In this document: positions 1-58,168 of the stretch, in pieces
Position numbering within the stretch: the stretch's first letter is position 1
Layout of the letters: each line of letters begins with the position of its first letter
Source of the DNA: a virus
IMG/VR virus record: IMGVR_UViG_3300037117_000093
Location: 1 to 58,168 of that record
Length of the DNA: 58,168 bases
Direction: 5' to 3' (one strand)
Made by a program: the position numbers and the translations under genes
The notes under the pieces: generated by a model
Seen by the model: the letters and a program-made list of their open reading frames with translations, nothing else
Database searches by the model: none
Told to the model about the DNA's origin: nothing

Positions 1-102
1 CGCGGCAAGAGGGGATTGCGCCGGGGGCTGAAATGGCGGCTGGACCTGAGCGACGGCCGGGACTGCGACGAGAAGCGAGGCGGCGAAGATTAGGCGTTTC
101 AT
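1..102 (-). CDS. Partial secreted proline-rich protein (C-terminus beyond left edge)
   Basis: An ATG at 102 opens a frame that runs off the left edge, so only 34 residues are visible. They form a typical Sec signal peptide (MKRLIFAASLLVAVPAVAQ, with an AVA-Q cleavage site) followed by a proline- and glutamine-rich segment. It is the last visible gene of the minus-strand late operon and begins 16 bp after the stop of the preceding gene. Two neighbours upstream also carry signal peptides, so an exported product is likely. Nothing more can be said about function. Confidence 0.55.
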   Translation of the reverse strand, partial: MKRLIFAASLLVAVPAVAQVQPPFQPPAQSPLAA

Positions 103-118
103 GGTCATCCTCAGATTG

Positions 119-415
119 TTAGAGCGCAAAGGCAGCCGGCGGCGACTCTATGCGATTGGCTTGCCCCGGCGCAATGCCGTAAAGGCGTCTCAGGTGCTCA
201 CGGCGATAATTCCTACGCTCAGCAGTTTTCCTTTCTTCCGTCCACGTTTTTCGCACGCTGCGCATATGCGCAGCTTCGCGTGCCTTAGTTGCCGGGCGCT
301 GCTTGTACTCCGCGATCTTATCAGGATGGCGCTGACGATATTGCTGAGACTTCAAACGATGCCGTTCCCGCTCCTTAGCAACGCGTTCCTCAACCGTCAT
401 ATCGAGTTTTCTCAC
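119..415 (-). CDS. Small basic protein resembling the N-terminus of endonuclease VII
   Basis: This is a 98-residue, highly charged protein that starts at a GTG whose GTGA overlaps the stop of the tail spike gene. The sequence is rich in Arg, Lys and Glu, and its pattern (repeated RQRHPDK / RRNYRREHLRRLYGI) resembles the helical N-terminal part of phage recombination endonuclease VII proteins, where 'RxLYGI' precedes the Cys-containing catalytic domain. Here the protein ends soon after that point and has no cysteines, so the nuclease part is missing. It is either a truncated relic or a separate small DNA-binding protein. The family link is inference. Confidence 0.55.
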   Translation of the reverse strand: MRKLDMTVEERVAKERERHRLKSQQYRQRHPDKIAEYKQRPATKAREAAHMRSVRKTWTEERKTAERRNYRREHLRRLYGIAPGQANRIESPPAAFAL

Positions 416-2892
416 TGGATAATCCTGACGTTATAATTCGACGCACCTGGCGTCCCAGCGATGAAGCCGCAGACCTTGACCGTCACGGTCCCGGCGGCGG
501 AGACATATGCGCTCCAATCAAAGCCGTCTCCGGGATATGTTACAGGCGACGCGGCGGCAACCATCGCGGTCGTCGCGCCGGTTACGGCGACGGTCCCGGA
601 GGTGCAGGCCCCGGCGACTAGCGCGCTGCCGCCGATGCTGGCGGTCGTGCCGGAAAGAGAGCCGACAGAGTTATTGCACGTCACGGCGCCGGTCGATGGG
701 GTCGTCCCGAGCGCGGTGCAGCCGGCGGTGTAGGTGGCGTAATCCAAGACAAACGGCGTCTCAAGCGAGAACCCCCCGGCATTGTTGAACCTGGCGCGCT
801 CGGTTCCCCACGGGGCATCAAAGCGAAGAAAGGTCGTTCCACCAGAGGCAAGGATGACCTGATCGCTATCGGCGTAGAGTCGTCCCGAATAGCCGGCCGA
901 TGTGCCGCCGACGAAATAGGAGTTGCTGAGCGAGCTATCGTATTCGGCCGCGCTGTCGATTGCTCCGGTTACGTTGAGCGCCCCGCCGATCCCGGTGCCG
1001 CCGGTCACCACTAACGCGCCTGTGGAACCCGACGTCGAGACCGTAACGTTGGTCGTATTGATCGTACCGGCCGTTTGAAGCGGAGCGAGCGAGGACGCCA
1101 GGATCGTGCCATACTTGCCGCCGCCGAACCCCGTCATCTGGTTCCCGGCCTCGACGACGTGCGTCGCGTTGCCGCCAATCCCGATCCCGGTCGTGCTGCC
1201 CGTCTGATTGTTGTTGTTGAAGGCATTGCCGGAGAGGACGACGTTGTCGCCGTCCTGGACATTGATGACCGGGAAGGTGCCGGTGATGTAGTCATTCCCC
1301 ACGTTGTTCGCGAAAGTGATGTTGCGTATCCAGCCCGGCGCGGAGCCGGCATCGACGCAGAGCCGTTGCGCCGTCGCAAGGCCGGGATTGGCGACGATCG
1401 AGAACTCGTTCCCGGTGACGATGATATTCGCCCACTCGATCCCGCTGACCGCCTGATGCACGCGGATTGAGCAAAGCTGCGCATTTTCGATCGAGGCACC
1501 CGAGATGATCCATGTCCCTGTCGGGCCGAAGAAGGCGTTGAACAGCACGGCGTAGTTGGCGTCGCCGAGGCCACGCGCGGAATACTGCGCCGAGCCGCCG
1601 CCGAAAATCTCGACATCGGCGTTCGCTGAGGCCGCCCCGCTGTAAATGATCGCTCCGTCGTAATTACCGCTGGCACCGTCGTCCGGCTGCGCCGCGCCGA
1701 TCGCGGCAATCCCGTCGTGCTGCCATCCGGCGTATTCGCTGCCGGTCGTGCGGGTCTCGACTGAATTTTCGCGGCGCTCGCAATCCCACCATCCGGCGGC
1801 GCACGTCACGTTCTCAATGACGGCATCTGATCCGTAGGTATTGTAAACCGGATGATTGACGCTCGCCTTGAAACTCAACCCGGCAGCGAGTGTGATGACC
1901 TGGCCCACCGGGGTTCCGCTAACGGTGGTCGTTTGATAAAGGCCATCGTCGCGCTCGATCTCAAGCTGGGCGCCATTCGGGAAGCAGGCCGCCACGCTGG
2001 CGCAGCCGCCCGGCGTCGCCACGGTGATCGTGGTCGCGGCCGAAGCTGAGTCGGCAGTCAGCACGCTTTTCGGCCCCGAGATCGAGATGGCCGCCGCGTT
2101 GTCATAGATCATGTTGAATGTAGCGCCGGTGCCGGCACCCGAAGACGAGCCTTGCGCGACAGGCGAGGTCGCAGTCGGCGCGACCGAATAGGAGCCTGGC
2201 GTGACGATGACGGCGCCGGTCACGGTGCTGCCCGAGAGTGCCGTCACCTTCAAAACCGTGGCTGTCGTGAAGGTGCCGCCCGTCAGTGTGATCGTATCAT
2301 TGACCGCGTACCCGGTTCCCGCCGCGCTGACGCGAGCATAGCTGGCGCCGCCGACCTGCGTCGCCTGCCCGCTCTTGTCGATCTGCATATCGGTGAGCTT
2401 GAACTGCCCGAAGCCGTGAAAGGCGAACAGGTCTTTCCCGGCCATCGTCCCGGTGCCCCGCAGCACGAGGCCGCCCGCATTCAAGCCGGAATTCCCAAGC
2501 GTGCTGCTGCCGTGTATCCAGCAGCCGTTGGTGACATCGATCTGGCCGCTGACATCGTAGAAGTCGTTCGGAATGTAGACCTCGCCGGTGTGAAAGACCG
2601 AGCCGGGGTTGCTGTTGCACGCGGCTGTCACCGCGGCTTGCAGGGCCGTCGTGATATCGCTGCCGGCGACCGCGCCGTAATCGGTTATGACGTTGACGCC
2701 GTTGCCGGCGCCGGCGCCGAAAGTGGCGCGGAGGGCAGACTGACTTGTCGCCGCCGTCAGGATCGCCTGCGCCGCCGCCGAGGTCGCGCCCGCACCCGAG
2801 AGCGGCATGCCGCCGGTCCCGACAACCGTCGTCTGCGCCAGCGCCGGAGACGCGCTCAGCAGCAGCGCGGCGAGGAATGCCCGTATTCTCAT
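412..2892 (-). CDS. Tail spike/adhesin with beta-helix (pectate-lyase-like) fold and signal peptide
   Basis: The ATG at 2892 overlaps the previous stop as ATGA and begins a clear signal peptide (MRIRAFLAALLLSASPALAQ). The 826-residue product continues with an Ala/Gly-rich neck, then the 'NVITDYGAVAGSD...ALQAAV' signature that opens pectate-lyase-superfamily beta-helices (about residues 68-90), followed by many short Gly/Asn/Thr-rich rungs and a C-terminal domain with four cysteines. Phage tail spikes of this type bind or cleave surface polysaccharide. A longer in-frame start exists at 3201, but its extra 103 residues are Arg/His-rich shadow of the neighbour. A secretion signal on a virion spike is unusual. 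Confidence 0.8.
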   Translation of the reverse strand: MRIRAFLAALLLSASPALAQTTVVGTGGMPLSGAGATSAAAQAILTAATSQSALRATFGAGAGNGVNVITDYGAVAGSDITTALQAAVTAACNSNPGSVFHTGEVYIPNDFYDVSGQIDVTNGCWIHGSSTLGNSGLNAGGLVLRGTGTMAGKDLFAFHGFGQFKLTDMQIDKSGQATQVGGASYARVSAAGTGYAVNDTITLTGGTFTTATVLKVTALSGSTVTGAVIVTPGSYSVAPTATSPVAQGSSSGAGTGATFNMIYDNAAAISISGPKSVLTADSASAATTITVATPGGCASVAACFPNGAQLEIERDDGLYQTTTVSGTPVGQVITLAAGLSFKASVNHPVYNTYGSDAVIENVTCAAGWWDCERRENSVETRTTGSEYAGWQHDGIAAIGAAQPDDGASGNYDGAIIYSGAASANADVEIFGGGSAQYSARGLGDANYAVLFNAFFGPTGTWIISGASIENAQLCSIRVHQAVSGIEWANIIVTGNEFSIVANPGLATAQRLCVDAGSAPGWIRNITFANNVGNDYITGTFPVINVQDGDNVVLSGNAFNNNNQTGSTTGIGIGGNATHVVEAGNQMTGFGGGKYGTILASSLAPLQTAGTINTTNVTVSTSGSTGALVVTGGTGIGGALNVTGAIDSAAEYDSSLSNSYFVGGTSAGYSGRLYADSDQVILASGGTTFLRFDAPWGTERARFNNAGGFSLETPFVLDYATYTAGCTALGTTPSTGAVTCNNSVGSLSGTTASIGGSALVAGACTSGTVAVTGATTAMVAAASPVTYPGDGFDWSAYVSAAGTVTVKVCGFIAGTPGASNYNVRIIQ

Positions 2893-3260
2893 TGCGCGCT
2901 CCGAATGGTTACCGGCGAGTTTGCCCCGCCCGCAATGCAATTTACCGCACCGATCGGCGCGCTCCCGTTCTGCCAGAATGCCGACACGGCGGGCGCGATC
3001 GTCGATGAGCCGGCCGCGTTGAGCGCCGGAGTGCACGTGCCGTTCGGCGCCGCGACGCAATAGGCAATGCTGTTGGTCGTGCCGGCGTTCTCGATGTAGA
3101 GCGTGCGGCGAGCGCCGTTCGGCGGTACGCATTGCTGCGCGGCCGTGCCAAGCGTTGCCGAGTAGTCCGTCGTCGAGAGCGCCTGTGCCAGCGCCGGGCA
3201 TGGCGCGAGCGCCAGCAGCGCCGCCGCGACAGCCGCGAATGCCGGTCTGCGTTTGCGCAT
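2889..3260 (-). CDS. Small secreted protein of unknown function
   Basis: This 123-residue protein starts at ATG 3260 with a long signal peptide (MRKRRPAFAAVAAALLALAP... ending PALAQ). The mature part has Cys residues at 'QQCVPP', 'AYCVAA', 'GTCTPA' and 'VNCIAG', which suggests disulphide bonds in an oxidising compartment. The pattern 'RRTLYIENAGTTNSIAYCV' reads like a short beta-sandwich of the kind found next to tail fibres. It overlaps the spike gene by 4 bp, so the two are translationally coupled. It may be a spike accessory or virion surface protein; the function is not known. Confidence 0.7.
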   Translation of the reverse strand: MRKRRPAFAAVAAALLALAPCPALAQALSTTDYSATLGTAAQQCVPPNGARRTLYIENAGTTNSIAYCVAAPNGTCTPALNAAGSSTIAPAVSAFWQNGSAPIGAVNCIAGGANSPVTIRSAQ

Positions 3261-3262
3261 GG

Positions 3263-3499
3263 TCAGAACTGCTGGTCGGGCGTGGTTTCGCTCGCCAGGC
3301 GCTGCGTCAGCGTCGCGAGCAGCACGATCCCGTCTTGGAGCAACGCCCCCGAACTCGCGAACGAGGTCGAACGGCCCGAGCCGGCGTTGATCTGGTTCAC
3401 GACGACGGTCAGGGTATTGCCCGAGCCGTCCGTGATCACATAGGTCGTGATCGTGCCGGTCGCGGTGGTCGCGACGGTCTTGGTCTGTCCGGCAGCCAT
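3263..3499 (-). CDS. Small beta-rich phage protein, paralogue of the 3509-3718 product
   Basis: The 78-residue product starts at ATG 3499. It is rich in Thr, Val and Gly (TTATGTITTYVITDGSGN) and ends with a short amphipathic stretch (DGIVLLATLTQRLASE). The neighbouring upstream gene encodes a protein with the same layout ('YTITD' then 'DGVQMLSVLLIQLASE'), so the two are tandem duplicates. Proteins of this size before a tail spike often decorate fibres, but no family was recognised. There are 2 bp to the next start and 9 bp to the previous stop, so it belongs to the operon. Confidence 0.7.
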   Translation of the reverse strand: MAAGQTKTVATTATGTITTYVITDGSGNTLTVVVNQINAGSGRSTSFASSGALLQDGIVLLATLTQRLASETTPDQQF

Positions 3500-3508
3500 C
3501 GGCGCCTC

Positions 3509-3718
3509 CTACGGCTGGACTTCGGAAGCGAGCTGGATCAGAAGCACGGACAGCATTTGCACGCCATCCATGTGCAGCCCGGTCGTCGCGATCGAAATGG
3601 TGTAACCGCCGGGCAGCGGCGGGAAGGCGGTCACCGTGCAAGTCACGCCGAGTTGGTCCGTGATTGTATAGATCGTGTTCGAGCCGCTCACCGAGCGCGT
3701 CTGCGTTGCCATGATCAT
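3509..3718 (-). CDS. Small beta-rich phage protein, paralogue of the 3263-3499 product
   Basis: The 69-residue product begins at ATG 3718, with a second ATG two codons later that sits better behind the AAAGGAC ribosome binding site. Two short beta-hairpin-like segments are followed by 'MDGVQMLSVLLIQLASEVQP', which aligns with the end of the downstream paralogue. No signal peptide or membrane helix is seen. The function is unknown; duplication next to the spike suggests a structural role. Confidence 0.7.
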   Translation of the reverse strand: MIMATQTRSVSGSNTIYTITDQLGVTCTVTAFPPLPGGYTISIATTGLHMDGVQMLSVLLIQLASEVQP

Positions 3719-3747
3719 GTCCTTTCGAGGATGTCAGGGAGGCGGCG

Positions 3748-3924
3748 TCAACCGCGCAAGGCTGGCACAAACAGGTCCAGCACGATCAGCAGCACGGCGA
3801 TGTATGGCAAAAGCTTCTGGCATACATCTTCCGATCGCATCCAGCATTTGAGCACGTCGTCATGATCGAGGCTCAAATCAGCGCGCGGATGACTTGGCCG
3901 AACATCAATTACCTTCCTTTTCAT
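3748..3924 (-). CDS. Short membrane protein with C-terminal transmembrane helix
   Basis: This 58-residue frame starts at ATG 3924 behind a GGAAGG ribosome binding site and overlaps the lipoprotein gene by 20 bp. A charged N-terminal two-thirds is followed by one hydrophobic helix (LLPYIAVLLIVLDLFVPAL) near the C-terminus. It closes a three-gene set of membrane proteins (4418 to 3748), so it may take part in envelope disruption. A longer frame up to 4077 exists but is Arg/Ser-rich shadow. The assignment rests on context and the membrane segment only. Confidence 0.5.
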   Translation of the reverse strand: MKRKVIDVRPSHPRADLSLDHDDVLKCWMRSEDVCQKLLPYIAVLLIVLDLFVPALRG

Positions 3925-4150
3925 GCGCCGTGACGCGCTGCTTGGCGTCCTGGACCGCGGAGTCGATTTCGCGCAAGCGCTTTTCGATTTCGCCCTTGGT
4001 GCCGGCGACGTGATGCGCAGCATCGGCCGGGCGATCATGATGAGCGGTCGGCTCATGATGCGCGGCCGGCTTGTCATATTGGACCGGCGTCGGCACCGGC
4101 TGTGCGCCGCACCCCGCCAGCAGCAGGATGAAGCTAATGATGATGGGCAT
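3905..4150 (-). CDS. Outer-membrane lipoprotein, o-spanin-like
   Basis: The 81-residue product starts at ATG 4150 and has a compact lipoprotein signal (MPIIISFILLLAGC; the lipobox Cys is residue 14). The mature part begins with a Pro/His-rich linker (several AHH repeats) and ends in a charged helix (KGEIEKRLREIDSAVQDAKQ). Size, lipidation site, proline-rich linker and a 17-bp overlap with a TM coiled-coil gene fit a Rz1-type o-spanin. Spanins fuse inner and outer membranes at lysis. It lies far from the endolysin cassette (40-42.5 kb), unless the genome closes between the window ends. Confidence 0.6.
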   Translation of the reverse strand: MPIIISFILLLAGCGAQPVPTPVQYDKPAAHHEPTAHHDRPADAAHHVAGTKGEIEKRLREIDSAVQDAKQRVTAHEKEGN

Positions 4151-4418
4151 TTTGCGAGGCCGCGATGAGAACGCGGAGGTCGCTCAACTGCTGGGAAATG
4201 GCGTCCAGCCTCGTCCTCATGTCGCTTGCAAGCGCTGAGTTGTCGTGCTCGTTCCGCTCCATGCGCGAGTCCAGGCCGGAGACACGGGTGTCAAGCGACC
4301 CAAGCCAATTGCTCGCCCCGATGCCCGCGACAAACAGAGTCACCAATATCGCCGCGAAGCCGTACAGCGCGCCGCGGCCGGTACATGCGTGCGGCCCTTG
4401 CGGAATTTCATCGTCCAA
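4134..4418 (-). CDS. Inner-membrane coiled-coil protein, i-spanin-like
   Basis: This 94-residue protein starts at a TTG (4418) behind an AGAGGTG ribosome binding site. One transmembrane helix (ALYGFAAILVTLFVAGIGA, about residues 17-35) is followed by a long helix with heptad character (LDTRVSGLDSRMERNEH...LDAISQQLSDLRVLI), which fits a periplasmic coiled coil. With the overlapping downstream lipoprotein it forms the layout of an i-spanin/o-spanin pair. Alternatively it could be a tail-associated membrane protein. The C-terminus ends in three His residues. Confidence 0.55.
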   Translation of the reverse strand: MDDEIPQGPHACTGRGALYGFAAILVTLFVAGIGASNWLGSLDTRVSGLDSRMERNEHDNSALASDMRTRLDAISQQLSDLRVLIAASQNAHHH

Positions 4419-4442
4419 TTGGCACCTCTCTTCCGAGGGGGG

Positions 4443-5102
4443 CTACGGCCGGCGCGCCACCACATGGAACCCCATATCTGGCCGCGCCACCGCATCCCAA
4501 TCCTGCGGCCCGTTCCCGCTGCCGCGAACGTAATCGGCATGAACGAACGGGCTTGGCCCCGGCACCAACCCGGCGGCGCACAGCCGAGCCTCCCACCATG
4601 AGCGCGGCCGGATCGATACATGCCAGCGCGCGCCGCTCGCCGGGTCTTCGTCCGGGAAGGTCGCCACGCTTGCGACGAACATGCCGCCCGGCGCCAGGTG
4701 CCGGACGATGTTGTCAAAAAGAAGCGGCAGATCGCCCTCGCGGATGTGCTCGAGAACGTCCCATGCCGTGATCACGTCAAACGGCTCGCCGCTCACCTGG
4801 AACGGCTTGGCGATGTCCGCGGTAAACAGGTGATCCGGGATCACCCGCCATTCCGCGCGCCGGGTGCGTTTCGAATAGTCGCTGCCGTCGATCCCGACCG
4901 AATAGTGCCCGGCGTCGAAGAAATCCCGCACTAACCCGCCACCGGCGCATCCCAAATCCAGATGCCGCACCGGTCGGCCGAAAATGCGCCCGCAGGCGTC
5001 AACGAATGCCGGGCCGTGCGTGTTGTCGTTCGCCGTGCCGCGCGGATAGCGATGATCATCGCTGTGGAGCGCGAGCGGGAAGCTCGTCACGACTTCTGTC
5101 AT
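4443..5102 (-). CDS. SAM-dependent class I methyltransferase
   Basis: The 219-residue product starts at ATG 5102, overlapping the previous stop as ATGA. Motif I is 'HLDLGCAGGGLVRDF', followed by the acidic 'VGIDGSDYS' and the post-motif 'FDVITAWDVLEHI' and 'LAPGGMFVASVA', all typical of Methyltransf_11/23 enzymes. It sits in a cassette with two glycosyltransferase-like genes, so it could methylate a sugar or peptide on the virion or host surface. The substrate cannot be read from the sequence. Confidence 0.85.
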   Translation of the reverse strand: MTEVVTSFPLALHSDDHRYPRGTANDNTHGPAFVDACGRIFGRPVRHLDLGCAGGGLVRDFFDAGHYSVGIDGSDYSKRTRRAEWRVIPDHLFTADIAKPFQVSGEPFDVITAWDVLEHIREGDLPLLFDNIVRHLAPGGMFVASVATFPDEDPASGARWHVSIRPRSWWEARLCAAGLVPGPSPFVHADYVRGSGNGPQDWDAVARPDMGFHVVARRP

Positions 5103-5776
5103 GCCAGGATGGTGCCCTCTACCATCTGTCGCCAAGACGGATGCGCCCGCACATAATCGTTTGCCGCCGCGTGGCGCCGCGCCAAATCCTTCAACGCCAG
5201 CACCCGCGGGAAATTCCGGCAATCGTGGAAGCCGAAGCTGAGCCGCGAAGGCCCGTGCTCCAACGAGAACTGCGCCGCCAGCACTTCCGGCGCCCAGCGA
5301 AAGCCCTCAGCCTCAAGGTGCGGCCGATAGCGGCGGCACAGCACCTCATCCCACGGGAAGGCGTAGGGGTAGTCGCCGCGGCTGATCCGCTCGGCGAGGC
5401 GCCGCGAGATCAGCGAGAAGCCGCCGTTGCCGACGCGCGATGCCGCCGGATGCCACGGCCACGGCGCGCCGATGAAATCGCATTCCAGGAACTCGTCGGT
5501 CCACTGGCTCGGGTCGTTGATGCCGGTATCCCATTCGACGTTGAGGATGTGCGACGTGCGGCACTTGCGCCAGCCGGTTTCCCAAAGCTCGGCCTGCCCG
5601 AGCGGCTTGGCGAGGCCACCAATGATCGGATGAATGATAATGCCGGGTACATCGCCGAAGCATTCCGGCCGATCGCTCCAAACCTTGACCGCGCCGAACT
5701 TGACCGCGCCCATCATATCGCCGATCGCGAGCGCCGCCGCTTCGTGAGCAACCGCATCGTAGCAGCAAAGGGTCAC
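5099..5776 (-). CDS. DUF5672-type putative glycosyltransferase
   Basis: The frame that reads 'VTLCCYDAVAHEAAALAIGD' is best started at GTG 5776; upstream in-frame residues are Arg/Trp-rich shadow of the next gene. The 225-residue product has the 'CRTSHILNVEWDTGIND', 'DFIGAPWPWH' and 'VGNGGFSLISRR' signatures of the DUF5672 group, which resemble GT-A glycosyltransferases (the 'GNGGFSL' loop and an acidic triplet). It is coupled to the methyltransferase by a 4-bp overlap. Acting on a virion or cell-surface glycan is inference from context. Confidence 0.75.
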   Translation of the reverse strand: MTLCCYDAVAHEAAALAIGDMMGAVKFGAVKVWSDRPECFGDVPGIIIHPIIGGLAKPLGQAELWETGWRKCRTSHILNVEWDTGINDPSQWTDEFLECDFIGAPWPWHPAASRVGNGGFSLISRRLAERISRGDYPYAFPWDEVLCRRYRPHLEAEGFRWAPEVLAAQFSLEHGPSRLSFGFHDCRNFPRVLALKDLARRHAAANDYVRAHPSWRQMVEGTILA

Positions 5777-5786
5777 GTCAGAGAGA

Positions 5787-7172
5787 TTAAGCGGCAATCT
5801 CCGCCTCCAAAGCCCGGTGCACGTCCACCAGCGCGCCCATCCAATCGCCGGGCGCGCGCTGCGGGAAAAGCCGCCCCGCGTACCACGGGGCCATCGTACC
5901 GTCAGCCGCGCCCCACCATCGCCAGCAGCGCGTGAACGGCGACAGCATCCAGATCGGCTTTCCCATCGCGCCGGCAAGGTGCGCGACCGCAGTGTCAACC
6001 GCGATCACAAGGTCGAGCTGCCTGATGAAGGCCGCGGTATCCGCCCAGTCGGCGAGGCGCGGGGTCAGGTCGCCGATCAGTCCGGCGGCGCCGATGCGGT
6101 CGATATCGCCCTCGGCGTCTTCGCCCTTTTGCAGGCTCCAAAGCCGCACGCCGGGGATCGACGCCATCGGCAGGAACAAGATCAGCGGGATCGAGCGGCG
6201 CAGCGCGGTATCCAGGTTCCATTTCCCGCTCGCCCAGCAGATGCCGATGTTGCGACGCCCTGATCGGAGGCCGTCGAGTTCGATAGGCAAACGCCCGTCA
6301 TCCTGAGCCGGCGCCCGCAGATACGGCGCCGGCCGGATATCCTCCGGCCGCGCATATCCAAGCCAGCGCAGCGCGCCGAACATTGGCGTGTGAAAATCGA
6401 ACCGCGGCGAAGCATCGCCGGCATCGAAGGTTTCGAGCGCGACAACATCAACGCCGGGCCATTCCTGCATCGCCAGCAACCGAACGAGCGCCGCCGGCAC
6501 CGCCATCGTCACGCGAGCGCCGCGCAGAGCAAGCTCGGGCGCGAGCCGCGCCAGCATGATCGCGTCGCCGAAACCTTGCTCCGAATGGAATAGGATTGTC
6601 TTACCGGCGAGGTCTTCGCCCTGCCATTCCGGCCAATGGTGGTCCCATGGCGACAGGTGCGTGAGGCTGTACCATCGCGCCTCGTAGGCCTCAAGCCCGT
6701 CGCCGAGCCGGCCGAGCGCCAGCAGCATGTGCGAGCGATCGGATCGCATCCCCTGCGATCCCGGCATTAGCGCCAGCGCACGGTTGATCGCGTCCAGCGC
6801 CTCGGCGTAGTCGCCTATGCGGTAGCGCAGCAGCGCGAGGTTGTGCCAGGTCACCGGGTCTTCCGGCGCTTCCTCGGCGAGCCGCAGGCATTGCGCCAGC
6901 GCCGCATCGTGCAGGTTCGCTCGCATCATCATGTTGGCGAGGTTGTTGCGCGTCGCGGTCGCGCCCGGCGCCAGACGTACGGCCCGGCCGGTCGCCGCGA
7001 GCGCGGCCGGGAGCATCCCAGCATCGGCGAGCGAGTTGCCGAGGTTCGCCAGCGCCGGCACGAAATCGGGGTCGATTCCCAGCGCCGCCAGGAAGTGCAG
7101 CCGCGCGCCCGAGGCGTCGCCGTCGCGGTGCAGCATCATGCCGGTGGCGTTCAGGTCGGCGGCGCTCGGCAA
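5787..7172 (-). CDS. TPR-repeat glycosyltransferase (GT9/GT41-like)
   Basis: A TTG at 7172 starts a 461-residue product. The N-terminal third has at least three tetratricopeptide repeats ('ALANLGNSLADAGMLPAAL', 'TRNNLANMMMRANLHDAAL', 'TWHNLALLRYRIGDYAEAL'). From about residue 190 a glycosyltransferase-like fold follows, with 'ILFHSEQGFGDAIMLARL', 'GICWASGKWNLD', 'VDTAVAHLAGAMGKPIWMLSP' and the 'W..' cluster near the end. This layout is common in bacterial TPR/heptosyltransferase-like proteins. The phage may use it to glycosylate its own proteins or the host surface. Confidence 0.85.
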   Translation of the reverse strand: MPSAADLNATGMMLHRDGDASGARLHFLAALGIDPDFVPALANLGNSLADAGMLPAALAATGRAVRLAPGATATRNNLANMMMRANLHDAALAQCLRLAEEAPEDPVTWHNLALLRYRIGDYAEALDAINRALALMPGSQGMRSDRSHMLLALGRLGDGLEAYEARWYSLTHLSPWDHHWPEWQGEDLAGKTILFHSEQGFGDAIMLARLAPELALRGARVTMAVPAALVRLLAMQEWPGVDVVALETFDAGDASPRFDFHTPMFGALRWLGYARPEDIRPAPYLRAPAQDDGRLPIELDGLRSGRRNIGICWASGKWNLDTALRRSIPLILFLPMASIPGVRLWSLQKGEDAEGDIDRIGAAGLIGDLTPRLADWADTAAFIRQLDLVIAVDTAVAHLAGAMGKPIWMLSPFTRCWRWWGAADGTMAPWYAGRLFPQRAPGDWMGALVDVHRALEAEIAA

Positions 7173-7184
7173 CGCCAGGTCGCC

Positions 7185-7460
7185 CTATTCCTGGTCAATC
7201 GAAATGGTTATGGCGTCGTTGGCCCAACCGTCCCGCGGCCCGTGCCCGGGGTTTGAGTGGCCCGACATGCGCACCCTGAAGGTGTGAGATGGCGGCCCAA
7301 GGCTGCCCGAGGCGATGATGGCGACGGTCGCGGCGACGGCCGCATCGAACTGGTCACTGCATTCTGCGTTTTGGCTGAGAGCTGCGTCCTTCAGCTGTAA
7401 GAGCGCATCGTTGCTCGATTGGTCATAGGGAACATGCTCTGCGCTTACTGACCAACTCAT
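7185..7460 (-). CDS. Small conserved-looking phage protein, function unknown
   Basis: The 91-residue product starts at ATG 7460 with a strong GGAGGA ribosome binding site. The first part is helical and acidic ('SSNDALLQLKDAALSQN'), the middle hydrophobic ('AAVAATVAIIASG') and the end polar ('FRVRMSGHSNPGHGPRDGW'). It lies between the decoration-type gene and the glycosyltransferase cassette. No family was recognised. Confidence 0.7.
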   Translation of the reverse strand: MSWSVSAEHVPYDQSSNDALLQLKDAALSQNAECSDQFDAAVAATVAIIASGSLGPPSHTFRVRMSGHSNPGHGPRDGWANDAITISIDQE

Positions 7461-7490
7461 GGACTCCTCCTATCCCGTGCTGCCGCTCTT

Positions 7491-8189
7491 TTAGCTGCCG
7501 ACCCCCGTGTACGCAAAGGCAAATCCGAAGCTGATCGTGCCGTTCGGCGCCGTCGATGGCGTGATGCTCGCCGCGCTCGATGCCACGGTGCCGATCGTCA
7601 CGTCGGCGCCCGCGTCAGTTTCCTTCAACACGGTGATATCCTGGAAGCCGGGATTGACGAGCAGCGAGAGCGAATTCGTGTCGTTGACCTGGACGCCGGC
7701 ATTAGCCGGTCCCGCGAGGCCCGTGACGATCGCCGAGGTCATGCGCAGCACGCCCTTGGTCGTCGTGAAGGTGAGGCCGGTCGATGCCGTCACGGTGTTA
7801 AGCGCCGCCGTATCGACCTGCGCGGTGCCGTCGTTCGCGGTATAGGCGAGCGCGACAGCGCCGCCGCTGATCGCAACCGAGCCCTGCGCCACGATCAAAC
7901 TGGCCTGGCGCGGAACGTCCGGCTGATGCGCGATCGTCAGCGTGCCGTTGGCGAGCGTCGTCGACGCGACGATCCGGCCCGCGGTCGCGGCGAGCGGCGC
8001 CGTAATCGGCTGCCACGCGGTCGCCTGGTTGACGTACACTGCGCCGGCCGCGAGCAGCGCCGGAACATCGCGGGTATCGACGGTCGCCGTCCCGTCCGCG
8101 CCGGGCACGACCTGGCCGCCGTTGTTGGTGTAGGCCAGGAACATCGGGCCGCCGAGCGCGGAAACGTTCATCCGAACAGTCGCTGCCAT
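7491..8189 (-). CDS. Beta-rich virion protein, head decoration-like
   Basis: This 232-residue protein starts at ATG 8189 behind GAGGTG. It is almost entirely Ala, Thr, Val and Gly with alternating beta character and no cysteine. The N-terminal 50 residues ('MFLAYTNNGGQVV...TVDTRDVPALLAAGAVYV') resemble small beta-barrel subunits seen in phage head or tail decoration proteins; the remainder reads like Ig-type sandwiches. It follows two terminator-like hairpins, which suggests separate expression from the portal operon. It does not look like a major capsid protein, which is not found in the window. Confidence 0.65.
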   Translation of the reverse strand: MAATVRMNVSALGGPMFLAYTNNGGQVVPGADGTATVDTRDVPALLAAGAVYVNQATAWQPITAPLAATAGRIVASTTLANGTLTIAHQPDVPRQASLIVAQGSVAISGGAVALAYTANDGTAQVDTAALNTVTASTGLTFTTTKGVLRMTSAIVTGLAGPANAGVQVNDTNSLSLLVNPGFQDITVLKETDAGADVTIGTVASSAASITPSTAPNGTISFGFAFAYTGVGS

Positions 8190-8202
8190 CGCACACCTCG
8201 CG

Positions 8203-8239
8203 CAAACGAAAAGCGCCCCGAGGCTGAGCCTGGGGCGCT
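8203..8239 (-). terminator. Hairpin plus T-tract upstream of the 8189 gene
   Basis: Arms AGCGCCCC (8212-8219) and GGGGCGCT (8232-8239) enclose an inner AGGCT/AGCCT stem. On the minus strand the hairpin is followed by TTTTCGTTT. It is a good intrinsic terminator for transcripts from the portal side, or an attenuator ahead of the 8189 start. Confidence 0.7.
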
Positions 8240-8299
8240 GGGGATTATTGGGCCACGGACACCGGGTGCCCGTTTCAATTTGTCAAGCTAAACGCATTT

Positions 8300-8331
8300 T
8301 GTGGAAAAGGAAAGCGCCCATTTCTGGGCGC
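8300..8331 (-). terminator. Intrinsic terminator after the portal gene
   Basis: GCGCCCA (8314-8320) and TGGGCGC (8325-8331) form a 7-bp stem with a four-base loop. On the minus strand it is followed by TTTCCTTTTCC. It lies about 120 bp past the portal stop. A perfect TTGACA (-35-like) follows on the minus strand at 8286-8281, without a clear -10. Confidence 0.65.
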
Positions 8332-8448
8332 ATGCTGCGCGCATCACGGTCCCGGCGGCGAGGGCCGGGTCGGCGGCTGTGTCTTTCGACCTTGGCCGGT
8401 GCGATCCCCTATTCGGTGCGTGAATCTACACGCCGCAGCCCACAAACC

Positions 8449-10800
8449 CTACGCCACCCGCGCCTGCGGTTCAAGCTTGCCGATCGGCTTTGCCATGTCG
8501 CCGGTCTTCAGCCATTCCTTGAATGCCGCGACCGACAATTCCGTCACCCCGCCGAAGTGCGCGCGCCCGTCCGCAGGGTCGTCCCAGCCGGCGAGATAAT
8601 CGGCCAGCGCCTCAGCCTCGCTCTTGTAGCCGAGCATGCACTTCGTCTCGTCGAACTGCCCGGCCGTGTGCCCGTGCCGAGTGTTCGCGTGCACTTGGTC
8701 GATGACCCAGACGCGATCAGATTTCGGGTGCACCCCCATGTAGCAATCGACCTGCATCCCGTCGTTGCCGAGCGTGCCGCGGATGTAGCCGTAATGCGCC
8801 GGCATCACGACATGATGGTGCACGCCCTCTGCGTCGGTCACGTGCCGGGTGCGGCCGGAGGCGTTCTCGATCGTCAGGTCGAGTCCGTTCCACGCGATAT
8901 GACCCTTCGGATAGACGCCGCTGTCGATTTGCGCGGGCGACGGATTTGGCAGCGCCTTGTCAGCCTCGCGAGCAATCTGGTTTGCCAGGTGGCCCTTGGC
9001 GACGGCGCCGTGCTTCTTCGCCCATTTACGCCGGCAAATGCCGCACACCAGCCGGCCACCGCAGGTCTTCGGATTGTGCTGCTTTGCCACCGGGTCGCCC
9101 TGATCGTACCAAACGAGACCGGTCCCGGTCGAAACCGTATCCGCCTTCGCGATGAACTTCGCGGCAATGGCCGGCGGCGTGCGCTGGCGCGCTGGCGGCT
9201 TGCCCTTAGCCCCGCCGCCGGCAGGGACTTGCTTGGGGTCACGCCCCCTCGGCGCGCCACCCGGAATCCCAGGAGGCAGCGCGACGGGGGCCGGCGGCGG
9301 AGTTGGTGGATTGAGCACGCTTTCGAGCGTCACGACGATGCCGCCGGCCGCAACCGTCGGCTCGACGCCCTGCCCGTCCGGCAGCGGTTCCTCGCCGAGG
9401 TCGGCCCGGCATTCGTCGCGCGAGCGCAGCCCGGAGTTAAGCTGGATTTGATGCACCTGCGCCTGCTTCAGCGGATCGACCTCGGGCCGCTGGTCCCACG
9501 CCATTTCCACTTCGTCATAGCCGAAGCGGTCCTGGATCAGATGGTCGATGAGGTCTTCCTTGACGAACTTCATCAGGGGCCGCAGCCCCTCTTGCTCGGC
9601 GGCATCCTGCGCCTGGACCGCGGTATCTCGGTTCATCTGGCGGATGAAAGGCGACGGGGGCACGCTGAACACGTAGCAGACCAGCCTGATCCACATCTCA
9701 TCGATCGGCGCGTACATCTCGCCGCCGTTGGCGCTCTTGATCTCAAACGGCTTCATGCCGTCCGGGACGAACTGCACCTTCGATTTTCGGCTGAGGTTGC
9801 CGGAGTTCTGCGCGTCGAAATGCGCCTGGAAAGCCGCAATCTGCCGCACGCCCCACGCAGCCGGCACCGACATGATCATGTCGGGTATCGTGCCGTCTTC
9901 CCAATATTTGACCTCGTAGAAGGTCTTGCGAACGGCAGCCGTCGCTTCGCACAGGATCTGCGCGCAGGGACTGTATCCAAATACGGGTAAATAAGGCAAA
10001 GGCCGCATCGGCTTCCGTATAAGTTCAGTCTCGTCAAGGTTTACGATGGGCAAACCCTTGATGATTTGCTGATAGGCAGGCTGTGGCGCATCTGGTGTTC
10101 TTCCGGCGTCGTCGATCATCGGGAAAAGAGTCGCGGCATCAATTATTTCTGCTGTAATAGGACGCCCCATCCTGTCTCGGTTCCCGACATAAAGCGCTGG
10201 GCAATCCAGGATGAACAGGTCGTCCATCCACATGCGCATCCACTGGTCGAAAGAATGCTTACCGTCCGGCCGTTTCAGGAAATCGGCTATTTCCTTCGTC
10301 CATTTGCTTTCCTGTTTCGGCTTGCCGCGCACCTGGATCGTCCAGGGGATCGTGAGAAGCTGGTCCTTGCGTGTTTCGATGATCGCCGACAGAAAGCCCC
10401 AACTCGACCGCATCGCGCGGAGCATCTGGAAAAACTCGAACTGCTCCGGGATGAAGTTGAGGTTGTAGCCGACCGTGTAATCGAAGTCGCGCGGCCGGGT
10501 GACCGAGGGCGGCCCGTATGGCGCCACCGGCTGCATCGGCCCGAACCAGTTCGCCCCAACATCAACGTCGTGGATCGTGTCGGGCGGCTGCACCGGGCGC
10601 TCTCCGGTGTATTTGCTCTCGCCAGTGGGCTGCTGCTCAGTCGGGTGGCGCAGCGCCTCGGACAGCGCGGAGCGACGGGCGCTATCCGCCTGCCGCTCAG
10701 CCTGCGCGCTGCGCACCGGCGCCATGCGCGCGCCCGGCACCATCGCCGGCGTCTTCTGCATCGTGCGGGTCTGCGGCCCGCGGCGCGACTTGCGGCTCAT
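8449..10800 (-). CDS. Portal protein fused to a zinc ribbon and inorganic-pyrophosphatase-like domain
   Basis: The 783-residue product starts at ATG 10800, which overlaps the previous stop as ATGA. Residues 80 to about 490 are a portal core ('GFLSAIIETRKDQLLTIPW', 'DDLFILDCPALYVGNRD', 'MWIRLVCYVFSVPPSPFI'), which forms the DNA entry ring and binds terminase. A Pro-rich linker follows, then a CGGRLVCGIC zinc-ribbon-like motif (around residue 580) and a C-terminal domain ('MPAHYGYIRGTLGNDGMQVD', 'VWVIDQ', 'AFKEWLKTG') matching the InPase-like domain known from polyvalent phage proteins. The usual portal is about 450-550 residues, so this is a fusion about 250 residues longer. Confidence 0.88.
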   Translation of the reverse strand: MSRKSRRGPQTRTMQKTPAMVPGARMAPVRSAQAERQADSARRSALSEALRHPTEQQPTGESKYTGERPVQPPDTIHDVDVGANWFGPMQPVAPYGPPSVTRPRDFDYTVGYNLNFIPEQFEFFQMLRAMRSSWGFLSAIIETRKDQLLTIPWTIQVRGKPKQESKWTKEIADFLKRPDGKHSFDQWMRMWMDDLFILDCPALYVGNRDRMGRPITAEIIDAATLFPMIDDAGRTPDAPQPAYQQIIKGLPIVNLDETELIRKPMRPLPYLPVFGYSPCAQILCEATAAVRKTFYEVKYWEDGTIPDMIMSVPAAWGVRQIAAFQAHFDAQNSGNLSRKSKVQFVPDGMKPFEIKSANGGEMYAPIDEMWIRLVCYVFSVPPSPFIRQMNRDTAVQAQDAAEQEGLRPLMKFVKEDLIDHLIQDRFGYDEVEMAWDQRPEVDPLKQAQVHQIQLNSGLRSRDECRADLGEEPLPDGQGVEPTVAAGGIVVTLESVLNPPTPPPAPVALPPGIPGGAPRGRDPKQVPAGGGAKGKPPARQRTPPAIAAKFIAKADTVSTGTGLVWYDQGDPVAKQHNPKTCGGRLVCGICRRKWAKKHGAVAKGHLANQIAREADKALPNPSPAQIDSGVYPKGHIAWNGLDLTIENASGRTRHVTDAEGVHHHVVMPAHYGYIRGTLGNDGMQVDCYMGVHPKSDRVWVIDQVHANTRHGHTAGQFDETKCMLGYKSEAEALADYLAGWDDPADGRAHFGGVTELSVAAFKEWLKTGDMAKPIGKLEPQARVA

Positions 10801-11021
10801 GGTTCGGCCTTTTCAACCAGCGCGCTCATAAAGGATATTTTTGTCTGATTGAGCATTGTTGCCCGCGAGAGGCGCTGGAACTTTTCGGCCGCCTCGCTTT
10901 CGTTTCGAGCACGAATGACGGTAAGACCGCTGATCGTCCACGCAAATGCGAAATCGCTATAAAGGCGCGGCTGGTTGATGGCGCGATCGGTGAGGTACCG
11001 GGTGTCATTGGGCGGCAACAC
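10797..11021 (-). CDS. Small protein between the ubiquitin-like protein and portal, unknown
   Basis: The C-terminal part of this frame reads as a natural alpha/beta protein ('LYSDFAFAWTISGLTVIRAR', 'ESEAAEKFQRLSRATM'). A GTG at 11021 behind GGGAG gives 74 residues and overlaps the ubiquitin-like gene by 17 bp; an in-frame ATG at 11156 would add a mostly shadow-like N-terminus. The stop overlaps the portal ATG. The strand-then-helix pattern with an 'ESEAAEK' segment is like small phage proteins with a single beta-alpha-beta unit. The function is unknown. Confidence 0.55.
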   Translation of the reverse strand: MLPPNDTRYLTDRAINQPRLYSDFAFAWTISGLTVIRARNESEAAEKFQRLSRATMLNQTKISFMSALVEKAEP

Positions 11022-11397
11022 GGTGGCGCTCCCAAAGCGATGCTCCTTTGCCCGGGTTGATCTGGGCTGGCGCGATAAAGAAGCGCAACCCACTCCGGAT
11101 TTCGACAACTTCATCGTTGCTGATCTTTCGATCAGACCCGCCGGGCACGACCTCAAACAGGTCGCGATCCGGTCCGATCGGCGTGGGAGGGACGTGGCGA
11201 AGTTCCTCGCCGGTCATTCGCTCTTTGTGGACCGCGTATTCTGTCCTGTCGATCTGGATACGATAGCTCCCTTCATGGTGGTGCTCGTGCTCGTGCTCGT
11301 GCTCGGTGCAATTCCGGCATGTCAGCGCCTCGCCGAACCTGAAATGCGTGCGGCAAACGACGCAAACCCACGGCTGCGCCATCAGGTCATCGTTCAC
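11005..11397 (-). CDS. Zinc-ribbon, His-rich and ubiquitin-like (multi-ubiquitin family) protein
   Basis: A GTG at 11397 (GTGA overlap with the preceding stop) starts a 130-residue protein. Residues 11-30 carry CVVC and CRNC, a zinc-ribbon pair. A strongly acidic/histidine linker (EHEHEHEHHHE) follows. Residues about 44-113 match the bacterial multi-ubiquitin domain pattern: 'YRIQIDRTEYAV', 'MTGEELR', 'RDLFEVVPGGSD', 'ISNDEVVEI', 'GLRFFIAPAQINPG'. Proteins of this family usually occur with E1, E2 or JAB-like partners; none was recognised here. A conjugation tail after the INPG motif (GKGASLWERHRVAAQ) would need processing. Placement between terminase and portal is remarkable. Confidence 0.75.
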   Translation of the reverse strand: MNDDLMAQPWVCVVCRTHFRFGEALTCRNCTEHEHEHEHHHEGSYRIQIDRTEYAVHKERMTGEELRHVPPTPIGPDRDLFEVVPGGSDRKISNDEVVEIRSGLRFFIAPAQINPGKGASLWERHRVAAQ

Positions 11398-11792
11398 AGC
11401 GCCGCCTTCCTCGCCTCGTCGAACGCGCGCCGAACATCGATGTCATCGATCAGCCGCACGATAACAGAGCGCCGGCTTATAAGTGCCTCGTCAGAACGAT
11501 TGCGAACGGCATCGTCAAGAACGTTCCCCAAGACCTCGCGCGCGCGGATCAGCAATTCATCGGTCGAGGGTGCATTGTCGGTCACGATCTCACGCTCCCC
11601 CAAAGCCATCATGACACGAACCGACCGGATGACCGCACCCGCATCGAAGCAAGCCAATAACAGCACGCGCGCAGGAAAGCGCAGCGTCATTTGGCTGTAG
11701 CGGCGCACCACCGTCGCGGAAAGACTGCTCAAATGCCCCAAGCGCGAACGGCACGAGGGCCATCGCGATAGCGATTTCATCAACGGTAGCAT
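11394..11792 (-). CDS. Small gene after terminase, likely frameshifted (real start probably 11817)
   Basis: This frame's C-terminal 98 residues ('MTLRFPARVLLLACFDAGAV...RRAFDEARKAAL') look natural, and its stop overlaps the GTG of the next gene. Its N-terminus does not. A different frame begins at ATG 11817 behind an excellent GAGAGGA site and reads naturally for about 35 residues (MASMPGTVNATVDEIAIAMA...) before turning shadow-like. Joining the two needs a +1 shift near 11705-11740. It may be a programmed shift, a mutation or a sequencing error. The product would be a helical protein of about 140 residues of unknown function. Confidence 0.55.
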   Translation of the reverse strand: MLPLMKSLSRWPSCRSRLGHLSSLSATVVRRYSQMTLRFPARVLLLACFDAGAVIRSVRVMMALGEREIVTDNAPSTDELLIRAREVLGNVLDDAVRNRSDEALISRRSVIVRLIDDIDVRRAFDEARKAAL

Positions 11793-13543
11793 TCACGGTG
11801 CCAGGCATCGACGCCATCAGAAATCCTCTCAGCCCCCAGCGGCTTGCCGCAATGATGACACACTTCCGGCGGCGCCTGCAAATCCCGCAGCGCTATCTCG
11901 TAAAGCTCGGCGCCATCAGCCTCAGCCGCAGGCCGATCCGCCTCAGCGTCCACGTCCTTGTGCCACGGCAATTTCCGAGCTTCCGGCGTCAGCCGCTCCG
12001 GCCGGCTGCGGTCAACCAGCGGCCGGCGAGCCTCCTCGGCGTAGAACTTCATCACCGCCTCGCCGCTGAAGCCGTCCACGGCCCCGGCATAGACCAAGCT
12101 GTCGCCCTTGTCCGGCGAACGCTTCAGCCGGTCCATGATTTCCTCTTTGCTCTCAACTTGCCACCCGCGCGTCGTCAGCTTGCGCCGGGGCGCCGTCAAG
12201 TCGGCGAGCAACTCGCGATCCGGCGGCAACGCCCAATCGTCGCCGTATTCCGGGTCGAGCGCCTCCCTGGCCCGGCAATACCATTCCGCCCGCTTGTTGT
12301 AGAAGCCGACCAGCCCCGAGCGGTCGCGCGCCGTCGATGCGCCGGAGCCGACCATGCCGACCATGTTGAGGCCGCTCATCTCGCCGATATCGACCGGCGA
12401 CGACCCGACACCAATCACGTCGATTTGCACCGGCGTATGCTTGCCCGGCTTTTCCTCGAGCACGGCCTCAATGACGCTCTGCCCATTCGGCGTCAGATGG
12501 CCCGCGATCACCCGTTGCCGAGCGAACCAATAATCGTGCCGACGGGTGATGACCGTGCGGTCCCGCCCGCCGCGCGCCACGTCAACCCCGAGTGCAGACA
12601 GCACCGGCGAGGGCGGATCGTCCGTCCAGCGCTCCATCGCCATCTCAACCCACGCGGTCGGGATGACCTGGTAGGCGTCATCCTCAACCCCGGCCTGAAA
12701 ATCGCCGTCGAGCATCTGCGAGCGGAACGGCTCGTCGAGCGCCTGCAGCGTCGCCTCGTAGCGCGTGCCGCGAAGGTAGATGTTGTCCTTGACGCGGCTC
12801 GGAATGAAGGTCCGCGACTGCGGCAGGATCAGGCGATCTCCGATGCGCATCTGATCAGGACCGTCAACCGCCATATCGCGACCGTTAGCGTCGGTAGCGT
12901 ACCAACGCAACTCGCCGGGCTCGGCCGGGTGCGGGTGTTTCTTGTCCAGCCACGGGCCGAAGTAATCAAGCAACCACATACCGACCGCGCTCGTCGGCGG
13001 GTTGAACGCAATGACGGCGCGCGTCCGCTGCCCGCGAAGCGTCGTGCGCAACCACGCCAGGATGAACAGCACGACGGCGCGCGGAAAATGCTCGCCCTGG
13101 TCAAAGCCAATGAAATCGTGCGGGCGCCCTTGGAGCTTAAGCATGTCCGCGTCGTGGTGCACGCTGATGAATTCCAGCACGCGCGCGTCAGAGAAGCGCC
13201 AGCGGCCTCCCGTGCTGTCGGCGCGCCACGTTGCGCCGAGCGGTAGAAATATCTCGCGCGCTCGGTCGATCAGCGCCGAGAACTCGTTGCCGGCTCGGCG
13301 ATAGATAACGCTGCGCTGATGCTGTTGATGGGCGATGCCGAGCAAAGCGTCGGACTTACCACCCCCGAGCGCGCCACCCAGGCCGAGGATATCCGCAGCG
13401 CTATTGTAGGCGAGTTCCTGCGGCCCTGGCTGCGGCGTCCAGCGGTCCGGCTCCTTCAGCTCCGCTTCGATCCTCGTCAGCAGCAAGCGTAGCTCTGAGC
13501 GAGGTAGCGAATTCAGCGAGCTGCTCTTTGGTAAGTCGCTCAA
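11780..13543 (-). CDS. Terminase large subunit (ATPase-nuclease) with C-terminal zinc ribbon
   Basis: The 587-residue product packages DNA into the prohead. The ATPase part shows Walker A 'GGALGGGKSDA' (about residues 56-66) and Walker B 'FIGFDQGEHF' (about 144-153); the nuclease part starts at 'ALGVDVARGGRDRT' (around 320) with later acidic residues. The last 25 residues hold CHHC...WHREC, a zinc-ribbon not usual for terminases. The start used is a TTG at 13543, which overlaps the small subunit gene by 143 bp; a second in-frame TTG at 13486 is possible. Confidence 0.9.
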   Translation of the reverse strand: MSDLPKSSSLNSLPRSELRLLLTRIEAELKEPDRWTPQPGPQELAYNSAADILGLGGALGGGKSDALLGIAHQQHQRSVIYRRAGNEFSALIDRAREIFLPLGATWRADSTGGRWRFSDARVLEFISVHHDADMLKLQGRPHDFIGFDQGEHFPRAVVLFILAWLRTTLRGQRTRAVIAFNPPTSAVGMWLLDYFGPWLDKKHPHPAEPGELRWYATDANGRDMAVDGPDQMRIGDRLILPQSRTFIPSRVKDNIYLRGTRYEATLQALDEPFRSQMLDGDFQAGVEDDAYQVIPTAWVEMAMERWTDDPPSPVLSALGVDVARGGRDRTVITRRHDYWFARQRVIAGHLTPNGQSVIEAVLEEKPGKHTPVQIDVIGVGSSPVDIGEMSGLNMVGMVGSGASTARDRSGLVGFYNKRAEWYCRAREALDPEYGDDWALPPDRELLADLTAPRRKLTTRGWQVESKEEIMDRLKRSPDKGDSLVYAGAVDGFSGEAVMKFYAEEARRPLVDRSRPERLTPEARKLPWHKDVDAEADRPAAEADGAELYEIALRDLQAPPEVCHHCGKPLGAERISDGVDAWHRECYR

Positions 13544-14123
13544 TGACCTGCTCCAGGCTCAGCTTGCCGGTGTGCTCGATCGGCGCCAGGCGAGCATGGA
13601 TATAGGGCGCCGCAGCCTTGCACGCGTCGAGAACGATCGCTTCGCGCGCCGGGTCGTGCCGATTGCGCGCGATAATCCGCAGCATTTCGTCGAGCGGCAC
13701 GATGCCGGCAATCGAGATTGCCTCGGCGATCAGGTGCGCCGGCTGCGCGGCAAGCTCGTGGCTCTGCGGCGCGCCTTGCGTGCGATGCGTGCTGTGAACG
13801 CTGGGTCGCGTGCTGATCTTCGGCGGCGGCAGCACACGTTCGCCGGTCTTCTGCTCAATGCGCTGGATCGTTTTTGAAATGCTCTGGTAGTGGCAGGCGA
13901 GAGCCTCAGCGATCGACCGCATCGTTTCGCCGGCTCGGCGGCGACGGACAATCTCTTGATCCCGCAGGAGAAGATCAACTCTGTTGAGGAGCGGCTTCCC
14001 CATCGGACCGCGGGCGACAACATAGGGCGTTCCGGCAGGCGATGGCGCGGTGACAGGCTTCGGCTTTGCCTTCGATCCCTTCGGCCGGCCGCGCGGGCGG
14101 CCTGTCGGGACGTAGACGCTCAT
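13401..14123 (-). CDS. Terminase small subunit-like DNA-binding protein
   Basis: The ATG at 14123 overlaps the preceding stop as ATGA and gives 240 residues. An AT-hook-like 'GRPRGRPKGSK' lies at residues 9-19. A helix-turn-helix region follows ('DQEIVRRRRAGETMRSIAEA', 'HYQSISKTIQRIEQ'), then a helical C-terminal part ('SLEQVIERLTKEQLAEFA'). Position directly before the large terminase gene and DNA-binding character support a small terminase role, which is to recognise the packaging site. The family itself was not recognised with certainty. Confidence 0.7.
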   Translation of the reverse strand: MSVYVPTGRPRGRPKGSKAKPKPVTAPSPAGTPYVVARGPMGKPLLNRVDLLLRDQEIVRRRRAGETMRSIAEALACHYQSISKTIQRIEQKTGERVLPPPKISTRPSVHSTHRTQGAPQSHELAAQPAHLIAEAISIAGIVPLDEMLRIIARNRHDPAREAIVLDACKAAAPYIHARLAPIEHTGKLSLEQVIERLTKEQLAEFATSLRATLAADEDRSGAEGAGPLDAAARAAGTRLQ

Positions 14124-14359
14124 TGCGCCATCGCCGGCCGACGCTCGCCGCACCAGTCAGTCGGCGCGACGGTCTGCCAGAACGGTCCGCGCGGCGCATC
14201 ATCATTCGATCGGGGATCGCCAGGCTCGGCGACCTTGCGCAATGGCCGACCCGGCTCCGCTTCGGCGAGCGACGGCGGAAAGCGGTGGCACGCTCCTGCC
14301 GCCTCGATATCGGCGACCGGAGCGAAATAGCGGCAGGTGGCGCACATTGGGCTTGACAT
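14120..14359 (-). CDS. Small Cys-rich putative zinc protein
   Basis: This 79-residue protein (ATG 14359; an alternative ATG lies four codons upstream) has a recurrent pattern known in small phage and bacterial proteins: MCATCRYF near the start, 'GACHRFPP' in the middle and 'FWQTVAPTDWCGER' near the end. The four cysteines with intervening aromatics suggest one metal site. The stop overlaps the small terminase start. The function is unknown. Confidence 0.72.
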   Translation of the reverse strand: MSSPMCATCRYFAPVADIEAAGACHRFPPSLAEAEPGRPLRKVAEPGDPRSNDDAPRGPFWQTVAPTDWCGERRPAMAQ

Positions 14360-14407
14360 GGCGCGCACCATACGCCGCGCGAGGATGGTTTGGCAAATCT
14401 TCGTATC

Positions 14408-14435
14408 TGATTACAATTTATCTTGCGCTTATCAA
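14408..14435 (-). promoter_or_regulatory. Putative promoter of the packaging/head operon
   Basis: On the minus strand, TTGATA (14435-14430) and TAATCA (14413-14408) are separated by 16 bp in a locally AT-rich stretch, about 50 bp before the Cys-rich gene. It follows a perfect hairpin at 14488-14505. Confidence 0.4.
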
Positions 14436-14487
14436 GAATGGCTGCACGATCACGGCTTCTAAAACGAACCGCCAACCCATCAGCGAG

Positions 14488-14505
14488 CGGCGCCTTCGGG
14501 CGCCG
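14488..14505. terminator. Perfect TTCG-tetraloop hairpin
   Basis: CGGCGCC and GGCGCCG form a 7-bp stem around TTCG. No T-tract follows on either strand, though the plus strand continues TTCTGCTATTC. It lies just past the stop of the 14511-14690 gene and may end that transcript or insulate the next promoter. Confidence 0.45.
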
Positions 14506-14510
14506 TTCTG

Positions 14511-14690
14511 CTATTCGATCTCCCGCGCCGAAACCCCTAGCAGCTTTTGCAGCGCCAGCATATCGCGCCGCCACAGCCGCGACGACGGATCACGCCGCGC
14601 CATCGTCTCAGCCGCGCGCCGGCTCACGCCGCCCTCAAACTCATAGATCGCCGCGCGCTCGCTCTCGTCATCCGTCAACGGCTCGGCCAT
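14511..14690 (-). CDS. Small helical phage protein, unknown function
   Basis: This 59-residue gene starts at ATG 14690 behind a strong AGGGGGG ribosome binding site. The product is charged and helical ('DDESERAAIYEFEGGVSRRA', 'RRDMLALQKLLGVSAREI'). Such short proteins with an N-terminal acidic half commonly precede terminase genes in Alphaproteobacteria phages, but no role is assigned. Confidence 0.6.
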   Translation of the reverse strand: MAEPLTDDESERAAIYEFEGGVSRRAAETMARRDPSSRLWRRDMLALQKLLGVSAREIE

Positions 14691-14701
14691 TCCGTCCCCC
14701 C

Positions 14702-14781
14702 TGCGTCTAAATGAGAAATCTCTGGCAGATCAGACATTTGGCCTACCGCTGCGAGGCCTTTTCAGGTTTGCGCCTAAATGA
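14702..14781. repeat. Two 13-bp direct repeats TGCG[T/C]CTAAATGA
   Basis: Copies at 14702-14714 and 14769-14781 differ at one base and lie in the gap between the Cys-cluster gene and the small gene at 14690. They may be operator sites for the late operon. Confidence 0.4.
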
Positions 14782-14807
14782 TCCTAACGCCCTCTGTTGT
14801 GCCGCAT

Positions 14808-14823
14808 TGTACCGCGCGGTACA
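14808..14823. repeat. 16-bp perfect palindrome
   Basis: TGTACCGCGCGGTACA reads the same on both strands and ends 1 bp before the stop codon of the Cys-cluster gene. It could be a dimeric repressor site or a short hairpin. Confidence 0.4.
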
Positions 14824-14824
14824 T

Positions 14825-15367
14825 CTATTCCGCCGGCAACGGGTCGAGCTCGATCCGCCGCTCCCCAACGATCACCGTAACCCTGATCCCGTTCCGCCGC
14901 ACCAAATCCAGGTGATGCGCAAACGCCGGCTCGCGCCACGCATTCGGATGCTCCGGCTCCACGTTGACGTACAGGTGCTTCGGATCGCTCACCGGGTCGC
15001 CCCGCGGTCCCAACACAACGCCGCTCAGGTTCGGCCGCATCTCGCGCGGCATCCGCTCGCCAGGGTCCGCCCGGTCCTGCGAGGCAAGCCAGTCGCACTT
15101 GAATTGCCCGCACGCGGCCAGCGCGGGGCATATGGGCGCCGTACAGCGGCCTAAAGCGTTCGGGCAGTCGTCGCACGGCTCCGGCGCTTCAGGCGCATCA
15201 CCAGCCTCCGCGTGGGCATAATCGGGCATCTGCGGCTTCTGCTCATGCACCGCGCAGCCGCCGTGCGGGCGCACGCAGTGCCAGCACCAGGCGCCGCTCG
15301 GCTTAGATAGGTCAGTGATGCTGAGCAATCGACAGCACGAGTTGCAGGTGCCGCACGAGAAGGTCAT
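14825..15367 (-). CDS. YkgJ-like Cys-cluster protein
   Basis: The ATG at 15367 starts a 180-residue product with 'MTFSCGTCNSCCRLL', 'GAWCWHCVRP' and 'GGCAVHEQ', the pattern of the YkgJ family (zinc- or iron-chelating Cys cluster). A second set of cysteines ('PCDDCPNALGRCTAPICPAL') follows around residues 85-105. The last third ('LYVNVEPEHPNAWREPAFAH') is basic and polar. A longer upstream reading frame to 15637 is shadow-like. The role in phages is unknown. Confidence 0.75.
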   Translation of the reverse strand: MTFSCGTCNSCCRLLSITDLSKPSGAWCWHCVRPHGGCAVHEQKPQMPDYAHAEAGDAPEAPEPCDDCPNALGRCTAPICPALAACGQFKCDWLASQDRADPGERMPREMRPNLSGVVLGPRGDPVSDPKHLYVNVEPEHPNAWREPAFAHHLDLVRRNGIRVTVIVGERRIELDPLPAE

Positions 15368-16040
15368 TAGCGACCTCGCAGCAATTTTGTTTCGCTCGTC
15401 ATCGCGCACCCGCGCCCACCCGCACACGCATATACACCATCCTATAAGGCCGGGGCGCACTTTAAGTCGGTGCACGTCTGCGCTGTCGCGCAGCGCCGCA
15501 GTCGCCGATCGCTTGCCGCTCACCGATGGCAGCGCATTTACCGGCAGGCGGGTACCAAGGCCAAGCGGCCCAGCGTGCGAAGCACACCACCAAACCAAGC
15601 CCGCCCGGTTCGCTCTGAACCATCGAAACATCAACATGAAGGCCTAACCGCACCGTCGGCGGCTGAGAGGGCGATGATGGTCGGAAGCGACGATCGAGTT
15701 CCGGCAAGCGCTACACGCAATAGCGCTGATGGAATGCGCTCCGCCCTCGCGCATGGAAGCCCTTAACGCGCGCCCGCGCGCCTGAGAGGGGCGGCGTGGT
15801 GCACGGGCTTCCCCGCGGAGGGCCGGCCGAGCATGCCGGGACTTCTTGCTCCTGGGGGCCTGGAAGGGGGCGTTACCCTCGGCTCGCTTACGGGGTGACC
15901 GGCAGAAAAATCTAAACGGTTGGTCCCCACTCGTCTGTCGATGGTTGTTTGCCACGGCGCGACGGTGCGAGATTTTCCATCAATCCCTCGCGGAAGGGTC
16001 ACCGACTCAAAAGGGAAGGATGGATCAGGCTATGGAAATT
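15368..16040. other. GC-rich non-coding block with strong folding potential
   Basis: No frame here reads as a natural protein; those open are rich in Arg, Pro and Ser. Several long complementary arms are visible: GGAAGCCC (15755-15762) with GGGCTTCC (15805-15812), GCCGAG with CTCGGC around 15824-15883, and GGGG...ACC with GGT...CCCC around 15893-15930. A structured RNA, packaging or replication signal, or a decayed gene are all possible. No tRNA was recognised. Confidence 0.45.
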
Positions 16041-16235
16041 TCATTCTCGTCGGCGGCGCTTGCTCCTGAATGTTAGAGGTTTCACCGCGATTGATCCGAA
16101 GCCTTTTTCGTCGCTCCATTTGCGCTTTCGCGGCGTGGCGGAGGGCGGAACGGCTTCGATATTGTGAGGACGCGCCAGCGCAATTTCGAAAGAAATGCGG
16201 GCTTGATTTCTTTGCGCCTTTGATATAGATGTCAT
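16041..16235 (-). CDS. Small basic protein, uncertain
   Basis: A frame of 64 residues starts at ATG 16235 behind GGAGACAG. It begins naturally ('MTSISKAQRNQARISFEIAL') and ends in a run of basic residues (FRSKRRRRE). A competing frame (16030-16260) overlaps it. It lies downstream of the helicase gene and may be a small DNA- or RNA-binding protein. Confidence 0.35.
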   Translation of the reverse strand: MTSISKAQRNQARISFEIALARPHNIEAVPPSATPRKRKWSDEKGFGSIAVKPLTFRSKRRRRE

Positions 16236-16311
16236 TCTGTCTCCGCGAGGCGCTCGACACGCCGATGACCGGCAGACTGCTGCAAGCGCCGCGAGCTTGT
16301 CAAGCACAATT

Positions 16312-16342
16312 CGGGCCGCTCTGGGAAACCAGGGCGGCCCGT
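16312..16342. terminator. Strong two-part hairpin after the helicase gene
   Basis: GGGCCG and CGGCCC enclose CTGG/CCAG with a GAAA loop, placed just beyond the helicase stop. Neither flank is T-rich on the minus strand; GTTTGCG follows on the plus strand. It is probably a transcript end. Confidence 0.45.
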
Positions 16343-16347
16343 TTGCG

Positions 16348-17796
16348 TCATCGCCGTGCCTTCGTCCATGCGATTTGTTGTGATCTGATCCATTCCGAAA
16401 CCGGCATAGAGATATTCGTCGGCAAGACAGATCTGGAGCGCGGCCAAACGCCTACCGCTTCGCGGTATTTGTGCGCCGCCCAGCCTGGCTTATAGCCGCG
16501 ATCGGAGGCATAGCGAGCGAGTTGCGAATGGAATTCGCCAAGCGGGAAACATTGCCCGGAAACCTCGATCTGGCCTTTTCCGATCCGGCAAAGGCCGCCA
16601 GCCGTACGCAGTTCCTCAAGCTCGGCAGCGTCGTGCTCAATCACCTCGCGCTTACGAATAAATCCGTCCTCATTTTCCCATTTCGGCGCCGGCGGGGAGG
16701 GTTTTTTCTTCTCGCCGCGATCGAGTTCGGAATGGTGGATATCGGTCACAAACCCAAGGCGCAGCGTCGTGTCGCTGTGGTCGAGGATGAGGCAGTCGGA
16801 TTTTCCGGCAGCCGTGCGCAGGCCGCGACCGATAATCTGGACGTACAGCATTTCGCTTTTCGTCGGGCGCACGAGGCTGATGCACCGGACATCCCAATCG
16901 ACGCCCGTCGAAAGTGTTCCGATGTTGCAAACCACGCGGACGGCCCCGCTGTGGAAATCGCGCTTAATCCGCGCGCGTTCATCCTTTGGCGTGTCGGCAT
17001 CCTGATAGGCCGCCGGAATGCCGGCGCTGAGGAAATCCTCTTGCATCGCCTTGGCGTGAGCGCAGTCGACACCGAAGACCAGCGTCGGCCGGTTCTCGGC
17101 GAGCTTCGTCCAGGTATCGGTCACGTTGCCGTTAAGTCCGACTTGGTTCATGGCCTCGGAAAGCTGGCCTTCGTGATAATCCCCGGCAACGATCTTGACG
17201 TGCGACAGGTCAGGATGCGCCGCGGCGAACACGCGGAACGGGCTCAGGTGACCGCGATCGATCAGGCCCTGGGTCGTCGCCGAGATGATCAGATCGTCGA
17301 AATGCTTGCCCAGGCCTTTTGTCCAAGGCGTTGCCGACAGCCCGATAAATGGAATGGTGCTCCATGCCGGATCGGCCATCCATTTTGCATAATGGTCATA
17401 CCAGCGGTGGCACTCGTCGATGATGACGAGGTCGGCCTGCGGGTAGGGGCGCCGGGTCAGCGTTTGCACGCTGGCGATCTGAACCGGCCGCGACCAGTCC
17501 GTTTCCGCATGATCCGCCTGAATGACGCCGATATCGGCTAGGCCGTCGGCCCAGAAGCTTTCGAGCGTCTGGTCGATGAGGCTGAGCGCCGGCACGCAAA
17601 AGACGACGCGCTTATCCCTGTCGCGCGCGCTCCGCAGGATGTGCGAGGCAAGCACGGTCTTGCCGTAGCCGGTCGGCGCCTGCAGCACCGGGCGCCGGTG
17701 TCCGCTGCCCAGCGACAGGCGCAGCGCCTCGATGGCCTCAGCCTGATAATCCCGAAGCTCGCGCGGCGCTCCCGCTTTGCGTAGAAGGTCCGTCAT
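16348..17796 (-). CDS. DEAH-type superfamily 2 helicase
   Basis: The 482-residue product (ATG 17796) has the Q-motif-like 'RELRDYQAEAI', motif I 'APTGYGKT' (about 42-49), motif II 'VIIDECHRWYD', motif III 'GLSATPW', motif V 'IGTLSTGVDWD' and motif VI 'QIIGRGLRTAAGK'. This is the SSL2/UvsW-like layout of DNA or RNA branch-migrating helicases encoded by many phages. The last 100 residues hold a Cys-poor helical tail. It may act in recombination-dependent replication or repair. Confidence 0.9.
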   Translation of the reverse strand: MTDLLRKAGAPRELRDYQAEAIEALRLSLGSGHRRPVLQAPTGYGKTVLASHILRSARDRDKRVVFCVPALSLIDQTLESFWADGLADIGVIQADHAETDWSRPVQIASVQTLTRRPYPQADLVIIDECHRWYDHYAKWMADPAWSTIPFIGLSATPWTKGLGKHFDDLIISATTQGLIDRGHLSPFRVFAAAHPDLSHVKIVAGDYHEGQLSEAMNQVGLNGNVTDTWTKLAENRPTLVFGVDCAHAKAMQEDFLSAGIPAAYQDADTPKDERARIKRDFHSGAVRVVCNIGTLSTGVDWDVRCISLVRPTKSEMLYVQIIGRGLRTAAGKSDCLILDHSDTTLRLGFVTDIHHSELDRGEKKKPSPPAPKWENEDGFIRKREVIEHDAAELEELRTAGGLCRIGKGQIEVSGQCFPLGEFHSQLARYASDRGYKPGWAAHKYREAVGVWPRSRSVLPTNISMPVSEWIRSQQIAWTKARR

Positions 17797-17942
17797 CTGC
17801 GGGCTTGCGTTTCGTTCGGGGAAATGCGATTTGTCATGTACGCCTTGGCGAAGGCGGTTATTCCGAGACTGGGCTGACAGGCCCGCCGGAACGAGACAAG
17901 GCTAAACCGGGCGCCAAGCCCACGTCAAGCCCCTCGATGAGG

Positions 17943-17977
17943 CGCCCGCCCTTCCTTCCATGGGGATACGGCGGGCG
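17943..17977. terminator. 8-bp hairpin upstream of the helicase gene
   Basis: CGCCCGCC (17943-17950) and GGCGGGCG (17970-17977) pair perfectly; on the plus strand TTTTC follows. On the minus strand it sits in the 5' leader between 18030 and 17796. A TTGACG with TTTAGC about 16 bp later (around 17900-17930, minus strand) may be the helicase promoter. The rest of 17797-18029 shows nothing else. Confidence 0.35.
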
Positions 17978-18029
17978 TTTTCATGTCCACCTTCCGCAGC
18001 TCGGGCCGCTGGCGCTCGTAATCGCGCGC

Positions 18030-18119
18030 TCAGCGGTCTCTCACCAGCGTGGCAACGCTGATCGCGACCCGGCGCTCGCCGCGGTCCGCTTCGGTCGCTT
18101 CGTGGTATTCCGTCCACAT
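18030..18119 (-). CDS. 29-residue ORF coupled to the HTH gene
   Basis: ATG 18119 lies 1 bp after the stop of the HTH protein and opens a short natural-looking frame (MWTEYHEATEADRGERRVAI... ending VRDR). It may be a small protein or a leader peptide. Evidence is limited to coupling and composition. Confidence 0.35.
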   Translation of the reverse strand: MWTEYHEATEADRGERRVAISVATLVRDR

Positions 18120-18120
18120 T

Positions 18121-18414
18121 TCAGGATTTCACCTTATTGGGGATGCGCGCCGGTCTCCCGGCTTCCGCCAGCGCCGCGTCCAGCTTCGCCGCAAGCGCGT
18201 CCATGCGGTCGAACAGCGTTTCCGGCTCGGCAACTGACACGTGCGTCATCGACGACACGCTGGTCTGGTCGCGGTTGGCATAGATGCCGGCACGGCGGCG
18301 GGCGCCTATCACCGTGTTTTTCGTGACGCCGAGCGCGGCGGTGATCTCGCGGTCTAGCTTGCCGGCGCGGACAAGTCGCAGGATTGCCGCGGTCCGCGCG
18401 CCGGCGGCTACCAT
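18121..18414 (-). CDS. GcrA-like helix-turn-helix protein
   Basis: The 97-residue product (ATG 18414, 7-bp overlap with the upstream gene) begins with a homeodomain-like HTH: 'RTAAILRLVRAGKLDREITA' then 'LGVTKNTVIGARRRAGI'. The 'NTVIGxxxRxGI' turn is shared with the alphaproteobacterial regulator GcrA and many small phage HTH proteins. An acidic helical tail (FDRMDALAAKLDAALAEAG) may dimerise. It is the second gene of an operon that starts at the 19.1 kb control region and is a candidate early regulator. Confidence 0.65.
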   Translation of the reverse strand: MVAAGARTAAILRLVRAGKLDREITAALGVTKNTVIGARRRAGIYANRDQTSVSSMTHVSVAEPETLFDRMDALAAKLDAALAEAGRPARIPNKVKS

Positions 18415-19025
18415 GCTGGCGCCAGATGATCGAGGCCGCGGACCTCGTGCGCCCGGAATTCGATCGCCGCAGAGGCGAGGAGAAGGACCGTCATTGCCTC
18501 GAACCATCCGCAATAGGCAGCACGGGAGTAGGATACCTCGTCGTCATCAGGGTCGAGGGCGATCGGGCAAAACGAGACCTGGACCCGCGTGTCCGGGTCG
18601 GTCTCGTAGCGCACCTTTGGCTTGTAGCGCCGGCCGTCCCATTCCGGCACCGGGCGATAGCGATAATCCGCGCCGTCAGGGATATCCGGCACGACGCCGG
18701 TGCGCCCGTAGCGCACGACCTGGTGCCCGTGCAGCCATGGCAGCGCCAGGACAACATCGTGGAGCGCCTCGGCGTCGGGGTGCACGTCCTCGGCCAGGAT
18801 CGCCCGGCCGCGCCCGCCGTCTACCGCGCAACCGAGCTCGGCATTGCGTGCGACCGCGACGCATCCGTCCTGCGACGTGCGGCGTTGCGGCGGCAGATAG
18901 TCGCGCGGCCCGGATGCGCGCTCGCTGGCGTAGAGCGATCGGCCAGTGATCTCGATGATAAGCTGGGCGGAATAGGTCCATTCGACGAGCCATTCGAGGC
19001 TGACGGATTTTTTTGATGCCGGCAA
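18408..19025 (-). CDS. Conserved-looking phage protein of unknown function
   Basis: The 205-residue product begins 'MPASKKSVSLEWLVEWTYSA'. Aromatic-rich segments ('ALPWLHGHQVVRYGRTG', 'DYRYRPVPEWDGRRYKPKV') and a hydrophobic C-terminal helix (AMTVLLLASAAIEFRAHEV) make it a convincing protein, but no fold was recognised. It is the first minus-strand gene divergent from the 19179 operon, so its promoter shares the control region at 19026-19150. Confidence 0.65.
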   Translation of the reverse strand: MPASKKSVSLEWLVEWTYSAQLIIEITGRSLYASERASGPRDYLPPQRRTSQDGCVAVARNAELGCAVDGGRGRAILAEDVHPDAEALHDVVLALPWLHGHQVVRYGRTGVVPDIPDGADYRYRPVPEWDGRRYKPKVRYETDPDTRVQVSFCPIALDPDDDEVSYSRAAYCGWFEAMTVLLLASAAIEFRAHEVRGLDHLAPAW

Positions 19026-19092
19026 AATTCCCGCCCCGCGGCAAAACCAGTGGTTCGCGCCGATGATTTGCGGCGAGCGGGGCGCCGGCGCA

Positions 19093-19150
19093 AGAAAAAT
19101 CTGCGCGGCGATCTATTTCCTATTGCGTTATGCGTTAGGTTATGTATGAT
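19093..19150 (+). promoter_or_regulatory. Early operator-promoter module, copy 1
   Basis: An A-rich arm AGAAAAAT (from 19093) and a T-rich arm around 19112-19120 flank GCGCGG. They are followed by TTGCGT (19123-19128), a 16-bp spacer holding the repeat GCGTTATGCGTTA, and TATGAT (19145-19150). The whole unit recurs at 34579-34637. It drives the plus-strand early genes and is divergent from the 19025 gene. Confidence 0.7.
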
Positions 19151-19178
19151 GGCGCTGTTGGATTTGGAGGACGAACCG

Positions 19179-19571
19179 ATGACCGATTTCACCGCACCGC
19201 AGTTCTGTATCGGCTTCGACGGCGAAGCTGACCCGATCGTTTGGGGCGATCGTGACCCGGCGAACGTCGTCAAGCTGCCGAAGCCGGCGAAGGTCACCGG
19301 GACGCAGGCGCACCGGGCCACGGAAGCCGAGCAATGGGCTTACGGCGTCGAGTTGCGGATCGTCGGATCGAAATGGCGCCGGCAGATGCGCGCGCCGCAC
19401 TATCCCGATATCGAGGCTTACAAGGGGCCGTACAAAACGCCGGAGCACATTGCGCACAAGGCCGCTCATACGCGCGCGCTCGGGACGCCGAAGGCCGCGG
19501 CACAGATTGAGAAAGCCTATTACGATTGGTTCGCGCAGCGGCCCGTCGCCGACGAGCGGATCGCGGCGTAA
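19179..19571 (+). CDS. First gene of early operon 1, unknown function
   Basis: ATG 19179 has a GGAGGA site 7 bp upstream; in-frame starts further 5' would place the coding region over the promoter. The 130-residue product is aromatic-rich ('QFCIGFDGEADPIVWGDRD', 'QWAYGVELRIVGSKWRRQM') and ends with a helical region ('HIAHKAAHTRALGTPKAAAQ'). As the first gene expressed from the module it could be an early host-takeover protein. No family was recognised. Confidence 0.72.
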   Translation: MTDFTAPQFCIGFDGEADPIVWGDRDPANVVKLPKPAKVTGTQAHRATEAEQWAYGVELRIVGSKWRRQMRAPHYPDIEAYKGPYKTPEHIAHKAAHTRALGTPKAAAQIEKAYYDWFAQRPVADERIAA

Positions 19572-19625
19572 TCAACAGCTTACCGTGCGGCACTTAATGT
19601 GCCGCCGCAATCGGAGGATAGGACG

Positions 19626-20018
19626 ATGATCACGAAAATCATTCTGCACAACACCAGCGACGGCAGCTTTCCGAGCGTCGATACGGTTTGGGAGCGCTTC
19701 CGCGAAAGCGCCGTCGCTGCCGGGGTTCCGTTCGACGTGGCATCGCGCGTTTTCGAAGATGGGTGCGGCGGTGATACCGCAGCCCGCGAGTTGATTGAGA
19801 GCACCTGCAACGTGGAGTTTTCTATGACCTTCGATTATCTGTCGATAATCCCCGCCGGGCGGCAGCAGAGCGCCGGGCTATGGGGCCTCGCCGTCGCCGA
19901 TGCGATCGGGCGGGAGTTTATCGACAGCGCCAGCGACGACGAGCGCCTGACCGCGCGGATCGCCTGGGCACGCCGCGAACGCATGTTCGAGCAATCACTG
20001 GGAAGGGATTTGATATGA
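19626..20018 (+). CDS. Early protein of unknown function
   Basis: ATG 19626 follows GGAGGATAGG. The 130-residue product is acidic and helical ('DTVWERFRESAVAAGVPFDV', 'DDERLTARIAWARRERMFEQ'). Just upstream (19587-19605) GCGGCAC/GTGCCGC form a 7-bp hairpin in the leader. The stop overlaps the next start as ATGA. Confidence 0.7.
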   Translation: MITKIILHNTSDGSFPSVDTVWERFRESAVAAGVPFDVASRVFEDGCGGDTAARELIESTCNVEFSMTFDYLSIIPAGRQQSAGLWGLAVADAIGREFIDSASDDERLTARIAWARRERMFEQSLGRDLI

Positions 20019-20308
20019 CCCGCGCTGACAAGCTGCGCCGTCTCGCAGCGCTCGAAATCGAGAACACGGAGCCAGTCGCGCCTGCGTCCGGCACCTTCTA
20101 CCGACGCATCCTGGCGGCGGCTATCCTGGCCGCGAGCGTGTCGGGATGCGCAGGAGCACAAAAGATAGCGATAATGCCAACGCCAATTATTTGTAAGCAA
20201 TTACTAGAGCTTGATCCGACATATGTCGGATATGGCGAATATCTTAATGAACTGAGAAACCGCGGCGCTGATTGCGCGGAATACATGAAAAACTATACGC
20301 CGGATTGA
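20015..20308 (+). CDS. Small membrane or lipoprotein-like protein, partly duplicated downstream
   Basis: The 97-residue product starts at ATG 20015 with a basic helix (MTRADKLRRLAALEIENTEP), then a hydrophobic helix ending 'AASVSGCAGAQ', a possible lipobox or membrane anchor at about residues 32-46. The C-terminal half has conserved-looking 'IICKQLLELDPTYVGYGEYL' and two further cysteines. The first 32 residues are nearly repeated by the 21813 gene. The function is unknown. Confidence 0.65.
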   Translation: MTRADKLRRLAALEIENTEPVAPASGTFYRRILAAAILAASVSGCAGAQKIAIMPTPIICKQLLELDPTYVGYGEYLNELRNRGADCAEYMKNYTPD

Positions 20309-20321
20309 GGGAGGATTTGCC

Positions 20322-20486
20322 ATGGAAAAGATCATAACCGACTTCGTCTATCCGCCGATCCCTGATCGCCGCTGGGATTGGAGCGCCTACCGCGACGGTT
20401 ACGAGCCGGGCGAGCCGCTGGGAAGCGGTCCGACCGAACAAACGGCGATCGACGATTTGCTACAGCAAGAGGAGGATTTGCTATGA
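20322..20486 (+). CDS. 54-residue early protein
   Basis: ATG 20322 has a GGGAGGA site 8 bp upstream. The product is acidic and aromatic ('MEKIITDFVYPPIPDRRWDW', ending 'DDLLQQEEDLL') and its stop overlaps the next ATG. Small acidic early proteins often inhibit host enzymes or mimic DNA; that is speculation here. Confidence 0.6.
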   Translation: MEKIITDFVYPPIPDRRWDWSAYRDGYEPGEPLGSGPTEQTAIDDLLQQEEDLL

Positions 20487-20761
20487 ACAAGACCCCAGAC
20501 CAGTGGGCGAAATGCTCGGCCGCCGCGATTATTTGCGGTAGTCCCGCTCAGGCGCAGAACGTCATGACGATGGCGCTCGACGACATCGCCGCGATGGCGC
20601 GCCGGATAGCGCGGCTCGAATGTGCCCTTCGCGACATTGCCGGAGGCATGGGAACGGCCAGCCCTCCGAATGCAATGCTGGAACTTGGCCCCGGCGCGTT
20701 TCATAAGGCATTTGTTCCGCTCTTGCAGAAATGTGCTCTCGAAGCGCTGGAGGATTTGTGA
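20483..20761 (+). CDS. Early helical protein, unknown
   Basis: The 92-residue product (ATG 20483, ATGA coupling, GGAGGA site) has two cysteines at the start (WAKCSAAAIICG), a helix with heptad-like spacing (LDDIAAMARRIARLECALRD) and a conserved-looking tail 'AFHKAFVPLLQKCALEALED'. No family recognised. Confidence 0.6.
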   Translation: MNKTPDQWAKCSAAAIICGSPAQAQNVMTMALDDIAAMARRIARLECALRDIAGGMGTASPPNAMLELGPGAFHKAFVPLLQKCALEALEDL

Positions 20762-21237
20762 TGACCGCAACACCGATGCTCGACAAGATTGCCGCCGAGG
20801 AATGTCTCGACGACAGCATGCAGCTTGTTGTGGCGCTTGGGGAACTGGCCATCTACCACGATACGGCGCTTCGCGGTCGCGGCCTCTCGGCCGAGCTTTG
20901 CTGCACAATTCGAGGATGGCGGATTTCATACAACGATGGCTATTCCCACCCGTCCATCCTATCGCCCTCATCTGGCGGATATTTTGCTTGCGCCGAAGAC
21001 GCGATCCACGCGCTGCGCGAGAAGGTCGATGGCTGGATCGTCCGGGCCGAAGGCGAGGACGCCGCGCCGTGCACCGAGGCGGCGCGCAAAGCCGGCTGCA
21101 CGTGTACGATCCCGGCAGCGCACTCGGCGAGCATCGACCCGCCGGAACCGCGCATTGATCGCGAGTGCCCCTTGCATGGGCGAAGCGACCCGGACGCCGA
21201 GCGGCAGCGGCGGATGGACGAGAGGATTGCCCGATGA
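20761..21237 (+). CDS. Early protein with C-terminal Cys/His cluster
   Basis: The 158-residue product (ATG 20761, 1-bp overlap) ends in 'CTCTIPAAH...RIDRECPLHG', a pattern common in small phage and alphaproteobacterial proteins with a terminal metal site. The middle part is a mixed alpha/beta domain ('GWRISYNDGYSHPSILS', 'FACAEDAIHALREKVDGW'). It overlaps the following start by 4 bp. Confidence 0.65.
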   Translation: MTATPMLDKIAAEECLDDSMQLVVALGELAIYHDTALRGRGLSAELCCTIRGWRISYNDGYSHPSILSPSSGGYFACAEDAIHALREKVDGWIVRAEGEDAAPCTEAARKAGCTCTIPAAHSASIDPPEPRIDRECPLHGRSDPDAERQRRMDERIAR

Positions 21238-21809
21238 GCGGAGACCAGAAAGATTTCTACATCCACCAAACCCTGGTCACAAAAATCCTCTCTCACGCGC
21301 ATACCGCGCTGCTAGGGATTGAGAGCGAGGAAATCCCATTTGAATTGGGGGCCGCTGTCGTTGATCGTCCGGCGTTCGACCGCGCCATTGAAGCCCTCAC
21401 GGCCATTGACGAGTTTGCCCGCGAGCACGGCCTCTCGTTGACGACGTTTCGAGCCGGCGCGCCGTTCAAAGAGGGGGACCTCGTTACGGTCAAGGGAAAT
21501 TCTCATCTTGGACGTCACCGCGTGGATTCATGTGAATGGTTCACGCCGCGACCCGGCGCGGCCGAGCCTTATTGGCTCTGCGAATGCACGGAAATTCGCG
21601 ACCCGATTGATTGGGAAAAGATACCGCCAGGCGCGACCGGGATCGTGGTCGGATCAAGCTGGCGCGGCGCAGCAACGCACCTTGAGCATGTCCCCTGCGA
21701 ATGTTGCGGTGCCCCGCTTCTCGCTCCGGATTGCTGCCGGGCATGTGACAAGGCGCGGGCCGAAGGCGAGCGGTTCGTCGCAGAGCACGGAATACCGAAA
21801 GGACCTTGA
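21234..21809 (+). CDS. Early protein with beta-barrel-like and zinc-ribbon segments
   Basis: The 191-residue product (ATG 21234) has a helical N-terminus, an SH3/KOW-like segment ('FKEGDLVTVKGNSHLGRHRV') in the middle, and a C-terminal zinc-ribbon-like 'CECCGAPLLAPDCCRACDKA'. It may bind nucleic acid. No specific family was recognised. Confidence 0.65.
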   Translation: MSGDQKDFYIHQTLVTKILSHAHTALLGIESEEIPFELGAAVVDRPAFDRAIEALTAIDEFAREHGLSLTTFRAGAPFKEGDLVTVKGNSHLGRHRVDSCEWFTPRPGAAEPYWLCECTEIRDPIDWEKIPPGATGIVVGSSWRGAATHLEHVPCECCGAPLLAPDCCRACDKARAEGERFVAEHGIPKGP

Positions 21810-21812
21810 GCA

Positions 21813-21950
21813 ATGACCCGCGCCAACAAGCTGCGCCGCCTCGCGGCGCTCGAAGCTGAGAACGCGGAGCCGATCGCGCCCGCGTCCGGCACGTTCTATC
21901 GGCGCGTCCTGACGGCGACGCTGACAGGGATTGAAAGGATGCCAACATGA
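21813..21950 (+). CDS. 45-residue truncated paralogue of the 20015 gene
   Basis: Its first 30 residues (MTRANKLRRLAALEAENAEP...) match the N-terminus of the 20015 product at both protein and DNA level. It then ends without the membrane segment, although the FYRR(V/I)L junction is kept. This indicates a partial gene duplication within the operon. The stop overlaps the next ATG. Confidence 0.55.
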   Translation: MTRANKLRRLAALEAENAEPIAPASGTFYRRVLTATLTGIERMPT

Positions 21951-22177
21951 CCTATCTCGACCAGCTTTACCGCGCGGAGGACGAGTGCCGCGCCCGGCTC
22001 GCGGCGGCGGAAGCGGCGATCCTCGCCGCCGACACCGGCAGCGAAGCGGATTGGCCGGCCTACGATCGCGCGTCCAAGGCGTTCGATCAGGCCGAGGCCG
22101 AGTTGTCGGGCATCCTCGATGAAATCGAGGAATATGAGTGTCAGGATCGCGCGGATTATCAGGCGATGGTACTTTGA
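21947..22177 (+). CDS. Coiled-coil early protein
   Basis: The 76-residue product is almost all helix with Ala/Glu heptads ('RAEDECRARLAAAEAAILAA', 'KAFDQAEAELSGILDEIEEY') and an acidic charge. It is coupled to the preceding gene by ATGA. The function is unknown. Confidence 0.65.
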   Translation: MTYLDQLYRAEDECRARLAAAEAAILAADTGSEADWPAYDRASKAFDQAEAELSGILDEIEEYECQDRADYQAMVL

Positions 22178-22212
22178 GCCATGCTTATCCGGTTGTCGCA
22201 CACAGGAGCTAG

Positions 22213-22500
22213 ATGTTGATGGGAACAAAGAATAATCCCGGAGCTTTCGATTGCTACGAGAACGCTGAGTCGGACGAACCGATGTTCGTATTGCTTGGTC
22301 GCGATCCTCTCGCGCCGTTTCTCGTTTCCATATGGTCCAAAGTGCGCATGGGCGACTTAGAGGCGGCTGGCGTCGTCTTTACAGCGATGGCTCATCGGGT
22401 CGCGCCGCGTTATCACAATACTCCCGACGTTGATAAGGCGAGCGAGGCACTGGACTGCTCACTTGCGATGTTCGCATGGCGCAAGGAGAACCGCTCATGA
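22213..22500 (+). CDS. Small early protein, unknown
   Basis: The 95-residue product can start at ATG 22213 or, with better spacing from AGGAG, at ATG 22219. It reads naturally ('DEPMFVLLGRDPLAPFLVSI', 'VDKASEALDCSLAMFAWRKE') and looks like a single alpha/beta domain. Its end overlaps the next gene by 4 bp. Confidence 0.65.
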   Translation: MLMGTKNNPGAFDCYENAESDEPMFVLLGRDPLAPFLVSIWSKVRMGDLEAAGVVFTAMAHRVAPRYHNTPDVDKASEALDCSLAMFAWRKENRS

Positions 22501-22682
22501 TCGACGTGGGCGGCAAGCTGATAAACCCCACGCACGTCGTTTCCGCTGAGGTGGAGACGCGCCACTACATGAACGGCTCAGCTTCCTGGCTTGTGGTGAA
22601 ACTCGACGACGGCTCCGAAATCAGGCGCGAGCACGGCTACGGCTTCGATGCCTGGGCCGTCCTTGACAAGATCAAGGGTTAG
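22497..22682 (+). CDS. Small beta-rich protein
   Basis: The 61-residue product (ATG 22497) is a compact beta protein ('MIDVGGKLINPTHVVSAEVE', 'SWLVVKLDDGSEIRREHGYG'), like small phage proteins of the DUF-type with a PH-like or SH3-like strand order. The function is unknown. Confidence 0.65.
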   Translation: MIDVGGKLINPTHVVSAEVETRHYMNGSASWLVVKLDDGSEIRREHGYGFDAWAVLDKIKG

Positions 22683-22713
22683 TCGTCATGGGTAACAACC
22701 GGATAGGCATGCT

Positions 22714-22956
22714 TTGAGCGATCTTGCCGCACCGCTCGGCCGCGTCTGTCCGCTGGACCGGCGCCCGTGCGTCTACCCGCGCTGCGCGCTGTGCCCGGTC
22801 AGCCTGCCCGCGCCACAGCCCGCGCAACCCCCGGCGGCAACCATACGCCGCCGGGCGTCCGGGTCCGGGCGCCGACGTGATCGCGCACCAGGCTCGGGAT
22901 CGACGCCACCATTTCCGCCACGACCTCCGCTCGCATACCTGGCGGCTCGACGATAG
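22714..22956 (+). CDS. Possible small Cys-motif protein (TTG start), weak
   Basis: The first 35 residues (LGRVCPLDRRPCVYPRCALC) form a plausible four-Cys metal site, while the rest is Pro/Arg-rich and overlaps, on the opposite strand, a better-supported gene (22799-23137). The start would be TTG 22714 behind GGATAGG. It may be a short real gene whose end is uncertain. Confidence 0.3.
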   Translation: MSDLAAPLGRVCPLDRRPCVYPRCALCPVSLPAPQPAQPPAATIRRRASGSGRRRDRAPGSGSTPPFPPRPPLAYLAARR

Positions 22957-23137
22957 CCGCAAGGCTCGCAGCGTGGTTCAAGAGACAGCCGATAAGCTCT
23001 TGGACCGGAACGCCAGCCTCAAGGCATCGCCGCTCCTGCGCGCCGAGCCCCTGAGCAACCAAATCGACCAACATCTTCGCCGGCCCTGCCGGCAGCGGCG
23101 CATGGGTTTTGCTGGCGCCGTTCGGCTGATCGAGCAT
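22799..23137 (-). CDS. Small protein after the RepA-like ATPase, unknown
   Basis: The 112-residue product (ATG 23137 behind AAAGGA) is helical ('AKMLVDLVAQGLGAQERRCL', 'GMRAEVVAEMVASIPSLVRD') and ends in 'TPGGVWLPPGVARAVARAG'. The codons of the PGG..PPG part form a 9-bp hairpin at 22830-22855, placed where converging transcripts would meet. It is the last gene of the replication operon. Confidence 0.6.
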   Translation of the reverse strand: MLDQPNGASKTHAPLPAGPAKMLVDLVAQGLGAQERRCLEAGVPVQELIGCLLNHAASLAAIVEPPGMRAEVVAEMVASIPSLVRDHVGARTRTPGGVWLPPGVARAVARAG

Positions 23138-23140
23138 CGG

Positions 23141-24337
23141 CTATCCTTTGACCGTCCATTCGGTTTCGCCGGGATACGCCATGTCGATAGGCCGGAGCAA
23201 GCATCTTCCGCGCACCGACACCCGCACGATCTGCCCGGCGTCGAGCAGCGCCTGTTGCGCGGCGTACAGCTCGTTGAGCGGCACTCGGTTGATCTCGCCG
23301 TCAGAGCAGCGGCGCGCGCGGTTCGGCAGGCTGCCGCCAGCCATCTCGTCCGCCGGCACGAGAGCGCCGCCCTGCATCGATCGTTTCAGTCCCATCAATA
23401 GCCGGTAGCGGATCTCGGTGCGCTCGGCCTCGCCGATCTTCTTGCGTCTCGGGCGATCGTTCTCAACCTCATCGATCACGAAAACGCCGTCCTGCCAGCG
23501 CCAGCGCTCCGGCCGGAACCGCGGCCCGTAGTTCGATTTGAGGCTGCTGAAAACGCGTTGCAGCCCGAAATCGCCGTACGCCATTTCTTCCTCTTCGACG
23601 CCCGGCGGAGGCTTGGGACGGCTGATATTGAAGCCGGCGCGCGCCGCCGCCGACCATTGGCCCGATCCGCCAAACCCGGCCTTATCCTGCTTGGGCGTGT
23701 GCGAATTGAGGATGATTACGCAGTTGTGCCGGATCGCCTCACGGACCAGCGCGCGCATCGCCGCGCTGACCTGGGCTGTGTGATTGTGGTTCAGGTCGAA
23801 CATCGCCGCCGCGGTGTCGAGCAATACAACGCGATAGCCGCGGTCGCCGACCTCGCCCGCCCCGAGGTATCCGGCGCCGCCGAACAGCTGGTGGAACAGC
23901 GGCGTCGGTTGCCCCTTGCCGAACTCGGTCTGCCACAGCAGCGTCTCGCGGTCCGGACAGGCGAGCCAGGCGAGTTCGTGCTCGATCACGGAATTGTGCA
24001 CCTCATAATGCTCGCAGATTTGCAGGCAGCGGCTTTCGACGCGCTCCTTCACGTCCTCGCAGAAGACGGCGAGACAGCGGGCTTGCTCGCACGCGCGGCC
24101 GAGCCAGTCGCGGCCGAGCGCGATGGCGACCAGCATCTGCAGTGTCGCGAGGCTCTTGCCGACATCCGGTGCGCCTGCGAACAGCGTGACGGTGCCGGGG
24201 AGCAGCATGCCGTCAACGAGCCACCGCGGCGGGTCGGGAGGGCCGTCGATGTCGCCGGCATAGCTGAGGCTCAGCGGTTGCGGCAGCGCGAGTTTTGCTG
24301 CCGGGTGGGCGACGACATTGCCGCGAGGATCAGACAC
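23141..24337 (-). CDS. RepA-like hexameric helicase/ATPase
   Basis: The 398-residue product (GTG 24337) has a RecA-type core: Walker A 'LFAGAPDVGKSLATLQ' (about residues 53-68), 'VVLLDTAAAMFD' as Walker B (around 165), and 'NCVIILNSHTPKQD' as the sensor strand. This AAA_25/RepA fold unwinds DNA at origins or loads at forks. A C-terminal helical region ('RAERTEIRYRLLMGLKRSM'-like) may be a winged helix. With the primase and two helicases nearby it forms the replication set. Confidence 0.82.
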   Translation of the reverse strand: MSDPRGNVVAHPAAKLALPQPLSLSYAGDIDGPPDPPRWLVDGMLLPGTVTLFAGAPDVGKSLATLQMLVAIALGRDWLGRACEQARCLAVFCEDVKERVESRCLQICEHYEVHNSVIEHELAWLACPDRETLLWQTEFGKGQPTPLFHQLFGGAGYLGAGEVGDRGYRVVLLDTAAAMFDLNHNHTAQVSAAMRALVREAIRHNCVIILNSHTPKQDKAGFGGSGQWSAAARAGFNISRPKPPPGVEEEEMAYGDFGLQRVFSSLKSNYGPRFRPERWRWQDGVFVIDEVENDRPRRKKIGEAERTEIRYRLLMGLKRSMQGGALVPADEMAGGSLPNRARRCSDGEINRVPLNELYAAQQALLDAGQIVRVSVRGRCLLRPIDMAYPGETEWTVKG

Positions 24338-24401
24338 CGCACATCCCTTCGCATTCGTTGGCGAACAGGTCGGCGATAGCGGCAGCCTCGGTGCTTACCA
24401 T
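24330..24401 (-). CDS. 23-residue ORF bridging two genes
   Basis: MVSTEAAAIADLFANECEG... starts at ATG 24401 behind GGAGAGCGG, overlaps the stop of the preceding gene, and ends inside the GTG start region of the ATPase. It may couple translation of the ATPase to the upstream gene. Confidence 0.35.
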   Translation of the reverse strand: MVSTEAAAIADLFANECEGMCGV

Positions 24402-24643
24402 TTCCGCTCTCCGCAGTTGAAATTGGCGATGCAATCCGATCGCGCGCTGAAGCAGTCCGGCGCCGGCTCGCAGCGCGCGGGCGTGCCCGGCGCGACCCCT
24501 GGCAGCCAGCCGCGTCCGATCGCCTGCCGCGCGGCCTCGCAGGTCTGTGCTGATTTCGCGCAATCGCGCTCATGCGGGAGGACAAGCGCGTAATCCGTCG
24601 CGCTGGCGAGCATGAGGACGGCAGCGAGGGCGGCGCGGGTCAT
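24395..24643 (-). CDS. Secreted Cys-rich small protein, paralogue of 47006-47266
   Basis: The 82-residue product (ATG 24643, ATGA coupling with the methyltransferase) has a short signal peptide (MTRAALAAVLMLASA) and then 'DYALVLPHERDCAKSAQTCE' and 'RGWLPGV', shared almost word for word with the tail-region gene at 47006. Conserved cysteines suggest disulphides in the periplasm. Two copies in different modules point to duplication; the function is unknown. Confidence 0.65.
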   Translation of the reverse strand: MTRAALAAVLMLASATDYALVLPHERDCAKSAQTCEAARQAIGRGWLPGVAPGTPARCEPAPDCFSARSDCIANFNCGERKW

Positions 24644-25605
24644 TCCGCCGCTTCCGCCGCGAACAGCGGCAGCCCCTGTTCGGCGCGCTTGGCCGCGGCG
24701 AGGTTCTTGACGGCCTGCCGGTAGTAGCTCGGTTTCAGGTCGATGCCAATCGCACGGCGGTCATTGATGACGGCGCCGTAGACCTCGGACCCGACGCCCA
24801 TGAAAGGCGTCAGCACCGTCTCGCGCGGATTGCTCCAAAGTACCAGCGCGCGCTCGATCACGTCGAGTTGCAGCGGATGAACGTGCTTCTCGTCTTCCTC
24901 ATCACGGGCCTTCTGGTAAGGCAGCACGCGGTCCAGCCGGATGTCATCCCAGAAGGCGCTCGCGTATTGCCTCCAAATCCAGTGAGAGAACTTGTTTTCG
25001 AGCTGCGCGCCGGTCCAGTTGCGGTATTTCAGCACGTCGGCCGGCATCGCTCGCTCGCCGGCATATTCGGTCAGTCCCGCCGGGTGCGCGACCGGGACCG
25101 GGTTTTGCCCAGAGCGCCGGAAGATCAGCAGATAGTCGGCATTGGCGATGCTGCACCGCGTGCTGTCGATCGTGACACCCTTGTGCGACAGGCTTTTGGT
25201 CATCGTCCGGTTGCGAACGGTCAGCGGCTCTTTCCAGATGTGATAGCGCGCGACGTACTCGAAACCGCAGCGCAGGTGCAACCGGATCACGTCGCCCGAG
25301 AAATCATAGAGGTTGTCGAGACCGGTGTTGCCGGTCGGGATGTCCATGCAATGCACGGCCGACATGCGGCCCGGCATCGTGACCCGATGCAGGGCTTTGA
25401 CGACATGGGTGTAGTGTTCAAAAAATTCCCCCCTATTTATCGCATTAGATAAATCGCGCGGATCGGAAGAGTATTGATATAAGCCGCCAAACGGCGGAGA
25501 AAATATTGAAAGATGTATGCTTTCAGCAGGAAGCCCCGCCATCACCTCCACACAATCCCCCTGATATATTGCATAATTGTCGGTAATGATTTGTCTGTCA
25601 GACAT
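24640..25605 (-). CDS. Beta-class DNA (N6-adenine or N4-cytosine) methyltransferase
   Basis: ATG 25605 behind GGGGAA gives 321 residues. The order is motif IV first ('SIFSPPFGG', the catalytic S/D-PP-Y/F loop), then motif I near the C-terminus ('LTPFMGVGSEVYGAVI', 'AIGIDLKPSYY'), which defines beta-class enzymes such as those of phage and restriction systems. Between them lie target-recognition segments. It probably protects phage DNA. The 5' part is more AT-rich than the rest, next to a homing-type endonuclease gene. Confidence 0.82.
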   Translation of the reverse strand: MSDRQIITDNYAIYQGDCVEVMAGLPAESIHLSIFSPPFGGLYQYSSDPRDLSNAINRGEFFEHYTHVVKALHRVTMPGRMSAVHCMDIPTGNTGLDNLYDFSGDVIRLHLRCGFEYVARYHIWKEPLTVRNRTMTKSLSHKGVTIDSTRCSIANADYLLIFRRSGQNPVPVAHPAGLTEYAGERAMPADVLKYRNWTGAQLENKFSHWIWRQYASAFWDDIRLDRVLPYQKARDEEDEKHVHPLQLDVIERALVLWSNPRETVLTPFMGVGSEVYGAVINDRRAIGIDLKPSYYRQAVKNLAAAKRAEQGLPLFAAEAAE

Positions 25606-26107
25606 TGGCAAATTCCCCATGTATGCGAAGCGCGGCCATTCGATAAGCTGCGTGGGCCGCCTCTTCTTCAGTGAATAATCCAAGATGGACATGCTCGCCG
25701 TTATCGATGATTTGGGCTTGCCACTTTCTGGCTCGCCTATGCCAACTGACGCCACGAAGAGCGCTTGTAGTCCCCGATTTCTTGTGCTTGGTATTAGCTC
25801 GATTTTGCGCCCGTGTGGCAGGTCTAAGATTAGCGGCTTGATTGTTTCCCCGCTCGCCATTCCTTACGTGATCTACGACCGAAATGGGCCATTCTCCGGT
25901 CATATAAAGAACAGCTAGCCGATGCTCGAGGTACACGCGCCCGTCAATCCCGATCTCGCGATATCCGGACGATTTGTTCTGTGATCCGGCCCGCCCGCCA
26001 GCCTTGCCTCGGCTTCCCCGATATCCGCGATCTATTCTCCATATGAAGAAACCCGTCGCAGGATCGTATGCGGCAACCTCGCGGAGGCGCTCCGCTGTCA
26101 AAGCCAT
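25598..26107 (-). CDS. HNH endonuclease with AP2-like DNA-binding domain
   Basis: The 169-residue product (ATG 26107) begins 'MALTAERLREVAAYDPATG', has the HNH core 'HRLAVLYM...VVDHVRNGERGNNQAANL' (the H and N of HNH_3), and ends with an AP2-like segment 'LRGVSWHRRARKWQAQI' and 'LGLFTEEEAAHAAYRMAAL'. Such free-standing enzymes behave as homing endonucleases. It overlaps the helicase stop and the methyltransferase start by a few bases, as if inserted at the gene junction. A related copy is at 56372. Confidence 0.85.
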   Translation of the reverse strand: MALTAERLREVAAYDPATGFFIWRIDRGYRGSRGKAGGRAGSQNKSSGYREIGIDGRVYLEHRLAVLYMTGEWPISVVDHVRNGERGNNQAANLRPATRAQNRANTKHKKSGTTSALRGVSWHRRARKWQAQIIDNGEHVHLGLFTEEEAAHAAYRMAALRIHGEFANV

Positions 26108-27567
26108 GCCGGCACCGTCATGCTGCGATCATAGGCCGCTCCCGAGAGGTGCAGCGCGTCATTCATGTGTGCGACGAGTTCAGCGAACATATGATCGGCG
26201 GCGGCAGCCTTGCGTGCCGTGTTTTCTTGGACCCGGCGTTCACCCTCGGTTGCAATAATGTCCACCGTCACCGGGCGGTCCTGGCCGAAGCGCCAACAGC
26301 GCCGCACCGACTGGTAATATTGCTCGTATGAGTGCGAGGCGAAGGTGACGACATGGTTGCAGTTTTGAAAATTCAAACCCCATGCCCCAATCTTAGGCTT
26401 CAGGATCAGGCGTTGGAGTTCGCCGGAAGCGAATGCGGCGAAGGCTTCCTCTTTCTCTTCGTCGCTGTTCGCGCCCGCGACCTGGCGCGAGTTCGGAATG
26501 ACCTCGGCGAGCCGATCCCCCTCGGCATTAAGATGACACCAAATCATCGCCTGGCGCTCGTGGTTGACGAGTTCCGCTACCAGATCGCACCGCTCTTTCA
26601 GCGTGCGCCGGCGCTCGTCGCGTTCTTCGTTGAGGCCGATCGCCGGCAGCGTCAGCAGCATCCCGTCAGGCGACCGGTCGGGCATGATACTGTGCGCGCG
26701 CTCGATCAGTTCCGGCAGCACAAAAGCATCGTCGGAGAAACCTAGATCGCTTGGCTTGCGGCAGGCCCTGGCCCAGGATGCGATCCATTGCCAGAACGGG
26801 GTTGTAGCGTGGCCCTTCAGGTGCCATTGCCCGATCTGCTGGTGGACGCGGAACGCCAGCTTGCCGAAGTGGTTGGCGAGCTTCTCCCGTCGCTGGTCCT
26901 TGATTTGCTGCATCCGGTGCATCTTGTTGTCGGATTGCTTGAAGAACCGGCTGAGCATCTCGGAATAGCCGAGCTCGCCGAGAGCCTGACTCGACGTGCC
27001 GAGTTCGATGTAATCGTTCGGCGCCGCGGTCGCGGTGCAGAGCAGCCGGTACGGCACCTTCAGCATGAACCGGGTCACGGCCGATTGCGTCGCCCCGGTG
27101 AAGTGCTTCAAGATCGAACTTTCATCGCACACGACCCCGGCGAAATCGTCCGGGTTGAAATAGTGCAGCCGCTCATAGTTGCTGACGACGATCGTTGACC
27201 GGACCTCGCCCGCGTGCGAGCGCGCGATCGGGATATCGAACTTCGCCGCCTCGCGCACGGTCTGCCCGGCCACGGCAAGCGGCGTCAGGATCAGCACCGG
27301 GCGCATCGTCTTGCGCACGACGTTCTCGGCCCAGACGAGCTGCATCGGGGTTTTGCCGAGGCCGCAGTCGGCGAAGATTGCCGCGCGGCCCTTGCGGATC
27401 GCCCACTCGACGAGCGCCTTCTGGAAGTCGAACAGGAAATCAGGGAGCCACAGCGGATCGAAGCCGGCCATCTCGCCGCCCTGCGACTTGCGGTCGATAA
27501 ACGCGGCGTAATCCACGGTGCCAGCGCTGTCGCCAATACCGTTCGCCCAGGCGCGATCGTAGGTCAT
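26098..27567 (-). CDS. SNF2-type superfamily 2 helicase/translocase
   Basis: The 489-residue product (ATG 27567, ATGA coupling) has 'FDFQKALVEWAIRKGRAAIF', motif I 'FADCGLGKTPMQLV', 'VVCDESSILKHF' (a DE-type motif II), 'LLCTATAAPNDYIELG' (III), 'FASHSYEQYYQSVRRCWRFG' (VI). This is the pattern of phage DEAD/SNF2 proteins of about 450-500 residues. It likely remodels DNA-protein complexes or assists replication. Confidence 0.87.
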   Translation of the reverse strand: MTYDRAWANGIGDSAGTVDYAAFIDRKSQGGEMAGFDPLWLPDFLFDFQKALVEWAIRKGRAAIFADCGLGKTPMQLVWAENVVRKTMRPVLILTPLAVAGQTVREAAKFDIPIARSHAGEVRSTIVVSNYERLHYFNPDDFAGVVCDESSILKHFTGATQSAVTRFMLKVPYRLLCTATAAPNDYIELGTSSQALGELGYSEMLSRFFKQSDNKMHRMQQIKDQRREKLANHFGKLAFRVHQQIGQWHLKGHATTPFWQWIASWARACRKPSDLGFSDDAFVLPELIERAHSIMPDRSPDGMLLTLPAIGLNEERDERRRTLKERCDLVAELVNHERQAMIWCHLNAEGDRLAEVIPNSRQVAGANSDEEKEEAFAAFASGELQRLILKPKIGAWGLNFQNCNHVVTFASHSYEQYYQSVRRCWRFGQDRPVTVDIIATEGERRVQENTARKAAAADHMFAELVAHMNDALHLSGAAYDRSMTVPAWL

Positions 27568-28697
27568 TTGCTGCGATTCCCCAAAAGCTGATCCGCAAAA
27601 TCCCCAAACCCCTCGCTCGGGAGTATCGCCTCTGCGGCTATCCCGTGCCGGCGCCACCATCCGGCCGCGTATGCGGCCACTGCCTCGCCGACGAAGCCTC
27701 TATCGCCAAATATCCAGAGGCCGCGCACATCGGGCGGTATCCAGATCGACGGCGCGCGCTCGTCGAACCACCGCGCGGTGACGCCCTGCGGCGGCACGTC
27801 CGGCGCAATCCAGTGCCGGCGATCGCCGACGCCCTCAGACCAATGCGCCGGGTAGCCGAGCCGCGACAGGCCGCATAGGGACCAGACCGGTATGCGGTAG
27901 AGGATCGATGCCGCGACCGCGCTCTCGACGCCTTCCGCCAACCCGAGGATCGGCCCAGCCGGTGCCAAGCGCACGGCGCCATCTAGCATCGCGCCCAGCG
28001 TCTTCTTCCTTATATTGAGTTTCGGCCGGGCGTCCGGCGCTGAGCGCGCCAAGCTGCGGATGCTCGCCAGCGCCTCGCCGCTGAACATGCGCTGATGGTT
28101 CCGTGCCCAGCCGGCCGGGTCGCGTTCGTAATCCTCGATTGACAGGCACCAAATTCGCTGCACCGCCGTCACGCGGCCGTCAGATGCGGTGATCGGCGCG
28201 ACCATCGCAGGGAGCGGCCTGCCGACCTCATGGCAGTAGAGCGCGGCATGCGACAGCAGCGCCGGATGATCCGAACCGAGGCCGCGGCTCCAAAGATACA
28301 GGCGCGCCGCCGTGCCGTCCGACACCGGGCCGCACTCGCGTAGGATAACGTTAATGCGGGCCGCCTTCCGGGAAGGATCGTCGTAATGACGTTCTCTAGG
28401 CGTTCTTTCCAAGTTTTGCCTTTGAAGAGGCAGCGGCGGCAGATCGATCAGCCAGCGCACGGCGCCGGCGAAGTCCAGATGCTCGGCGCGCTGCACAAGG
28501 TCGATCACGTCGCCATAACCGCAGCCGGCGAAGCAATGCCAGTGGTCATCCTTGATCCCGAAGCTCGGCTTGCGATCCTCGTGGAAGATGCATGGGCCGG
28601 TCAGCCAAGCCCCGGCCCGCTTGAGCGGCGTGTATCGCGCGGCAATGTCCGCGATCGGGACGGCTTTGGCCCGCGCGAAATCGGCGTCAGGGATCAT
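27564..28697 (-). CDS. DNA primase with CHC2 zinc finger and Toprim domain
   Basis: The 377-residue product (ATG 28697) has the zinc finger 'GPCIFHEDRKPSFGIKDDHW' ending 'HCFAGCGYGDVIDLV' (about 34-68) and a Toprim-like region with 'PILGLAEGVESAVAAS' (around 250) and 'GLWIFGDRGFVGEAV'. This is the phage DnaG-type primase lacking a helicase domain; the RepA-like ATPase downstream could supply it. It is coupled to the C5 methyltransferase and helicase genes. Confidence 0.85.
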   Translation of the reverse strand: MIPDADFARAKAVPIADIAARYTPLKRAGAWLTGPCIFHEDRKPSFGIKDDHWHCFAGCGYGDVIDLVQRAEHLDFAGAVRWLIDLPPLPLQRQNLERTPRERHYDDPSRKAARINVILRECGPVSDGTAARLYLWSRGLGSDHPALLSHAALYCHEVGRPLPAMVAPITASDGRVTAVQRIWCLSIEDYERDPAGWARNHQRMFSGEALASIRSLARSAPDARPKLNIRKKTLGAMLDGAVRLAPAGPILGLAEGVESAVAASILYRIPVWSLCGLSRLGYPAHWSEGVGDRRHWIAPDVPPQGVTARWFDERAPSIWIPPDVRGLWIFGDRGFVGEAVAAYAAGWWRRHGIAAEAILPSEGFGDFADQLLGNRSK

Positions 28698-30649
28698 GGC
28701 CTGTAGACCGCCGCGATATGCCGGCTCAACGCCTCCGGGATTTTCGCGATCATTGCGCTCGCGGCTTTGCGGCTGTCCGATTTTTTGATGCCCTCGTGCT
28801 CGGCGGAATTCGTCAGATGGCGGGTGTGCGGTGCGCCATCTCGAATGTGGGGAATATGTCCGGTCGTTTTGACCCTATCGCGGTAGCGTTGCGCGGCCGT
28901 CACGTTGAAGCCCTTTGCCTTATAGCCCGGTTTGTCATGCCCGCTGAAATTAAGCCCCGCAACCTTCACCGACGCCGATTGAAACGATCGGCCGCTGCCG
29001 TCGAACCGGAAGCCAGCAACCTTGTGCCCGTGAAAATTCGTGACACCATCAGGGCGATGCGCAATTCCTGCTTTCATTACTCGTCCGGTCGTGAACGGCA
29101 TCAGCGCCGGAACATCGCCCCAAAGGTGGTAGCTACCGAAGTTCCACCGCGAGCGGCCCACCCAAGGAATCGCCCCGCGGACGTTTTCGACGACCATAGG
29201 GATGTGCCGCCCGGCGGCGAGCGAGGCTTGCGCCTGGATACGAAAGCAGGCATCGAACAGGCGGGTGAGGTCGGTGAGCATCTGCCCGCTCGTGTCGGCG
29301 CGGATCGCCGCCGCCTTGGCCTTCGCCAGCGACCACGGCATCGCCATCCACGAGTAGGCTTGGCAATTATGGACGACCACGCCATCAGCGACGTAGCTGT
29401 TGTCCTCCTCAACTTCGAGGTTCCAGACTTCAGCGGCGGGTTGGCCTTCGGCGATGTGTCGGACGCGCCCCCACTGCATCCCATAATCGCACTCGACCAA
29501 GCGATTATGATCCGCGCCAGGCGTCCATCGCGTGTCCCAACTGTCCCGCTGGTTTACCGTGCGACCCTCAATTTCATAGGTCGGCGGCCGTGGTTGATGA
29601 TGCACCGTAGAGACGGACCCAAGAGAGGCGGCAAGGAACCGCGTTCCGATAGCCAACCCCTTGCTGACCGTAGTCGTCTTGATGATCTGTGTGTGCCCAT
29701 TAAGGACTGCGTAGCCATCTGCCGAGACATATCCGTCAAGCAACGCCTGACGGCGGCTCCGCTCCATACCGAACACCCACGCCGGCCACGATTTCCCGGC
29801 AGCGCCGAGGCCGAAGTGGTGGGATATCCATTCCGCCAAGGAATTGCTCGCCGCCGTGAAGCGCGCCGTTGTTCGCTCGACAGAACGTCGCCAATGCAAT
29901 TCGCCGGGTTTGGCCCGAGAACCGGCCCGTGGTGCCACGGCGGCGAGCCGGCCATCAAGATCATCAGCCTCGTCGTGGGCGCAGCAGATGAGCACCTCGT
30001 CACCGCCTCGCGTCTCTGGCCTTCGCCGCAGCCATCCGTCGCCGACCCATCGTCCCACCATCCACCAGAATTCGGGTGTGTCGGGAAGATCGTTCGGCAG
30101 CGGCGGGATCGGCAACTCGTCAAAGGCGACGGGGCTGGCCCAATGGCTTCCTGCGCTTTCGGCCATCGGAATCCATTGGGGTTCCTCTAGGTGTTTGGGA
30201 TGGTAGGTCCAACTTACTCGGCAGGAACCGCTGTCGCGCCGCGCGTAAACCGGATGCTCAGCGGTGCCCTCAAGCGTCGCCCCATAGCCCGATGCAATTA
30301 CCGTCGCTGCAAAGGTGCTCCCCGTCCGCAGAACTCGACGCCAGCGGTTCTGATGGGTCAGGACAAGATCGCCTACAACGACATCGGGAATGGGGAGCAG
30401 CCCGCGATCAGTCAAAATCAGCGTGTCAGCGACAAAGCACGGCGGCGAGGCGACGATCAGCGCCGCATCGCGGAACTGCGAACCGTGCAGCGTCAGCACG
30501 TCCTGGATTACAAGCTGCGCCGGGTAGCGGTGCTCGCCGTACTGGTGCCGCTCGATATCGAAGCCGATGACATCGTAGCCCTCGGCGAGGAATCCTTCCG
30601 ACCATCCACCCAACCCGCAAAAAAGGTCGATCATCAGCGGGTTGGTCAT
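28694..30649 (-). CDS. C5-cytosine DNA methyltransferase interrupted by an intein
   Basis: The host protein has motif I 'MIDLFCGLGGWSEGF' (residues 6-20), motif IV 'VASPPC', motif VI 'MVVENVRG' and a C-terminal region ending 'SRHIAAVYRP'. An insert of about 358 residues (71-428) sits inside the catalytic Pro-Cys; removing it restores 'ASPPCQAYSW', giving a 293-residue enzyme. The +1 residue after the intein is the catalytic Cys, so activity depends on splicing. C5 methylation would protect phage DNA or alter expression. Confidence 0.9.
   Translation of the reverse strand: MTNPLMIDLFCGLGGWSEGFLAEGYDVIGFDIERHQYGEHRYPAQLVIQDVLTLHGSQFRDAALIVASPPCFVADTLILTDRGLLPIPDVVVGDLVLTHQNRWRRVLRTGSTFAATVIASGYGATLEGTAEHPVYARRDSGSCRVSWTYHPKHLEEPQWIPMAESAGSHWASPVAFDELPIPPLPNDLPDTPEFWWMVGRWVGDGWLRRRPETRGGDEVLICCAHDEADDLDGRLAAVAPRAGSRAKPGELHWRRSVERTTARFTAASNSLAEWISHHFGLGAAGKSWPAWVFGMERSRRQALLDGYVSADGYAVLNGHTQIIKTTTVSKGLAIGTRFLAASLGSVSTVHHQPRPPTYEIEGRTVNQRDSWDTRWTPGADHNRLVECDYGMQWGRVRHIAEGQPAAEVWNLEVEEDNSYVADGVVVHNCQAYSWMAMPWSLAKAKAAAIRADTSGQMLTDLTRLFDACFRIQAQASLAAGRHIPMVVENVRGAIPWVGRSRWNFGSYHLWGDVPALMPFTTGRVMKAGIAHRPDGVTNFHGHKVAGFRFDGSGRSFQSASVKVAGLNFSGHDKPGYKAKGFNVTAAQRYRDRVKTTGHIPHIRDGAPHTRHLTNSAEHEGIKKSDSRKAASAMIAKIPEALSRHIAAVYRP
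29366..30439 (-). mobile_element. Intein with LAGLIDADG homing-endonuclease domain
   Basis: The insert begins CFVADTLILTDRGL (N-terminal splicing block A), has 'GTAEHPVYA' (block B, T..H), two LAGLIDADG-like motifs ('MVGRWVGDGW', 'LLDGYVSADGYAV') and ends 'YVADGVVVHN' before Cys +1 (block G). All parts for protein splicing (Cys 1, block B His, terminal His-Asn, Cys +1) are visible. The nuclease motifs suggest it can still home. Confidence 0.9.
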
Positions 30650-30849
30650 GCTTGGCGATCCGGCGGCGGGTCGCGCGGCGGCTCGACGGCGCGCGCCTCA
30701 AGATGATTCAGCCGCGCGGATGCACGCCGATCGCCCGACATTAACGGATTTTTCGATCGATCATGACGCCATCGCCGCAGCAGTTCAGTCTCCACGACTT
30801 CGGCCAACGAACGGTGCGACCGCCAAGGGAAACGCCACGACCCGGTCAT
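30646..30849 (-). CDS. Small basic protein before the C5 methyltransferase
   Basis: The 67-residue product (ATG 30849, ATGA overlaps on both sides) is basic and helical ('SHRSLAEVVETELLRRWRHD', 'RRASARLNHLEARAVEPPRD'). Such coupled small proteins may bind DNA or the enzyme encoded next. No family recognised. Confidence 0.55.
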   Translation of the reverse strand: MTGSWRFPWRSHRSLAEVVETELLRRWRHDRSKNPLMSGDRRASARLNHLEARAVEPPRDPPPDRQA

Positions 30850-31079
30850 CCGCAACCCCCCGATGTTGATCCGCAATCCAGGCACAAGAGACAAGTCCCG
30901 GCGCGGATCATTCGCGGGCTATGGCAGTCCTGGCAGAAATCCCCGCTCAGCGAGGGTTGCCGCGCCATCTTTGGCAGCACGCGGCGCGCTTCCGGCGGGC
31001 ACTCCGCCCAGCCGCCAAGGTTCTGCAGCCGGCAGGTGCAATCGCGGGCGCTGCCGCCATAGGCTCTTTGGCAAATCAT
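30846..31079 (-). CDS. Small zinc-ribbon protein (RNR C-terminal type)
   Basis: The 77-residue product (ATG 31079) ends 'GDFCQDCHSPRMIRAGTCLL' and 'CLDCGSTSGGCG', the zinc-ribbon found at the C-terminus of some ribonucleotide reductases and as free small phage proteins. The N-terminal half has further cysteines ('CTCRLQNLGGWAECPPEARR'). Function unknown. Confidence 0.65.
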   Translation of the reverse strand: MICQRAYGGSARDCTCRLQNLGGWAECPPEARRVLPKMARQPSLSGDFCQDCHSPRMIRAGTCLLCLDCGSTSGGCG

Positions 31080-31130
31080 GCAAAACGCCTTGTATTAGAA
31101 AAATAAGGGTCGGGATCGCTGAGCGGCCTC

Positions 31131-31304
31131 TCATCGCGGGCTCACGCCAATTGCTCGCAGACGGTGCGCCGACATGAGCACAGCCTTTGCCGCCGCAATC
31201 TCCGCTGCCCGGCGCTTTCCGGCACGCCACCTCCGCTGAAGCCGCGCGCGCAGGTGCGGGTTGCGGCGGTAATAATCGAGCTTCTGCGCGAGGGTGAAGG
31301 CCAT
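31131..31304 (-). CDS. 57-residue helical basic protein
   Basis: ATG 31304 overlaps the preceding stop by 1 bp. The product ('MAFTLAQKLDYYRRNPHLRA', ending 'AIGVSPR') is very basic and helical, which suggests nucleic-acid binding. It was placed by coupling and natural composition. Confidence 0.5.
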   Translation of the reverse strand: MAFTLAQKLDYYRRNPHLRARLQRRWRAGKRRAAEIAAAKAVLMSAHRLRAIGVSPR

Positions 31305-31549
31305 CAGAAATGCCTCGCGTACGGTCGTCCCGGAATGCCGCGGTTTGGCTCACGTCCGGCACCGCGATACGGACCCGGGACGCATTCGCCGCAGCCGGTA
31401 CACTGGCAGCAGGCGCGCATCGCAGGCGGACCTTGTTCGCACCAGCACGGTTCTGCGCCGATGCACGCTGTCGGCCGATACGCCGCACGCGCATCGCGGT
31501 ATTGCGCGAACAGCGCAAGCTCGGCCTGGGTGTAGACGCGCGCGGCCAT
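31304..31549 (-). CDS. Small Cys-rich protein
   Basis: The 81-residue product (ATG 31549) has a helical start ('YTQAELALFAQYRDARAAYR') and a cluster of eight cysteines ('CIGAEPCWCEQG', 'RACCQCTGCGECVPG') suited to bind two metals. It is coupled to both neighbours. No family recognised. Confidence 0.6.
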   Translation of the reverse strand: MAARVYTQAELALFAQYRDARAAYRPTACIGAEPCWCEQGPPAMRACCQCTGCGECVPGPYRGAGREPNRGIPGRPYARHF

Positions 31550-31788
31550 CAGAGCGCCCCCAGGCGCTGCCAGTAGCGTTTGAGCGAGCGGAGAACGACG
31601 AGCTTGGAAAGAGAACCGACGACCTGCCAGTCATCCTCGAACGGATATGCTGCCGTGATGGCGGCGCTTATCTCGGCGATCTCGGCGCCAACGCGCTCGA
31701 TTTCCGCGCGGATTTGCGCTCGCGACCATTTCCGGCGCGGCGCACCTTGACATTCCTGTGACGAATAATTTATTTCTGCGTCAGACAT
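31549..31788 (-). CDS. Small helical protein, first gene of a coupled run
   Basis: The 79-residue product (ATG 31788) is a charged helix-rich protein ('WSRAQIRAEIERVGAEIAEI', 'LVVLRSLKRYWQRLGAL'). A hairpin (31815-31851) and a TTGACA at 31897-31892 lie upstream and may form its control region. Confidence 0.6.
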   Translation of the reverse strand: MSDAEINYSSQECQGAPRRKWSRAQIRAEIERVGAEIAEISAAITAAYPFEDDWQVVGSLSKLVVLRSLKRYWQRLGAL

Positions 31789-31814
31789 AGCGACCTCGGC
31801 CGTCGATATTGTCA

Positions 31815-31851
31815 GGAACCGCCCGCTGAGTTTGCCGCTCGCGGGCGTTCC
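31815..31851. other. 11-bp hairpin with one bulge in the 31.8 kb gap
   Basis: GGAACCGCCCGC (31815-31826) pairs with GCGGGCGTTCC (31841-31851). A smaller CTCCCG/CGGGAG stem follows at about 31873-31887. They lie between the HAD gene stop and the next start and may end or attenuate transcription. Confidence 0.4.
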
Positions 31852-31893
31852 GCTTTCTAGGGCACCATCATGCTCCCGCGACGGGAGGCGATG

Positions 31894-32343
31894 TCAAGAC
31901 GGTTTCGTGCGGTCTCCGCTCTTGTTCCACGGCTTGAACATCTTGATATTCTCCGGCGCATAGTCGGGATGCGACCAATCGCCATTGAAAGTCACCGCGC
32001 GGTCATCGATGGTCAACAGCGCCGCCGGTTTGAACCAGGGCCAGGAAAATCGCCGATAAACCCCGGCAGCGTCGCTCCAGCATTCGGCCTCAACGCCGCT
32101 CGGTAGCGACCCGCCTTTGAGCCAGTGTTCCGTGATGGCGCGTTCCAGCCAGCGCTTCATCGCCCAACGGCCGCGAAAGCTACTGCTGCGTGAGGAATAG
32201 ATCGCGACCTTAAACCCTCCGTCGATCAGCCTGAATAACGCATCGATTGCGCCCGGCACCGGAGGATCGGGGATTTTCGCGACGCCCTGCCAGCCGCTTT
32301 CGTAGCTGTGGATCACGCCGTCGAAATCGACGCAGACCGTCAT
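31894..32343 (-). CDS. HAD-superfamily hydrolase, likely phosphatase
   Basis: ATG 32343 (ATGA coupling) starts a 149-residue protein with 'VCVDFDGVIHSY' (motif I, DxD), 'VAIYSSRSS' (motif II region) and 'ALLTIDDRAV' (motif IV, acidic pair). This is the small HAD fold often found in phages, related to polynucleotide-kinase 3'-phosphatases or nucleotidases. The substrate is unknown; a role in DNA end or nucleotide processing fits the module. Confidence 0.75.
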   Translation of the reverse strand: MTVCVDFDGVIHSYESGWQGVAKIPDPPVPGAIDALFRLIDGGFKVAIYSSRSSSFRGRWAMKRWLERAITEHWLKGGSLPSGVEAECWSDAAGVYRRFSWPWFKPAALLTIDDRAVTFNGDWSHPDYAPENIKMFKPWNKSGDRTKPS

Positions 32344-32576
32344 AATATGATCTCCACCTTCTTCGCGCCAGCCTTGCGCAAAAGCATTCGAGCCAGAACG
32401 ATGACCTGATCTCGCGGCAGCGCAATCCAATCGACCGGAACCCCGAAGTAGATATGAATGTTGCTTTGGCTGTCAGCGTCGGAAATGACGATATTCAGCC
32501 CCCCATGATCATCGGCCCGGATCATGCCCGCAGGGAACTCGCCAGTTGGTCCGACACGCCGCTTTTGCTCGCCCAT
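32340..32576 (-). CDS. Small protein between HAD and RuvC-like genes, unknown
   Basis: The 78-residue product (ATG 32576) reads as a beta-rich start ('FPAGMIRADDHGGLNIVISD') and a helical end ('PRDQVIVLARMLLRKAGAKK'). Overlaps on both sides indicate tight coupling. No family recognised. Confidence 0.6.
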   Translation of the reverse strand: MGEQKRRVGPTGEFPAGMIRADDHGGLNIVISDADSQSNIHIYFGVPVDWIALPRDQVIVLARMLLRKAGAKKVEIIL

Positions 32577-33205
32577 CAGCTTAATACCCTCCGCCCGATC
32601 CGCGCCTGCGCCGGAGCCGCGAGCGTGCCGTACAGCGGCAATTCGAGGCTCGCCCCGGCCGCGCGCCGGCTGGCAATCTCGGGCGCCACAATAAACTCCG
32701 CGTAATGCCAAAGAGCCAAAGAGTCGGCCGCGTTGTCATCTGCTACGTCATATCCGCGCTGCCGGCAGACCCGCATGACCGCGGCCTTCTTCGCGTCCCG
32801 CCCACCCCATGATCCTTTGCCGGTCCAGAACTTCACGAACTCGCCCGAGACGCACTCCCGGCACTTGATCCCGCGCTCGAATGCGATCTCCTCGACGGTT
32901 CCACTGAGCGCGAGCAAAAGCCGCAATGTCGCCGGGTTCATCGGCGGCGGACCCTTTGGCGCGCGGCTTGGGTCTGTCCCGGCACGCACAAACTGCGGGT
33001 CGCGCGGCACCGGGACGTACGGTGCCTCAAACGCCAGCAACCCTGGCTGAATCGCGATCACCCTGGACATGAGCCAGAACCGGAACCGGGATTTCTTCTC
33101 GCCGAGGCTGTCGCCCTTTGCCTTGAAGGTTTCCCATTGCGGCTCGCCACCGATTTTTCCAAAAGCCATTCCCGAAACTGTCGCCGTATCGAGCGCAATA
33201 ATCAT
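32576..33205 (-). CDS. RuvC-like Holliday junction resolvase
   Basis: The 209-residue product (ATG 33205) has the RNase H-fold signature 'MIIALDTATVSGMAFG' (Asp 6), 'GLLAFEAPYVPV' (Glu around 60) and the C-terminal acidic pair in 'YDVADDNAADSLALWHYAE'. Phage RuvC-type enzymes cut branched DNA before packaging or during recombination. It fits with the RecT and helicases in this genome. Confidence 0.85.
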   Translation of the reverse strand: MIIALDTATVSGMAFGKIGGEPQWETFKAKGDSLGEKKSRFRFWLMSRVIAIQPGLLAFEAPYVPVPRDPQFVRAGTDPSRAPKGPPPMNPATLRLLLALSGTVEEIAFERGIKCRECVSGEFVKFWTGKGSWGGRDAKKAAVMRVCRQRGYDVADDNAADSLALWHYAEFIVAPEIASRRAAGASLELPLYGTLAAPAQARIGRRVLS

Positions 33206-34173
33206 GGCGCGGGCGGATACCAGATGCCGGCGCCATTCGTTTGGATCTTGCCTTCCGCGACCAGTCGATTAAGCGCGACTTTGATCGCTTCTTCATCGGC
33301 GCCGAGCGCTTCCGCTGCGCCGATAATCGAGACAGCCCGGCTCGGCGTCTCTGCGTCGAGCCGTATGGCGAGCGTCAGCAGCCGGCCGTCGATTTCGGTA
33401 TCGTGATCGGCGCCATTTGGGGCGGCTGGTGCTGTTTCGCCTTCGACTGGCCGCTCGCGCTGACCTTCGGCGTGCCCCAACTCGTAATCGCCATGGCCAT
33501 TCTCTCCGGCGGCGTATCGCGCAGCATGGTCCCTGTTGCCGGCCAGTCCGTCAGCCTTCCCTGCGGCGCGAGCGATGTCATTCTGAGGCGCGGTATCGCC
33601 ATTCGCCTTTGCGGCGTTCTTGCTCCCAGGCGGTCGACCCCGGCGCTTCGGCGCATCGGCTGTCGGCTTAATTTCCTTCTCGACCTTCTCGGCTTGGCCG
33701 CGGAGCCACGAAGAATGCCACCGGGCGAATGCCTCAGTGCCGGGGCTGTAGCTGTTGCGGTCGGCGCGCTCGCCGGCCTTCCCGGCATCGAAACCCTCGC
33801 GGTCCACGCGCTTCAGGTCATGCACGCTCCACTGCATGGGAGCGGGCGCCGCGCCGGCCAGGTCGAGCGCGGTCTGATGGCCGACCGGCTTCCCCAGCCA
33901 TTCCATGTTGCGGCGGTAGATATTATCAGCAGCCTCGCGTTCCGCGCCTGATCGAGCCGCATCCTTCAGCGCGCGGTCGAACTCGTCGATGTCGTGCCCT
34001 TCGTTCGCGATCAGCTTGCGCAGGTCTTTCCGGCGCCGGTTGATCGACCGCACGGTTTCCTTGGCGTCGACAAGCTCGGTTTCGATTTCGGCGTGTTTCT
34101 CTACGAAACCGAGGAAGCCAGCGCGGTCTCCGCCATTTGCCCCCTGGCGCTCGGACGATAGGCTCTCTGCCAT
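33202..34173 (-). CDS. GapR-like coiled-coil protein with AT-hook and winged-helix-like end
   Basis: The 323-residue product has an N-terminal region ('FVEKHAEIETELVDAKETVR', 'LRKLIANEGHDIDEFDRALK') that resembles the DUF2312/GapR helical pair, a middle region with an AT-hook 'KRRGRPPGSK', and a C-terminal part like a winged helix ('SIIGAAEALGADEEAIKVAL', 'LVAEGKIQTNG'). DNA binding is likely. It may organise replicating DNA. The GapR link is inference. Confidence 0.65.
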   Translation of the reverse strand: MAESLSSERQGANGGDRAGFLGFVEKHAEIETELVDAKETVRSINRRRKDLRKLIANEGHDIDEFDRALKDAARSGAEREAADNIYRRNMEWLGKPVGHQTALDLAGAAPAPMQWSVHDLKRVDREGFDAGKAGERADRNSYSPGTEAFARWHSSWLRGQAEKVEKEIKPTADAPKRRGRPPGSKNAAKANGDTAPQNDIARAAGKADGLAGNRDHAARYAAGENGHGDYELGHAEGQRERPVEGETAPAAPNGADHDTEIDGRLLTLAIRLDAETPSRAVSIIGAAEALGADEEAIKVALNRLVAEGKIQTNGAGIWYPPAP

Positions 34174-34181
34174 TTCAACTC

Positions 34182-34562
34182 CTAATTCGCAGGTTCATAA
34201 GTCGTCGTCCGGCGCAGGGTGCTGCGTGGCGGCATTCCCAACGTATTCCAAATCTGCCGCACTCTCGACGCGGAAATCCCGCAACGCCGCGCAGTCTTTT
34301 CCGAACTTTCGGTTGCCCAGAACTGCCGGACGATCGCCGCATGCTCCGGTTCTTTCACCTGGTGCAGAGCGGGCTGCGGTGATGTCAGCGCGCGCTCGAT
34401 TGCGATGCGGGTCGGGGGTCGCGGCTCAGCGCCTTTTGACAGGATGCCCCGCAGAGTCCGATATGGGATGCCGGCATGCGCGGCCATCGCCGGCTCAGAC
34501 AGGCGATGCTCGGCGATATAGGCGCGCAGCGGGCCGCAGTCGAAAGGCTGGCGATCACTCAT
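34182..34562 (-). CDS. Two-HTH transcriptional regulator, candidate early repressor
   Basis: The 126-residue product (ATG 34562) has an XRE-like HTH at about residues 10-42 ('EPAMAAHAGIPYRTLRGILS') and a second HTH at about 82-112 ('SSEKTARRCGISASRVRQIW'). It is directly divergent from early operon 2, and the 30-bp palindromic operator begins 17 bp from its start. Since the same module occurs at 19.1 kb, it may control both. It could be an activator rather than a repressor. Confidence 0.7.
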   Translation of the reverse strand: MSDRQPFDCGPLRAYIAEHRLSEPAMAAHAGIPYRTLRGILSKGAEPRPPTRIAIERALTSPQPALHQVKEPEHAAIVRQFWATESSEKTARRCGISASRVRQIWNTLGMPPRSTLRRTTTYEPAN

Positions 34563-34578
34563 CGCCTGGGATCATTTC

Positions 34579-34608
34579 AGAAAATAATGCGCGATGCAAT
34601 TATTTTCT
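34579..34608. promoter_or_regulatory. 30-bp palindromic operator
   Basis: AGAAAATAAT (34579-34588) and ATTATTTTCT (34599-34608) are perfect 10-bp inverted arms around GCGCGATGCA, placed immediately before the -35 element of early operon 2. A degenerate copy sits at 19093-19120. Confidence 0.7.
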
Positions 34609-34609
34609 A

Positions 34610-34637
34610 TTGCGTTATGCGTTAGCTCCTATATGAT
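34610..34637 (+). promoter_or_regulatory. Early promoter, copy 2
   Basis: TTGCGT (34610-34615), a 16-bp spacer with GCGTTATGCGTTA, and TATGAT (34632-34637) repeat the layout at 19123-19150. The ribosome binding sites that follow (GGGAGGAACCGATG here; GGAGGACGAACCGATG there) are also alike. Confidence 0.7.
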
Positions 34638-34661
34638 AGCTGTGCACCAAGGGAGGAACCG

Positions 34662-34718
34662 ATGCCAAACAGCTTCAACGTGATGGTGAACGGCAAAGAA
34701 GTGGAGATCAGGCAATGA
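34662..34718 (+). CDS. 18-residue leader ORF of early operon 2
   Basis: ATG 34662 follows a very strong GGGAGGA site; the peptide is MPNSFNVMVNGKEVEIRQ and its stop overlaps the next ATG. It looks like a short beta-hairpin or a leader that couples translation of the next gene. Confidence 0.45.
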   Translation: MPNSFNVMVNGKEVEIRQ

Positions 34719-34936
34719 ACTACCCAAAAGATTTGAAAATTACCGAGACCAACCGGAAGAAATATGCGGCGCTGACTTCTGTCGGCGGCTGGCTGGACGT
34801 GCACGCCGAGGGGCTGAGCCTGCCGGCGCTGACTTTCGTCGGCGGCTCGCTGTACGTGCGCGCCGAGTTTAGCGCACCGCTCTTGCGGCTATACAAGGGC
34901 GGCGAAGATCGGCGCGGCTACTTGCCGAGGACGTGA
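34715..34936 (+). CDS. Short leucine-rich-repeat-like protein
   Basis: The 73-residue product has about two units of the type 'LTSVGGWLDVHAEGLSLPAL' and 'TFVGGSLYVRAE', related to the repeats of the 35047 gene but diverged. It lacks a capping domain and may be a shortened relative that seeded or decayed from the larger gene. Confidence 0.6.
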   Translation: MNYPKDLKITETNRKKYAALTSVGGWLDVHAEGLSLPALTFVGGSLYVRAEFSAPLLRLYKGGEDRRGYLPRT

Positions 34937-34964
34937 TTGCGGCTGAGTCGAAGGAGATCGAGCG

Positions 34965-35030
34965 ATGATCAGCAAGTTGCGGACTTACGCCGAGCGCAGA
35001 CGGCGATCGGGAAGTTGGTATCAGAGATAG
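34965..35030 (+). CDS. 21-residue basic micro-ORF
   Basis: ATG 34965 follows AAGGAGATCG with good spacing; the peptide (MISKLRTYAERRRRSGSWYQ...) is strongly basic. Expression is plausible from the ribosome binding site alone. Confidence 0.3.
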   Translation: MISKLRTYAERRRRSGSWYQR

Positions 35031-35046
35031 AGAGAGATATCGGGCG

Positions 35047-35643
35047 ATGAAAAATTACGTGATAGTGGACGGCAAGCGGATGAGCGTTGCTAAATTTCAG
35101 GCAGCGAAGGGCCTCAGCGTCGGCGGCTCGCTCTACCTCAGCGGCACGGCGATCACGGCGCTGCCCGAGGGGCTGAGCGTCGGCGGCTGGCTCGACCTCA
35201 GCGGCACGGCGATCACGGCGCTGCCCGAGGGGCTGAGCGTCGGCGGCTTGCTCTACCTCAGCGGCACGGCGATCACGGCGCTGCCCGAGGGGCTGAGCGT
35301 CGGCGGCTGGCTCGACCTCAGCGGCACGGCGATCACGGCGCTCCCCGAGGGGCTGAGCGTCGGCGGCTTGCTCAACCTCAGCGGCACGGCGATCACGGCG
35401 CTGCCCGAGGGGCTGAGCGTCGGCGGCTCGCTCGACCTCAGCGGCACGGCGATCACGAACGTCTTTTATGGTGCCACCGACCGGCGACGCTATCGGTTCT
35501 CCGGCGCGCGGTTGGCGAATGGTTGGCGCGTCTTAGCCGGCTGCCGGAATTTCTCGCCGGATGAGGCGCGGAGGCATTGGGCTGGCAATGCGGAATGCCT
35601 GGCGCTCGCCGAGGCAGTGATCGCAGCGGAGACCGGACGATGA
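35047..35643 (+). CDS. 60-bp-repeat protein with leucine-rich-repeat-like solenoid
   Basis: The 198-residue product has a short N-terminal cap (MKNYVIVDGKRMSVAKFQAA), six nearly identical 20-residue units of the form L-S-V-G-G-x-L-x-L-S-G-T-A-I-T-A-L-P-E-G (about residues 23-137), and a C-terminal cap rich in aromatic residues ('RYRFSGARLANGWRVLAGCR'). Only two positions vary between units (Ser/Trp/Leu and Tyr/Asp/Asn), which would line one face. It likely forms a binding solenoid. The target is unknown. Confidence 0.75.
   Translation: MKNYVIVDGKRMSVAKFQAAKGLSVGGSLYLSGTAITALPEGLSVGGWLDLSGTAITALPEGLSVGGLLYLSGTAITALPEGLSVGGWLDLSGTAITALPEGLSVGGLLNLSGTAITALPEGLSVGGSLDLSGTAITNVFYGATDRRRYRFSGARLANGWRVLAGCRNFSPDEARRHWAGNAECLALAEAVIAAETGR
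35111..35460 (+). repeat. Six tandem 60-bp repeats
   Basis: Units are almost identical at DNA level. Differences concentrate in one codon (TCG, TGG or TTG) and another two codons later (TAC, GAC or AAC). Units 2-3 and 4-5 form a 120-bp higher-order pair. One silent change (CTG to CTC) marks the start of unit 5. Confidence 0.9.
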
Positions 35644-35822
35644 TCAGCGGTCTCTACCCGGCAACGCTTTCGCAGCAGAGCCCGGCGCGCTCGCTCGAAA
35701 CGCTGCTCGCCGAACTGGTCGAGCGCTTCAACGCGTTGCCGATGACCGATCCGGCTCGCGGCAAACTGGCGGCGAGAATACGCCAGATCGAGGATGAGAT
35801 TGCAGCGAGGCTACCGCTATGA
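35640..35822 (+). CDS. 60-residue helical protein
   Basis: ATG 35640 overlaps the repeat gene's stop. The product is helical ('SLETLLAELVERFNALPMTD', 'KLAARIRQIEDEIAARLPL') and its last codons overlap the next ATG. Function unknown. Confidence 0.6.
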   Translation: MISGLYPATLSQQSPARSLETLLAELVERFNALPMTDPARGKLAARIRQIEDEIAARLPL

Positions 35823-35920
35823 TCGCTCGTAACCTCTTGTCAGACGCATTCGACCGTGCCGGGTCGTTCTTCGCCGGCCTCGCGCTGGCGGCGGCGATCT
35901 TCGTGCTGTTCTGCTGGTGA
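35819..35920 (+). CDS. 33-residue single-span membrane protein
   Basis: ATG 35819 is coupled to the previous stop. The peptide has a charged start (MIARNLLSDAFDRAG) and one transmembrane helix (SFFAGLALAAAIFVLFCW) reaching the C-terminus. It may be an early membrane-active or superinfection protein. Confidence 0.5.
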   Translation: MIARNLLSDAFDRAGSFFAGLALAAAIFVLFCW

Positions 35921-35925
35921 GCGTG

Positions 35926-36093
35926 ATGACGAGCCGCACCAATATTGAGTTCTCCGGCGAATTGCGCGGCGATTTGGCCGAGCGGTTCCGCAAGGAGTGC
36001 GAGCGCCGCAAGATCGAGCCGGCGACATTGGCCGCCGACATCCTCGAAACGGTCATCAAAGACGACCTGTTCGCGGCGGTGCTCGATGCCTGA
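35926..36093 (+). CDS. Ribbon-helix-helix-like small protein
   Basis: The 55-residue product (ATG 35926) starts with a short strand ('TNIEFSGELRGDLAERFRKE') followed by two helices ('EPATLAADILETVIKDDLFA'), the size and layout of an Arc/CopG-type DNA-binding dimer. The match is by pattern only. Confidence 0.55.
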   Translation: MTSRTNIEFSGELRGDLAERFRKECERRKIEPATLAADILETVIKDDLFAAVLDA

Positions 36094-36304
36094 CCTATTC
36101 CCGCCGAGCATCGAACAGCAGATCGGCTGCGTGGAGCGCGAATGCCGCATGCGCGAGGCCGTGTACCCGAGGCAGGTCGCGCGCGGAAAGATGAATCAGG
36201 ATGACGCCGACCGCGAGCTTGCGGCGATGCGCGCCGTGCTCGAAACGCTGCGCCGGGTGCGCGTCGGCGAGACGCGGCCGGCCTGGGAGAGGAATGGGGA
36301 ATGA
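36086..36304 (+). CDS. Small helical protein, unknown
   Basis: The 72-residue product (ATG 36086, overlap of 8 bp) is charged and helical ('FPPSIEQQIGCVERECRMRE', 'DADRELAAMRAVLETLRRVR'). It resembles small phage proteins placed before recombination genes. Function unknown. Confidence 0.6.
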   Translation: MPDLFPPSIEQQIGCVERECRMREAVYPRQVARGKMNQDDADRELAAMRAVLETLRRVRVGETRPAWERNGE

Positions 36305-36645
36305 TCGCGCAGCGCCGCATGGATCGTCCCGAGCCGGGCTTCTGGCTAGTGCGCCTCGCCAAAGGCGCGCCTCGGGTGCCGGCTTGCATCCGGGTCGTGC
36401 AAACGCTCGCCGAACCCGGCGATCCGCTCAACCTAATGGACCGTTCGCCGTTCATTGCGGCATTCGTCGCCGGCGAGCCGGTCGCGGTCGATGATGTTTG
36501 GCTGCACAAGGGCGAGCCGATCACCGAGGCTGAGCACAATTTCCGGGTCGCCGATCTGCGCTGGGCGCAGCAGCACGCGCCCGATGAGCCGCAGGCCAGC
36601 CCGCGCAAGCGCATCGACCTGATGCGGGCGCCGCTTCCGTTCTGA
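36301..36645 (+). CDS. Early-middle protein of unknown function
   Basis: The 114-residue product (ATG 36301, ATGA coupling) is compact ('PEPGFWLVRLAKGAPRVPAC', 'EAEHNFRVADLRWAQQHAPD'). The 'EHNFRVADLRWAQ' segment recurs in small Alphaproteobacteria phage proteins. No role assigned. Confidence 0.62.
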   Translation: MIAQRRMDRPEPGFWLVRLAKGAPRVPACIRVVQTLAEPGDPLNLMDRSPFIAAFVAGEPVAVDDVWLHKGEPITEAEHNFRVADLRWAQQHAPDEPQASPRKRIDLMRAPLPF

Positions 36646-36667
36646 CTCACGAAAATATCAGTATGAT
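36640..36667 (+). promoter_or_regulatory. Possible promoter before the recombination genes
   Basis: TATGAT (36662-36667) is preceded at 16 bp by TTCTGA (36640-36645) in an AT-rich gap of 60 bp. The -10 is identical to the two early promoters, the -35 is weak. Confidence 0.3.
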
Positions 36668-36705
36668 CGCGCCATCGCCAATCGAGTTCTAACGGGAGAG
36701 TGAAA

Positions 36706-36927
36706 ATGAAACAGGTTACGATCACGATCGACCATGATGAGGTCGAAGAAATCCTGCGTGAGCATCTGGCGCCGATGTTCCCGGGATTGCGCATCGATGA
36801 TATCGGCGGCCTTGGGTACGGTGACGTGACGGTTCGGCTACGAAAGCCTCATCCCCCAATCGAGGCTGCGCCCGAGCAAATTGAGCCGCCGTTGCGCGTC
36901 CCACTATCCATCGAAGATGAAATCTAG
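36706..36927 (+). CDS. Small protein, unknown
   Basis: ATG 36706 follows GGGAGAG; an upstream in-frame GTG at 36700 is less likely. The 73-residue product starts 'MKQVTITIDHDEVEEILREH' and looks like a small alpha/beta fold with an acidic end. Function unknown. Confidence 0.6.
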   Translation: MKQVTITIDHDEVEEILREHLAPMFPGLRIDDIGGLGYGDVTVRLRKPHPPIEAAPEQIEPPLRVPLSIEDEI

Positions 36928-36946
36928 TTTTGAACGGGAGAGCGAA

Positions 36947-37768
36947 ATGGACCAGAACAACGACCTCGCTGAGCCGGGCATCGGCCACAATCTCGGCTTT
37001 GTCAGCCTCGACGCCGATGGCCGCGTGCTGCTCGACGCCGACGTGATGCGGGAATATCTCGACGAAGAAATCGGCGCCTTGATCGCGCGCAAGACCGAAC
37101 TGCTCGCCGGCGTCGGGCGCGCTCCGGCAACGATCGCCGATCAGGAAACCGCCGGAAAAGTCGCGGACCTGACGAAGCTGATCGCCGCGTGCATCAAGAA
37201 CGCCGAGGCTGATCGCGTTGCGCGGAAAGAGCCGTTCCTCGAGGGCGGTCGGGTGATCGATGGCGTGTTCCGCGGTATCACCGAGCCGCTGACCCGCGCC
37301 AAGGCCGATGTCGAGCGTCGGCTGACGCTGTATCAACGCGAGGCAGCCGAAGCCGAGCGTCGGCGCCGCGAGGAAATCGCCCGGCGCGAACGCGAGGAAG
37401 CCGAGCGGCTGGCGCGCGCGGCGGCAGAAGCCGAGGCCGCAGCGCAGACCGAGGCGGATGTCGATGAGGCGATCAGCGCCGATGCCCTGGCACAGCAGCG
37501 CGAGGCGGACGCGATCGCCGCGCGGAAGGCAGCGGAGGCGAAGCCGGCCGAACTGAGCCGGCAGCGCTCCGATTATGGTGCCGTCGCGAGCCTGCGCCGC
37601 TTCTGGGATATGGAGGGGCTGGACCGCGAGACACTTGACCTCAATACACTGCGCCCGTTCCTCCCGCTCGACGCGCTCGAAAAGGCCGTACGCGCCTTTG
37701 TCAAAGCCGGAGGCCGGGAGTTGAAGGGCGTGCGCATTTTCGAGAACACCGCGACTTCCGTGAGGTAG
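36947..37768 (+). CDS. Coiled-coil protein of the RecT module
   Basis: ATG 36947 behind GGGAGAG gives 273 residues. A helical N-terminal domain is followed by a charged coiled coil ('EAERRRREEIARREREEAER', about residues 125-175) and a compact C-terminal domain ('SDYGAVASLRRFWDMEGLDR', 'LPLDALEKAVRAFVKAGGRE'). Proteins with this end are often found next to RecT or Bet annealases in alphaproteobacterial phages. A role in loading or regulating the annealase is plausible. Confidence 0.7.
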   Translation: MDQNNDLAEPGIGHNLGFVSLDADGRVLLDADVMREYLDEEIGALIARKTELLAGVGRAPATIADQETAGKVADLTKLIAACIKNAEADRVARKEPFLEGGRVIDGVFRGITEPLTRAKADVERRLTLYQREAAEAERRRREEIARREREEAERLARAAAEAEAAAQTEADVDEAISADALAQQREADAIAARKAAEAKPAELSRQRSDYGAVASLRRFWDMEGLDRETLDLNTLRPFLPLDALEKAVRAFVKAGGRELKGVRIFENTATSVR

Positions 37769-37770
37769 CC

Positions 37771-38076
37771 ATGCCTGAGATCAAAACCGTAATCGTCGGC
37801 GCCAAGTTCCGCGGGCCCGGCGCCGTCACCGCGACCGCAGGGCTTGCCGAGGGCGACGATATCGAACTGCGCCGCGAGCCGAAAAACCAATACGACGCAA
37901 ACGCCTGCGCCTGCTATTTCCGTGGCGAGCATATCGGATACATTCCGGCCAAGCAGAACGGCGATATCGCCCGCGCGCTCGACGGGAGCCATGCTGTGAC
38001 GGCCGTTGTCGCCGACGCAGCAATCATGATCGGCGGCGGCATCAAGGAAGTGCCGCGGATCATCGTGCGATTTTAG
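37771..38076 (+). CDS. HIRAN-domain protein
   Basis: The 101-residue product (ATG 37771) has the HIRAN pattern: 'VIVGAKFRG', 'LAEGDDIELRREPKNQYDAN', 'ACYFRGEHIGYIPAKQN'. HIRAN domains bind 3' ends or damaged DNA and are found in repair helicases; single-domain forms occur in phages. Between the coiled-coil gene and recT it probably assists recombination. Confidence 0.82.
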   Translation: MPEIKTVIVGAKFRGPGAVTATAGLAEGDDIELRREPKNQYDANACACYFRGEHIGYIPAKQNGDIARALDGSHAVTAVVADAAIMIGGGIKEVPRIIVRF

Positions 38077-38085
38077 GAGAGAGCC

Positions 38086-39948
38086 ATGCCCGACGACATT
38101 CAGACCATCGCCCCCGCCGCGACGCAGCGCGACCTCGCGACGATGCCGATCGAGCAAGCGCTCGAACTCTATGCGCCGAATTTCGCGGCCGTGCTACCGC
38201 CGAACATTCCGGTCGATCACTTCCGCCGCATGGTCGTGACGGCGATCAACGTGCAGCCGGCGCTGATGAAGGCAGACCGGCGCACGCTGTTCAATTCGTG
38301 CGTGAAGTGCGCCAGCGATGGTTTGCTGCCGGACGGGCGCGAGGCAGCGCTCGTTATCTACAAGACGAAGATCAAAGACGGCATGGGGGCCGAACGGTGG
38401 ATCGACGCGGTGCAATACCTGCCGATGGTGGCCGGCATCCGCAAGCGGTTGCGCAACAGCGGCGAGGTGGACAGCGCCACGGCCGAGGTCGTTTATCGGA
38501 AGGATCGCTTCAAATATGCACTTGGCGACGGCTCATTCATCGAACACGAACCGCCCCCGCTCGACGAGGACCGCGGCGACGCGATTGGTGCCTATGCCAT
38601 TATCAAGCTGACCAGCGGCGAGGTGATCCGCGAGGTAATGAGCCTGCGGGAGATTGAGCGCGTGCGCGCGGTGAGCCGCAGCAAGGACAAAGGCCCGTGG
38701 GTTGATTGGTGGGGCGAGATGGCGCGCAAGACGGTGCTACGCCGTGCCGCTAAGGCCGCGCCGCAGGCGTCGACGCTCGAAAAGTTGCTGATGCGCGATG
38801 ATGACGAGGAAGAATTGCCGGACGCCGCATCGCTGCCGCCGGCGCCAGCCAGGCCGACTCGGCAACAATTCGCGCTGCCGCCGCAGGATTACGCCGACCC
38901 ACCCGCCGCCGAGCCGGCGCAGACCTTCGCCGTCATCGACCTCGATGGCGTCGAGATACAGTACGCGACGGCAGCCGAAGCCGCGAATGAGATCGCGCTG
39001 ATCCTGGCGCAAGCGGCCAAGCGCGGTCCCGAGGCGCTGGAGGGCGCCCTTGAGCAGAACGAGCCGATCATGCGGCTCGGCGATGCGGCGGCCTCGGTCA
39101 TTGAGGCGTATAACGCGCTGTCGGCAGATTTGAAACAGACTTCGGCGCGCGAAGCGTCGGAGCGCTCTCAGGCCGGTGGTCTTGGCGGACCGGAGCCGGT
39201 CGGGGAGCGTCCCAATCATCCCCGTGCTGGTGCAGAGCCAGGCCGCGGCGGCGCAACCTTGCCGGAACGTGAACCCGGGAACGCGGCGCATGCCGAGGGC
39301 GGCCGAACAGCCGGTTCAATTCCGGCGACGGGGGCCACCGATGCCGCGCCAGATCGCCCGGTTCCGCAAGCGCTTATCGACCGCGGCGATGCGGTCGCGG
39401 TGAGCGGCAAGGACAAACTCAACGATTGGTGGAGCAACCTCTCGGCGTTCCAGCGCGGCGACCTCGGGGCCAAGGGCCGCGGGAGGGGACCGCATTACGA
39501 GCGATGGGAGACGGTCGCCACGGAGGCGGATGATGCCGCGCGCCAGCCGCCGCCAGCGCAGCAGAGTGCGGCGGCCAGTCCCAACCACCCGGCGCGCGCG
39601 CCCGTAGCGGCACCGGCCGCTCCCGCTGGCAATCTTCTGGCCGGCGATACCGAGCGCCGGGTGCCGAGACGCGTTCCGGAGCCGGAGCTGACCGCAAAGC
39701 CATTCGACCCGGCCGCCACGCTGCGCGGATCGCTCGCCATCGAGCCGGTGATGAACAATGGGCGCCCAGACTGGCGCGCTTGGTATGTGGCGCTGTTCGC
39801 CCCGAAGCTGCGCCAGGCGACCGGCGAAACTCTCCCATTCCTGCTCGGCGATAACCAGGATCACCTGACGGCGGCGCGGAACGCGGGCTATGCGGCGGAA
39901 ATCGACGCCGCGGTCAAGGAAGCTTGGGCGAAGGTGGGTGCGCCCTAA
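38086..39948 (+). CDS. recT: RecT-family single-strand annealing protein with long C-terminal extension
   Basis: ATG 38086 follows GGAGAGA. Residues 1 to about 250 are RecT-like ('LFNSCVKCASDGLLPDGREA', 'VQYLPMVAGIRKRLRNSG', 'WWGEMARKTVLRRAAKAAPQ'). The remaining 370 residues are mostly Ala/Pro/Gly-rich and low-complexity, with ordered islands ('KLNDWWSNLSAFQRGDLGAK' and 'PDWRAWYVALFAPKLRQATG'). RecT proteins are usually near 270-370 residues. No exonuclease partner was found. The extension may recruit a partner. Confidence 0.87.
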   Translation: MPDDIQTIAPAATQRDLATMPIEQALELYAPNFAAVLPPNIPVDHFRRMVVTAINVQPALMKADRRTLFNSCVKCASDGLLPDGREAALVIYKTKIKDGMGAERWIDAVQYLPMVAGIRKRLRNSGEVDSATAEVVYRKDRFKYALGDGSFIEHEPPPLDEDRGDAIGAYAIIKLTSGEVIREVMSLREIERVRAVSRSKDKGPWVDWWGEMARKTVLRRAAKAAPQASTLEKLLMRDDDEEELPDAASLPPAPARPTRQQFALPPQDYADPPAAEPAQTFAVIDLDGVEIQYATAAEAANEIALILAQAAKRGPEALEGALEQNEPIMRLGDAAASVIEAYNALSADLKQTSAREASERSQAGGLGGPEPVGERPNHPRAGAEPGRGGATLPEREPGNAAHAEGGRTAGSIPATGATDAAPDRPVPQALIDRGDAVAVSGKDKLNDWWSNLSAFQRGDLGAKGRGRGPHYERWETVATEADDAARQPPPAQQSAAASPNHPARAPVAAPAAPAGNLLAGDTERRVPRRVPEPELTAKPFDPAATLRGSLAIEPVMNNGRPDWRAWYVALFAPKLRQATGETLPFLLGDNQDHLTAARNAGYAAEIDAAVKEAWAKVGAP

Positions 39949-40547
39949 GCCGCCGTGCCGCGGTGGTAGCGCCAGTCCTCTAGCGCAAGCGCCGCCTCGG
40001 CGCGCGGGTCGGTTCCCCAGGGAATGTTCGTGCTCCAGACGCGCGGCAAGACCTCGACGCGCACCGCAAATACCCCAGGCGAGATTTTGGACGGAGCGAG
40101 CCAGCATGCCGACAGCACCTCGCTAACCTCGCTGGTATCCTCGGCGCCCTCCGAGCACATCCAGCTATCGGGTTCTCGCCAGTTTCTGGTCAGGCCGAAC
40201 GGGACGAGAAACGAGACGATCGACCGCCAGTCGTAGGGTTTCCCCAGCTTTACCCGATGCGCCGCCCAGAACGCGGAGAACTGCTGATCGGTGACGGGGA
40301 CCGTCAGGATGTCGCATTGGTGGAACGTGGTGTAGCCAGGAGGCCTTAACTGAAACCCGCGCGGCACCCCCGCCAGCCTGTCATTGCGCGCCCCGTAGAG
40401 CCAGCCTTCGATCGCCCAATCCAGCCCGGCCGGAACGATCGTGTCGACATGGCTACGGCCACCCGAGTAGCCCGCGATGAACGCAGACCCGATATCCGGC
40501 ATGAACCGCCGACCGCCGACGATAATGCGAAATTGCAGGAACTTCAT
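39945..40547 (-). CDS. Permuted papain-like (YiiX/NlpC-type) peptidase, lysis region
   Basis: The 200-residue product (ATG 40547) has a His in 'SGGRSHVDTIV' (His 33) and a Cys in 'DSWMCSEGAED' (Cys 131), the order expected for circularly permuted NlpC/P60-like enzymes. It lacks a signal peptide. A 12-codon ORF (40544-40582) links it to the lipoprotein gene by ATGA and TGA/ATG overlaps. It may be a second cell-wall enzyme or process a virion protein. Confidence 0.6.
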   Translation of the reverse strand: MKFLQFRIIVGGRRFMPDIGSAFIAGYSGGRSHVDTIVPAGLDWAIEGWLYGARNDRLAGVPRGFQLRPPGYTTFHQCDILTVPVTDQQFSAFWAAHRVKLGKPYDWRSIVSFLVPFGLTRNWREPDSWMCSEGAEDTSEVSEVLSACWLAPSKISPGVFAVRVEVLPRVWSTNIPWGTDPRAEAALALEDWRYHRGTAA

Positions 40548-40578
40548 GGCCGGAACGTCACGATCGTGAACGGCCGGC

Positions 40579-40956
40579 TCATTTCGCCGGGGGCGCGATC
40601 GCCGCGGTCAATGGCGGGATGATCTGGTTGAGAAGCCATGCGGCCTGCTGCGCCGGCGTCGTCGTGTCGTTCAACGGCGGCCCGTTCAGGCAATAGGCGT
40701 CGCCCATGCCCTTGACGACACCGATCGCGGCGCCGGCAGCGCCGCCGGTCGCACCGCTCGCCGCAGCAAGGCCGATGTTTATGCTCCCCTGCAACAGCGG
40801 ATTGGCCTCGACTGAGTGCAGCGTCGCGCATGCTTGGGCGATGACCGGCGCGGCCTTCGCCTCGAAGGCGATTACCTGAGCTTGCTGCGCCGTCGAGCAG
40901 GAAGCGAGGGCGAACAGAGAGATGCCGGCGAGAACGCGGCGGGTGAGCGAGGTCAT
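40579..40956 (-). CDS. Lipoprotein in the lysis cassette
   Basis: The 125-residue product (ATG 40956) starts with a lipoprotein signal (MTSLTRRVLAGISLFALASC; Cys at residue 20). The mature part is helical and Gly/Ala-rich ('INIGLAAASGATGGAAGAAI', a possible glycine-zipper) and ends 'WLLNQIIPPLTAAIAPPAK'. It may insert in or span the outer membrane during lysis. It is not a standard Rz1. Confidence 0.65.
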   Translation of the reverse strand: MTSLTRRVLAGISLFALASCSTAQQAQVIAFEAKAAPVIAQACATLHSVEANPLLQGSINIGLAAASGATGGAAGAAIGVVKGMGDAYCLNGPPLNDTTTPAQQAAWLLNQIIPPLTAAIAPPAK

Positions 40957-40960
40957 GGGT

Positions 40961-41119
40961 TCAAAGCCTTCCCGATAGAAGTAGCACGATCAGAACGATG
41001 ATGATGATCGTCCCGAGGCCGATGCCGCCGTAGCCGAAGCCGACATTGCCGCCGCGGTAGGCGAAGCCGCCCCCGCCCATGAGGATGACCACAAGAACGA
41101 TCAGCAGAATGAGGCCCAT
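40961..41119 (-). CDS. 52-residue double-hydrophobic membrane protein
   Basis: ATG 41119 overlaps the preceding stop. The product (MGLILLIVLVVILMGGGGFA ... IIIIVLIVLLLSGRL) has two hydrophobic helices separated by a Gly/Tyr-rich loop, like DUF3309 small proteins. It could aid membrane lesion formation. Confidence 0.6.
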   Translation of the reverse strand: MGLILLIVLVVILMGGGGFAYRGGNVGFGYGGIGLGTIIIIVLIVLLLSGRL

Positions 41120-41298
41120 CACGGCGTCTCCGACTTGGTGAAATAGGTCGCGGCGAACGTGAGGCCCGCAGAGAGAACCGTCGTCATTGCTGCCTGGACC
41201 TCGGGCGGCGCGGGATGCCCGAAGGCCCAGAAGCCAATCATGCAGATGGCGCCGGCGAGTGCCGTCGACCCCGAGGCCGCGACCGCCTTATTCGGCAA
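41119..41298 (-). CDS. Holin-like protein (TTG start)
   Basis: Starting at TTG 41298 gives 59 residues with two hydrophobic segments ('AASGSTALAGAICMIGFWAF' and 'AAMTTVLSAGLTFAATYFT') around 'GHPAPPEVQ', matching the short two-helix holins of alphaproteobacterial phages. It is 1 bp after the stop of the next-upstream gene, so reinitiation would explain the absence of a ribosome binding site. It sits two genes after the muramidase. Confidence 0.58.
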   Translation of the reverse strand: MPNKAVAASGSTALAGAICMIGFWAFGHPAPPEVQAAMTTVLSAGLTFAATYFTKSETP

Positions 41299-41299
41299 G

Positions 41300-41560
41300 T
41301 TACGGGGCCGGCGTGGTCGTGCCGCCGCCGGCCGCTGCCGGGCCGCTTGCTGGCGCCGGGACGCTGGTCGCCGCCGTGACGGCCACCATCACCGCAGGGG
41401 CTGCGGTCGCGATATCGTTGAGCACGGACACGGCCTTCTGCTCCGGCGTGTCGCTGCTGTTGACCTCGGTCTTTGCTGCTTCGAAGACCTGAAATAGCCC
41501 CTCGACCGTCGAGCCGATCGGCTTGATGTTGGCGAGGATCGTGGCGAGCCATGTGGGCAT
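41300..41560 (-). CDS. Small protein in the lysis cassette, unknown
   Basis: ATG 41560 gives 86 residues: an amphipathic helix (MPTWLATILANIKPIGSTVE), a helical middle ('EQKAVSVLNDIATAAPAVMV') and a Pro/Ala/Gly tail. The longer frame to 41638 overlaps nothing supportive. It may be a regulator of lysis. Confidence 0.55.
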   Translation of the reverse strand: MPTWLATILANIKPIGSTVEGLFQVFEAAKTEVNSSDTPEQKAVSVLNDIATAAPAVMVAVTAATSVPAPASGPAAAGGGTTTPAP

Positions 41561-41618
41561 GATGCAATTCCCGTTGGATTGAGGATCTTCGGTTCGCCAT
41601 TTATGCGCGCGATGACCG

Positions 41619-42467
41619 CTATTTTGCAAGCGCCGCAAAGGTCAGCGGCCCGACCGCGCCGTCCGCGGTCAAGCCGTTTGCCTTCTGGAACGCCCGCACG
41701 GCGGCATCCGTGTCCGGCCCGAATACCCCGTCAACGGTGATCATCCCGAGCTTGGTCTGCAAATCCGTCACATCAGCGCCGCTCATCGGCGGGTCGGTCA
41801 GCCGCAGGAAGCGGTGCGGCTCTGTTGGCGCGGGTCCCGGAGCCGCTGGCGCAGAACTAGCCGCAGCGGCTGCCTGATGCCTGGCATAGGCGGCGCCGAT
41901 CATCGCGGCGTAGTGATCGACCTGGCCCGGTCCATTATAATGCAGCGCGAAGGTCGCCCAATCCTGATCCGCCAGCGCCGCGTCGAGACGGCCGTGTCGG
42001 CAGAATGCGACGAAAGCCGCCAGGTGCTGCGCTTCGCCTTCGCACATCGCGCCGACAAAGCTCTCAACGTCAGGGAAGCCACAGACGGCGAAGTTCTCGC
42101 CCATGACCTGAAACCGCCCCCAGCTCGCGCTTTGGAGCGCCGCCGTCCGGTCCAGCGCAATCGCCTCGGCGAGCCGATCGTATTGGTGCGCGCCGGCCGC
42201 CCCGTACAGCGATCGATCCCATGCCGGCGAACTGACGTTCGGATTGCTGCGGTCCCATCGCCCTGCGGTCAGGCCGTGGAAAGTATGAGCCTCGAAAAGT
42301 ATCTTCGGGCGCCCATCGCCATTACCGAGAAAACCGCCGCCGGCGCTCTCGACATCGCAGACGGCCTCGACCGCGGCTAGGTCGCAATCAAGCGCCGTCG
42401 CGGCAGCCGCGAGGTCAGCCGGAGTAAGCGGCGTTGCTGCGCCGCGAAAATCGAGAGGAATGGTCAT
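41619..42467 (-). CDS. N-acetylmuramidase endolysin with peptidoglycan-binding domain
   Basis: ATG 42467 (ATGA coupling) gives 282 residues. Residues 5-185 match the DUF3380 muramidase ('AAVEAVCDVESAGGGFLGNG', catalytic Glu 40; 'KILFEAHTFHGLTAGRWDR'; 'SWGRFQVMGENF'). A PG_binding_1 domain ends the protein ('DVTDLQTKLGMITVDGVFGP', 'AVRAFQKANGLTADGAVGP'). It degrades the host cell wall at lysis. Confidence 0.9.
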   Translation of the reverse strand: MTIPLDFRGAATPLTPADLAAAATALDCDLAAVEAVCDVESAGGGFLGNGDGRPKILFEAHTFHGLTAGRWDRSNPNVSSPAWDRSLYGAAGAHQYDRLAEAIALDRTAALQSASWGRFQVMGENFAVCGFPDVESFVGAMCEGEAQHLAAFVAFCRHGRLDAALADQDWATFALHYNGPGQVDHYAAMIGAAYARHQAAAAASSAPAAPGPAPTEPHRFLRLTDPPMSGADVTDLQTKLGMITVDGVFGPDTDAAVRAFQKANGLTADGAVGPLTFAALAK

Positions 42468-43261
42468 GTCACCGTCCATGAAGCGGTTGCTGATCGCGAA
42501 ACCCATTGCCCGGCAGCATGAGCCTCGATCGCGAGCGTGGCAAATGGGGTGTTTGTCTGCGCATTCCCGCCCCCCGCGCTGTTCGTCCCGCCGATTGCGA
42601 TCTTGTCCGTGCCTGCGCAGAGGATTTCGACCGTGAATGCGGCGCTCACCAGGAATTCGTAGCTGAGACCGCGGGCCGCAGCCGGAAGGCTGAAGATCAC
42701 GGTCCCCGAGGCACCGATGTTGTCGAAATGCGTCCCGTTGTCGATCGTCGAAACCGTGTAATTCGTCGTCTTGCTGACCATAGGAACCGGAGGTCCGGTT
42801 CCTGGAATAAATGGCGCCGCAAACGGTGTGTAGTAATTAGCGCCACCGCTCAAAACCAAAGCAGCCCATCCACCAGGCAAGGTGAAGCTGCTCACGCCGT
42901 TAATAAGGCTAGTTGTTGGCGTTAGCGTGACGAGGCCGGATCCTTCATTGGCGACTATGAAACAAGCACCATCCTGGAAATTATTAGCAACCCCTGCTTG
43001 CGGCAACGTGACCGCAACCGGAGAAGCGTCATTAAAGACGACAAAACCGCCCTGATCGGAGGGCTGAATAGTATAGGCCGTGACCCCCGCATGGGCATGC
43101 AACGGGAAACCACCAACGATCCATCCCCCCAGTGTTGTTCCGTCCATCACATGAAGAGAAACATCATCAGTATTTACGACTAGTTGTCCAGGCGACCCTC
43201 CGACGCCATTGAAGGCGGCAATTGTTGCCGTCGTTCCGATTACCTGTTCAACCGGGATCAT
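42464..43261 (-). CDS. Tail fibre-type beta-structured protein
   Basis: The 265-residue product (ATG 43261) is beta-rich with regular Gly/Thr turns and hydrophobic strands ('VTAYTIQPSDQGGFVVFNDA', 'VNTDDVSLHVMDGTTLGGWI'). The middle part contains the phage fibre pattern 'NYYTPFAAPFIPGTGP'. It lies directly after the tail-tip gene and before the lysin, the usual place for receptor-binding proteins. Confidence in the exact role is moderate. Confidence 0.65.
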   Translation of the reverse strand: MIPVEQVIGTTATIAAFNGVGGSPGQLVVNTDDVSLHVMDGTTLGGWIVGGFPLHAHAGVTAYTIQPSDQGGFVVFNDASPVAVTLPQAGVANNFQDGACFIVANEGSGLVTLTPTTSLINGVSSFTLPGGWAALVLSGGANYYTPFAAPFIPGTGPPVPMVSKTTNYTVSTIDNGTHFDNIGASGTVIFSLPAAARGLSYEFLVSAAFTVEILCAGTDKIAIGGTNSAGGGNAQTNTPFATLAIEAHAAGQWVSRSATASWTVT

Positions 43262-43272
43262 AGGCGTCCCCC

Positions 43273-45627
43273 TTATAGCGTTCCGAGATGGATATTATAG
43301 AGGAACGGACTGCAAGCGGCCGACCCTCCCGAATTCAAGTTCAATCCAGGCAAAACCGGCGATCCCAGCGCGCCCCAATTTTCGGGATTGCCCGCCAATA
43401 ACCCAGCGAGGACGGCATTGTTCGATGGTCCTACCCCGGCGCCTGTCGGCGAATAGGTGTACGTGACGATGTTCGGATCGCTGAGCGATTGCACCCCGGC
43501 ATTGTAATTATTGAAGCTCGTCATCTTCAAGTATACCGTCTCGCCGACGAGCTGCGGCGGAAGGGTGATATTCGCCACGGAGCTGTCAACCCGCAGGAAC
43601 TGCGCCCCAGAAAGATGCGCGAGGCCCTGCGTGCCATAGAGGCCACGGTAAAGCCCCGTGAGGTTGTAGGCGTTCGGCCCGGTCAGCGTCGCCGTGGTGA
43701 AGGAAAGCAGCTCGATGCATCCGCTGGCGTCGATGATCGCGCAGAGGGTCGCACCGCCGGCCGCGATGGTCGCTGTCGTCGAAGAGAGTTGGCCGCCGCT
43801 TTCGAGCAACGTGACGGACAGGGTGTTGGTGCCGTCTGGATTGGCGCCCGTGTAGGCCGCCAGGTTAGCGGTCAGCGTGCCTTGCCGCGACGGGCCATTG
43901 ATGGTGCCGATTTGGGTATAGACCCCGTTCGACGCCGCCGAGGCGTAGATCTCGCAGCCGCCCCAATTTGGATCGGCAACGCCGCTGATCGCGCTCGATG
44001 CGCCAATGACGATCGTCGGCGACGCTGTGCCTGCCGCGGCGAGCATCTGGGCTGTCGGCTCGAAAATCGCCGGCACGTTGATGGAATGCGCCGGCACATT
44101 GGTTTGGAATGTCGTTGTCGCGGTCGTTACCGGCGCGGGGAAAATAGTCGGCGCCCCGGCGCCCGCCGGGAATTCCTCCGCGACAATGGTGAGCGCGCTC
44201 TCTTCGTCTTCGTCGATCGACACGATGCGGAAGGTCATGTTGACCAGCGGCCCGCTCGTCACCTCGATTACGTCCATCGGATCGAAGAACGCAAAGGCCG
44301 GGGGCAGGCGAAATGTGACCTTGCGGCGGATGGACATATTGCGCCGGAGTTGGACCGTCGCTGACGCCTGCGCATATCCACCATGACTAAACTCATGCGC
44401 GACCTGCGCGTTGTCAATGCGCGGGCCGTAAAGCTCAATCGCGACCTCGTCTGAGTCCTGCTCGATGTTGTCGTTGAATTGGTTTGACTGATCGCGAAAA
44501 CTCACCCGAACGTAGTTATACACGTCGGATGGATCGCTGCGCTCAAGCGTGACCGGCTCTTCCTCGGGGTTTTTCGACTGGAGGAAATGGTCATCGGTGA
44601 AGGCGATAATCGGATCGACGATCGGAACAAAATACTTTTGCAGGACGCCGGTCGGATTGGGCCATGTATAGCCAGGATTAGATGCGTTCGGTTCATCCCA
44701 ATAGGGAATGAATTTGAGCGTCGCGCCGGTCCAAACAACCGCAACGGCCATGTTCTTTGTCCAGCGGTCGATGATCGAGGATGCCGACTCCGCGCTGTTA
44801 ATGTATTCCGACCAGCCGAACCCGATGGCTTGGCAATAGGTCTGAAGAGTGCCGTCGCCAACAGCCGGAATGGACGATGATGTGGTCGAAAAGATGCTCG
44901 GGTCGATCAGGTCAGCCGGAAAGCCGGCACCGTAGCGCGGGTTTGTCAGGAAGTCATTGATGCAAAGCGCCGGGTCAGCGTCCACGAGGCCAGCTGCATA
45001 GCTGACAAAGAACTGCCCGTCGTTGTTCTGGTAGCTGCCGGTGTAGGTCGATGGGAAGAGCGGACAGGTGCCGGCAAACGCTCCCAACGGAACGAAGTTG
45101 ATCTGCGGCGGCGTCGCGGTCGAGTCGAGTTGCATGTTCGGCAACCCGACATAGCAGGTGTCTTTGTACCCGCGCGCGTCGGCCGGCCATAGACCCTCAA
45201 CATAAGTCCATGGTTCCTGATCCGGGCCGCCGGGGAAGAATGTCGCATTTACCGGGATATCGTTGGGCTGCCCGGACTTGCCAACCTGGCTGTTCGGGTC
45301 CACCTCGGAGAGCGCGAGGTTGAACGAGATGTTGCTGTCGTAGTACATCGCGATGATGTTGCCGATCGGCCCTTCGCATATCGCGATCACCAGCGTCGCG
45401 TAGTAGAGAGACTGCTGTGAGGTATTTTTGCCGCCGGTGAGAAGGCCCTTGCCGCCCTTTCCGCCACTGGTGTTTACTTGGACACGGTTAAACCCGTTCG
45501 CATAAACGATATTTCCGGGAACACGCGGCGCGCCGTAGACTATGGCAATGGGAAGCGCTTGAACCGCGGACTGGATCTGCGTTCCGTAATAATTTATGAC
45601 TCCATACTTTTGCTGCGAGAAACCCAT
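43273..45627 (-). CDS. Tail tip/host-specificity protein (GTA-TIM-like)
   Basis: The 784-residue product (ATG 45627) starts 'MGFSQQKYGVINYYGTQIQS' and has 'ALPIAIVYGAPRVPGNIVYA', 'LINDFLTNPRYG'-like text, 'SIIDRWTKNMAVAVVWTGAT', and 'PFIYNIHLGTL'-like end. The 'CINDFLTNPRYGAGF' and fibronectin-like sections match large tail-tip proteins of phages and gene transfer agents. It binds or adsorbs to host. It follows an NlpC/P60 gene, as in the GTA order. Confidence 0.82.
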   Translation of the reverse strand: MGFSQQKYGVINYYGTQIQSAVQALPIAIVYGAPRVPGNIVYANGFNRVQVNTSGGKGGKGLLTGGKNTSQQSLYYATLVIAICEGPIGNIIAMYYDSNISFNLALSEVDPNSQVGKSGQPNDIPVNATFFPGGPDQEPWTYVEGLWPADARGYKDTCYVGLPNMQLDSTATPPQINFVPLGAFAGTCPLFPSTYTGSYQNNDGQFFVSYAAGLVDADPALCINDFLTNPRYGAGFPADLIDPSIFSTTSSSIPAVGDGTLQTYCQAIGFGWSEYINSAESASSIIDRWTKNMAVAVVWTGATLKFIPYWDEPNASNPGYTWPNPTGVLQKYFVPIVDPIIAFTDDHFLQSKNPEEEPVTLERSDPSDVYNYVRVSFRDQSNQFNDNIEQDSDEVAIELYGPRIDNAQVAHEFSHGGYAQASATVQLRRNMSIRRKVTFRLPPAFAFFDPMDVIEVTSGPLVNMTFRIVSIDEDEESALTIVAEEFPAGAGAPTIFPAPVTTATTTFQTNVPAHSINVPAIFEPTAQMLAAAGTASPTIVIGASSAISGVADPNWGGCEIYASAASNGVYTQIGTINGPSRQGTLTANLAAYTGANPDGTNTLSVTLLESGGQLSSTTATIAAGGATLCAIIDASGCIELLSFTTATLTGPNAYNLTGLYRGLYGTQGLAHLSGAQFLRVDSSVANITLPPQLVGETVYLKMTSFNNYNAGVQSLSDPNIVTYTYSPTGAGVGPSNNAVLAGLLAGNPENWGALGSPVLPGLNLNSGGSAACSPFLYNIHLGTL

Positions 45628-45633
45628 CTGGAG

Positions 45634-46077
45634 CTATCCCCACAAGCTGAAATACTTGCGCGGTAGCTTTGCCATCGCCCGCGGCCCGAGCGTGCAGCGC
45701 TCAACGTTCTCGATCCTTACGCCTTCCGGCGAAAGCGAATGCACCACGCGCGGCCAGTCGATCACGATCGCGCCGTGCGAGTAGACGCGGCCGAACCGGA
45801 ACATGACGACATCGGCCGGCTTCGGTGGCCCATCGATCTCATGCGCATGCGCCAGGACGTAGTTAAGATAGACCTCGGCGTTCGAGTGCAAATGGTGCTG
45901 AGGATTGTAGTATTCGACCTCACGATCTGGAATGGCTCCCACCTTGGAATAGACCGCTAGCAGCAGAAGGCCACAGTCAACCCCGGCACCTTTGCAGCGC
46001 TGACCATCAACATAAGGCGTCCGCAGCCATTGTAGACTTTCTGCAACGATCGCGGCGCGCATTTCTTCTTCGTTCAT
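45634..46077 (-). CDS. NlpC/P60 tail peptidase
   Basis: The 147-residue product (ATG 46077) has the catalytic Cys in 'AGVDCGLLLLAVY' (Cys 35) and His in 'YSHGAIVIDWP' (His 101), with a third polar residue after it. This is the compact NlpC/P60 enzyme of phage and GTA tails that cuts the cell-wall peptide at entry. It sits between the DUF2163 and tail-tip genes with 4- and 6-bp spacing. Confidence 0.88.
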   Translation of the reverse strand: MNEEEMRAAIVAESLQWLRTPYVDGQRCKGAGVDCGLLLLAVYSKVGAIPDREVEYYNPQHHLHSNAEVYLNYVLAHAHEIDGPPKPADVVMFRFGRVYSHGAIVIDWPRVVHSLSPEGVRIENVERCTLGPRAMAKLPRKYFSLWG

Positions 46078-47009
46078 AATGAAACCATCACCGGCGGAAC
46101 CACGTCAAAGCCGCGAAAATTCGCCGTGTTCCCGAATTTGGTTCCGCATGTGTTGAATGATTTTTGACACCCCGGATAGATCGTGAAGGTGTCGCCTGGG
46201 CTACACGCGGCGTTGAGCGGATAGGCGAGGTAGACGTTGTTCGCATCGTTGGTGTCCAGGGTTGCCATCAGCCCGTCATTGACGCCGCTGGAGAAGATGA
46301 TGCGCCCGCGCTGGTAGTTGGGCAATCCGTCGCCTCCCGTGCGCGTGGCGACGCCGCCTGCGACCGGGATCACCTTCTGCGTCGGCGACGCGCCAACGGT
46401 CCCAGTGACCGCATAGGACGAGGCCAGGAGCGTGCAACCAACGCCCGCGACGTGCGTCGTCACGCTGTCGTCAAACAGCGACCACAGGCAGCTCGGCTGA
46501 TAAAAGTTCCGCGGCATGTCGATGTTGAGCTTGACGAGCGGCGACTTCACCTTGAACTGCACGCTGGCTCGGCCGAGCTTTTCGATCTTGCTCATGTAGC
46601 CGAGGAACATCGGCCACGCCGCGATCGGCGGCGCCAGGATGTCAGCCGCGACGTTGCCTGTCGTCGGCACCCAGACGATGCGGGTGCGCTGGATCGTGCC
46701 GCCGTCCATCAACCCCTCTGCCATCCCGGTGAGGAACGCCGCACCGAACAGCGTATCGGTCGGCGATGCCCAGATGGTGCAATCCTGCTCGTCGACCGAG
46801 ATGCCGACGGCGATCTTCATACGGAGCCCATCGATGCGCAGGCCCCCGGATTTGTAGTCGTTCCCGGCATAGGCGATATCGGTGTCGAAGTCGGTGAAAT
46901 AGTCGGTGAGGCCGGTCGCGGACGTGAATTTGTAAACGTGAGCGATGATCCATTGGCGCTGCCCCGCGACCAGCGCCAGGATGTACATCGAGTTCGTCGG
47001 GAGCTTCAT
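46074..47009 (-). CDS. Phage tail hub protein (DUF2163-like)
   Basis: ATG 47009 (ATGA coupling) gives 311 residues. The start 'MKLPTNSMYILALVAGQRQW' and 'FTDFDTDIAYAGNDYKSGGL' with 'TIWASPTDTLFGAAFLTGM' and a C-terminal 'PGCQKSFNTCGTKFGNTANF' match the DUF2163/gp13 GTA family, including the C-terminal Cys pair. These proteins form the tail hub with iron-sulphur-like sites in GTA. Confidence 0.85.
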   Translation of the reverse strand: MKLPTNSMYILALVAGQRQWIIAHVYKFTSATGLTDYFTDFDTDIAYAGNDYKSGGLRIDGLRMKIAVGISVDEQDCTIWASPTDTLFGAAFLTGMAEGLMDGGTIQRTRIVWVPTTGNVAADILAPPIAAWPMFLGYMSKIEKLGRASVQFKVKSPLVKLNIDMPRNFYQPSCLWSLFDDSVTTHVAGVGCTLLASSYAVTGTVGASPTQKVIPVAGGVATRTGGDGLPNYQRGRIIFSSGVNDGLMATLDTNDANNVYLAYPLNAACSPGDTFTIYPGCQKSFNTCGTKFGNTANFRGFDVVPPVMVSL

Positions 47010-47266
47010 GGCTTGTGCGGCGCGTTGAAGCCGGGAATATACAGCGAGCGCTGGCCGAAGCACCAGGGCGACGGCTCGCACTTGGCCGGCGCATCGCGCG
47101 GCACGCCGGCCAGCCAGCCGCGGGTGATCGCCGCTCGCGCCGCCTCGCACGTCGGCAGGGATTTGGCGCAGTCGCGCTCGCCGGGAAGCACGAGGGCGTA
47201 GTCTCCGCTGCCGGCTGCTGAGGCCAGTAGCACGAAGGCGACGGCGAGGATGGCGCTGCGGGTCAT
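47006..47266 (-). CDS. Secreted Cys-rich small protein, paralogue of 24395-24643
   Basis: The 86-residue product (ATG 47266) has a signal peptide (MTRSAILAVAFVLLASAAGS) followed by 'DYALVLPGERDCAKSLPTCE', 'RGWLAGV' and 'CEPSPWCFGQRSL'. It interrupts the usual DUF2460-DUF2163 order and is coupled to both. Its near twin at 24395 sits after a DNA methyltransferase. Perhaps it is a mobile accessory gene or a periplasmic inhibitor. Confidence 0.65.
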   Translation of the reverse strand: MTRSAILAVAFVLLASAAGSGDYALVLPGERDCAKSLPTCEAARAAITRGWLAGVPRDAPAKCEPSPWCFGQRSLYIPGFNAPHKP

Positions 47267-47949
47267 GGCTTGCAACTCTGGAACTTACATGACTTCAACT
47301 GCCATAAATTATAGAGGAATTGTTCATAATTCTGCGAGTCGTCCGTGAACCGGCATCGGTAGTAGAAGCTGAAATCCATCGCGATCGCAACACCGGCGCT
47401 CGGCGCAGTCGTGAAATTGACATGGCTCCCCGAGAGGTCGTTGGTCACGGTCCAGAGCGATGACGAGAGCGGGGTGCCGTTCAGGTAGACCGTGATCATC
47501 TGCCCGAGGTTGACGCCGCCGACCGGCTCGACCCGAGCGAGAGGCCCGCTGCCCCAGGTGCGGTAGATGCGGAAGACGGTCGTGACGCCGTCGCCGGTGG
47601 CGACGGCCTGGCTCATGCGGCTGTCGTCTTCGAGGTCGTCGAAATAGAATTCCCCGTAGGCGCCGTAGCACGTCAGGAAAAGCTGCGAGATCGCTTCAAG
47701 CTCGACGTGGGGCGCGTTCGGCGCGTAGGGAGAGATGTTCTGCGTCTGCTCGCGCAGCCACGACTCTTCGCCGAATTGAAGCTCGAATTGCCAGTTGGGA
47801 TAAACCTGGCGCGCGCTCTGGTACATGCGGCCGGTGACGGACTTGTGTTCGGTCGCCGCGAACAGGGGAATTTTCTTGACCGGGAAACCCTGCGGGATCA
47901 GCGCCGGGAAGACGGGTGCAGGCGCAGGAGGCCAATTCACGAATGACAA
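47263..47949 (-). CDS. DUF2460 tail protein, copy A
   Basis: The 228-residue product (ATG 47949) has 'PALIPQGFPVKKIPLFAATE', 'WQFELQFGEESWL', 'LFLTCYGAYGEFYFDD', 'DDSRMSQAVATGDGVTTVFR' and 'FYYRCRFTDDSQNYEQFLYN', all typical of DUF2460 (GTA gp12) tail proteins. It is next to a longer paralogue. In GTA it links the tube to the hub. Confidence 0.88.
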   Translation of the reverse strand: MSFVNWPPAPAPVFPALIPQGFPVKKIPLFAATEHKSVTGRMYQSARQVYPNWQFELQFGEESWLREQTQNISPYAPNAPHVELEAISQLFLTCYGAYGEFYFDDLEDDSRMSQAVATGDGVTTVFRIYRTWGSGPLARVEPVGGVNLGQMITVYLNGTPLSSSLWTVTNDLSGSHVNFTTAPSAGVAIAMDFSFYYRCRFTDDSQNYEQFLYNLWQLKSCKFQSCKP

Positions 47950-47964
47950 AATGAATGCTCCATC

Positions 47965-48867
47965 TTAGCCGCTAGGCGGCCAGCCGCTCGCGAACGAAAG
48001 CGGAGGCGAAGTTTGTTCGGACAAAACGCTGCGGAACTTGATTTTGACCGTCCAGCGGTCCTTGTAGAACTCGCTGTAATCGTGCTGGTCTTCGGCGAAT
48101 TGACATAGGTAATAGAAGCTGAACGTCGCCGTGATCGCCGCGCCGGACGCCGGAGCCAAGGTGAAGATTAGGGTGTTGCTACCAGAAACCGAATACGTAG
48201 ATGGTGATTGCGTAACACCAGCAACCTGGACGCTCGTCATGACATTGACCCAGCCGACCGGCTCGGTGAATTGCAGTCCGCCATATCCCCATGTGCGAAC
48301 AATCGTGAATGAAGTTGTCCCACCGTCGCCGGTGCCGATGGGCTGATCTGCGCGAGAATCATCCCACCACGCATCGAAAAGGAATTGCCCGAACTGCCCG
48401 ATGCTCGCGATGAAAAGCTGCGACAGCTTCATGAAGTCGGTGAAGCCGGCGAGGGAGCCAAGCGTTGCGTTCTGCGTCTGGTCGCGCAGTGTCTCGAAAT
48501 TGATCTCGAATTGCCAGATCGGAAGCTGTTGCTGCGGCGCGCGCATGTCGCGGCCGGACGAGATGCGGCCCTTCACGCTCGCCATGCTCGGCGTCACAAT
48601 GACAGGTAAGCCCCACGGCAGAGTTGGGAAGACCGGCGGAGGATCGATTAAATAATACTGAACCAGAAGCTCTTCAAGAACGACCTGTGACGCTCGTGCG
48701 TTGGAGTCCTTAACCAATATCTCAAGCACGGCCTGTGATGCCCGCGCGTTTGATACCGTTACCGCTGAGGATAGTTCTTCTAAAACAACCTGCGAGGATC
48801 GAGCGTTGGAACTAGCTGTAGCGAGTTCTTCGATAGCAACCTGAGAGGCGCGTGCGTTGGAAATCAT
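47965..48867 (-). CDS. DUF2460 tail protein, copy B, with N-terminal SNARASQ repeats
   Basis: The 300-residue product (ATG 48867) begins with four repeats of the type SNARASQVVLEEL, known from other phage tail proteins, and then the same DUF2460 domain as copy A ('PIWQFEINFETLRDQTQNAT', 'GQFGQFLFDAWWDDSRADQP', 'FYYLCQFAEDQHDYSEFYKD'). Two copies in tandem are unusual; the repeats may form a stalk. Confidence 0.85.
   Translation of the reverse strand: MISNARASQVAIEELATASSNARSSQVVLEELSSAVTVSNARASQAVLEILVKDSNARASQVVLEELLVQYYLIDPPPVFPTLPWGLPVIVTPSMASVKGRISSGRDMRAPQQQLPIWQFEINFETLRDQTQNATLGSLAGFTDFMKLSQLFIASIGQFGQFLFDAWWDDSRADQPIGTGDGGTTSFTIVRTWGYGGLQFTEPVGWVNVMTSVQVAGVTQSPSTYSVSGSNTLIFTLAPASGAAITATFSFYYLCQFAEDQHDYSEFYKDRWTVKIKFRSVLSEQTSPPLSFASGWPPSG
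48670..48867 (-). repeat. Four SNARASQ repeat units coding region
   Basis: The units differ by spacer length (3 to 6 residues) and Ala/Ser changes, with related DNA copies 45 to 60 bp apart. Confidence 0.75.
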
Positions 48868-48870
48868 TTC

Positions 48871-49899
48871 TTAGGCCGTTGTCGCGTAGCCGATTTTCAT
48901 TGCATTGACGTTCGCAGCAGTCAGAGCGATGCCACCGTTTGGATCAACTATGTAAACGTCGTGCTGGTAGGTGTAAATGCCATTGAGAACATTGCTTGTA
49001 CCAGCTAATTCAGTCGCATTGGATAGGATTTGGCTTGCCATAGCACGAGTGCCGGCGCTGTCCTGCCGATAGGCTCCGGTCACTTGCAATGCGATGGGAA
49101 CTAGTCCAGTTGGCATCGTCGTTATTGTGAATAAATCCTTGTGGCCCACGGTGGCGTCATAATTGTATGTCGTATCTGAGTCCATCGCGGTTTCCTGGAC
49201 CTGCGAAACGTTTGTGCTCGCTGCTGGAGTGTATTGGGGCGAACCGGAGGCCGCGACCGGGAACGCAGTGAACACTCGCGTAGGGCCAACGAAGGTATTA
49301 AAGGAGCTAGTCGTCGTGTCGCAGATGTAGAAATCGTCGATTGCCGAGGCATTATTATTTCCGACTGCCGCATATGGCTGCACGGTGTCGAATGTAGAAT
49401 TCGTCCCCGCCTGAGTGTTTAGTCCAGTGAGATTAAGAACCGACACGCCATTGATCATTATATTGACCACGCCAACCGTCGCCGATATTTTTATATCGGC
49501 TTCAAAATAAAACCACGCGGCTGATGTGAAGGCATTATTTCCAGTTGCGCCAAGCAGCGTTGATGTACCTCTATAAACCGAAATGACGCCATTGTTGTTA
49601 TCAAAATTGATCGTCACCTGCGGAGTTGATGCTGACTGTAATGCGCTATCCCACACTACGAGTTGATGCGGGATGGTGGCTGGCAAATAAAGCGCGTAGC
49701 CGATAAAGGCTTCTGCCAGCGACGCAGTTAACACCCCGGTGAGAGTACCATAAGATCCTAAATTAATTGCTCTTCCGCCGTAACGTCCGGCAACAAAAGC
49801 TACTGCAGATTGCGCTCGCCACTCGAACGGCCCGAAATTGGCGATAAGGTCGGTGGTATTGTTCTGATGATCGAAGCCGTCGATGTAAAGGAGGGCCAT
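48871..49899 (-). CDS. Virion beta-sandwich protein (ConA-like lectin) with tail association
   Basis: The 342-residue product (ATG 49899) starts 'MALLYIDGFDHQNNTTDLIA', a pattern common to phage ConA/Laminin-G-like proteins, with 'AFIGYALYLPATIPHQLVVW', 'YFEADIKISATVGVVNIMIN' and 'SAIDDFYICDT' (an acidic lectin-like face). The gene is more AT-rich than its neighbours, suggesting recent acquisition. It likely decorates the tail or adsorbs to glycans. Confidence 0.75.
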   Translation of the reverse strand: MALLYIDGFDHQNNTTDLIANFGPFEWRAQSAVAFVAGRYGGRAINLGSYGTLTGVLTASLAEAFIGYALYLPATIPHQLVVWDSALQSASTPQVTINFDNNNGVISVYRGTSTLLGATGNNAFTSAAWFYFEADIKISATVGVVNIMINGVSVLNLTGLNTQAGTNSTFDTVQPYAAVGNNNASAIDDFYICDTTTSSFNTFVGPTRVFTAFPVAASGSPQYTPAASTNVSQVQETAMDSDTTYNYDATVGHKDLFTITTMPTGLVPIALQVTGAYRQDSAGTRAMASQILSNATELAGTSNVLNGIYTYQHDVYIVDPNGGIALTAANVNAMKIGYATTA

Positions 49900-49903
49900 C
49901 TGA

Positions 49904-52900
49904 TTATCCCCTAAAACCGTTCCTCATCGCGTTGCGAGCGTACCCCTCAAAGGCGCTCCCATGCGAGCGCAAAGTCCCCTCGACCTCGCCGCGCGACATG
50001 CCTCCGAACCGGCCGCTCATCTGCGGGGAATAGTTGAAGGTGTGGTTGCCGCCGCTGTTGTTGGTCGTATTGCCCGTCCCGGCGAGGTTGTCATTGCTCG
50101 GGCGCATGCTCCCCGGCGACAGGCCGGCATGCGCAGCGCCTTGCACGGCTGCCGATATGTGCGCGGGCAGCACCATCTCGTTCGGGTGCAGGATCGCCAT
50201 CTGGCCGCCGCCGGAGATCATGCCGCCCGCGGCTGATGGGATGATGCCGCCCTGGGCACCGAACAGTGCACCGATCAACGGGATTTTGCTCAACAAACTT
50301 GCGCCGCCCGCAGTCGCCTGAGCCGAACTGTTTGCCGTCGTGGCGACCGTGTTCGCCGTTGTCGCGACGGTGTTCCCCACGTTCGCGAGTTGCATCGTGG
50401 TCGTGGCCGTGCCGGCAAGCTGGGTCGCGCTCGTCACGGTCTTCGTCGTCGTTTCCGCCAGGCCAAAGGCGGAACTTAGATTTTTGCCAAAGCTGGATAG
50501 CTGCGAGATGACCCCGACGGCGCCGAGGATTTCGCGCGTCGCCGGTGAGAGCCGGCTGCCGAACAGCGCGGCGGCCGATGACGCGATCCCGAGGCCCTGG
50601 GTGAAAAGCTGCAATCCCGACGACGCATTCCCGGAGCCGCCGCTCCCGCTGCCGGACGATCCGCCGGTGCCTTTTTGCGCCGCCGTCGTGGTCGCCTGCG
50701 TGCTTTTATCGACGGATGTCTTGAGCGCGTCGGTCGCGGTCTTGTCCTGCCCGACCGAGCCGTTGAGTTGCTGCGCCTGCGTCGTGCCGGCCTGGGTGAC
50801 GCCGATGCCCTGCTGAGCAACCGTCGCGCTCGCCTGCGCCTGCTGGGTGAGGTTGCGCAGCCCGGTGACAAGCTGCGGGTCTTGCGTCGCGGCGCCGGTG
50901 CCCGCGCCCTGGCTGCCAGCCGCCGCCATCAACGGCTTGTCGCTCGACCAATCCCGCAGGCCGTGCTGCTGATAGTCCGCCTGGAAAACCCGGTCCTGCG
51001 ATGATTTGCTGAAATCGGTGACGCCGAGTGGCTTCGCGTATTGATCCCATGTCTTCGGCTCGAACTGGTAGGCTCCGGCAGCATGGCTGCGGCCGGCTGG
51101 TCCCATATTGCCGCCCCATTGCGGAAAGCCTGTCGCACTCAGCGGCGCGTTCGATAGGTCGGTTTGGCCGTACCCGACATTGTAGTTGCCGTGGCTCTCG
51201 TATTTCCGCACGAGCGCTGCTGTCTGGTCAGTGTCGCCGATGCCGACCGCGCCCGGCTGCGTCAGCGCGCCGCCAGGAACCATCGTGCCGGGGGCGCCAG
51301 TTCCAGCCCCTGTGCCAGTCCCGCGCGCCTCGCGCTGCCCCTTCTTCGTGTTGGCCGCAATCTCTTTCAGGATGCCAGTCTGGACATCGAGGGCCTTTTT
51401 CTCGTCCCCGAGAGCGCTAACGACGCGCTCCTGCGCGGTCTTTGGCGGCTCCTTGTACATACCGAGCGCTTTTTCGAGCGACAGCCCGAGCGCTGACCCG
51501 AGGCCGCCGCCCTCCGGCAGCTTGACGCCGGCCATGTCCGCGAGCTTGCCGCCGAGGAATTTTGATCCCTCGCCCATGACGCCCTTGACCGCATCGCCGA
51601 TCAGCCCGGTCACAAGCTGCTTCTCGGCCGCCCGGAAAGTCGTCGTCCGGGTCATGCTTTCGGTGATGAACTTCTCGAGAGCATCGCCGGTCGTGTCGAA
51701 AAAGCTCGTGAAGGTCTGCGCTCGCGCCTTGTTCTCAGCGTCGATCTTCGATGTGATCTTTTCCTGGTACTGCGCCTGCGTCTCGGCGTCCTTAGCGTAA
51801 AGCTCGGCCAGTTGCTCGTTGAGCTTCTGGCGTTGCCCCAAGGTCAGGTCATCGGCCTGGAGCGCGGCGATGGTGCGCTGCTCCTCCTGCGCCATGACCT
51901 GCGATGTCAGGGTCGCCTCGGCCGCGAGTTCCTGATCCTTGGCCGCGCTATTCGCCGCGACGCCGGTTTGAAGCTGGGCGCGCTTCATCGCCAAGCCCAT
52001 GTTGGCGATGCGGTTCTGCGCGGTCAGGTTCTCTTCGGCGGAGCGGAATTGCTCGGCCTGAGCGCTCTTGATCGCGGTCTGAAGCTGTTTCTGCTGCTCG
52101 ATTTCCTGAAGTTGCAATCCAGCCCGGGCCGGCGCTTGTTGAACCGTCGGCAGCTTTCCAGCCTCTGCACTCCGCGCCTGAAAAGATGTTTCGATATCGC
52201 CCTTCGTAAGCGTTCCCATCGCCTGCTTCGCCCGCAGCTTGGCTTCCTCGTTGCGGATGAAGGTCTCGTAATCTGCCCGCGCTTGTTGCGTCGCCGATCG
52301 CTGCGAAGCGCTGGCTTCCATGTTCTTGAGTTCGAGTTGCTTGCCGACTAACTCCGCGCGCAACTGCGTGATCTGCTGGACGGTCAACTTTTCGATGCCG
52401 ACCCGCTGATCGCCGGCCCGCTGCGCTGCATCGACCTCTTTTTGCAGCACGCCAATCTCAGCGCTAAGCTCGTTCTTCCGCAGCGTGGCGATGTCCGCAG
52501 CGCCCTTGGCCGCCGCCTGATAACCTGCCTGTTCGACGCGCTCGCGAATGCCTTGCATCGCAGCAGGATCGGCTGCGCGCGCGCCGCGCTTGGCGATTTG
52601 CTGATCTTCGAGCGCGAGGTGCTCTTTCAATATATCGAGGGCTTTTTGGGCACCCGCAGCGTCGCCGGTCTGATTGTCAGATATTGCCTTTTGCAGACGT
52701 GCAATCTCCGCGGCGGTTTTTGCTCTTTCGGCATCAATGCCGCGCAAAGCCGTGGTATCGGCAATCAGTTTCGAGGTGTCGGCCTCTTCCTGCGTCGGAA
52801 GATTAAGCGGAGCCGGCAATGAACGAGTCAGAGCTGCGCCAGTCGGAATCGACGCGAGCGCACCTAGAGGATCGTCCCCCCGTTTAAGCTCCTCAATGAA

Positions 52901-53908
52901 TTTTTTCTGGTCGGCAGCAATTTTCTGCTGCGCTGCTCCGTATCGTTGGGAAATTCCCTGCGCAGCGAGGTCAGACGCCTTTCCCCAATCATGCGTCGCG
53001 ATGGCGGTTTCAAATGCCGTATAGGCTTCCCCAGCGAGAAGATGACCTTTCTCGACAACCGACTGCAAAGCGCTCGGCGATGAAAATATCCGAGCAAAGC
53101 CTTTTGCCGCCTTCCCTTCATCACCGCCGAATTGCAGTTTGGCCCACGCCTCGGCGACGCTGGCAAGAGATTGCCTGGCACTATCCGATAGATGCGGAAT
53201 GTTTTCGAGCGCGACCGCTAAGCCCCGCGCCTCAGTACGGCCAGCCCAGCCGCTCTCATATATCGTGTCGCGCAGTTTGGCATAGCCTGCTTCGGCCTCG
53301 GCCGGAGCGCGCCCCATGACGATTGCCGCGGCGTGCACGTCGGCTAATGCCTGTTGAGCTTGATGCGCGTCGCTGATGATTTCGTAAAGCGCAACAGCTA
53401 TCGCACCGAGGCCAACTGCCGCCGCAATTCCTGCGGCAATACCTGTCGGTCCCAATGCCCCGATAGCCGCCCCAGCGAGACCAGAATCCCGCATCATGGC
53501 GATGAATGATGACGCCATCGCCCCCCGCGCGTGACGGAAGCTTTCGTCAACAAGCGCGACAGCATGTCTCGCGGTTTGCCCGTAATTCAGCGCGGCGGCC
53601 CCGGCTTTCTGGAAGGCTGGCGCCATATCGGCCGCCGCGGCATGAGCCGTTCGCAGACTGCGCGCGGCTTCCGTCGAATCCGCACCGAGAGCGGCGAACG
53701 CGCTCTTGAAAACCGCAGCGCTGCCGGCGGCTGATTTGAACGTATTGTCCAAGCCGCGGGTGTCGGCAGCGAGGCCGCTGACGCCGCCTTGCGCGGCTTG
53801 AGCCGACGCCCGAATGCGTTGCAGCGAGGCATCGACTTGGCTGACAGCCGCTCCGCTGCCGCTTTCCCTCGTTACGATACCGACCCGTACCGTGCCATCA
53901 TCGGACAT
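49904..53908 (-). CDS. Tape measure protein with internal lysozyme domain
   Basis: ATG 53908 follows GGAGGG; an upstream ATG at 53920 would add four residues. The 1,334-residue product is mostly helical with Ala/Gln-rich coiled coils and a hydrophobic segment ('MRDSGLAGAAIGALGPTGIA', about residues 140-165). Around residues 895-1000 lies a lysozyme-like domain ('RKYESHGNYNVGYGQTDLSN', 'AAGAYQFEPKTWDQYA'). The size fits a tail of the order of 200 nm if the usual 0.15 nm per residue holds. It measures tail length and aids DNA entry. Confidence 0.9.
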   Translation of the reverse strand: MSDDGTVRVGIVTRESGSGAAVSQVDASLQRIRASAQAAQGGVSGLAADTRGLDNTFKSAAGSAAVFKSAFAALGADSTEAARSLRTAHAAAADMAPAFQKAGAAALNYGQTARHAVALVDESFRHARGAMASSFIAMMRDSGLAGAAIGALGPTGIAAGIAAAVGLGAIAVALYEIISDAHQAQQALADVHAAAIVMGRAPAEAEAGYAKLRDTIYESGWAGRTEARGLAVALENIPHLSDSARQSLASVAEAWAKLQFGGDEGKAAKGFARIFSSPSALQSVVEKGHLLAGEAYTAFETAIATHDWGKASDLAAQGISQRYGAAQQKIAADQKKFIEELKRGDDPLGALASIPTGAALTRSLPAPLNLPTQEEADTSKLIADTTALRGIDAERAKTAAEIARLQKAISDNQTGDAAGAQKALDILKEHLALEDQQIAKRGARAADPAAMQGIRERVEQAGYQAAAKGAADIATLRKNELSAEIGVLQKEVDAAQRAGDQRVGIEKLTVQQITQLRAELVGKQLELKNMEASASQRSATQQARADYETFIRNEEAKLRAKQAMGTLTKGDIETSFQARSAEAGKLPTVQQAPARAGLQLQEIEQQKQLQTAIKSAQAEQFRSAEENLTAQNRIANMGLAMKRAQLQTGVAANSAAKDQELAAEATLTSQVMAQEEQRTIAALQADDLTLGQRQKLNEQLAELYAKDAETQAQYQEKITSKIDAENKARAQTFTSFFDTTGDALEKFITESMTRTTTFRAAEKQLVTGLIGDAVKGVMGEGSKFLGGKLADMAGVKLPEGGGLGSALGLSLEKALGMYKEPPKTAQERVVSALGDEKKALDVQTGILKEIAANTKKGQREARGTGTGAGTGAPGTMVPGGALTQPGAVGIGDTDQTAALVRKYESHGNYNVGYGQTDLSNAPLSATGFPQWGGNMGPAGRSHAAGAYQFEPKTWDQYAKPLGVTDFSKSSQDRVFQADYQQHGLRDWSSDKPLMAAAGSQGAGTGAATQDPQLVTGLRNLTQQAQASATVAQQGIGVTQAGTTQAQQLNGSVGQDKTATDALKTSVDKSTQATTTAAQKGTGGSSGSGSGGSGNASSGLQLFTQGLGIASSAAALFGSRLSPATREILGAVGVISQLSSFGKNLSSAFGLAETTTKTVTSATQLAGTATTTMQLANVGNTVATTANTVATTANSSAQATAGGASLLSKIPLIGALFGAQGGIIPSAAGGMISGGGQMAILHPNEMVLPAHISAAVQGAAHAGLSPGSMRPSNDNLAGTGNTTNNSGGNHTFNYSPQMSGRFGGMSRGEVEGTLRSHGSAFEGYARNAMRNGFRG

Positions 53909-53920
53909 GGCGCCCTCCAC

Positions 53921-53948
53921 AAATGAAAAGAGCGCCCCGAAGGGCGCT
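53921..53948 (-). terminator. Intrinsic terminator before the tape measure gene
   Basis: AGCGCCC (53931-53937) and GGGCGCT (53942-53948) enclose CGAA; CTTTTCATTT follows on the minus strand, 13 bp before the tape measure start. Confidence 0.7.
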
Positions 53949-53953
53949 CGCCG

Positions 53954-54720
53954 TCAGAATGCCGCCGTCCCGCCGGGACGCAGCCCAAATGCCGTCACAA
54001 GGCCGCCAAGCCCCATCGGGTCCGGCGGCAGGTCACCGACGCGCTGCGCGGCCTTCTTCTCCGCCAGCCGCGCCAGCACCGCCTGATATGCCTCTTCCTC
54101 GGTCTGCGGCTTCGGCTGCCCCGCAGCAGCGCCGTCGAACCGCGGCGCCGGGTCGCGCGTGTGCGATACCCCGGCGGCCGGCGGCTTGTACTTATGCTCG
54201 GCCGCGACGAACCAATCAGCCGGCGGCGTCTGCGACCATTGCGCGTGTAGGAGCTTGTACCAGCGCAGCGACAGGTCGCGCTTTATGACGCGAGGATGTC
54301 CGCCGCAGATGTTTCGGACGGCAAGCTCGGCGCAGAGCTTGTCGATGTCCCAGTCCCAAGATCGGCCGCCGGAGGCGCCACCGGCGTCTCCGGGATCGGA
54401 AAACCCGAGGCGCGCAACAGCCCGTTCATCTGGCCCGCGAGTTGCGCCGCCTCGCCGCCGGTGCACATGCGTTTCAGGACTTCCGCCGTCAGGTCGCGCC
54501 GCGCGGCTGGACCTGGATTCGCAAGTTGGTGCGCGACGATCGCGATCACGTGGCCGGCGTAATCGACCCAATAGAGGCCAGCATCGAGCGCTTGCATCGA
54601 CGCTCTGGTTTCCTCCAGATCGGCGAAACTCAGTGCCGGCACGTCAATATCGACGCCGCCGATCCTGAATTTGACCGTCTCGGGCGGCAGCGCCATGAAT
54701 GTCCGTTGCCGTCCCGCCAT
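53954..54720 (-). CDS. Tail assembly chaperone GT (-1 frameshift product)
   Basis: Reading G from ATG 54720 for 107 codons, then slipping back one base on GGGTTTT (54406-54400), joins the frame that ends at 53954 and yields 255 residues. The joined part continues 'SDPGDAGGASGGRSWDWDID' and 'KLCAELAVRNICGGHP', which is natural protein, while the upstream part of that frame is Arg-rich shadow. GT proteins aid tail tube polymerisation around the tape measure. Confidence 0.72.
54283..54720 (-). CDS. Tail assembly chaperone G
   Basis: The 145-residue zero-frame product (ATG 54720) is a mixed alpha/beta protein ('VKFRIGGVDIDVPALSFADL', 'IAIVAHQLANPGPAARRDLT', 'LKRMCTGGEAAQLAGQMNGL') with a low-complexity end. 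Its position between tube protein and tape measure, and the overlapping extension, identify it as G. ATG 54735 would add five residues. Confidence 0.75.
   Translation of the reverse strand: MAGRQRTFMALPPETVKFRIGGVDIDVPALSFADLEETRASMQALDAGLYWVDYAGHVIAIVAHQLANPGPAARRDLTAEVLKRMCTGGEAAQLAGQMNGLLRASGFPIPETPVAPPAADLGTGTSTSSAPSLPSETSAADILAS
54400..54406 (-). promoter_or_regulatory. Slippery heptamer GGGTTTT
   Basis: In the G frame the codons are GGT TTT after a G, the X-XXY-YYZ form; slipping gives GGG TTT. It precedes the natural start of the T domain and lies 118 bp before the G stop. Confidence 0.7.
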
Positions 54721-54766
54721 CGCCGGCCCCTTCAAAGTTGAGGCCGACGATATAGCGCAACTATGA

Positions 54767-55519
54767 TCAGAACGCCATGCTCAACGATCCAACCACATTC
54801 GCGGCGTTCGCGAAGGAGCTGAAATCCAGTTCCTCGTACCAGTAATCATCGAGGCGCGACGGGAAGGTCAGCCGGCTGCTGATGCACTGGTTGAGCACGA
54901 GCTCAAGTTGGTAGCCCTCGAACACGTCCACGAGTGTCACGGAGAACCGCGGCGTCGTGCCCATGAAGGGGTTGCCGATGGCGATCGAATTGCCGGTCGC
55001 CACGGTGTAATCGTAGTTGACGAGGACGCCGGTGCCGATATCCGCCGACGCAAAGGTGTAGACGCCGGTCGACGCCACGAATGCATAGACCCCGATGCCG
55101 GTCGCCGTCGATCCGGCGGTAAGCTGGACACCCGTGGCCGTGTAGAAGACGCCCTGATCGGAGAGCGGCGTCGATGACGACAGTGCGACGGTGTAGCTGA
55201 GCGCGGCCGTGCCGGGAATGAACGCCTCGCCCGGCGGGATAGTGATCTTCGTCTGACCGGCGCTGAGGGTCTGCCCGAAGAACAGGTCGTTGAACGTCGC
55301 GGCCTGAAGCGTCGCCACCTTCGCCTTCCCGGTGATCTTCGTCTTGCCGCGCGCCGCGTCCACCGGGTATTGGTAGGAGCCATAAAGTTCTTTCACGTCC
55401 CCACTGAACTCAATAGTTATGTCCTGCAAGGTACCGAACCGCCGCGGAGTAGCGATGAGCGGCGCGAGGTCCGTTCGCGTGCCGGTCATGAAGCCGGCGC
55501 CAAACCCGAATTGACTCAT
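54767..55519 (-). CDS. Major tail tube protein
   Basis: ATG 55519 follows GGAGATCG and gives 250 residues. Segments 'RRFGTLQDITIEFSGDVKEL', 'GKTKITGKAKVATLQAATFN', 'GVYTFASADIGTGVLVNYDY' and 'VFEGYQLELVLNQCISSRLT' read as the two beta-barrels of a tube subunit. Position between tail completion genes and G supports it. The strong separate signal suggests high expression. Confidence 0.82.
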   Translation of the reverse strand: MSQFGFGAGFMTGTRTDLAPLIATPRRFGTLQDITIEFSGDVKELYGSYQYPVDAARGKTKITGKAKVATLQAATFNDLFFGQTLSAGQTKITIPPGEAFIPGTAALSYTVALSSSTPLSDQGVFYTATGVQLTAGSTATGIGVYAFVASTGVYTFASADIGTGVLVNYDYTVATGNSIAIGNPFMGTTPRFSVTLVDVFEGYQLELVLNQCISSRLTFPSRLDDYWYEELDFSSFANAANVVGSLSMAF

Positions 55520-55540
55520 ATCGATCTCCACCGTGAGGGC

Positions 55541-55571
55541 AAAAGAAAAGGGCGCCCCGCGAGGGACGCCC
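55541..55571 (-). terminator. Hairpin with T-tract before the tube gene
   Basis: GGGCG(C)CCC (55550-55558) pairs with GGG(A)CGCCC (55563-55571) around CGCGA; CTTTTCTTTT follows on the minus strand. Confidence 0.65.
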
Positions 55572-55615
55572 AAGTTTTGGAAGGAAACGCGCCGGCCGCA
55601 GCCGACGGCGGCAGC

Positions 55616-55861
55616 CTACCGCTTCATCAGTTCCGTTTCCAGCATCGTCTTCAACTGCGGCAGCGCGGCGCCGAGATGGTTCCACGCGGCGGCTGACTGC
55701 GCGAGCGGCGAGTTTCGGACATAGCGGTCGATCCAGGCGGACGACGCGACCGTCCAGGCGATATCGAAGCTCTCGCCAGCGGTGATCGGCGCAGCCTCGG
55801 CGCCAGGTGCGGCTAGCCCGTGTTCGTCGGCGGTGAAGCCGGTCGTCGGTGCTTCGGACAT
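55616..55861 (-). CDS. Small tail-module protein, unknown
   Basis: ATG 55861 behind GGGAG gives 81 residues: an acidic start ('MSEAPTTGFTADEHGLAAPG'), a helix ('FDIAWTVASSAWIDRYVRNS') and 'AWNHLGAALPQLKTMLETEL'. It may aid connector or tube assembly. Confidence 0.6.
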   Translation of the reverse strand: MSEAPTTGFTADEHGLAAPGAEAAPITAGESFDIAWTVASSAWIDRYVRNSPLAQSAAAWNHLGAALPQLKTMLETELMKR

Positions 55862-55871
55862 TGGTGCTCCC

Positions 55872-56372
55872 TCAGAAATTTGTCGATGTCGGAAGTAGGA
55901 TGCGAACGGGAAGTACCAAAAGGCCCTGCCCATCGATATCCCCCGGATCGCGGACGTAGTTGCTCGCGGTCGGATCGATCCTGACCCAGCCGCTCGGGTC
56001 GAGCAAGCCGCCCAAGGTCTGTTCGTTGCGCGCGGTCCCCGGCGGCGGTTTCAGCACGGCCTCGATCGATCCGGTGAGCGTGTCGAGGATCTGATCGCCG
56101 ATGATGTCGTCATCGCCTGACGGGAAGAAAACCCATGCGCCGGCCAAAATGTAGATGCGAGGCGGTAGCCCACCGCCCCGGCGCTCATAGGTTTCGTGAT
56201 GTTGCGCTATAAACAAAGCGGGTTGCTGAGATTTGTCAATTGCTCCAAACATCTTCAACCGCTGAGACGCATAGGCCCACGTAGAAAATGAATTTATAGG
56301 CTCACCAAATGTCGCAGTTTTAAGCAAATTGAATAGTGACAACTTAACTTGCGATCTAAAATCAAGGGGCAT
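55872..56372 (-). CDS. Tail terminator/completion-like protein
   Basis: ATG 56372 overlaps the endonuclease gene stop by one base and gives 166 residues. 'MPLDFRSQVKLSLFNLLKTA', 'FIAQHHETYERRGGGLPPRI', 'GDQILDTLTGSIEAVLKPPP' and 'GLLVLPVRILLP' match the tail terminator or DUF3168-type fold (short alpha/beta). Context upstream of the tube gene fits. The N-terminus is AT-rich near the inserted endonuclease. Confidence 0.7.
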   Translation of the reverse strand: MPLDFRSQVKLSLFNLLKTATFGEPINSFSTWAYASQRLKMFGAIDKSQQPALFIAQHHETYERRGGGLPPRIYILAGAWVFFPSGDDDIIGDQILDTLTGSIEAVLKPPPGTARNEQTLGGLLDPSGWVRIDPTASNYVRDPGDIDGQGLLVLPVRILLPTSTNF

Positions 56373-56923
56373 TACGATATCCTGGCGAAATCGCCATGCA
56401 ACTCTTTTGCCGCCCTTACATATTTTGCCGCCCTTACATATGTCAAGTGCGCCGCTTCTGGTGTCGAGTGCAGCCCCAAATACTGCCGTTCTCCGTTGAG
56501 GGAAATCGCGGCTTGCCAATAATCCTTACCACTGCAGCAAACTTTGTAGACGCCCTTAAACCCGCTGGAGTTGTTGGACTGCGCGCGACGATTGCAAAGA
56601 TTTTCAGATCGGTTTGCTTCGCGAAGATTATCCCATGCGTTATTAGTTGTGTCTAAATCGATATGATCTATTTCATCAATCGGCCAAGCTCCGGTCATCC
56701 AAAGCCAAACCAACCGATGAGCAAAATAATGTTGGTAGTCGATGACGATAAGCACGCGCCCAATGGCATTCACGCAGCCGGCTTGTTTCCCCGCAAATCG
56801 GCCATTCCATTGCTTGCGTTGGTCAGATCGATGTCGCCAGCGGAAGATGCCAGTGATCGGATCGTAATCCAGAACCTCTCGTAACCGCTCTGCGGTCATG
56901 CCGTCCCGCCGCGCGGCTGTCAT
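56372..56923 (-). CDS. HNH endonuclease with AP2-like domain, second copy
   Basis: The 183-residue product (ATG 56923) begins 'MTAARRDGMTAERLREVLDY', has the HNH core 'HRLVWLWM...EIDHIDLDTTNNAWDNL' and an AP2-like end 'GFKGVYKVCCSGKDYWQAAI'. It interrupts the junction between two tail genes and is more AT-rich, as expected of a homing-type insert. The C-terminus carries a doubled YVRAAK due to an 18-bp tandem repeat. Confidence 0.85.
   Translation of the reverse strand: MTAARRDGMTAERLREVLDYDPITGIFRWRHRSDQRKQWNGRFAGKQAGCVNAIGRVLIVIDYQHYFAHRLVWLWMTGAWPIDEIDHIDLDTTNNAWDNLREANRSENLCNRRAQSNNSSGFKGVYKVCCSGKDYWQAAISLNGERQYLGLHSTPEAAHLTYVRAAKYVRAAKELHGDFARIS
56405..56440. repeat. 18-bp tandem duplication
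   Basis: TTTTGCCGCCCTTACATA occurs twice in a row, giving YVRAAKYVRAAK in the endonuclease. It is a recent slippage event. Confidence 0.85.
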
Positions 56924-57459
56924 GCGTTCGACCCTCCGCTCGCGACCCCGCGCGCCACGGCCGCCTTCAACTCGGCGAATATCGCCGGCCGCAGGTCCGC
57001 GAGGCTCGCCCGAGCATATGATCGCTCGGGGAGCGGCGGGTGATGCACCCGCATGGCGAACACCGTATCGCTCAGCGCCATCTTCCCGGACGCCAGCACG
57101 CTCGCCAGCGCCTTCCCACCGGACAGGAACGCCAGCACGCGCGCGTTGACCGGCACGATGTCATAGGCGGCCTTCCCGCCGTATTCCTGGACCCGCGCGT
57201 ATGGCGTCGGCCCGACCGAAACCTCGCCGGACACCTCGCCGAACCCGACTTCCACGCGGCTCTGCACCGATCCGACCAGCCGGCCCGATCGCGAGAACAG
57301 CGGATTGCCGCTCGTCAGCCGCTCGATGATCCGCGCCTTCAACTGCCCGGTCAGCATCTCGACGCTGGCGACGATCTCGGCCTCGACGCGCTCCGGCATC
57401 GCCGAAAGCGTGGCGACGACGTGATCCAGGTTCTCGATCTTGATTTCGATGTCGATCAC
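56920..57459 (-). CDS. HK97-gp10-like tail completion protein
   Basis: The 179-residue product (ATG 57459) has 'IKIENLDHVVATLSAMPERV', 'LKARIIERLTSGNPLFSRSG', 'VSVGPTPYARVQEYGGKAAY' and 'YARASLADLRPAIFAELKAA', the pattern of HK97 gp10/minor tail Z proteins. These connect head and tail. It is coupled to both neighbours. Confidence 0.82.
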   Translation of the reverse strand: MIDIEIKIENLDHVVATLSAMPERVEAEIVASVEMLTGQLKARIIERLTSGNPLFSRSGRLVGSVQSRVEVGFGEVSGEVSVGPTPYARVQEYGGKAAYDIVPVNARVLAFLSGGKALASVLASGKMALSDTVFAMRVHHPPLPERSYARASLADLRPAIFAELKAAVARGVASGGSNA

Positions 57460-57674
57460 GGCCGGCTCTCCACCGCGCTCTCGTAGACGCCCGTATGCCG
57501 GAACGCAGCCTCAAGCTGCCCGATCGCCGCGACCGTCGCCGCGGTCCCGTAGCGCTGCCAGAACGCGAGGATGCGGTCGGCGTCGATCGGGAACGGCGAG
57601 TGCGCGATCAGGCGCCGCGCCTCCGCGGGGAGGTCGTCGTAGGCCGAAAGCTCATCGCGGAAGTCAGCCGGCAT
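57456..57674 (-). CDS. Small tail-module protein, unknown
   Basis: The 72-residue product (ATG 57674) is helical ('DFRDELSAYDDLPAEARRLI', 'WQRYGTAATVAAIGQLEAAF') and overlaps the gp10-like gene by 4 bp. It may be a connector accessory. Confidence 0.6.
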   Translation of the reverse strand: MPADFRDELSAYDDLPAEARRLIAHSPFPIDADRILAFWQRYGTAATVAAIGQLEAAFRHTGVYESAVESRP

Positions 57675-57675
57675 A

Positions 57676-57795
57676 TCAGCGCTCGTGGTCGGAGGTTTCC
57701 CAATAGAGCGACCCGAATGGCGCGCTCCGATCGCAATCGCGATAGGGATCGTCGATCAGGAACGCCAGCGCGCGCAGCCAATTGGCGATCTTCAT
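57676..57795 (-). CDS. 39-residue protein between connector genes
   Basis: ATG 57795 opens MKIANWLRALAFLIDDPYRD... ending TSDHER, 1 bp from the next start. Composition is natural, and small proteins here are common in HK97-type phages. Confidence 0.5.
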   Translation of the reverse strand: MKIANWLRALAFLIDDPYRDCDRSAPFGSLYWETSDHER

Positions 57796-57806
57796 GCGCA
57801 GGCGGC

Positions 57807-58168
57807 TCAAACGGATGCTCCCATCGCAGGTGGGATGACGGAGCAATACGGCCCCAGCGTCGCCTGCACGAACTTGTTGATGGCCGAAAGATCGTAGGAC
57901 ATAACCTCTTGCCCGGCAAGCGACTGGCTGCGCACCCCGACGCGCCGCCGATACGACGCGCGCTCCGAAATGAACTCGATCGCAGCCTGCTCCACATCCG
58001 CCGGGATGAAGCCGTAGCTGATCAGCAACCCGGTCGAAACGTCCGCCGCGTTGAAGGTGTAGGCCGTGGTCGGCGATGATGGCGCGTCCGGCGCCGGCGC
58101 AACGTACTGTCCGACACCTGGCGCGCCGCTTGTGATGGCCGTCAGCGCGGCGCCGGCCCCGGCATAGG
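57807..58168 (-). CDS. Head-tail connector protein (gp6-like), N-terminus beyond right edge
   Basis: The frame is open to the edge and shows 120 residues: a Gly/Ala-rich start, 'AYTFNAADVSTGLLISYGFI', 'PADVEQAAIEFISERASYRR', 'SYDLSAINKFVQATLGPYCS' and 'VIPPAMGASV'. This is the helical pattern of HK97 gp6-type adaptor proteins (usually 100-200 residues). Major capsid and protease genes would normally lie just upstream, outside the window. Confidence 0.72.
   Translation of the reverse strand, partial: YAGAGAALTAITSGAPGVGQYVAPAPDAPSSPTTAYTFNAADVSTGLLISYGFIPADVEQAAIEFISERASYRRRVGVRSQSLAGQEVMSYDLSAINKFVQATLGPYCSVIPPAMGASV

Follow-up and report, generated by a model that had tools for sequence, protein, structure and literature searches.

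A ubiquitin-like gene in a phage packaging operon

The viral contig analyzed here (58,168 bases; referred to as the window) reads as one tailed phage. A gene for a ubiquitin-like protein (Ubl) lies in it, flanked by the genes for the terminase large subunit (TerL) and the portal protein, with the following genes and domains at the locus:

11780..13543, minus strand: TerL (PHROG 979, E 1.3e-33)
11394..11792, minus strand: upstream ORF of no assigned function, with its likely coding part from ~11612
11005..11397, minus strand: 130-aa Ubl of the Bub type (Multi_ubiq, PF14452), an orphan whose N-terminus carries a CxxC/CxxC segment
11308..11364, minus strand: putative zinc ribbon, residues 12-30 (CxxC-x11-CxxC; from the sequence and a low-confidence model)
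11050..11265, minus strand: beta-grasp Ubl domain, residues 45-116, with INPG at its end (Pfam, AlphaFold2 model, Foldseek)
11008..11049, minus strand: C-terminal tail past the INPG glycine, 14 residues (sequence compared with bacterial relatives)
8449..10800, minus strand: portal protein with a C-terminal InPase (PF18823) domain (InPase E 7e-40)

TerL is 43-47% identical to TerL proteins of the Rauchvirus type and similar, and by portal and tail tip the closest named phages are the Brevundimonas phages Polewnik and Strzyga. RecT, an exonuclease, helicases, a tail tip and an endolysin are encoded elsewhere in the contig. The upstream ORF shares 4 bases with the start codon of the Ubl gene in a stop/start overlap. 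In the same region (11394-11817, minus strand), a 75-aa ORF after terL and an overlapping 132-aa ORF resemble halves of one gene, apparently split by a frameshift near 11690 that may be natural or a sequencing error. The InPase domain is also known in phage minor head and polyvalent proteins, and the portal of a related contig (L015, see below) has a similar end.

Further genes of the phage deserve mention in their own right. The 651-aa ORF at 28694-30649 (minus strand) begins like a cytosine DNA methyltransferase (DLFCGLGGWSEGF) and contains Hint and LAGLIDADG domains, and is probably, judging by these domains, an intein-containing methyltransferase. Among the structural genes, a TPR protein (5787-7172, minus strand) has a weak glycosyltransferase-9 (heptosyltransferase-like) C-terminus, and two ORFs at 34715-35643 (plus strand) carry short leucine-rich-repeat-like repeats of the type VGGWLDLSGTAITALP.

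The Ubl ORF starts with GTG and extends exactly from 11005 to 11397 on the minus strand. Its product has only four cysteines, arranged as two CxxC motifs (C12/C15 and C27/C30) and followed by a His/Glu-rich linker (EHEHEHEHHHEG). The N-terminal 44 residues were modeled with low confidence and gave no significant match in family searches; their CxxC-x11-CxxC pattern points to a putative zinc ribbon. The domain that follows matched Multi_ubiq over residues 45-109 (E 1.1e-8; 35.6 bits, above the Pfam cut-off of 24.5), a cut-off that PF14452 exceeded in none of 14 control genomes in the same Pfam search. A profile of 38 related bacterial Ubl sequences detected the ORF (E 1e-38), with all other ORFs of the window at E 0.8 or more. 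AlphaFold2 predicted the domain with a pLDDT of ~94-98 and a beta-beta-alpha-beta strand order, which is that of a beta-grasp. In a Foldseek search of the PDB, the top eight matches to the model were all bacterial multi-ubiquitin proteins, and rank 12 was a BubA domain from a structure in complex with BubCD; the identity to these structural matches was 13-21%. INPG occupies residues 113-116 and 14 further residues follow it. Thus, sequence and model together confirm a protein in which a predicted multi-ubiquitin-family beta-grasp Ubl is joined to a zinc-ribbon-like motif. An earlier, sequence-only reading of this DNA had described the cysteine motifs and linker, the family, the INPG end before a short tail and the place between terminase and portal, and had proposed structure prediction against the multi-ubiquitin family as a check; these observations all hold.

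Capture from a Bub-type operon

The closest relatives of the domain are bacterial. For the domain, tblastn against plasmids gave identities of 63-67% to "multiubiquitin domain-containing proteins" from Methylocystis, Rhizobium and Phenylobacterium, and the best identity among bacterial genome loci is 71%. The bacterial operons have the order Ubl, E2 (Prok-E2_E), ThiF E1, DUF6527 protein and ClpP-like serine protease, and their ThiF E1 shows a weak JAB match at its N-terminus. Since the best PDB sequence matches of the operon E1 and E2 are BubCD (E 1.1e-27) and BubB (E 1.7e-9) of Citrobacter, these operons are identified as Bub-type. We collected 49 bacterial loci: 34 from a scan of 84,980 genomes, 10 from two order-wide searches and 5 from plasmids. 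E2 and E1 adjoin the Ubl gene in 49/49 of them, leaving no locus without partners.

Several additional features of these operons were seen. A Fic-family gene often lies just upstream (L017-L020, L028-L033, L039, L040, L045 and L047), accompanied in annotated plasmids by a CopG/RHH-type gene, and a ClpP-like SDH serine protease is the fifth gene in many operons of this subtype. At L025, L029, L031, L036, L037 and L056, the BubA-like Ubl is extended at its N-terminus by a long, charged, coiled-coil-like stretch (e.g., EKELEAFKERQLRELREFEERQ); the presence of such stretches at six loci indicates that N-terminal extensions of a mono-Ubl are recurrent.

When profiles of the Bub E1 (BubCD), E2, DUF6527 and ClpP proteins were run against the 1069 six-frame ORFs of the window, nothing significant was found. 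By sequence kinship, the phage protein belongs with the BubA-type modifiers, and the window lacks a complete Bub system. In the Ubl tree the phage sequence falls inside a mixed clade (support 83/96), in which the resolution is too weak for naming a donor. Close Ubls were found in 1/398 and 2/398 genomes of two candidate host orders, and any Ubl match at E <=0.001 in 4/398 and 9/398, both samples including genomes that had been used as centres. Bub of this subtype is thus rare in the two candidate host orders sampled.

A remnant of a partner is nevertheless present. The sequence-only reading had found no recognizable partner, which stands for intact genes, but the N-terminus of an E2 is preserved directly downstream, in one of the two small genes that had been left unassigned:

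10797..11021, minus strand: chimeric 74-aa gene in which the N-terminus of a Bub E2 (Prok-E2_E) is joined in frame to a native phage gene
10974..11021, minus strand: E2 scar (VLPPNDTRYLTDRAIN), comprising the start codon and about the first 16 residues and placed where the operons have their E2 gene
10797..10964, minus strand: native phage part of the chimera, which resembles L057:7956-8177

In the bacterial operons, at most a few dozen bases separate the Ubl stop from the start of E2, and the E2 proteins start like MLPPxDxxYLxxRA. The chimera starts with GTG at 11021, 28 bases past the last INPG codon. We scored this start with a position-specific matrix anchored on 32 distinct bacterial E2 starts, taking the whole window and 15 other phage loci as nulls. 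The scar scored 27.7 bits, compared to 5.3 bits for the runner-up among 85,536 window positions and 9.8 bits for the best of 289,006 positions in the other phage loci, and true E2 starts, left out one by one, scored 12.5-40.7. Since the scar had been spotted before testing, its significance lies in the window-wide and other-phage nulls and in its syntenic position rather than in a blind search. The whole-domain E2 profile misses it (E 7.5) because just ~16 residues are left, and the anchored matrix was used instead. A match of the longer ORF at 10797-11156 to the bacterial loci was rejected as homology of the downstream gene, being partly an out-of-frame reading of Ubl DNA; within that ORF, only the part that begins with the GTG at 11021 is the E2 start.

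Past residue 16, the chimera no longer resembles E2. Its residues 20-64 match a gene of 73 aa on another phage contig (L057:7956-8177) at 69% identity; this gene has no E2 start and a different N-terminus, and the DNA match to the window begins at 10964. The E2 start on our contig and the native gene without one on L057 indicate that the downstream gene is an in-frame fusion. This fixes the direction of events: a fragment of a Bub operon was inserted beside a native phage gene. From these alignments and scores, we conclude that the E2 start fused to the phage gene is the scar of a capture, and that the BubA-like modifier was taken from a bacterial Bub-type conjugation operon.

Distribution in phages and sequence conservation

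The gene is accessory in the phage. In the contig with the nearest portal (L015; 48% identity), the corresponding space is filled by a methyltransferase-like gene and, besides it, two small ORFs, and in Brevundimonas phage Polewnik terL and the portal gene overlap by 8 bases with nothing between them. Multi_ubiq (PF14452) was found neither in the portal-related L015 record nor in 13 TerL-related viral records, and the profile A2 had no match in the records of L057 and L015. Searches of IMG/VR with peptide patterns, from the single sequence and from alignment A1, revealed no close relatives. Among GenBank phages, the Ubl protein had no relatives at E 0.01 and just partial, weak matches up to E 10, and neither distant multi-ubiquitin proteins (Acinetobacter type) nor a Bub E2 were detected. 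A single phage copy of the gene was found. Different genes, or none, at the locus in related phages mean that the Ubl gene is not a conserved packaging factor; its absence there speaks against a core packaging role and leaves its identity as a Ubl unaffected.

We also compared the phage domain with the bacterial set column by column. It keeps 25/26 of the columns conserved at 95% and 36/37 of those conserved at 80%, the sole change being an isoleucine for the threonine of FFTAP. In the same test, individual bacterial Ubls kept 0.89 to 1.0 of the 95% columns and 0.81 to 1.0 of the 80% columns. Retention in the phage thus falls within the bacterial range, and a decaying passenger is not expected to appear so intact. 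The two ends of the protein have changed. Cysteine pairs are absent from the N-termini of all bacterial Ubl relatives inspected, which argues that the phage lineage acquired residues 1-44 or exchanged another N-terminus for them, and 14 residues follow INPG in the phage protein versus 1 to 10 in the bacterial relatives. An apparent sharing of the zinc ribbon with L030 and L050 was discarded, since a His-rich overlap had misled the comparison and the full sequences have no cysteine motif.

Function of the captured modifier and comparison with known systems

An orphan Ubl that lacks attaching enzymes and bears a scar of theft suggests a protein that jams or hijacks a host Bub system. As an orphan modifier it can act only via the enzymes of others or by binding alone. 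The kept Ubl positions and INPG point to contact with E1 and E2, and the added N-terminus and longer tail point to a decoy or a redirected tag. We consider a counter-defence mimic that engages the host Bub E1 and E2, most likely as a decoy, to be the best explanation, with a probability of a little under one half. A phage ancestor took up a Bub stretch comprising the Ubl and about the first 16 codons of E2; the remainder of the operon is missing, and the E2 start now runs into the native phage gene. In a Bub-positive host, the phage Ubl may bind E1 and E2 in place of the host Ubl, and possibly JAB or DUF6527 processing sites as well, and such a decoy would occupy or poison the Bub enzymes. Its position in the late packaging operon would supply the protein during virion assembly, the step at which Bil, a related system, reportedly interferes. 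Against the mimic stand the facts that its binding to Bub enzymes is something we infer, that Bub is rare in the candidate host orders and that there is a single phage copy. Activation would also require that the 14-residue tail first be cut off, unless the protein acts as an inhibitor.

The sequence-only reading had offered three functions without choosing among them: tagging or protecting a capsid or host protein, acting as a decoy for host ubiquitin-like defence systems, or serving as a portal or terminase cofactor. Its interpretation is partly supported, in that the decoy gains from the Bub kinship, the E2 scar, the kept positions and the C-terminal glycine, whereas the cofactor loses ground with the absence of the gene from the locus in L015 and Polewnik. 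A broader version of the latter is that the phage put the captured fold to a new use unconnected with host Bub, as a small protein such as a zinc-ribbon adaptor or a terminase, portal or chaperone cofactor. The position between terL and portal, the overlapping reading frames, the phage-specific CxxC/CxxC N-terminus and the rarity of Bub in candidate hosts would all suit such re-use. We nonetheless find it rather unlikely, as the gene is missing at the same locus in related phages, and retention of 36/37 columns and INPG exceeds what a beta-grasp scaffold needs, distant Ubls holding the fold at 13-21% identity. It is less probable that the phage diverts host Bub so that its own Ubl is attached to proteins of the host or the virion, the CxxC domain serving for targeting or recognition. 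An intact INPG C-terminus, the kept conserved positions and an added N-terminal domain seen in no bacterial relative would be expected in that case, but a host protease must remove 14 residues after the glycine; this may be feasible by analogy with the bacterial relatives, which carry 1 to 10.

The scar itself is a recombination accident, and together with the single known phage copy it could signify a recent, functionless passenger (a moron or relic) brought in by illegitimate recombination. This is improbable given that the gene has diverged by ~30% from every known relative and yet kept its conserved positions, and that it stands open and in frame within a compact operon and has an N-terminal domain of its own. 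An assembly artefact joining phage and bacterial DNA would be conceivable for a virus record assembled from environmental sequence. It is hard to reconcile with an in-frame fusion to a native phage gene, reading-frame overlaps on both sides, a nearest bacterial locus at 71% identity and the lack of Bub sequence past about codon 16 of E2, and we regard it as very improbable indeed.

If the modifier-mimic reading is true, it implies that Bub acts on phages. With its scar and kept positions, the orphan modifier hints independently, from evolution, at encounters between Bub and phages, and its small protein may be of use as a reagent for blocking or tracing the Bub pathway. Capture of a host Ubl by a virus would also parallel viral subversion of the ubiquitin and ISG15 systems in animals. 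With a probability somewhat below one half, this may be the first phage inhibitor or hijacker of bacterial ubiquitin-like conjugation that mimics the modifier itself: a Ubl kept while the enzymes were discarded, joined to a metal-binding module and made at virion assembly.

A beta-grasp Ubl is also encoded by phages in the tail-assembly proteins of the lambda gpI type. The orphan Ubl differs from these in family and locus, and its model had no match at E <=0.001 in a library of viral structures.

There is a resemblance between Bub operons and the eukaryotic ubiquitin cascade, and a role in immunity is suspected for them. As cited in PMC13373217 from Ye et al. (2026) and Gong et al. (2025), they comprise the BubA Ubl, the BubB E2, BubCD (JAB-E1) and a DUF6527 protein. 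They are counted among putative immune pathways and adjoin DNA-damage-controlled immune regulators, and protection against phage by Bub is so far undemonstrated (PMC13373217). The phage Ubl belongs to the same family, with up to 71% identity and an INPG-type C-terminus. Unlike Bub, the phage has no E1, E2, JAB or DUF6527 protein, its E2 being cut to ~16 residues, and its Ubl has a CxxC/CxxC N-terminus, a longer tail and a location in a phage packaging operon. The Bil (bacterial ISG15-like) antiphage system interferes with phage assembly, according to the title of Hor et al. (2024; cited in PMC13373217). Bil likewise uses a Ubl of the Multi_ubiq fold, and a Methylobacterium Ubl-BilA structure is among the matches to the phage Ubl; however, the sequence similarity is just distant, and Bil, a bacterial defence, has its full set of enzymes. 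Like phage mimics and decoys of host defence components, our phage captured one component of a host system. In the literature searched we found no phage mimic based on the Ubl of a bacterial conjugation system.
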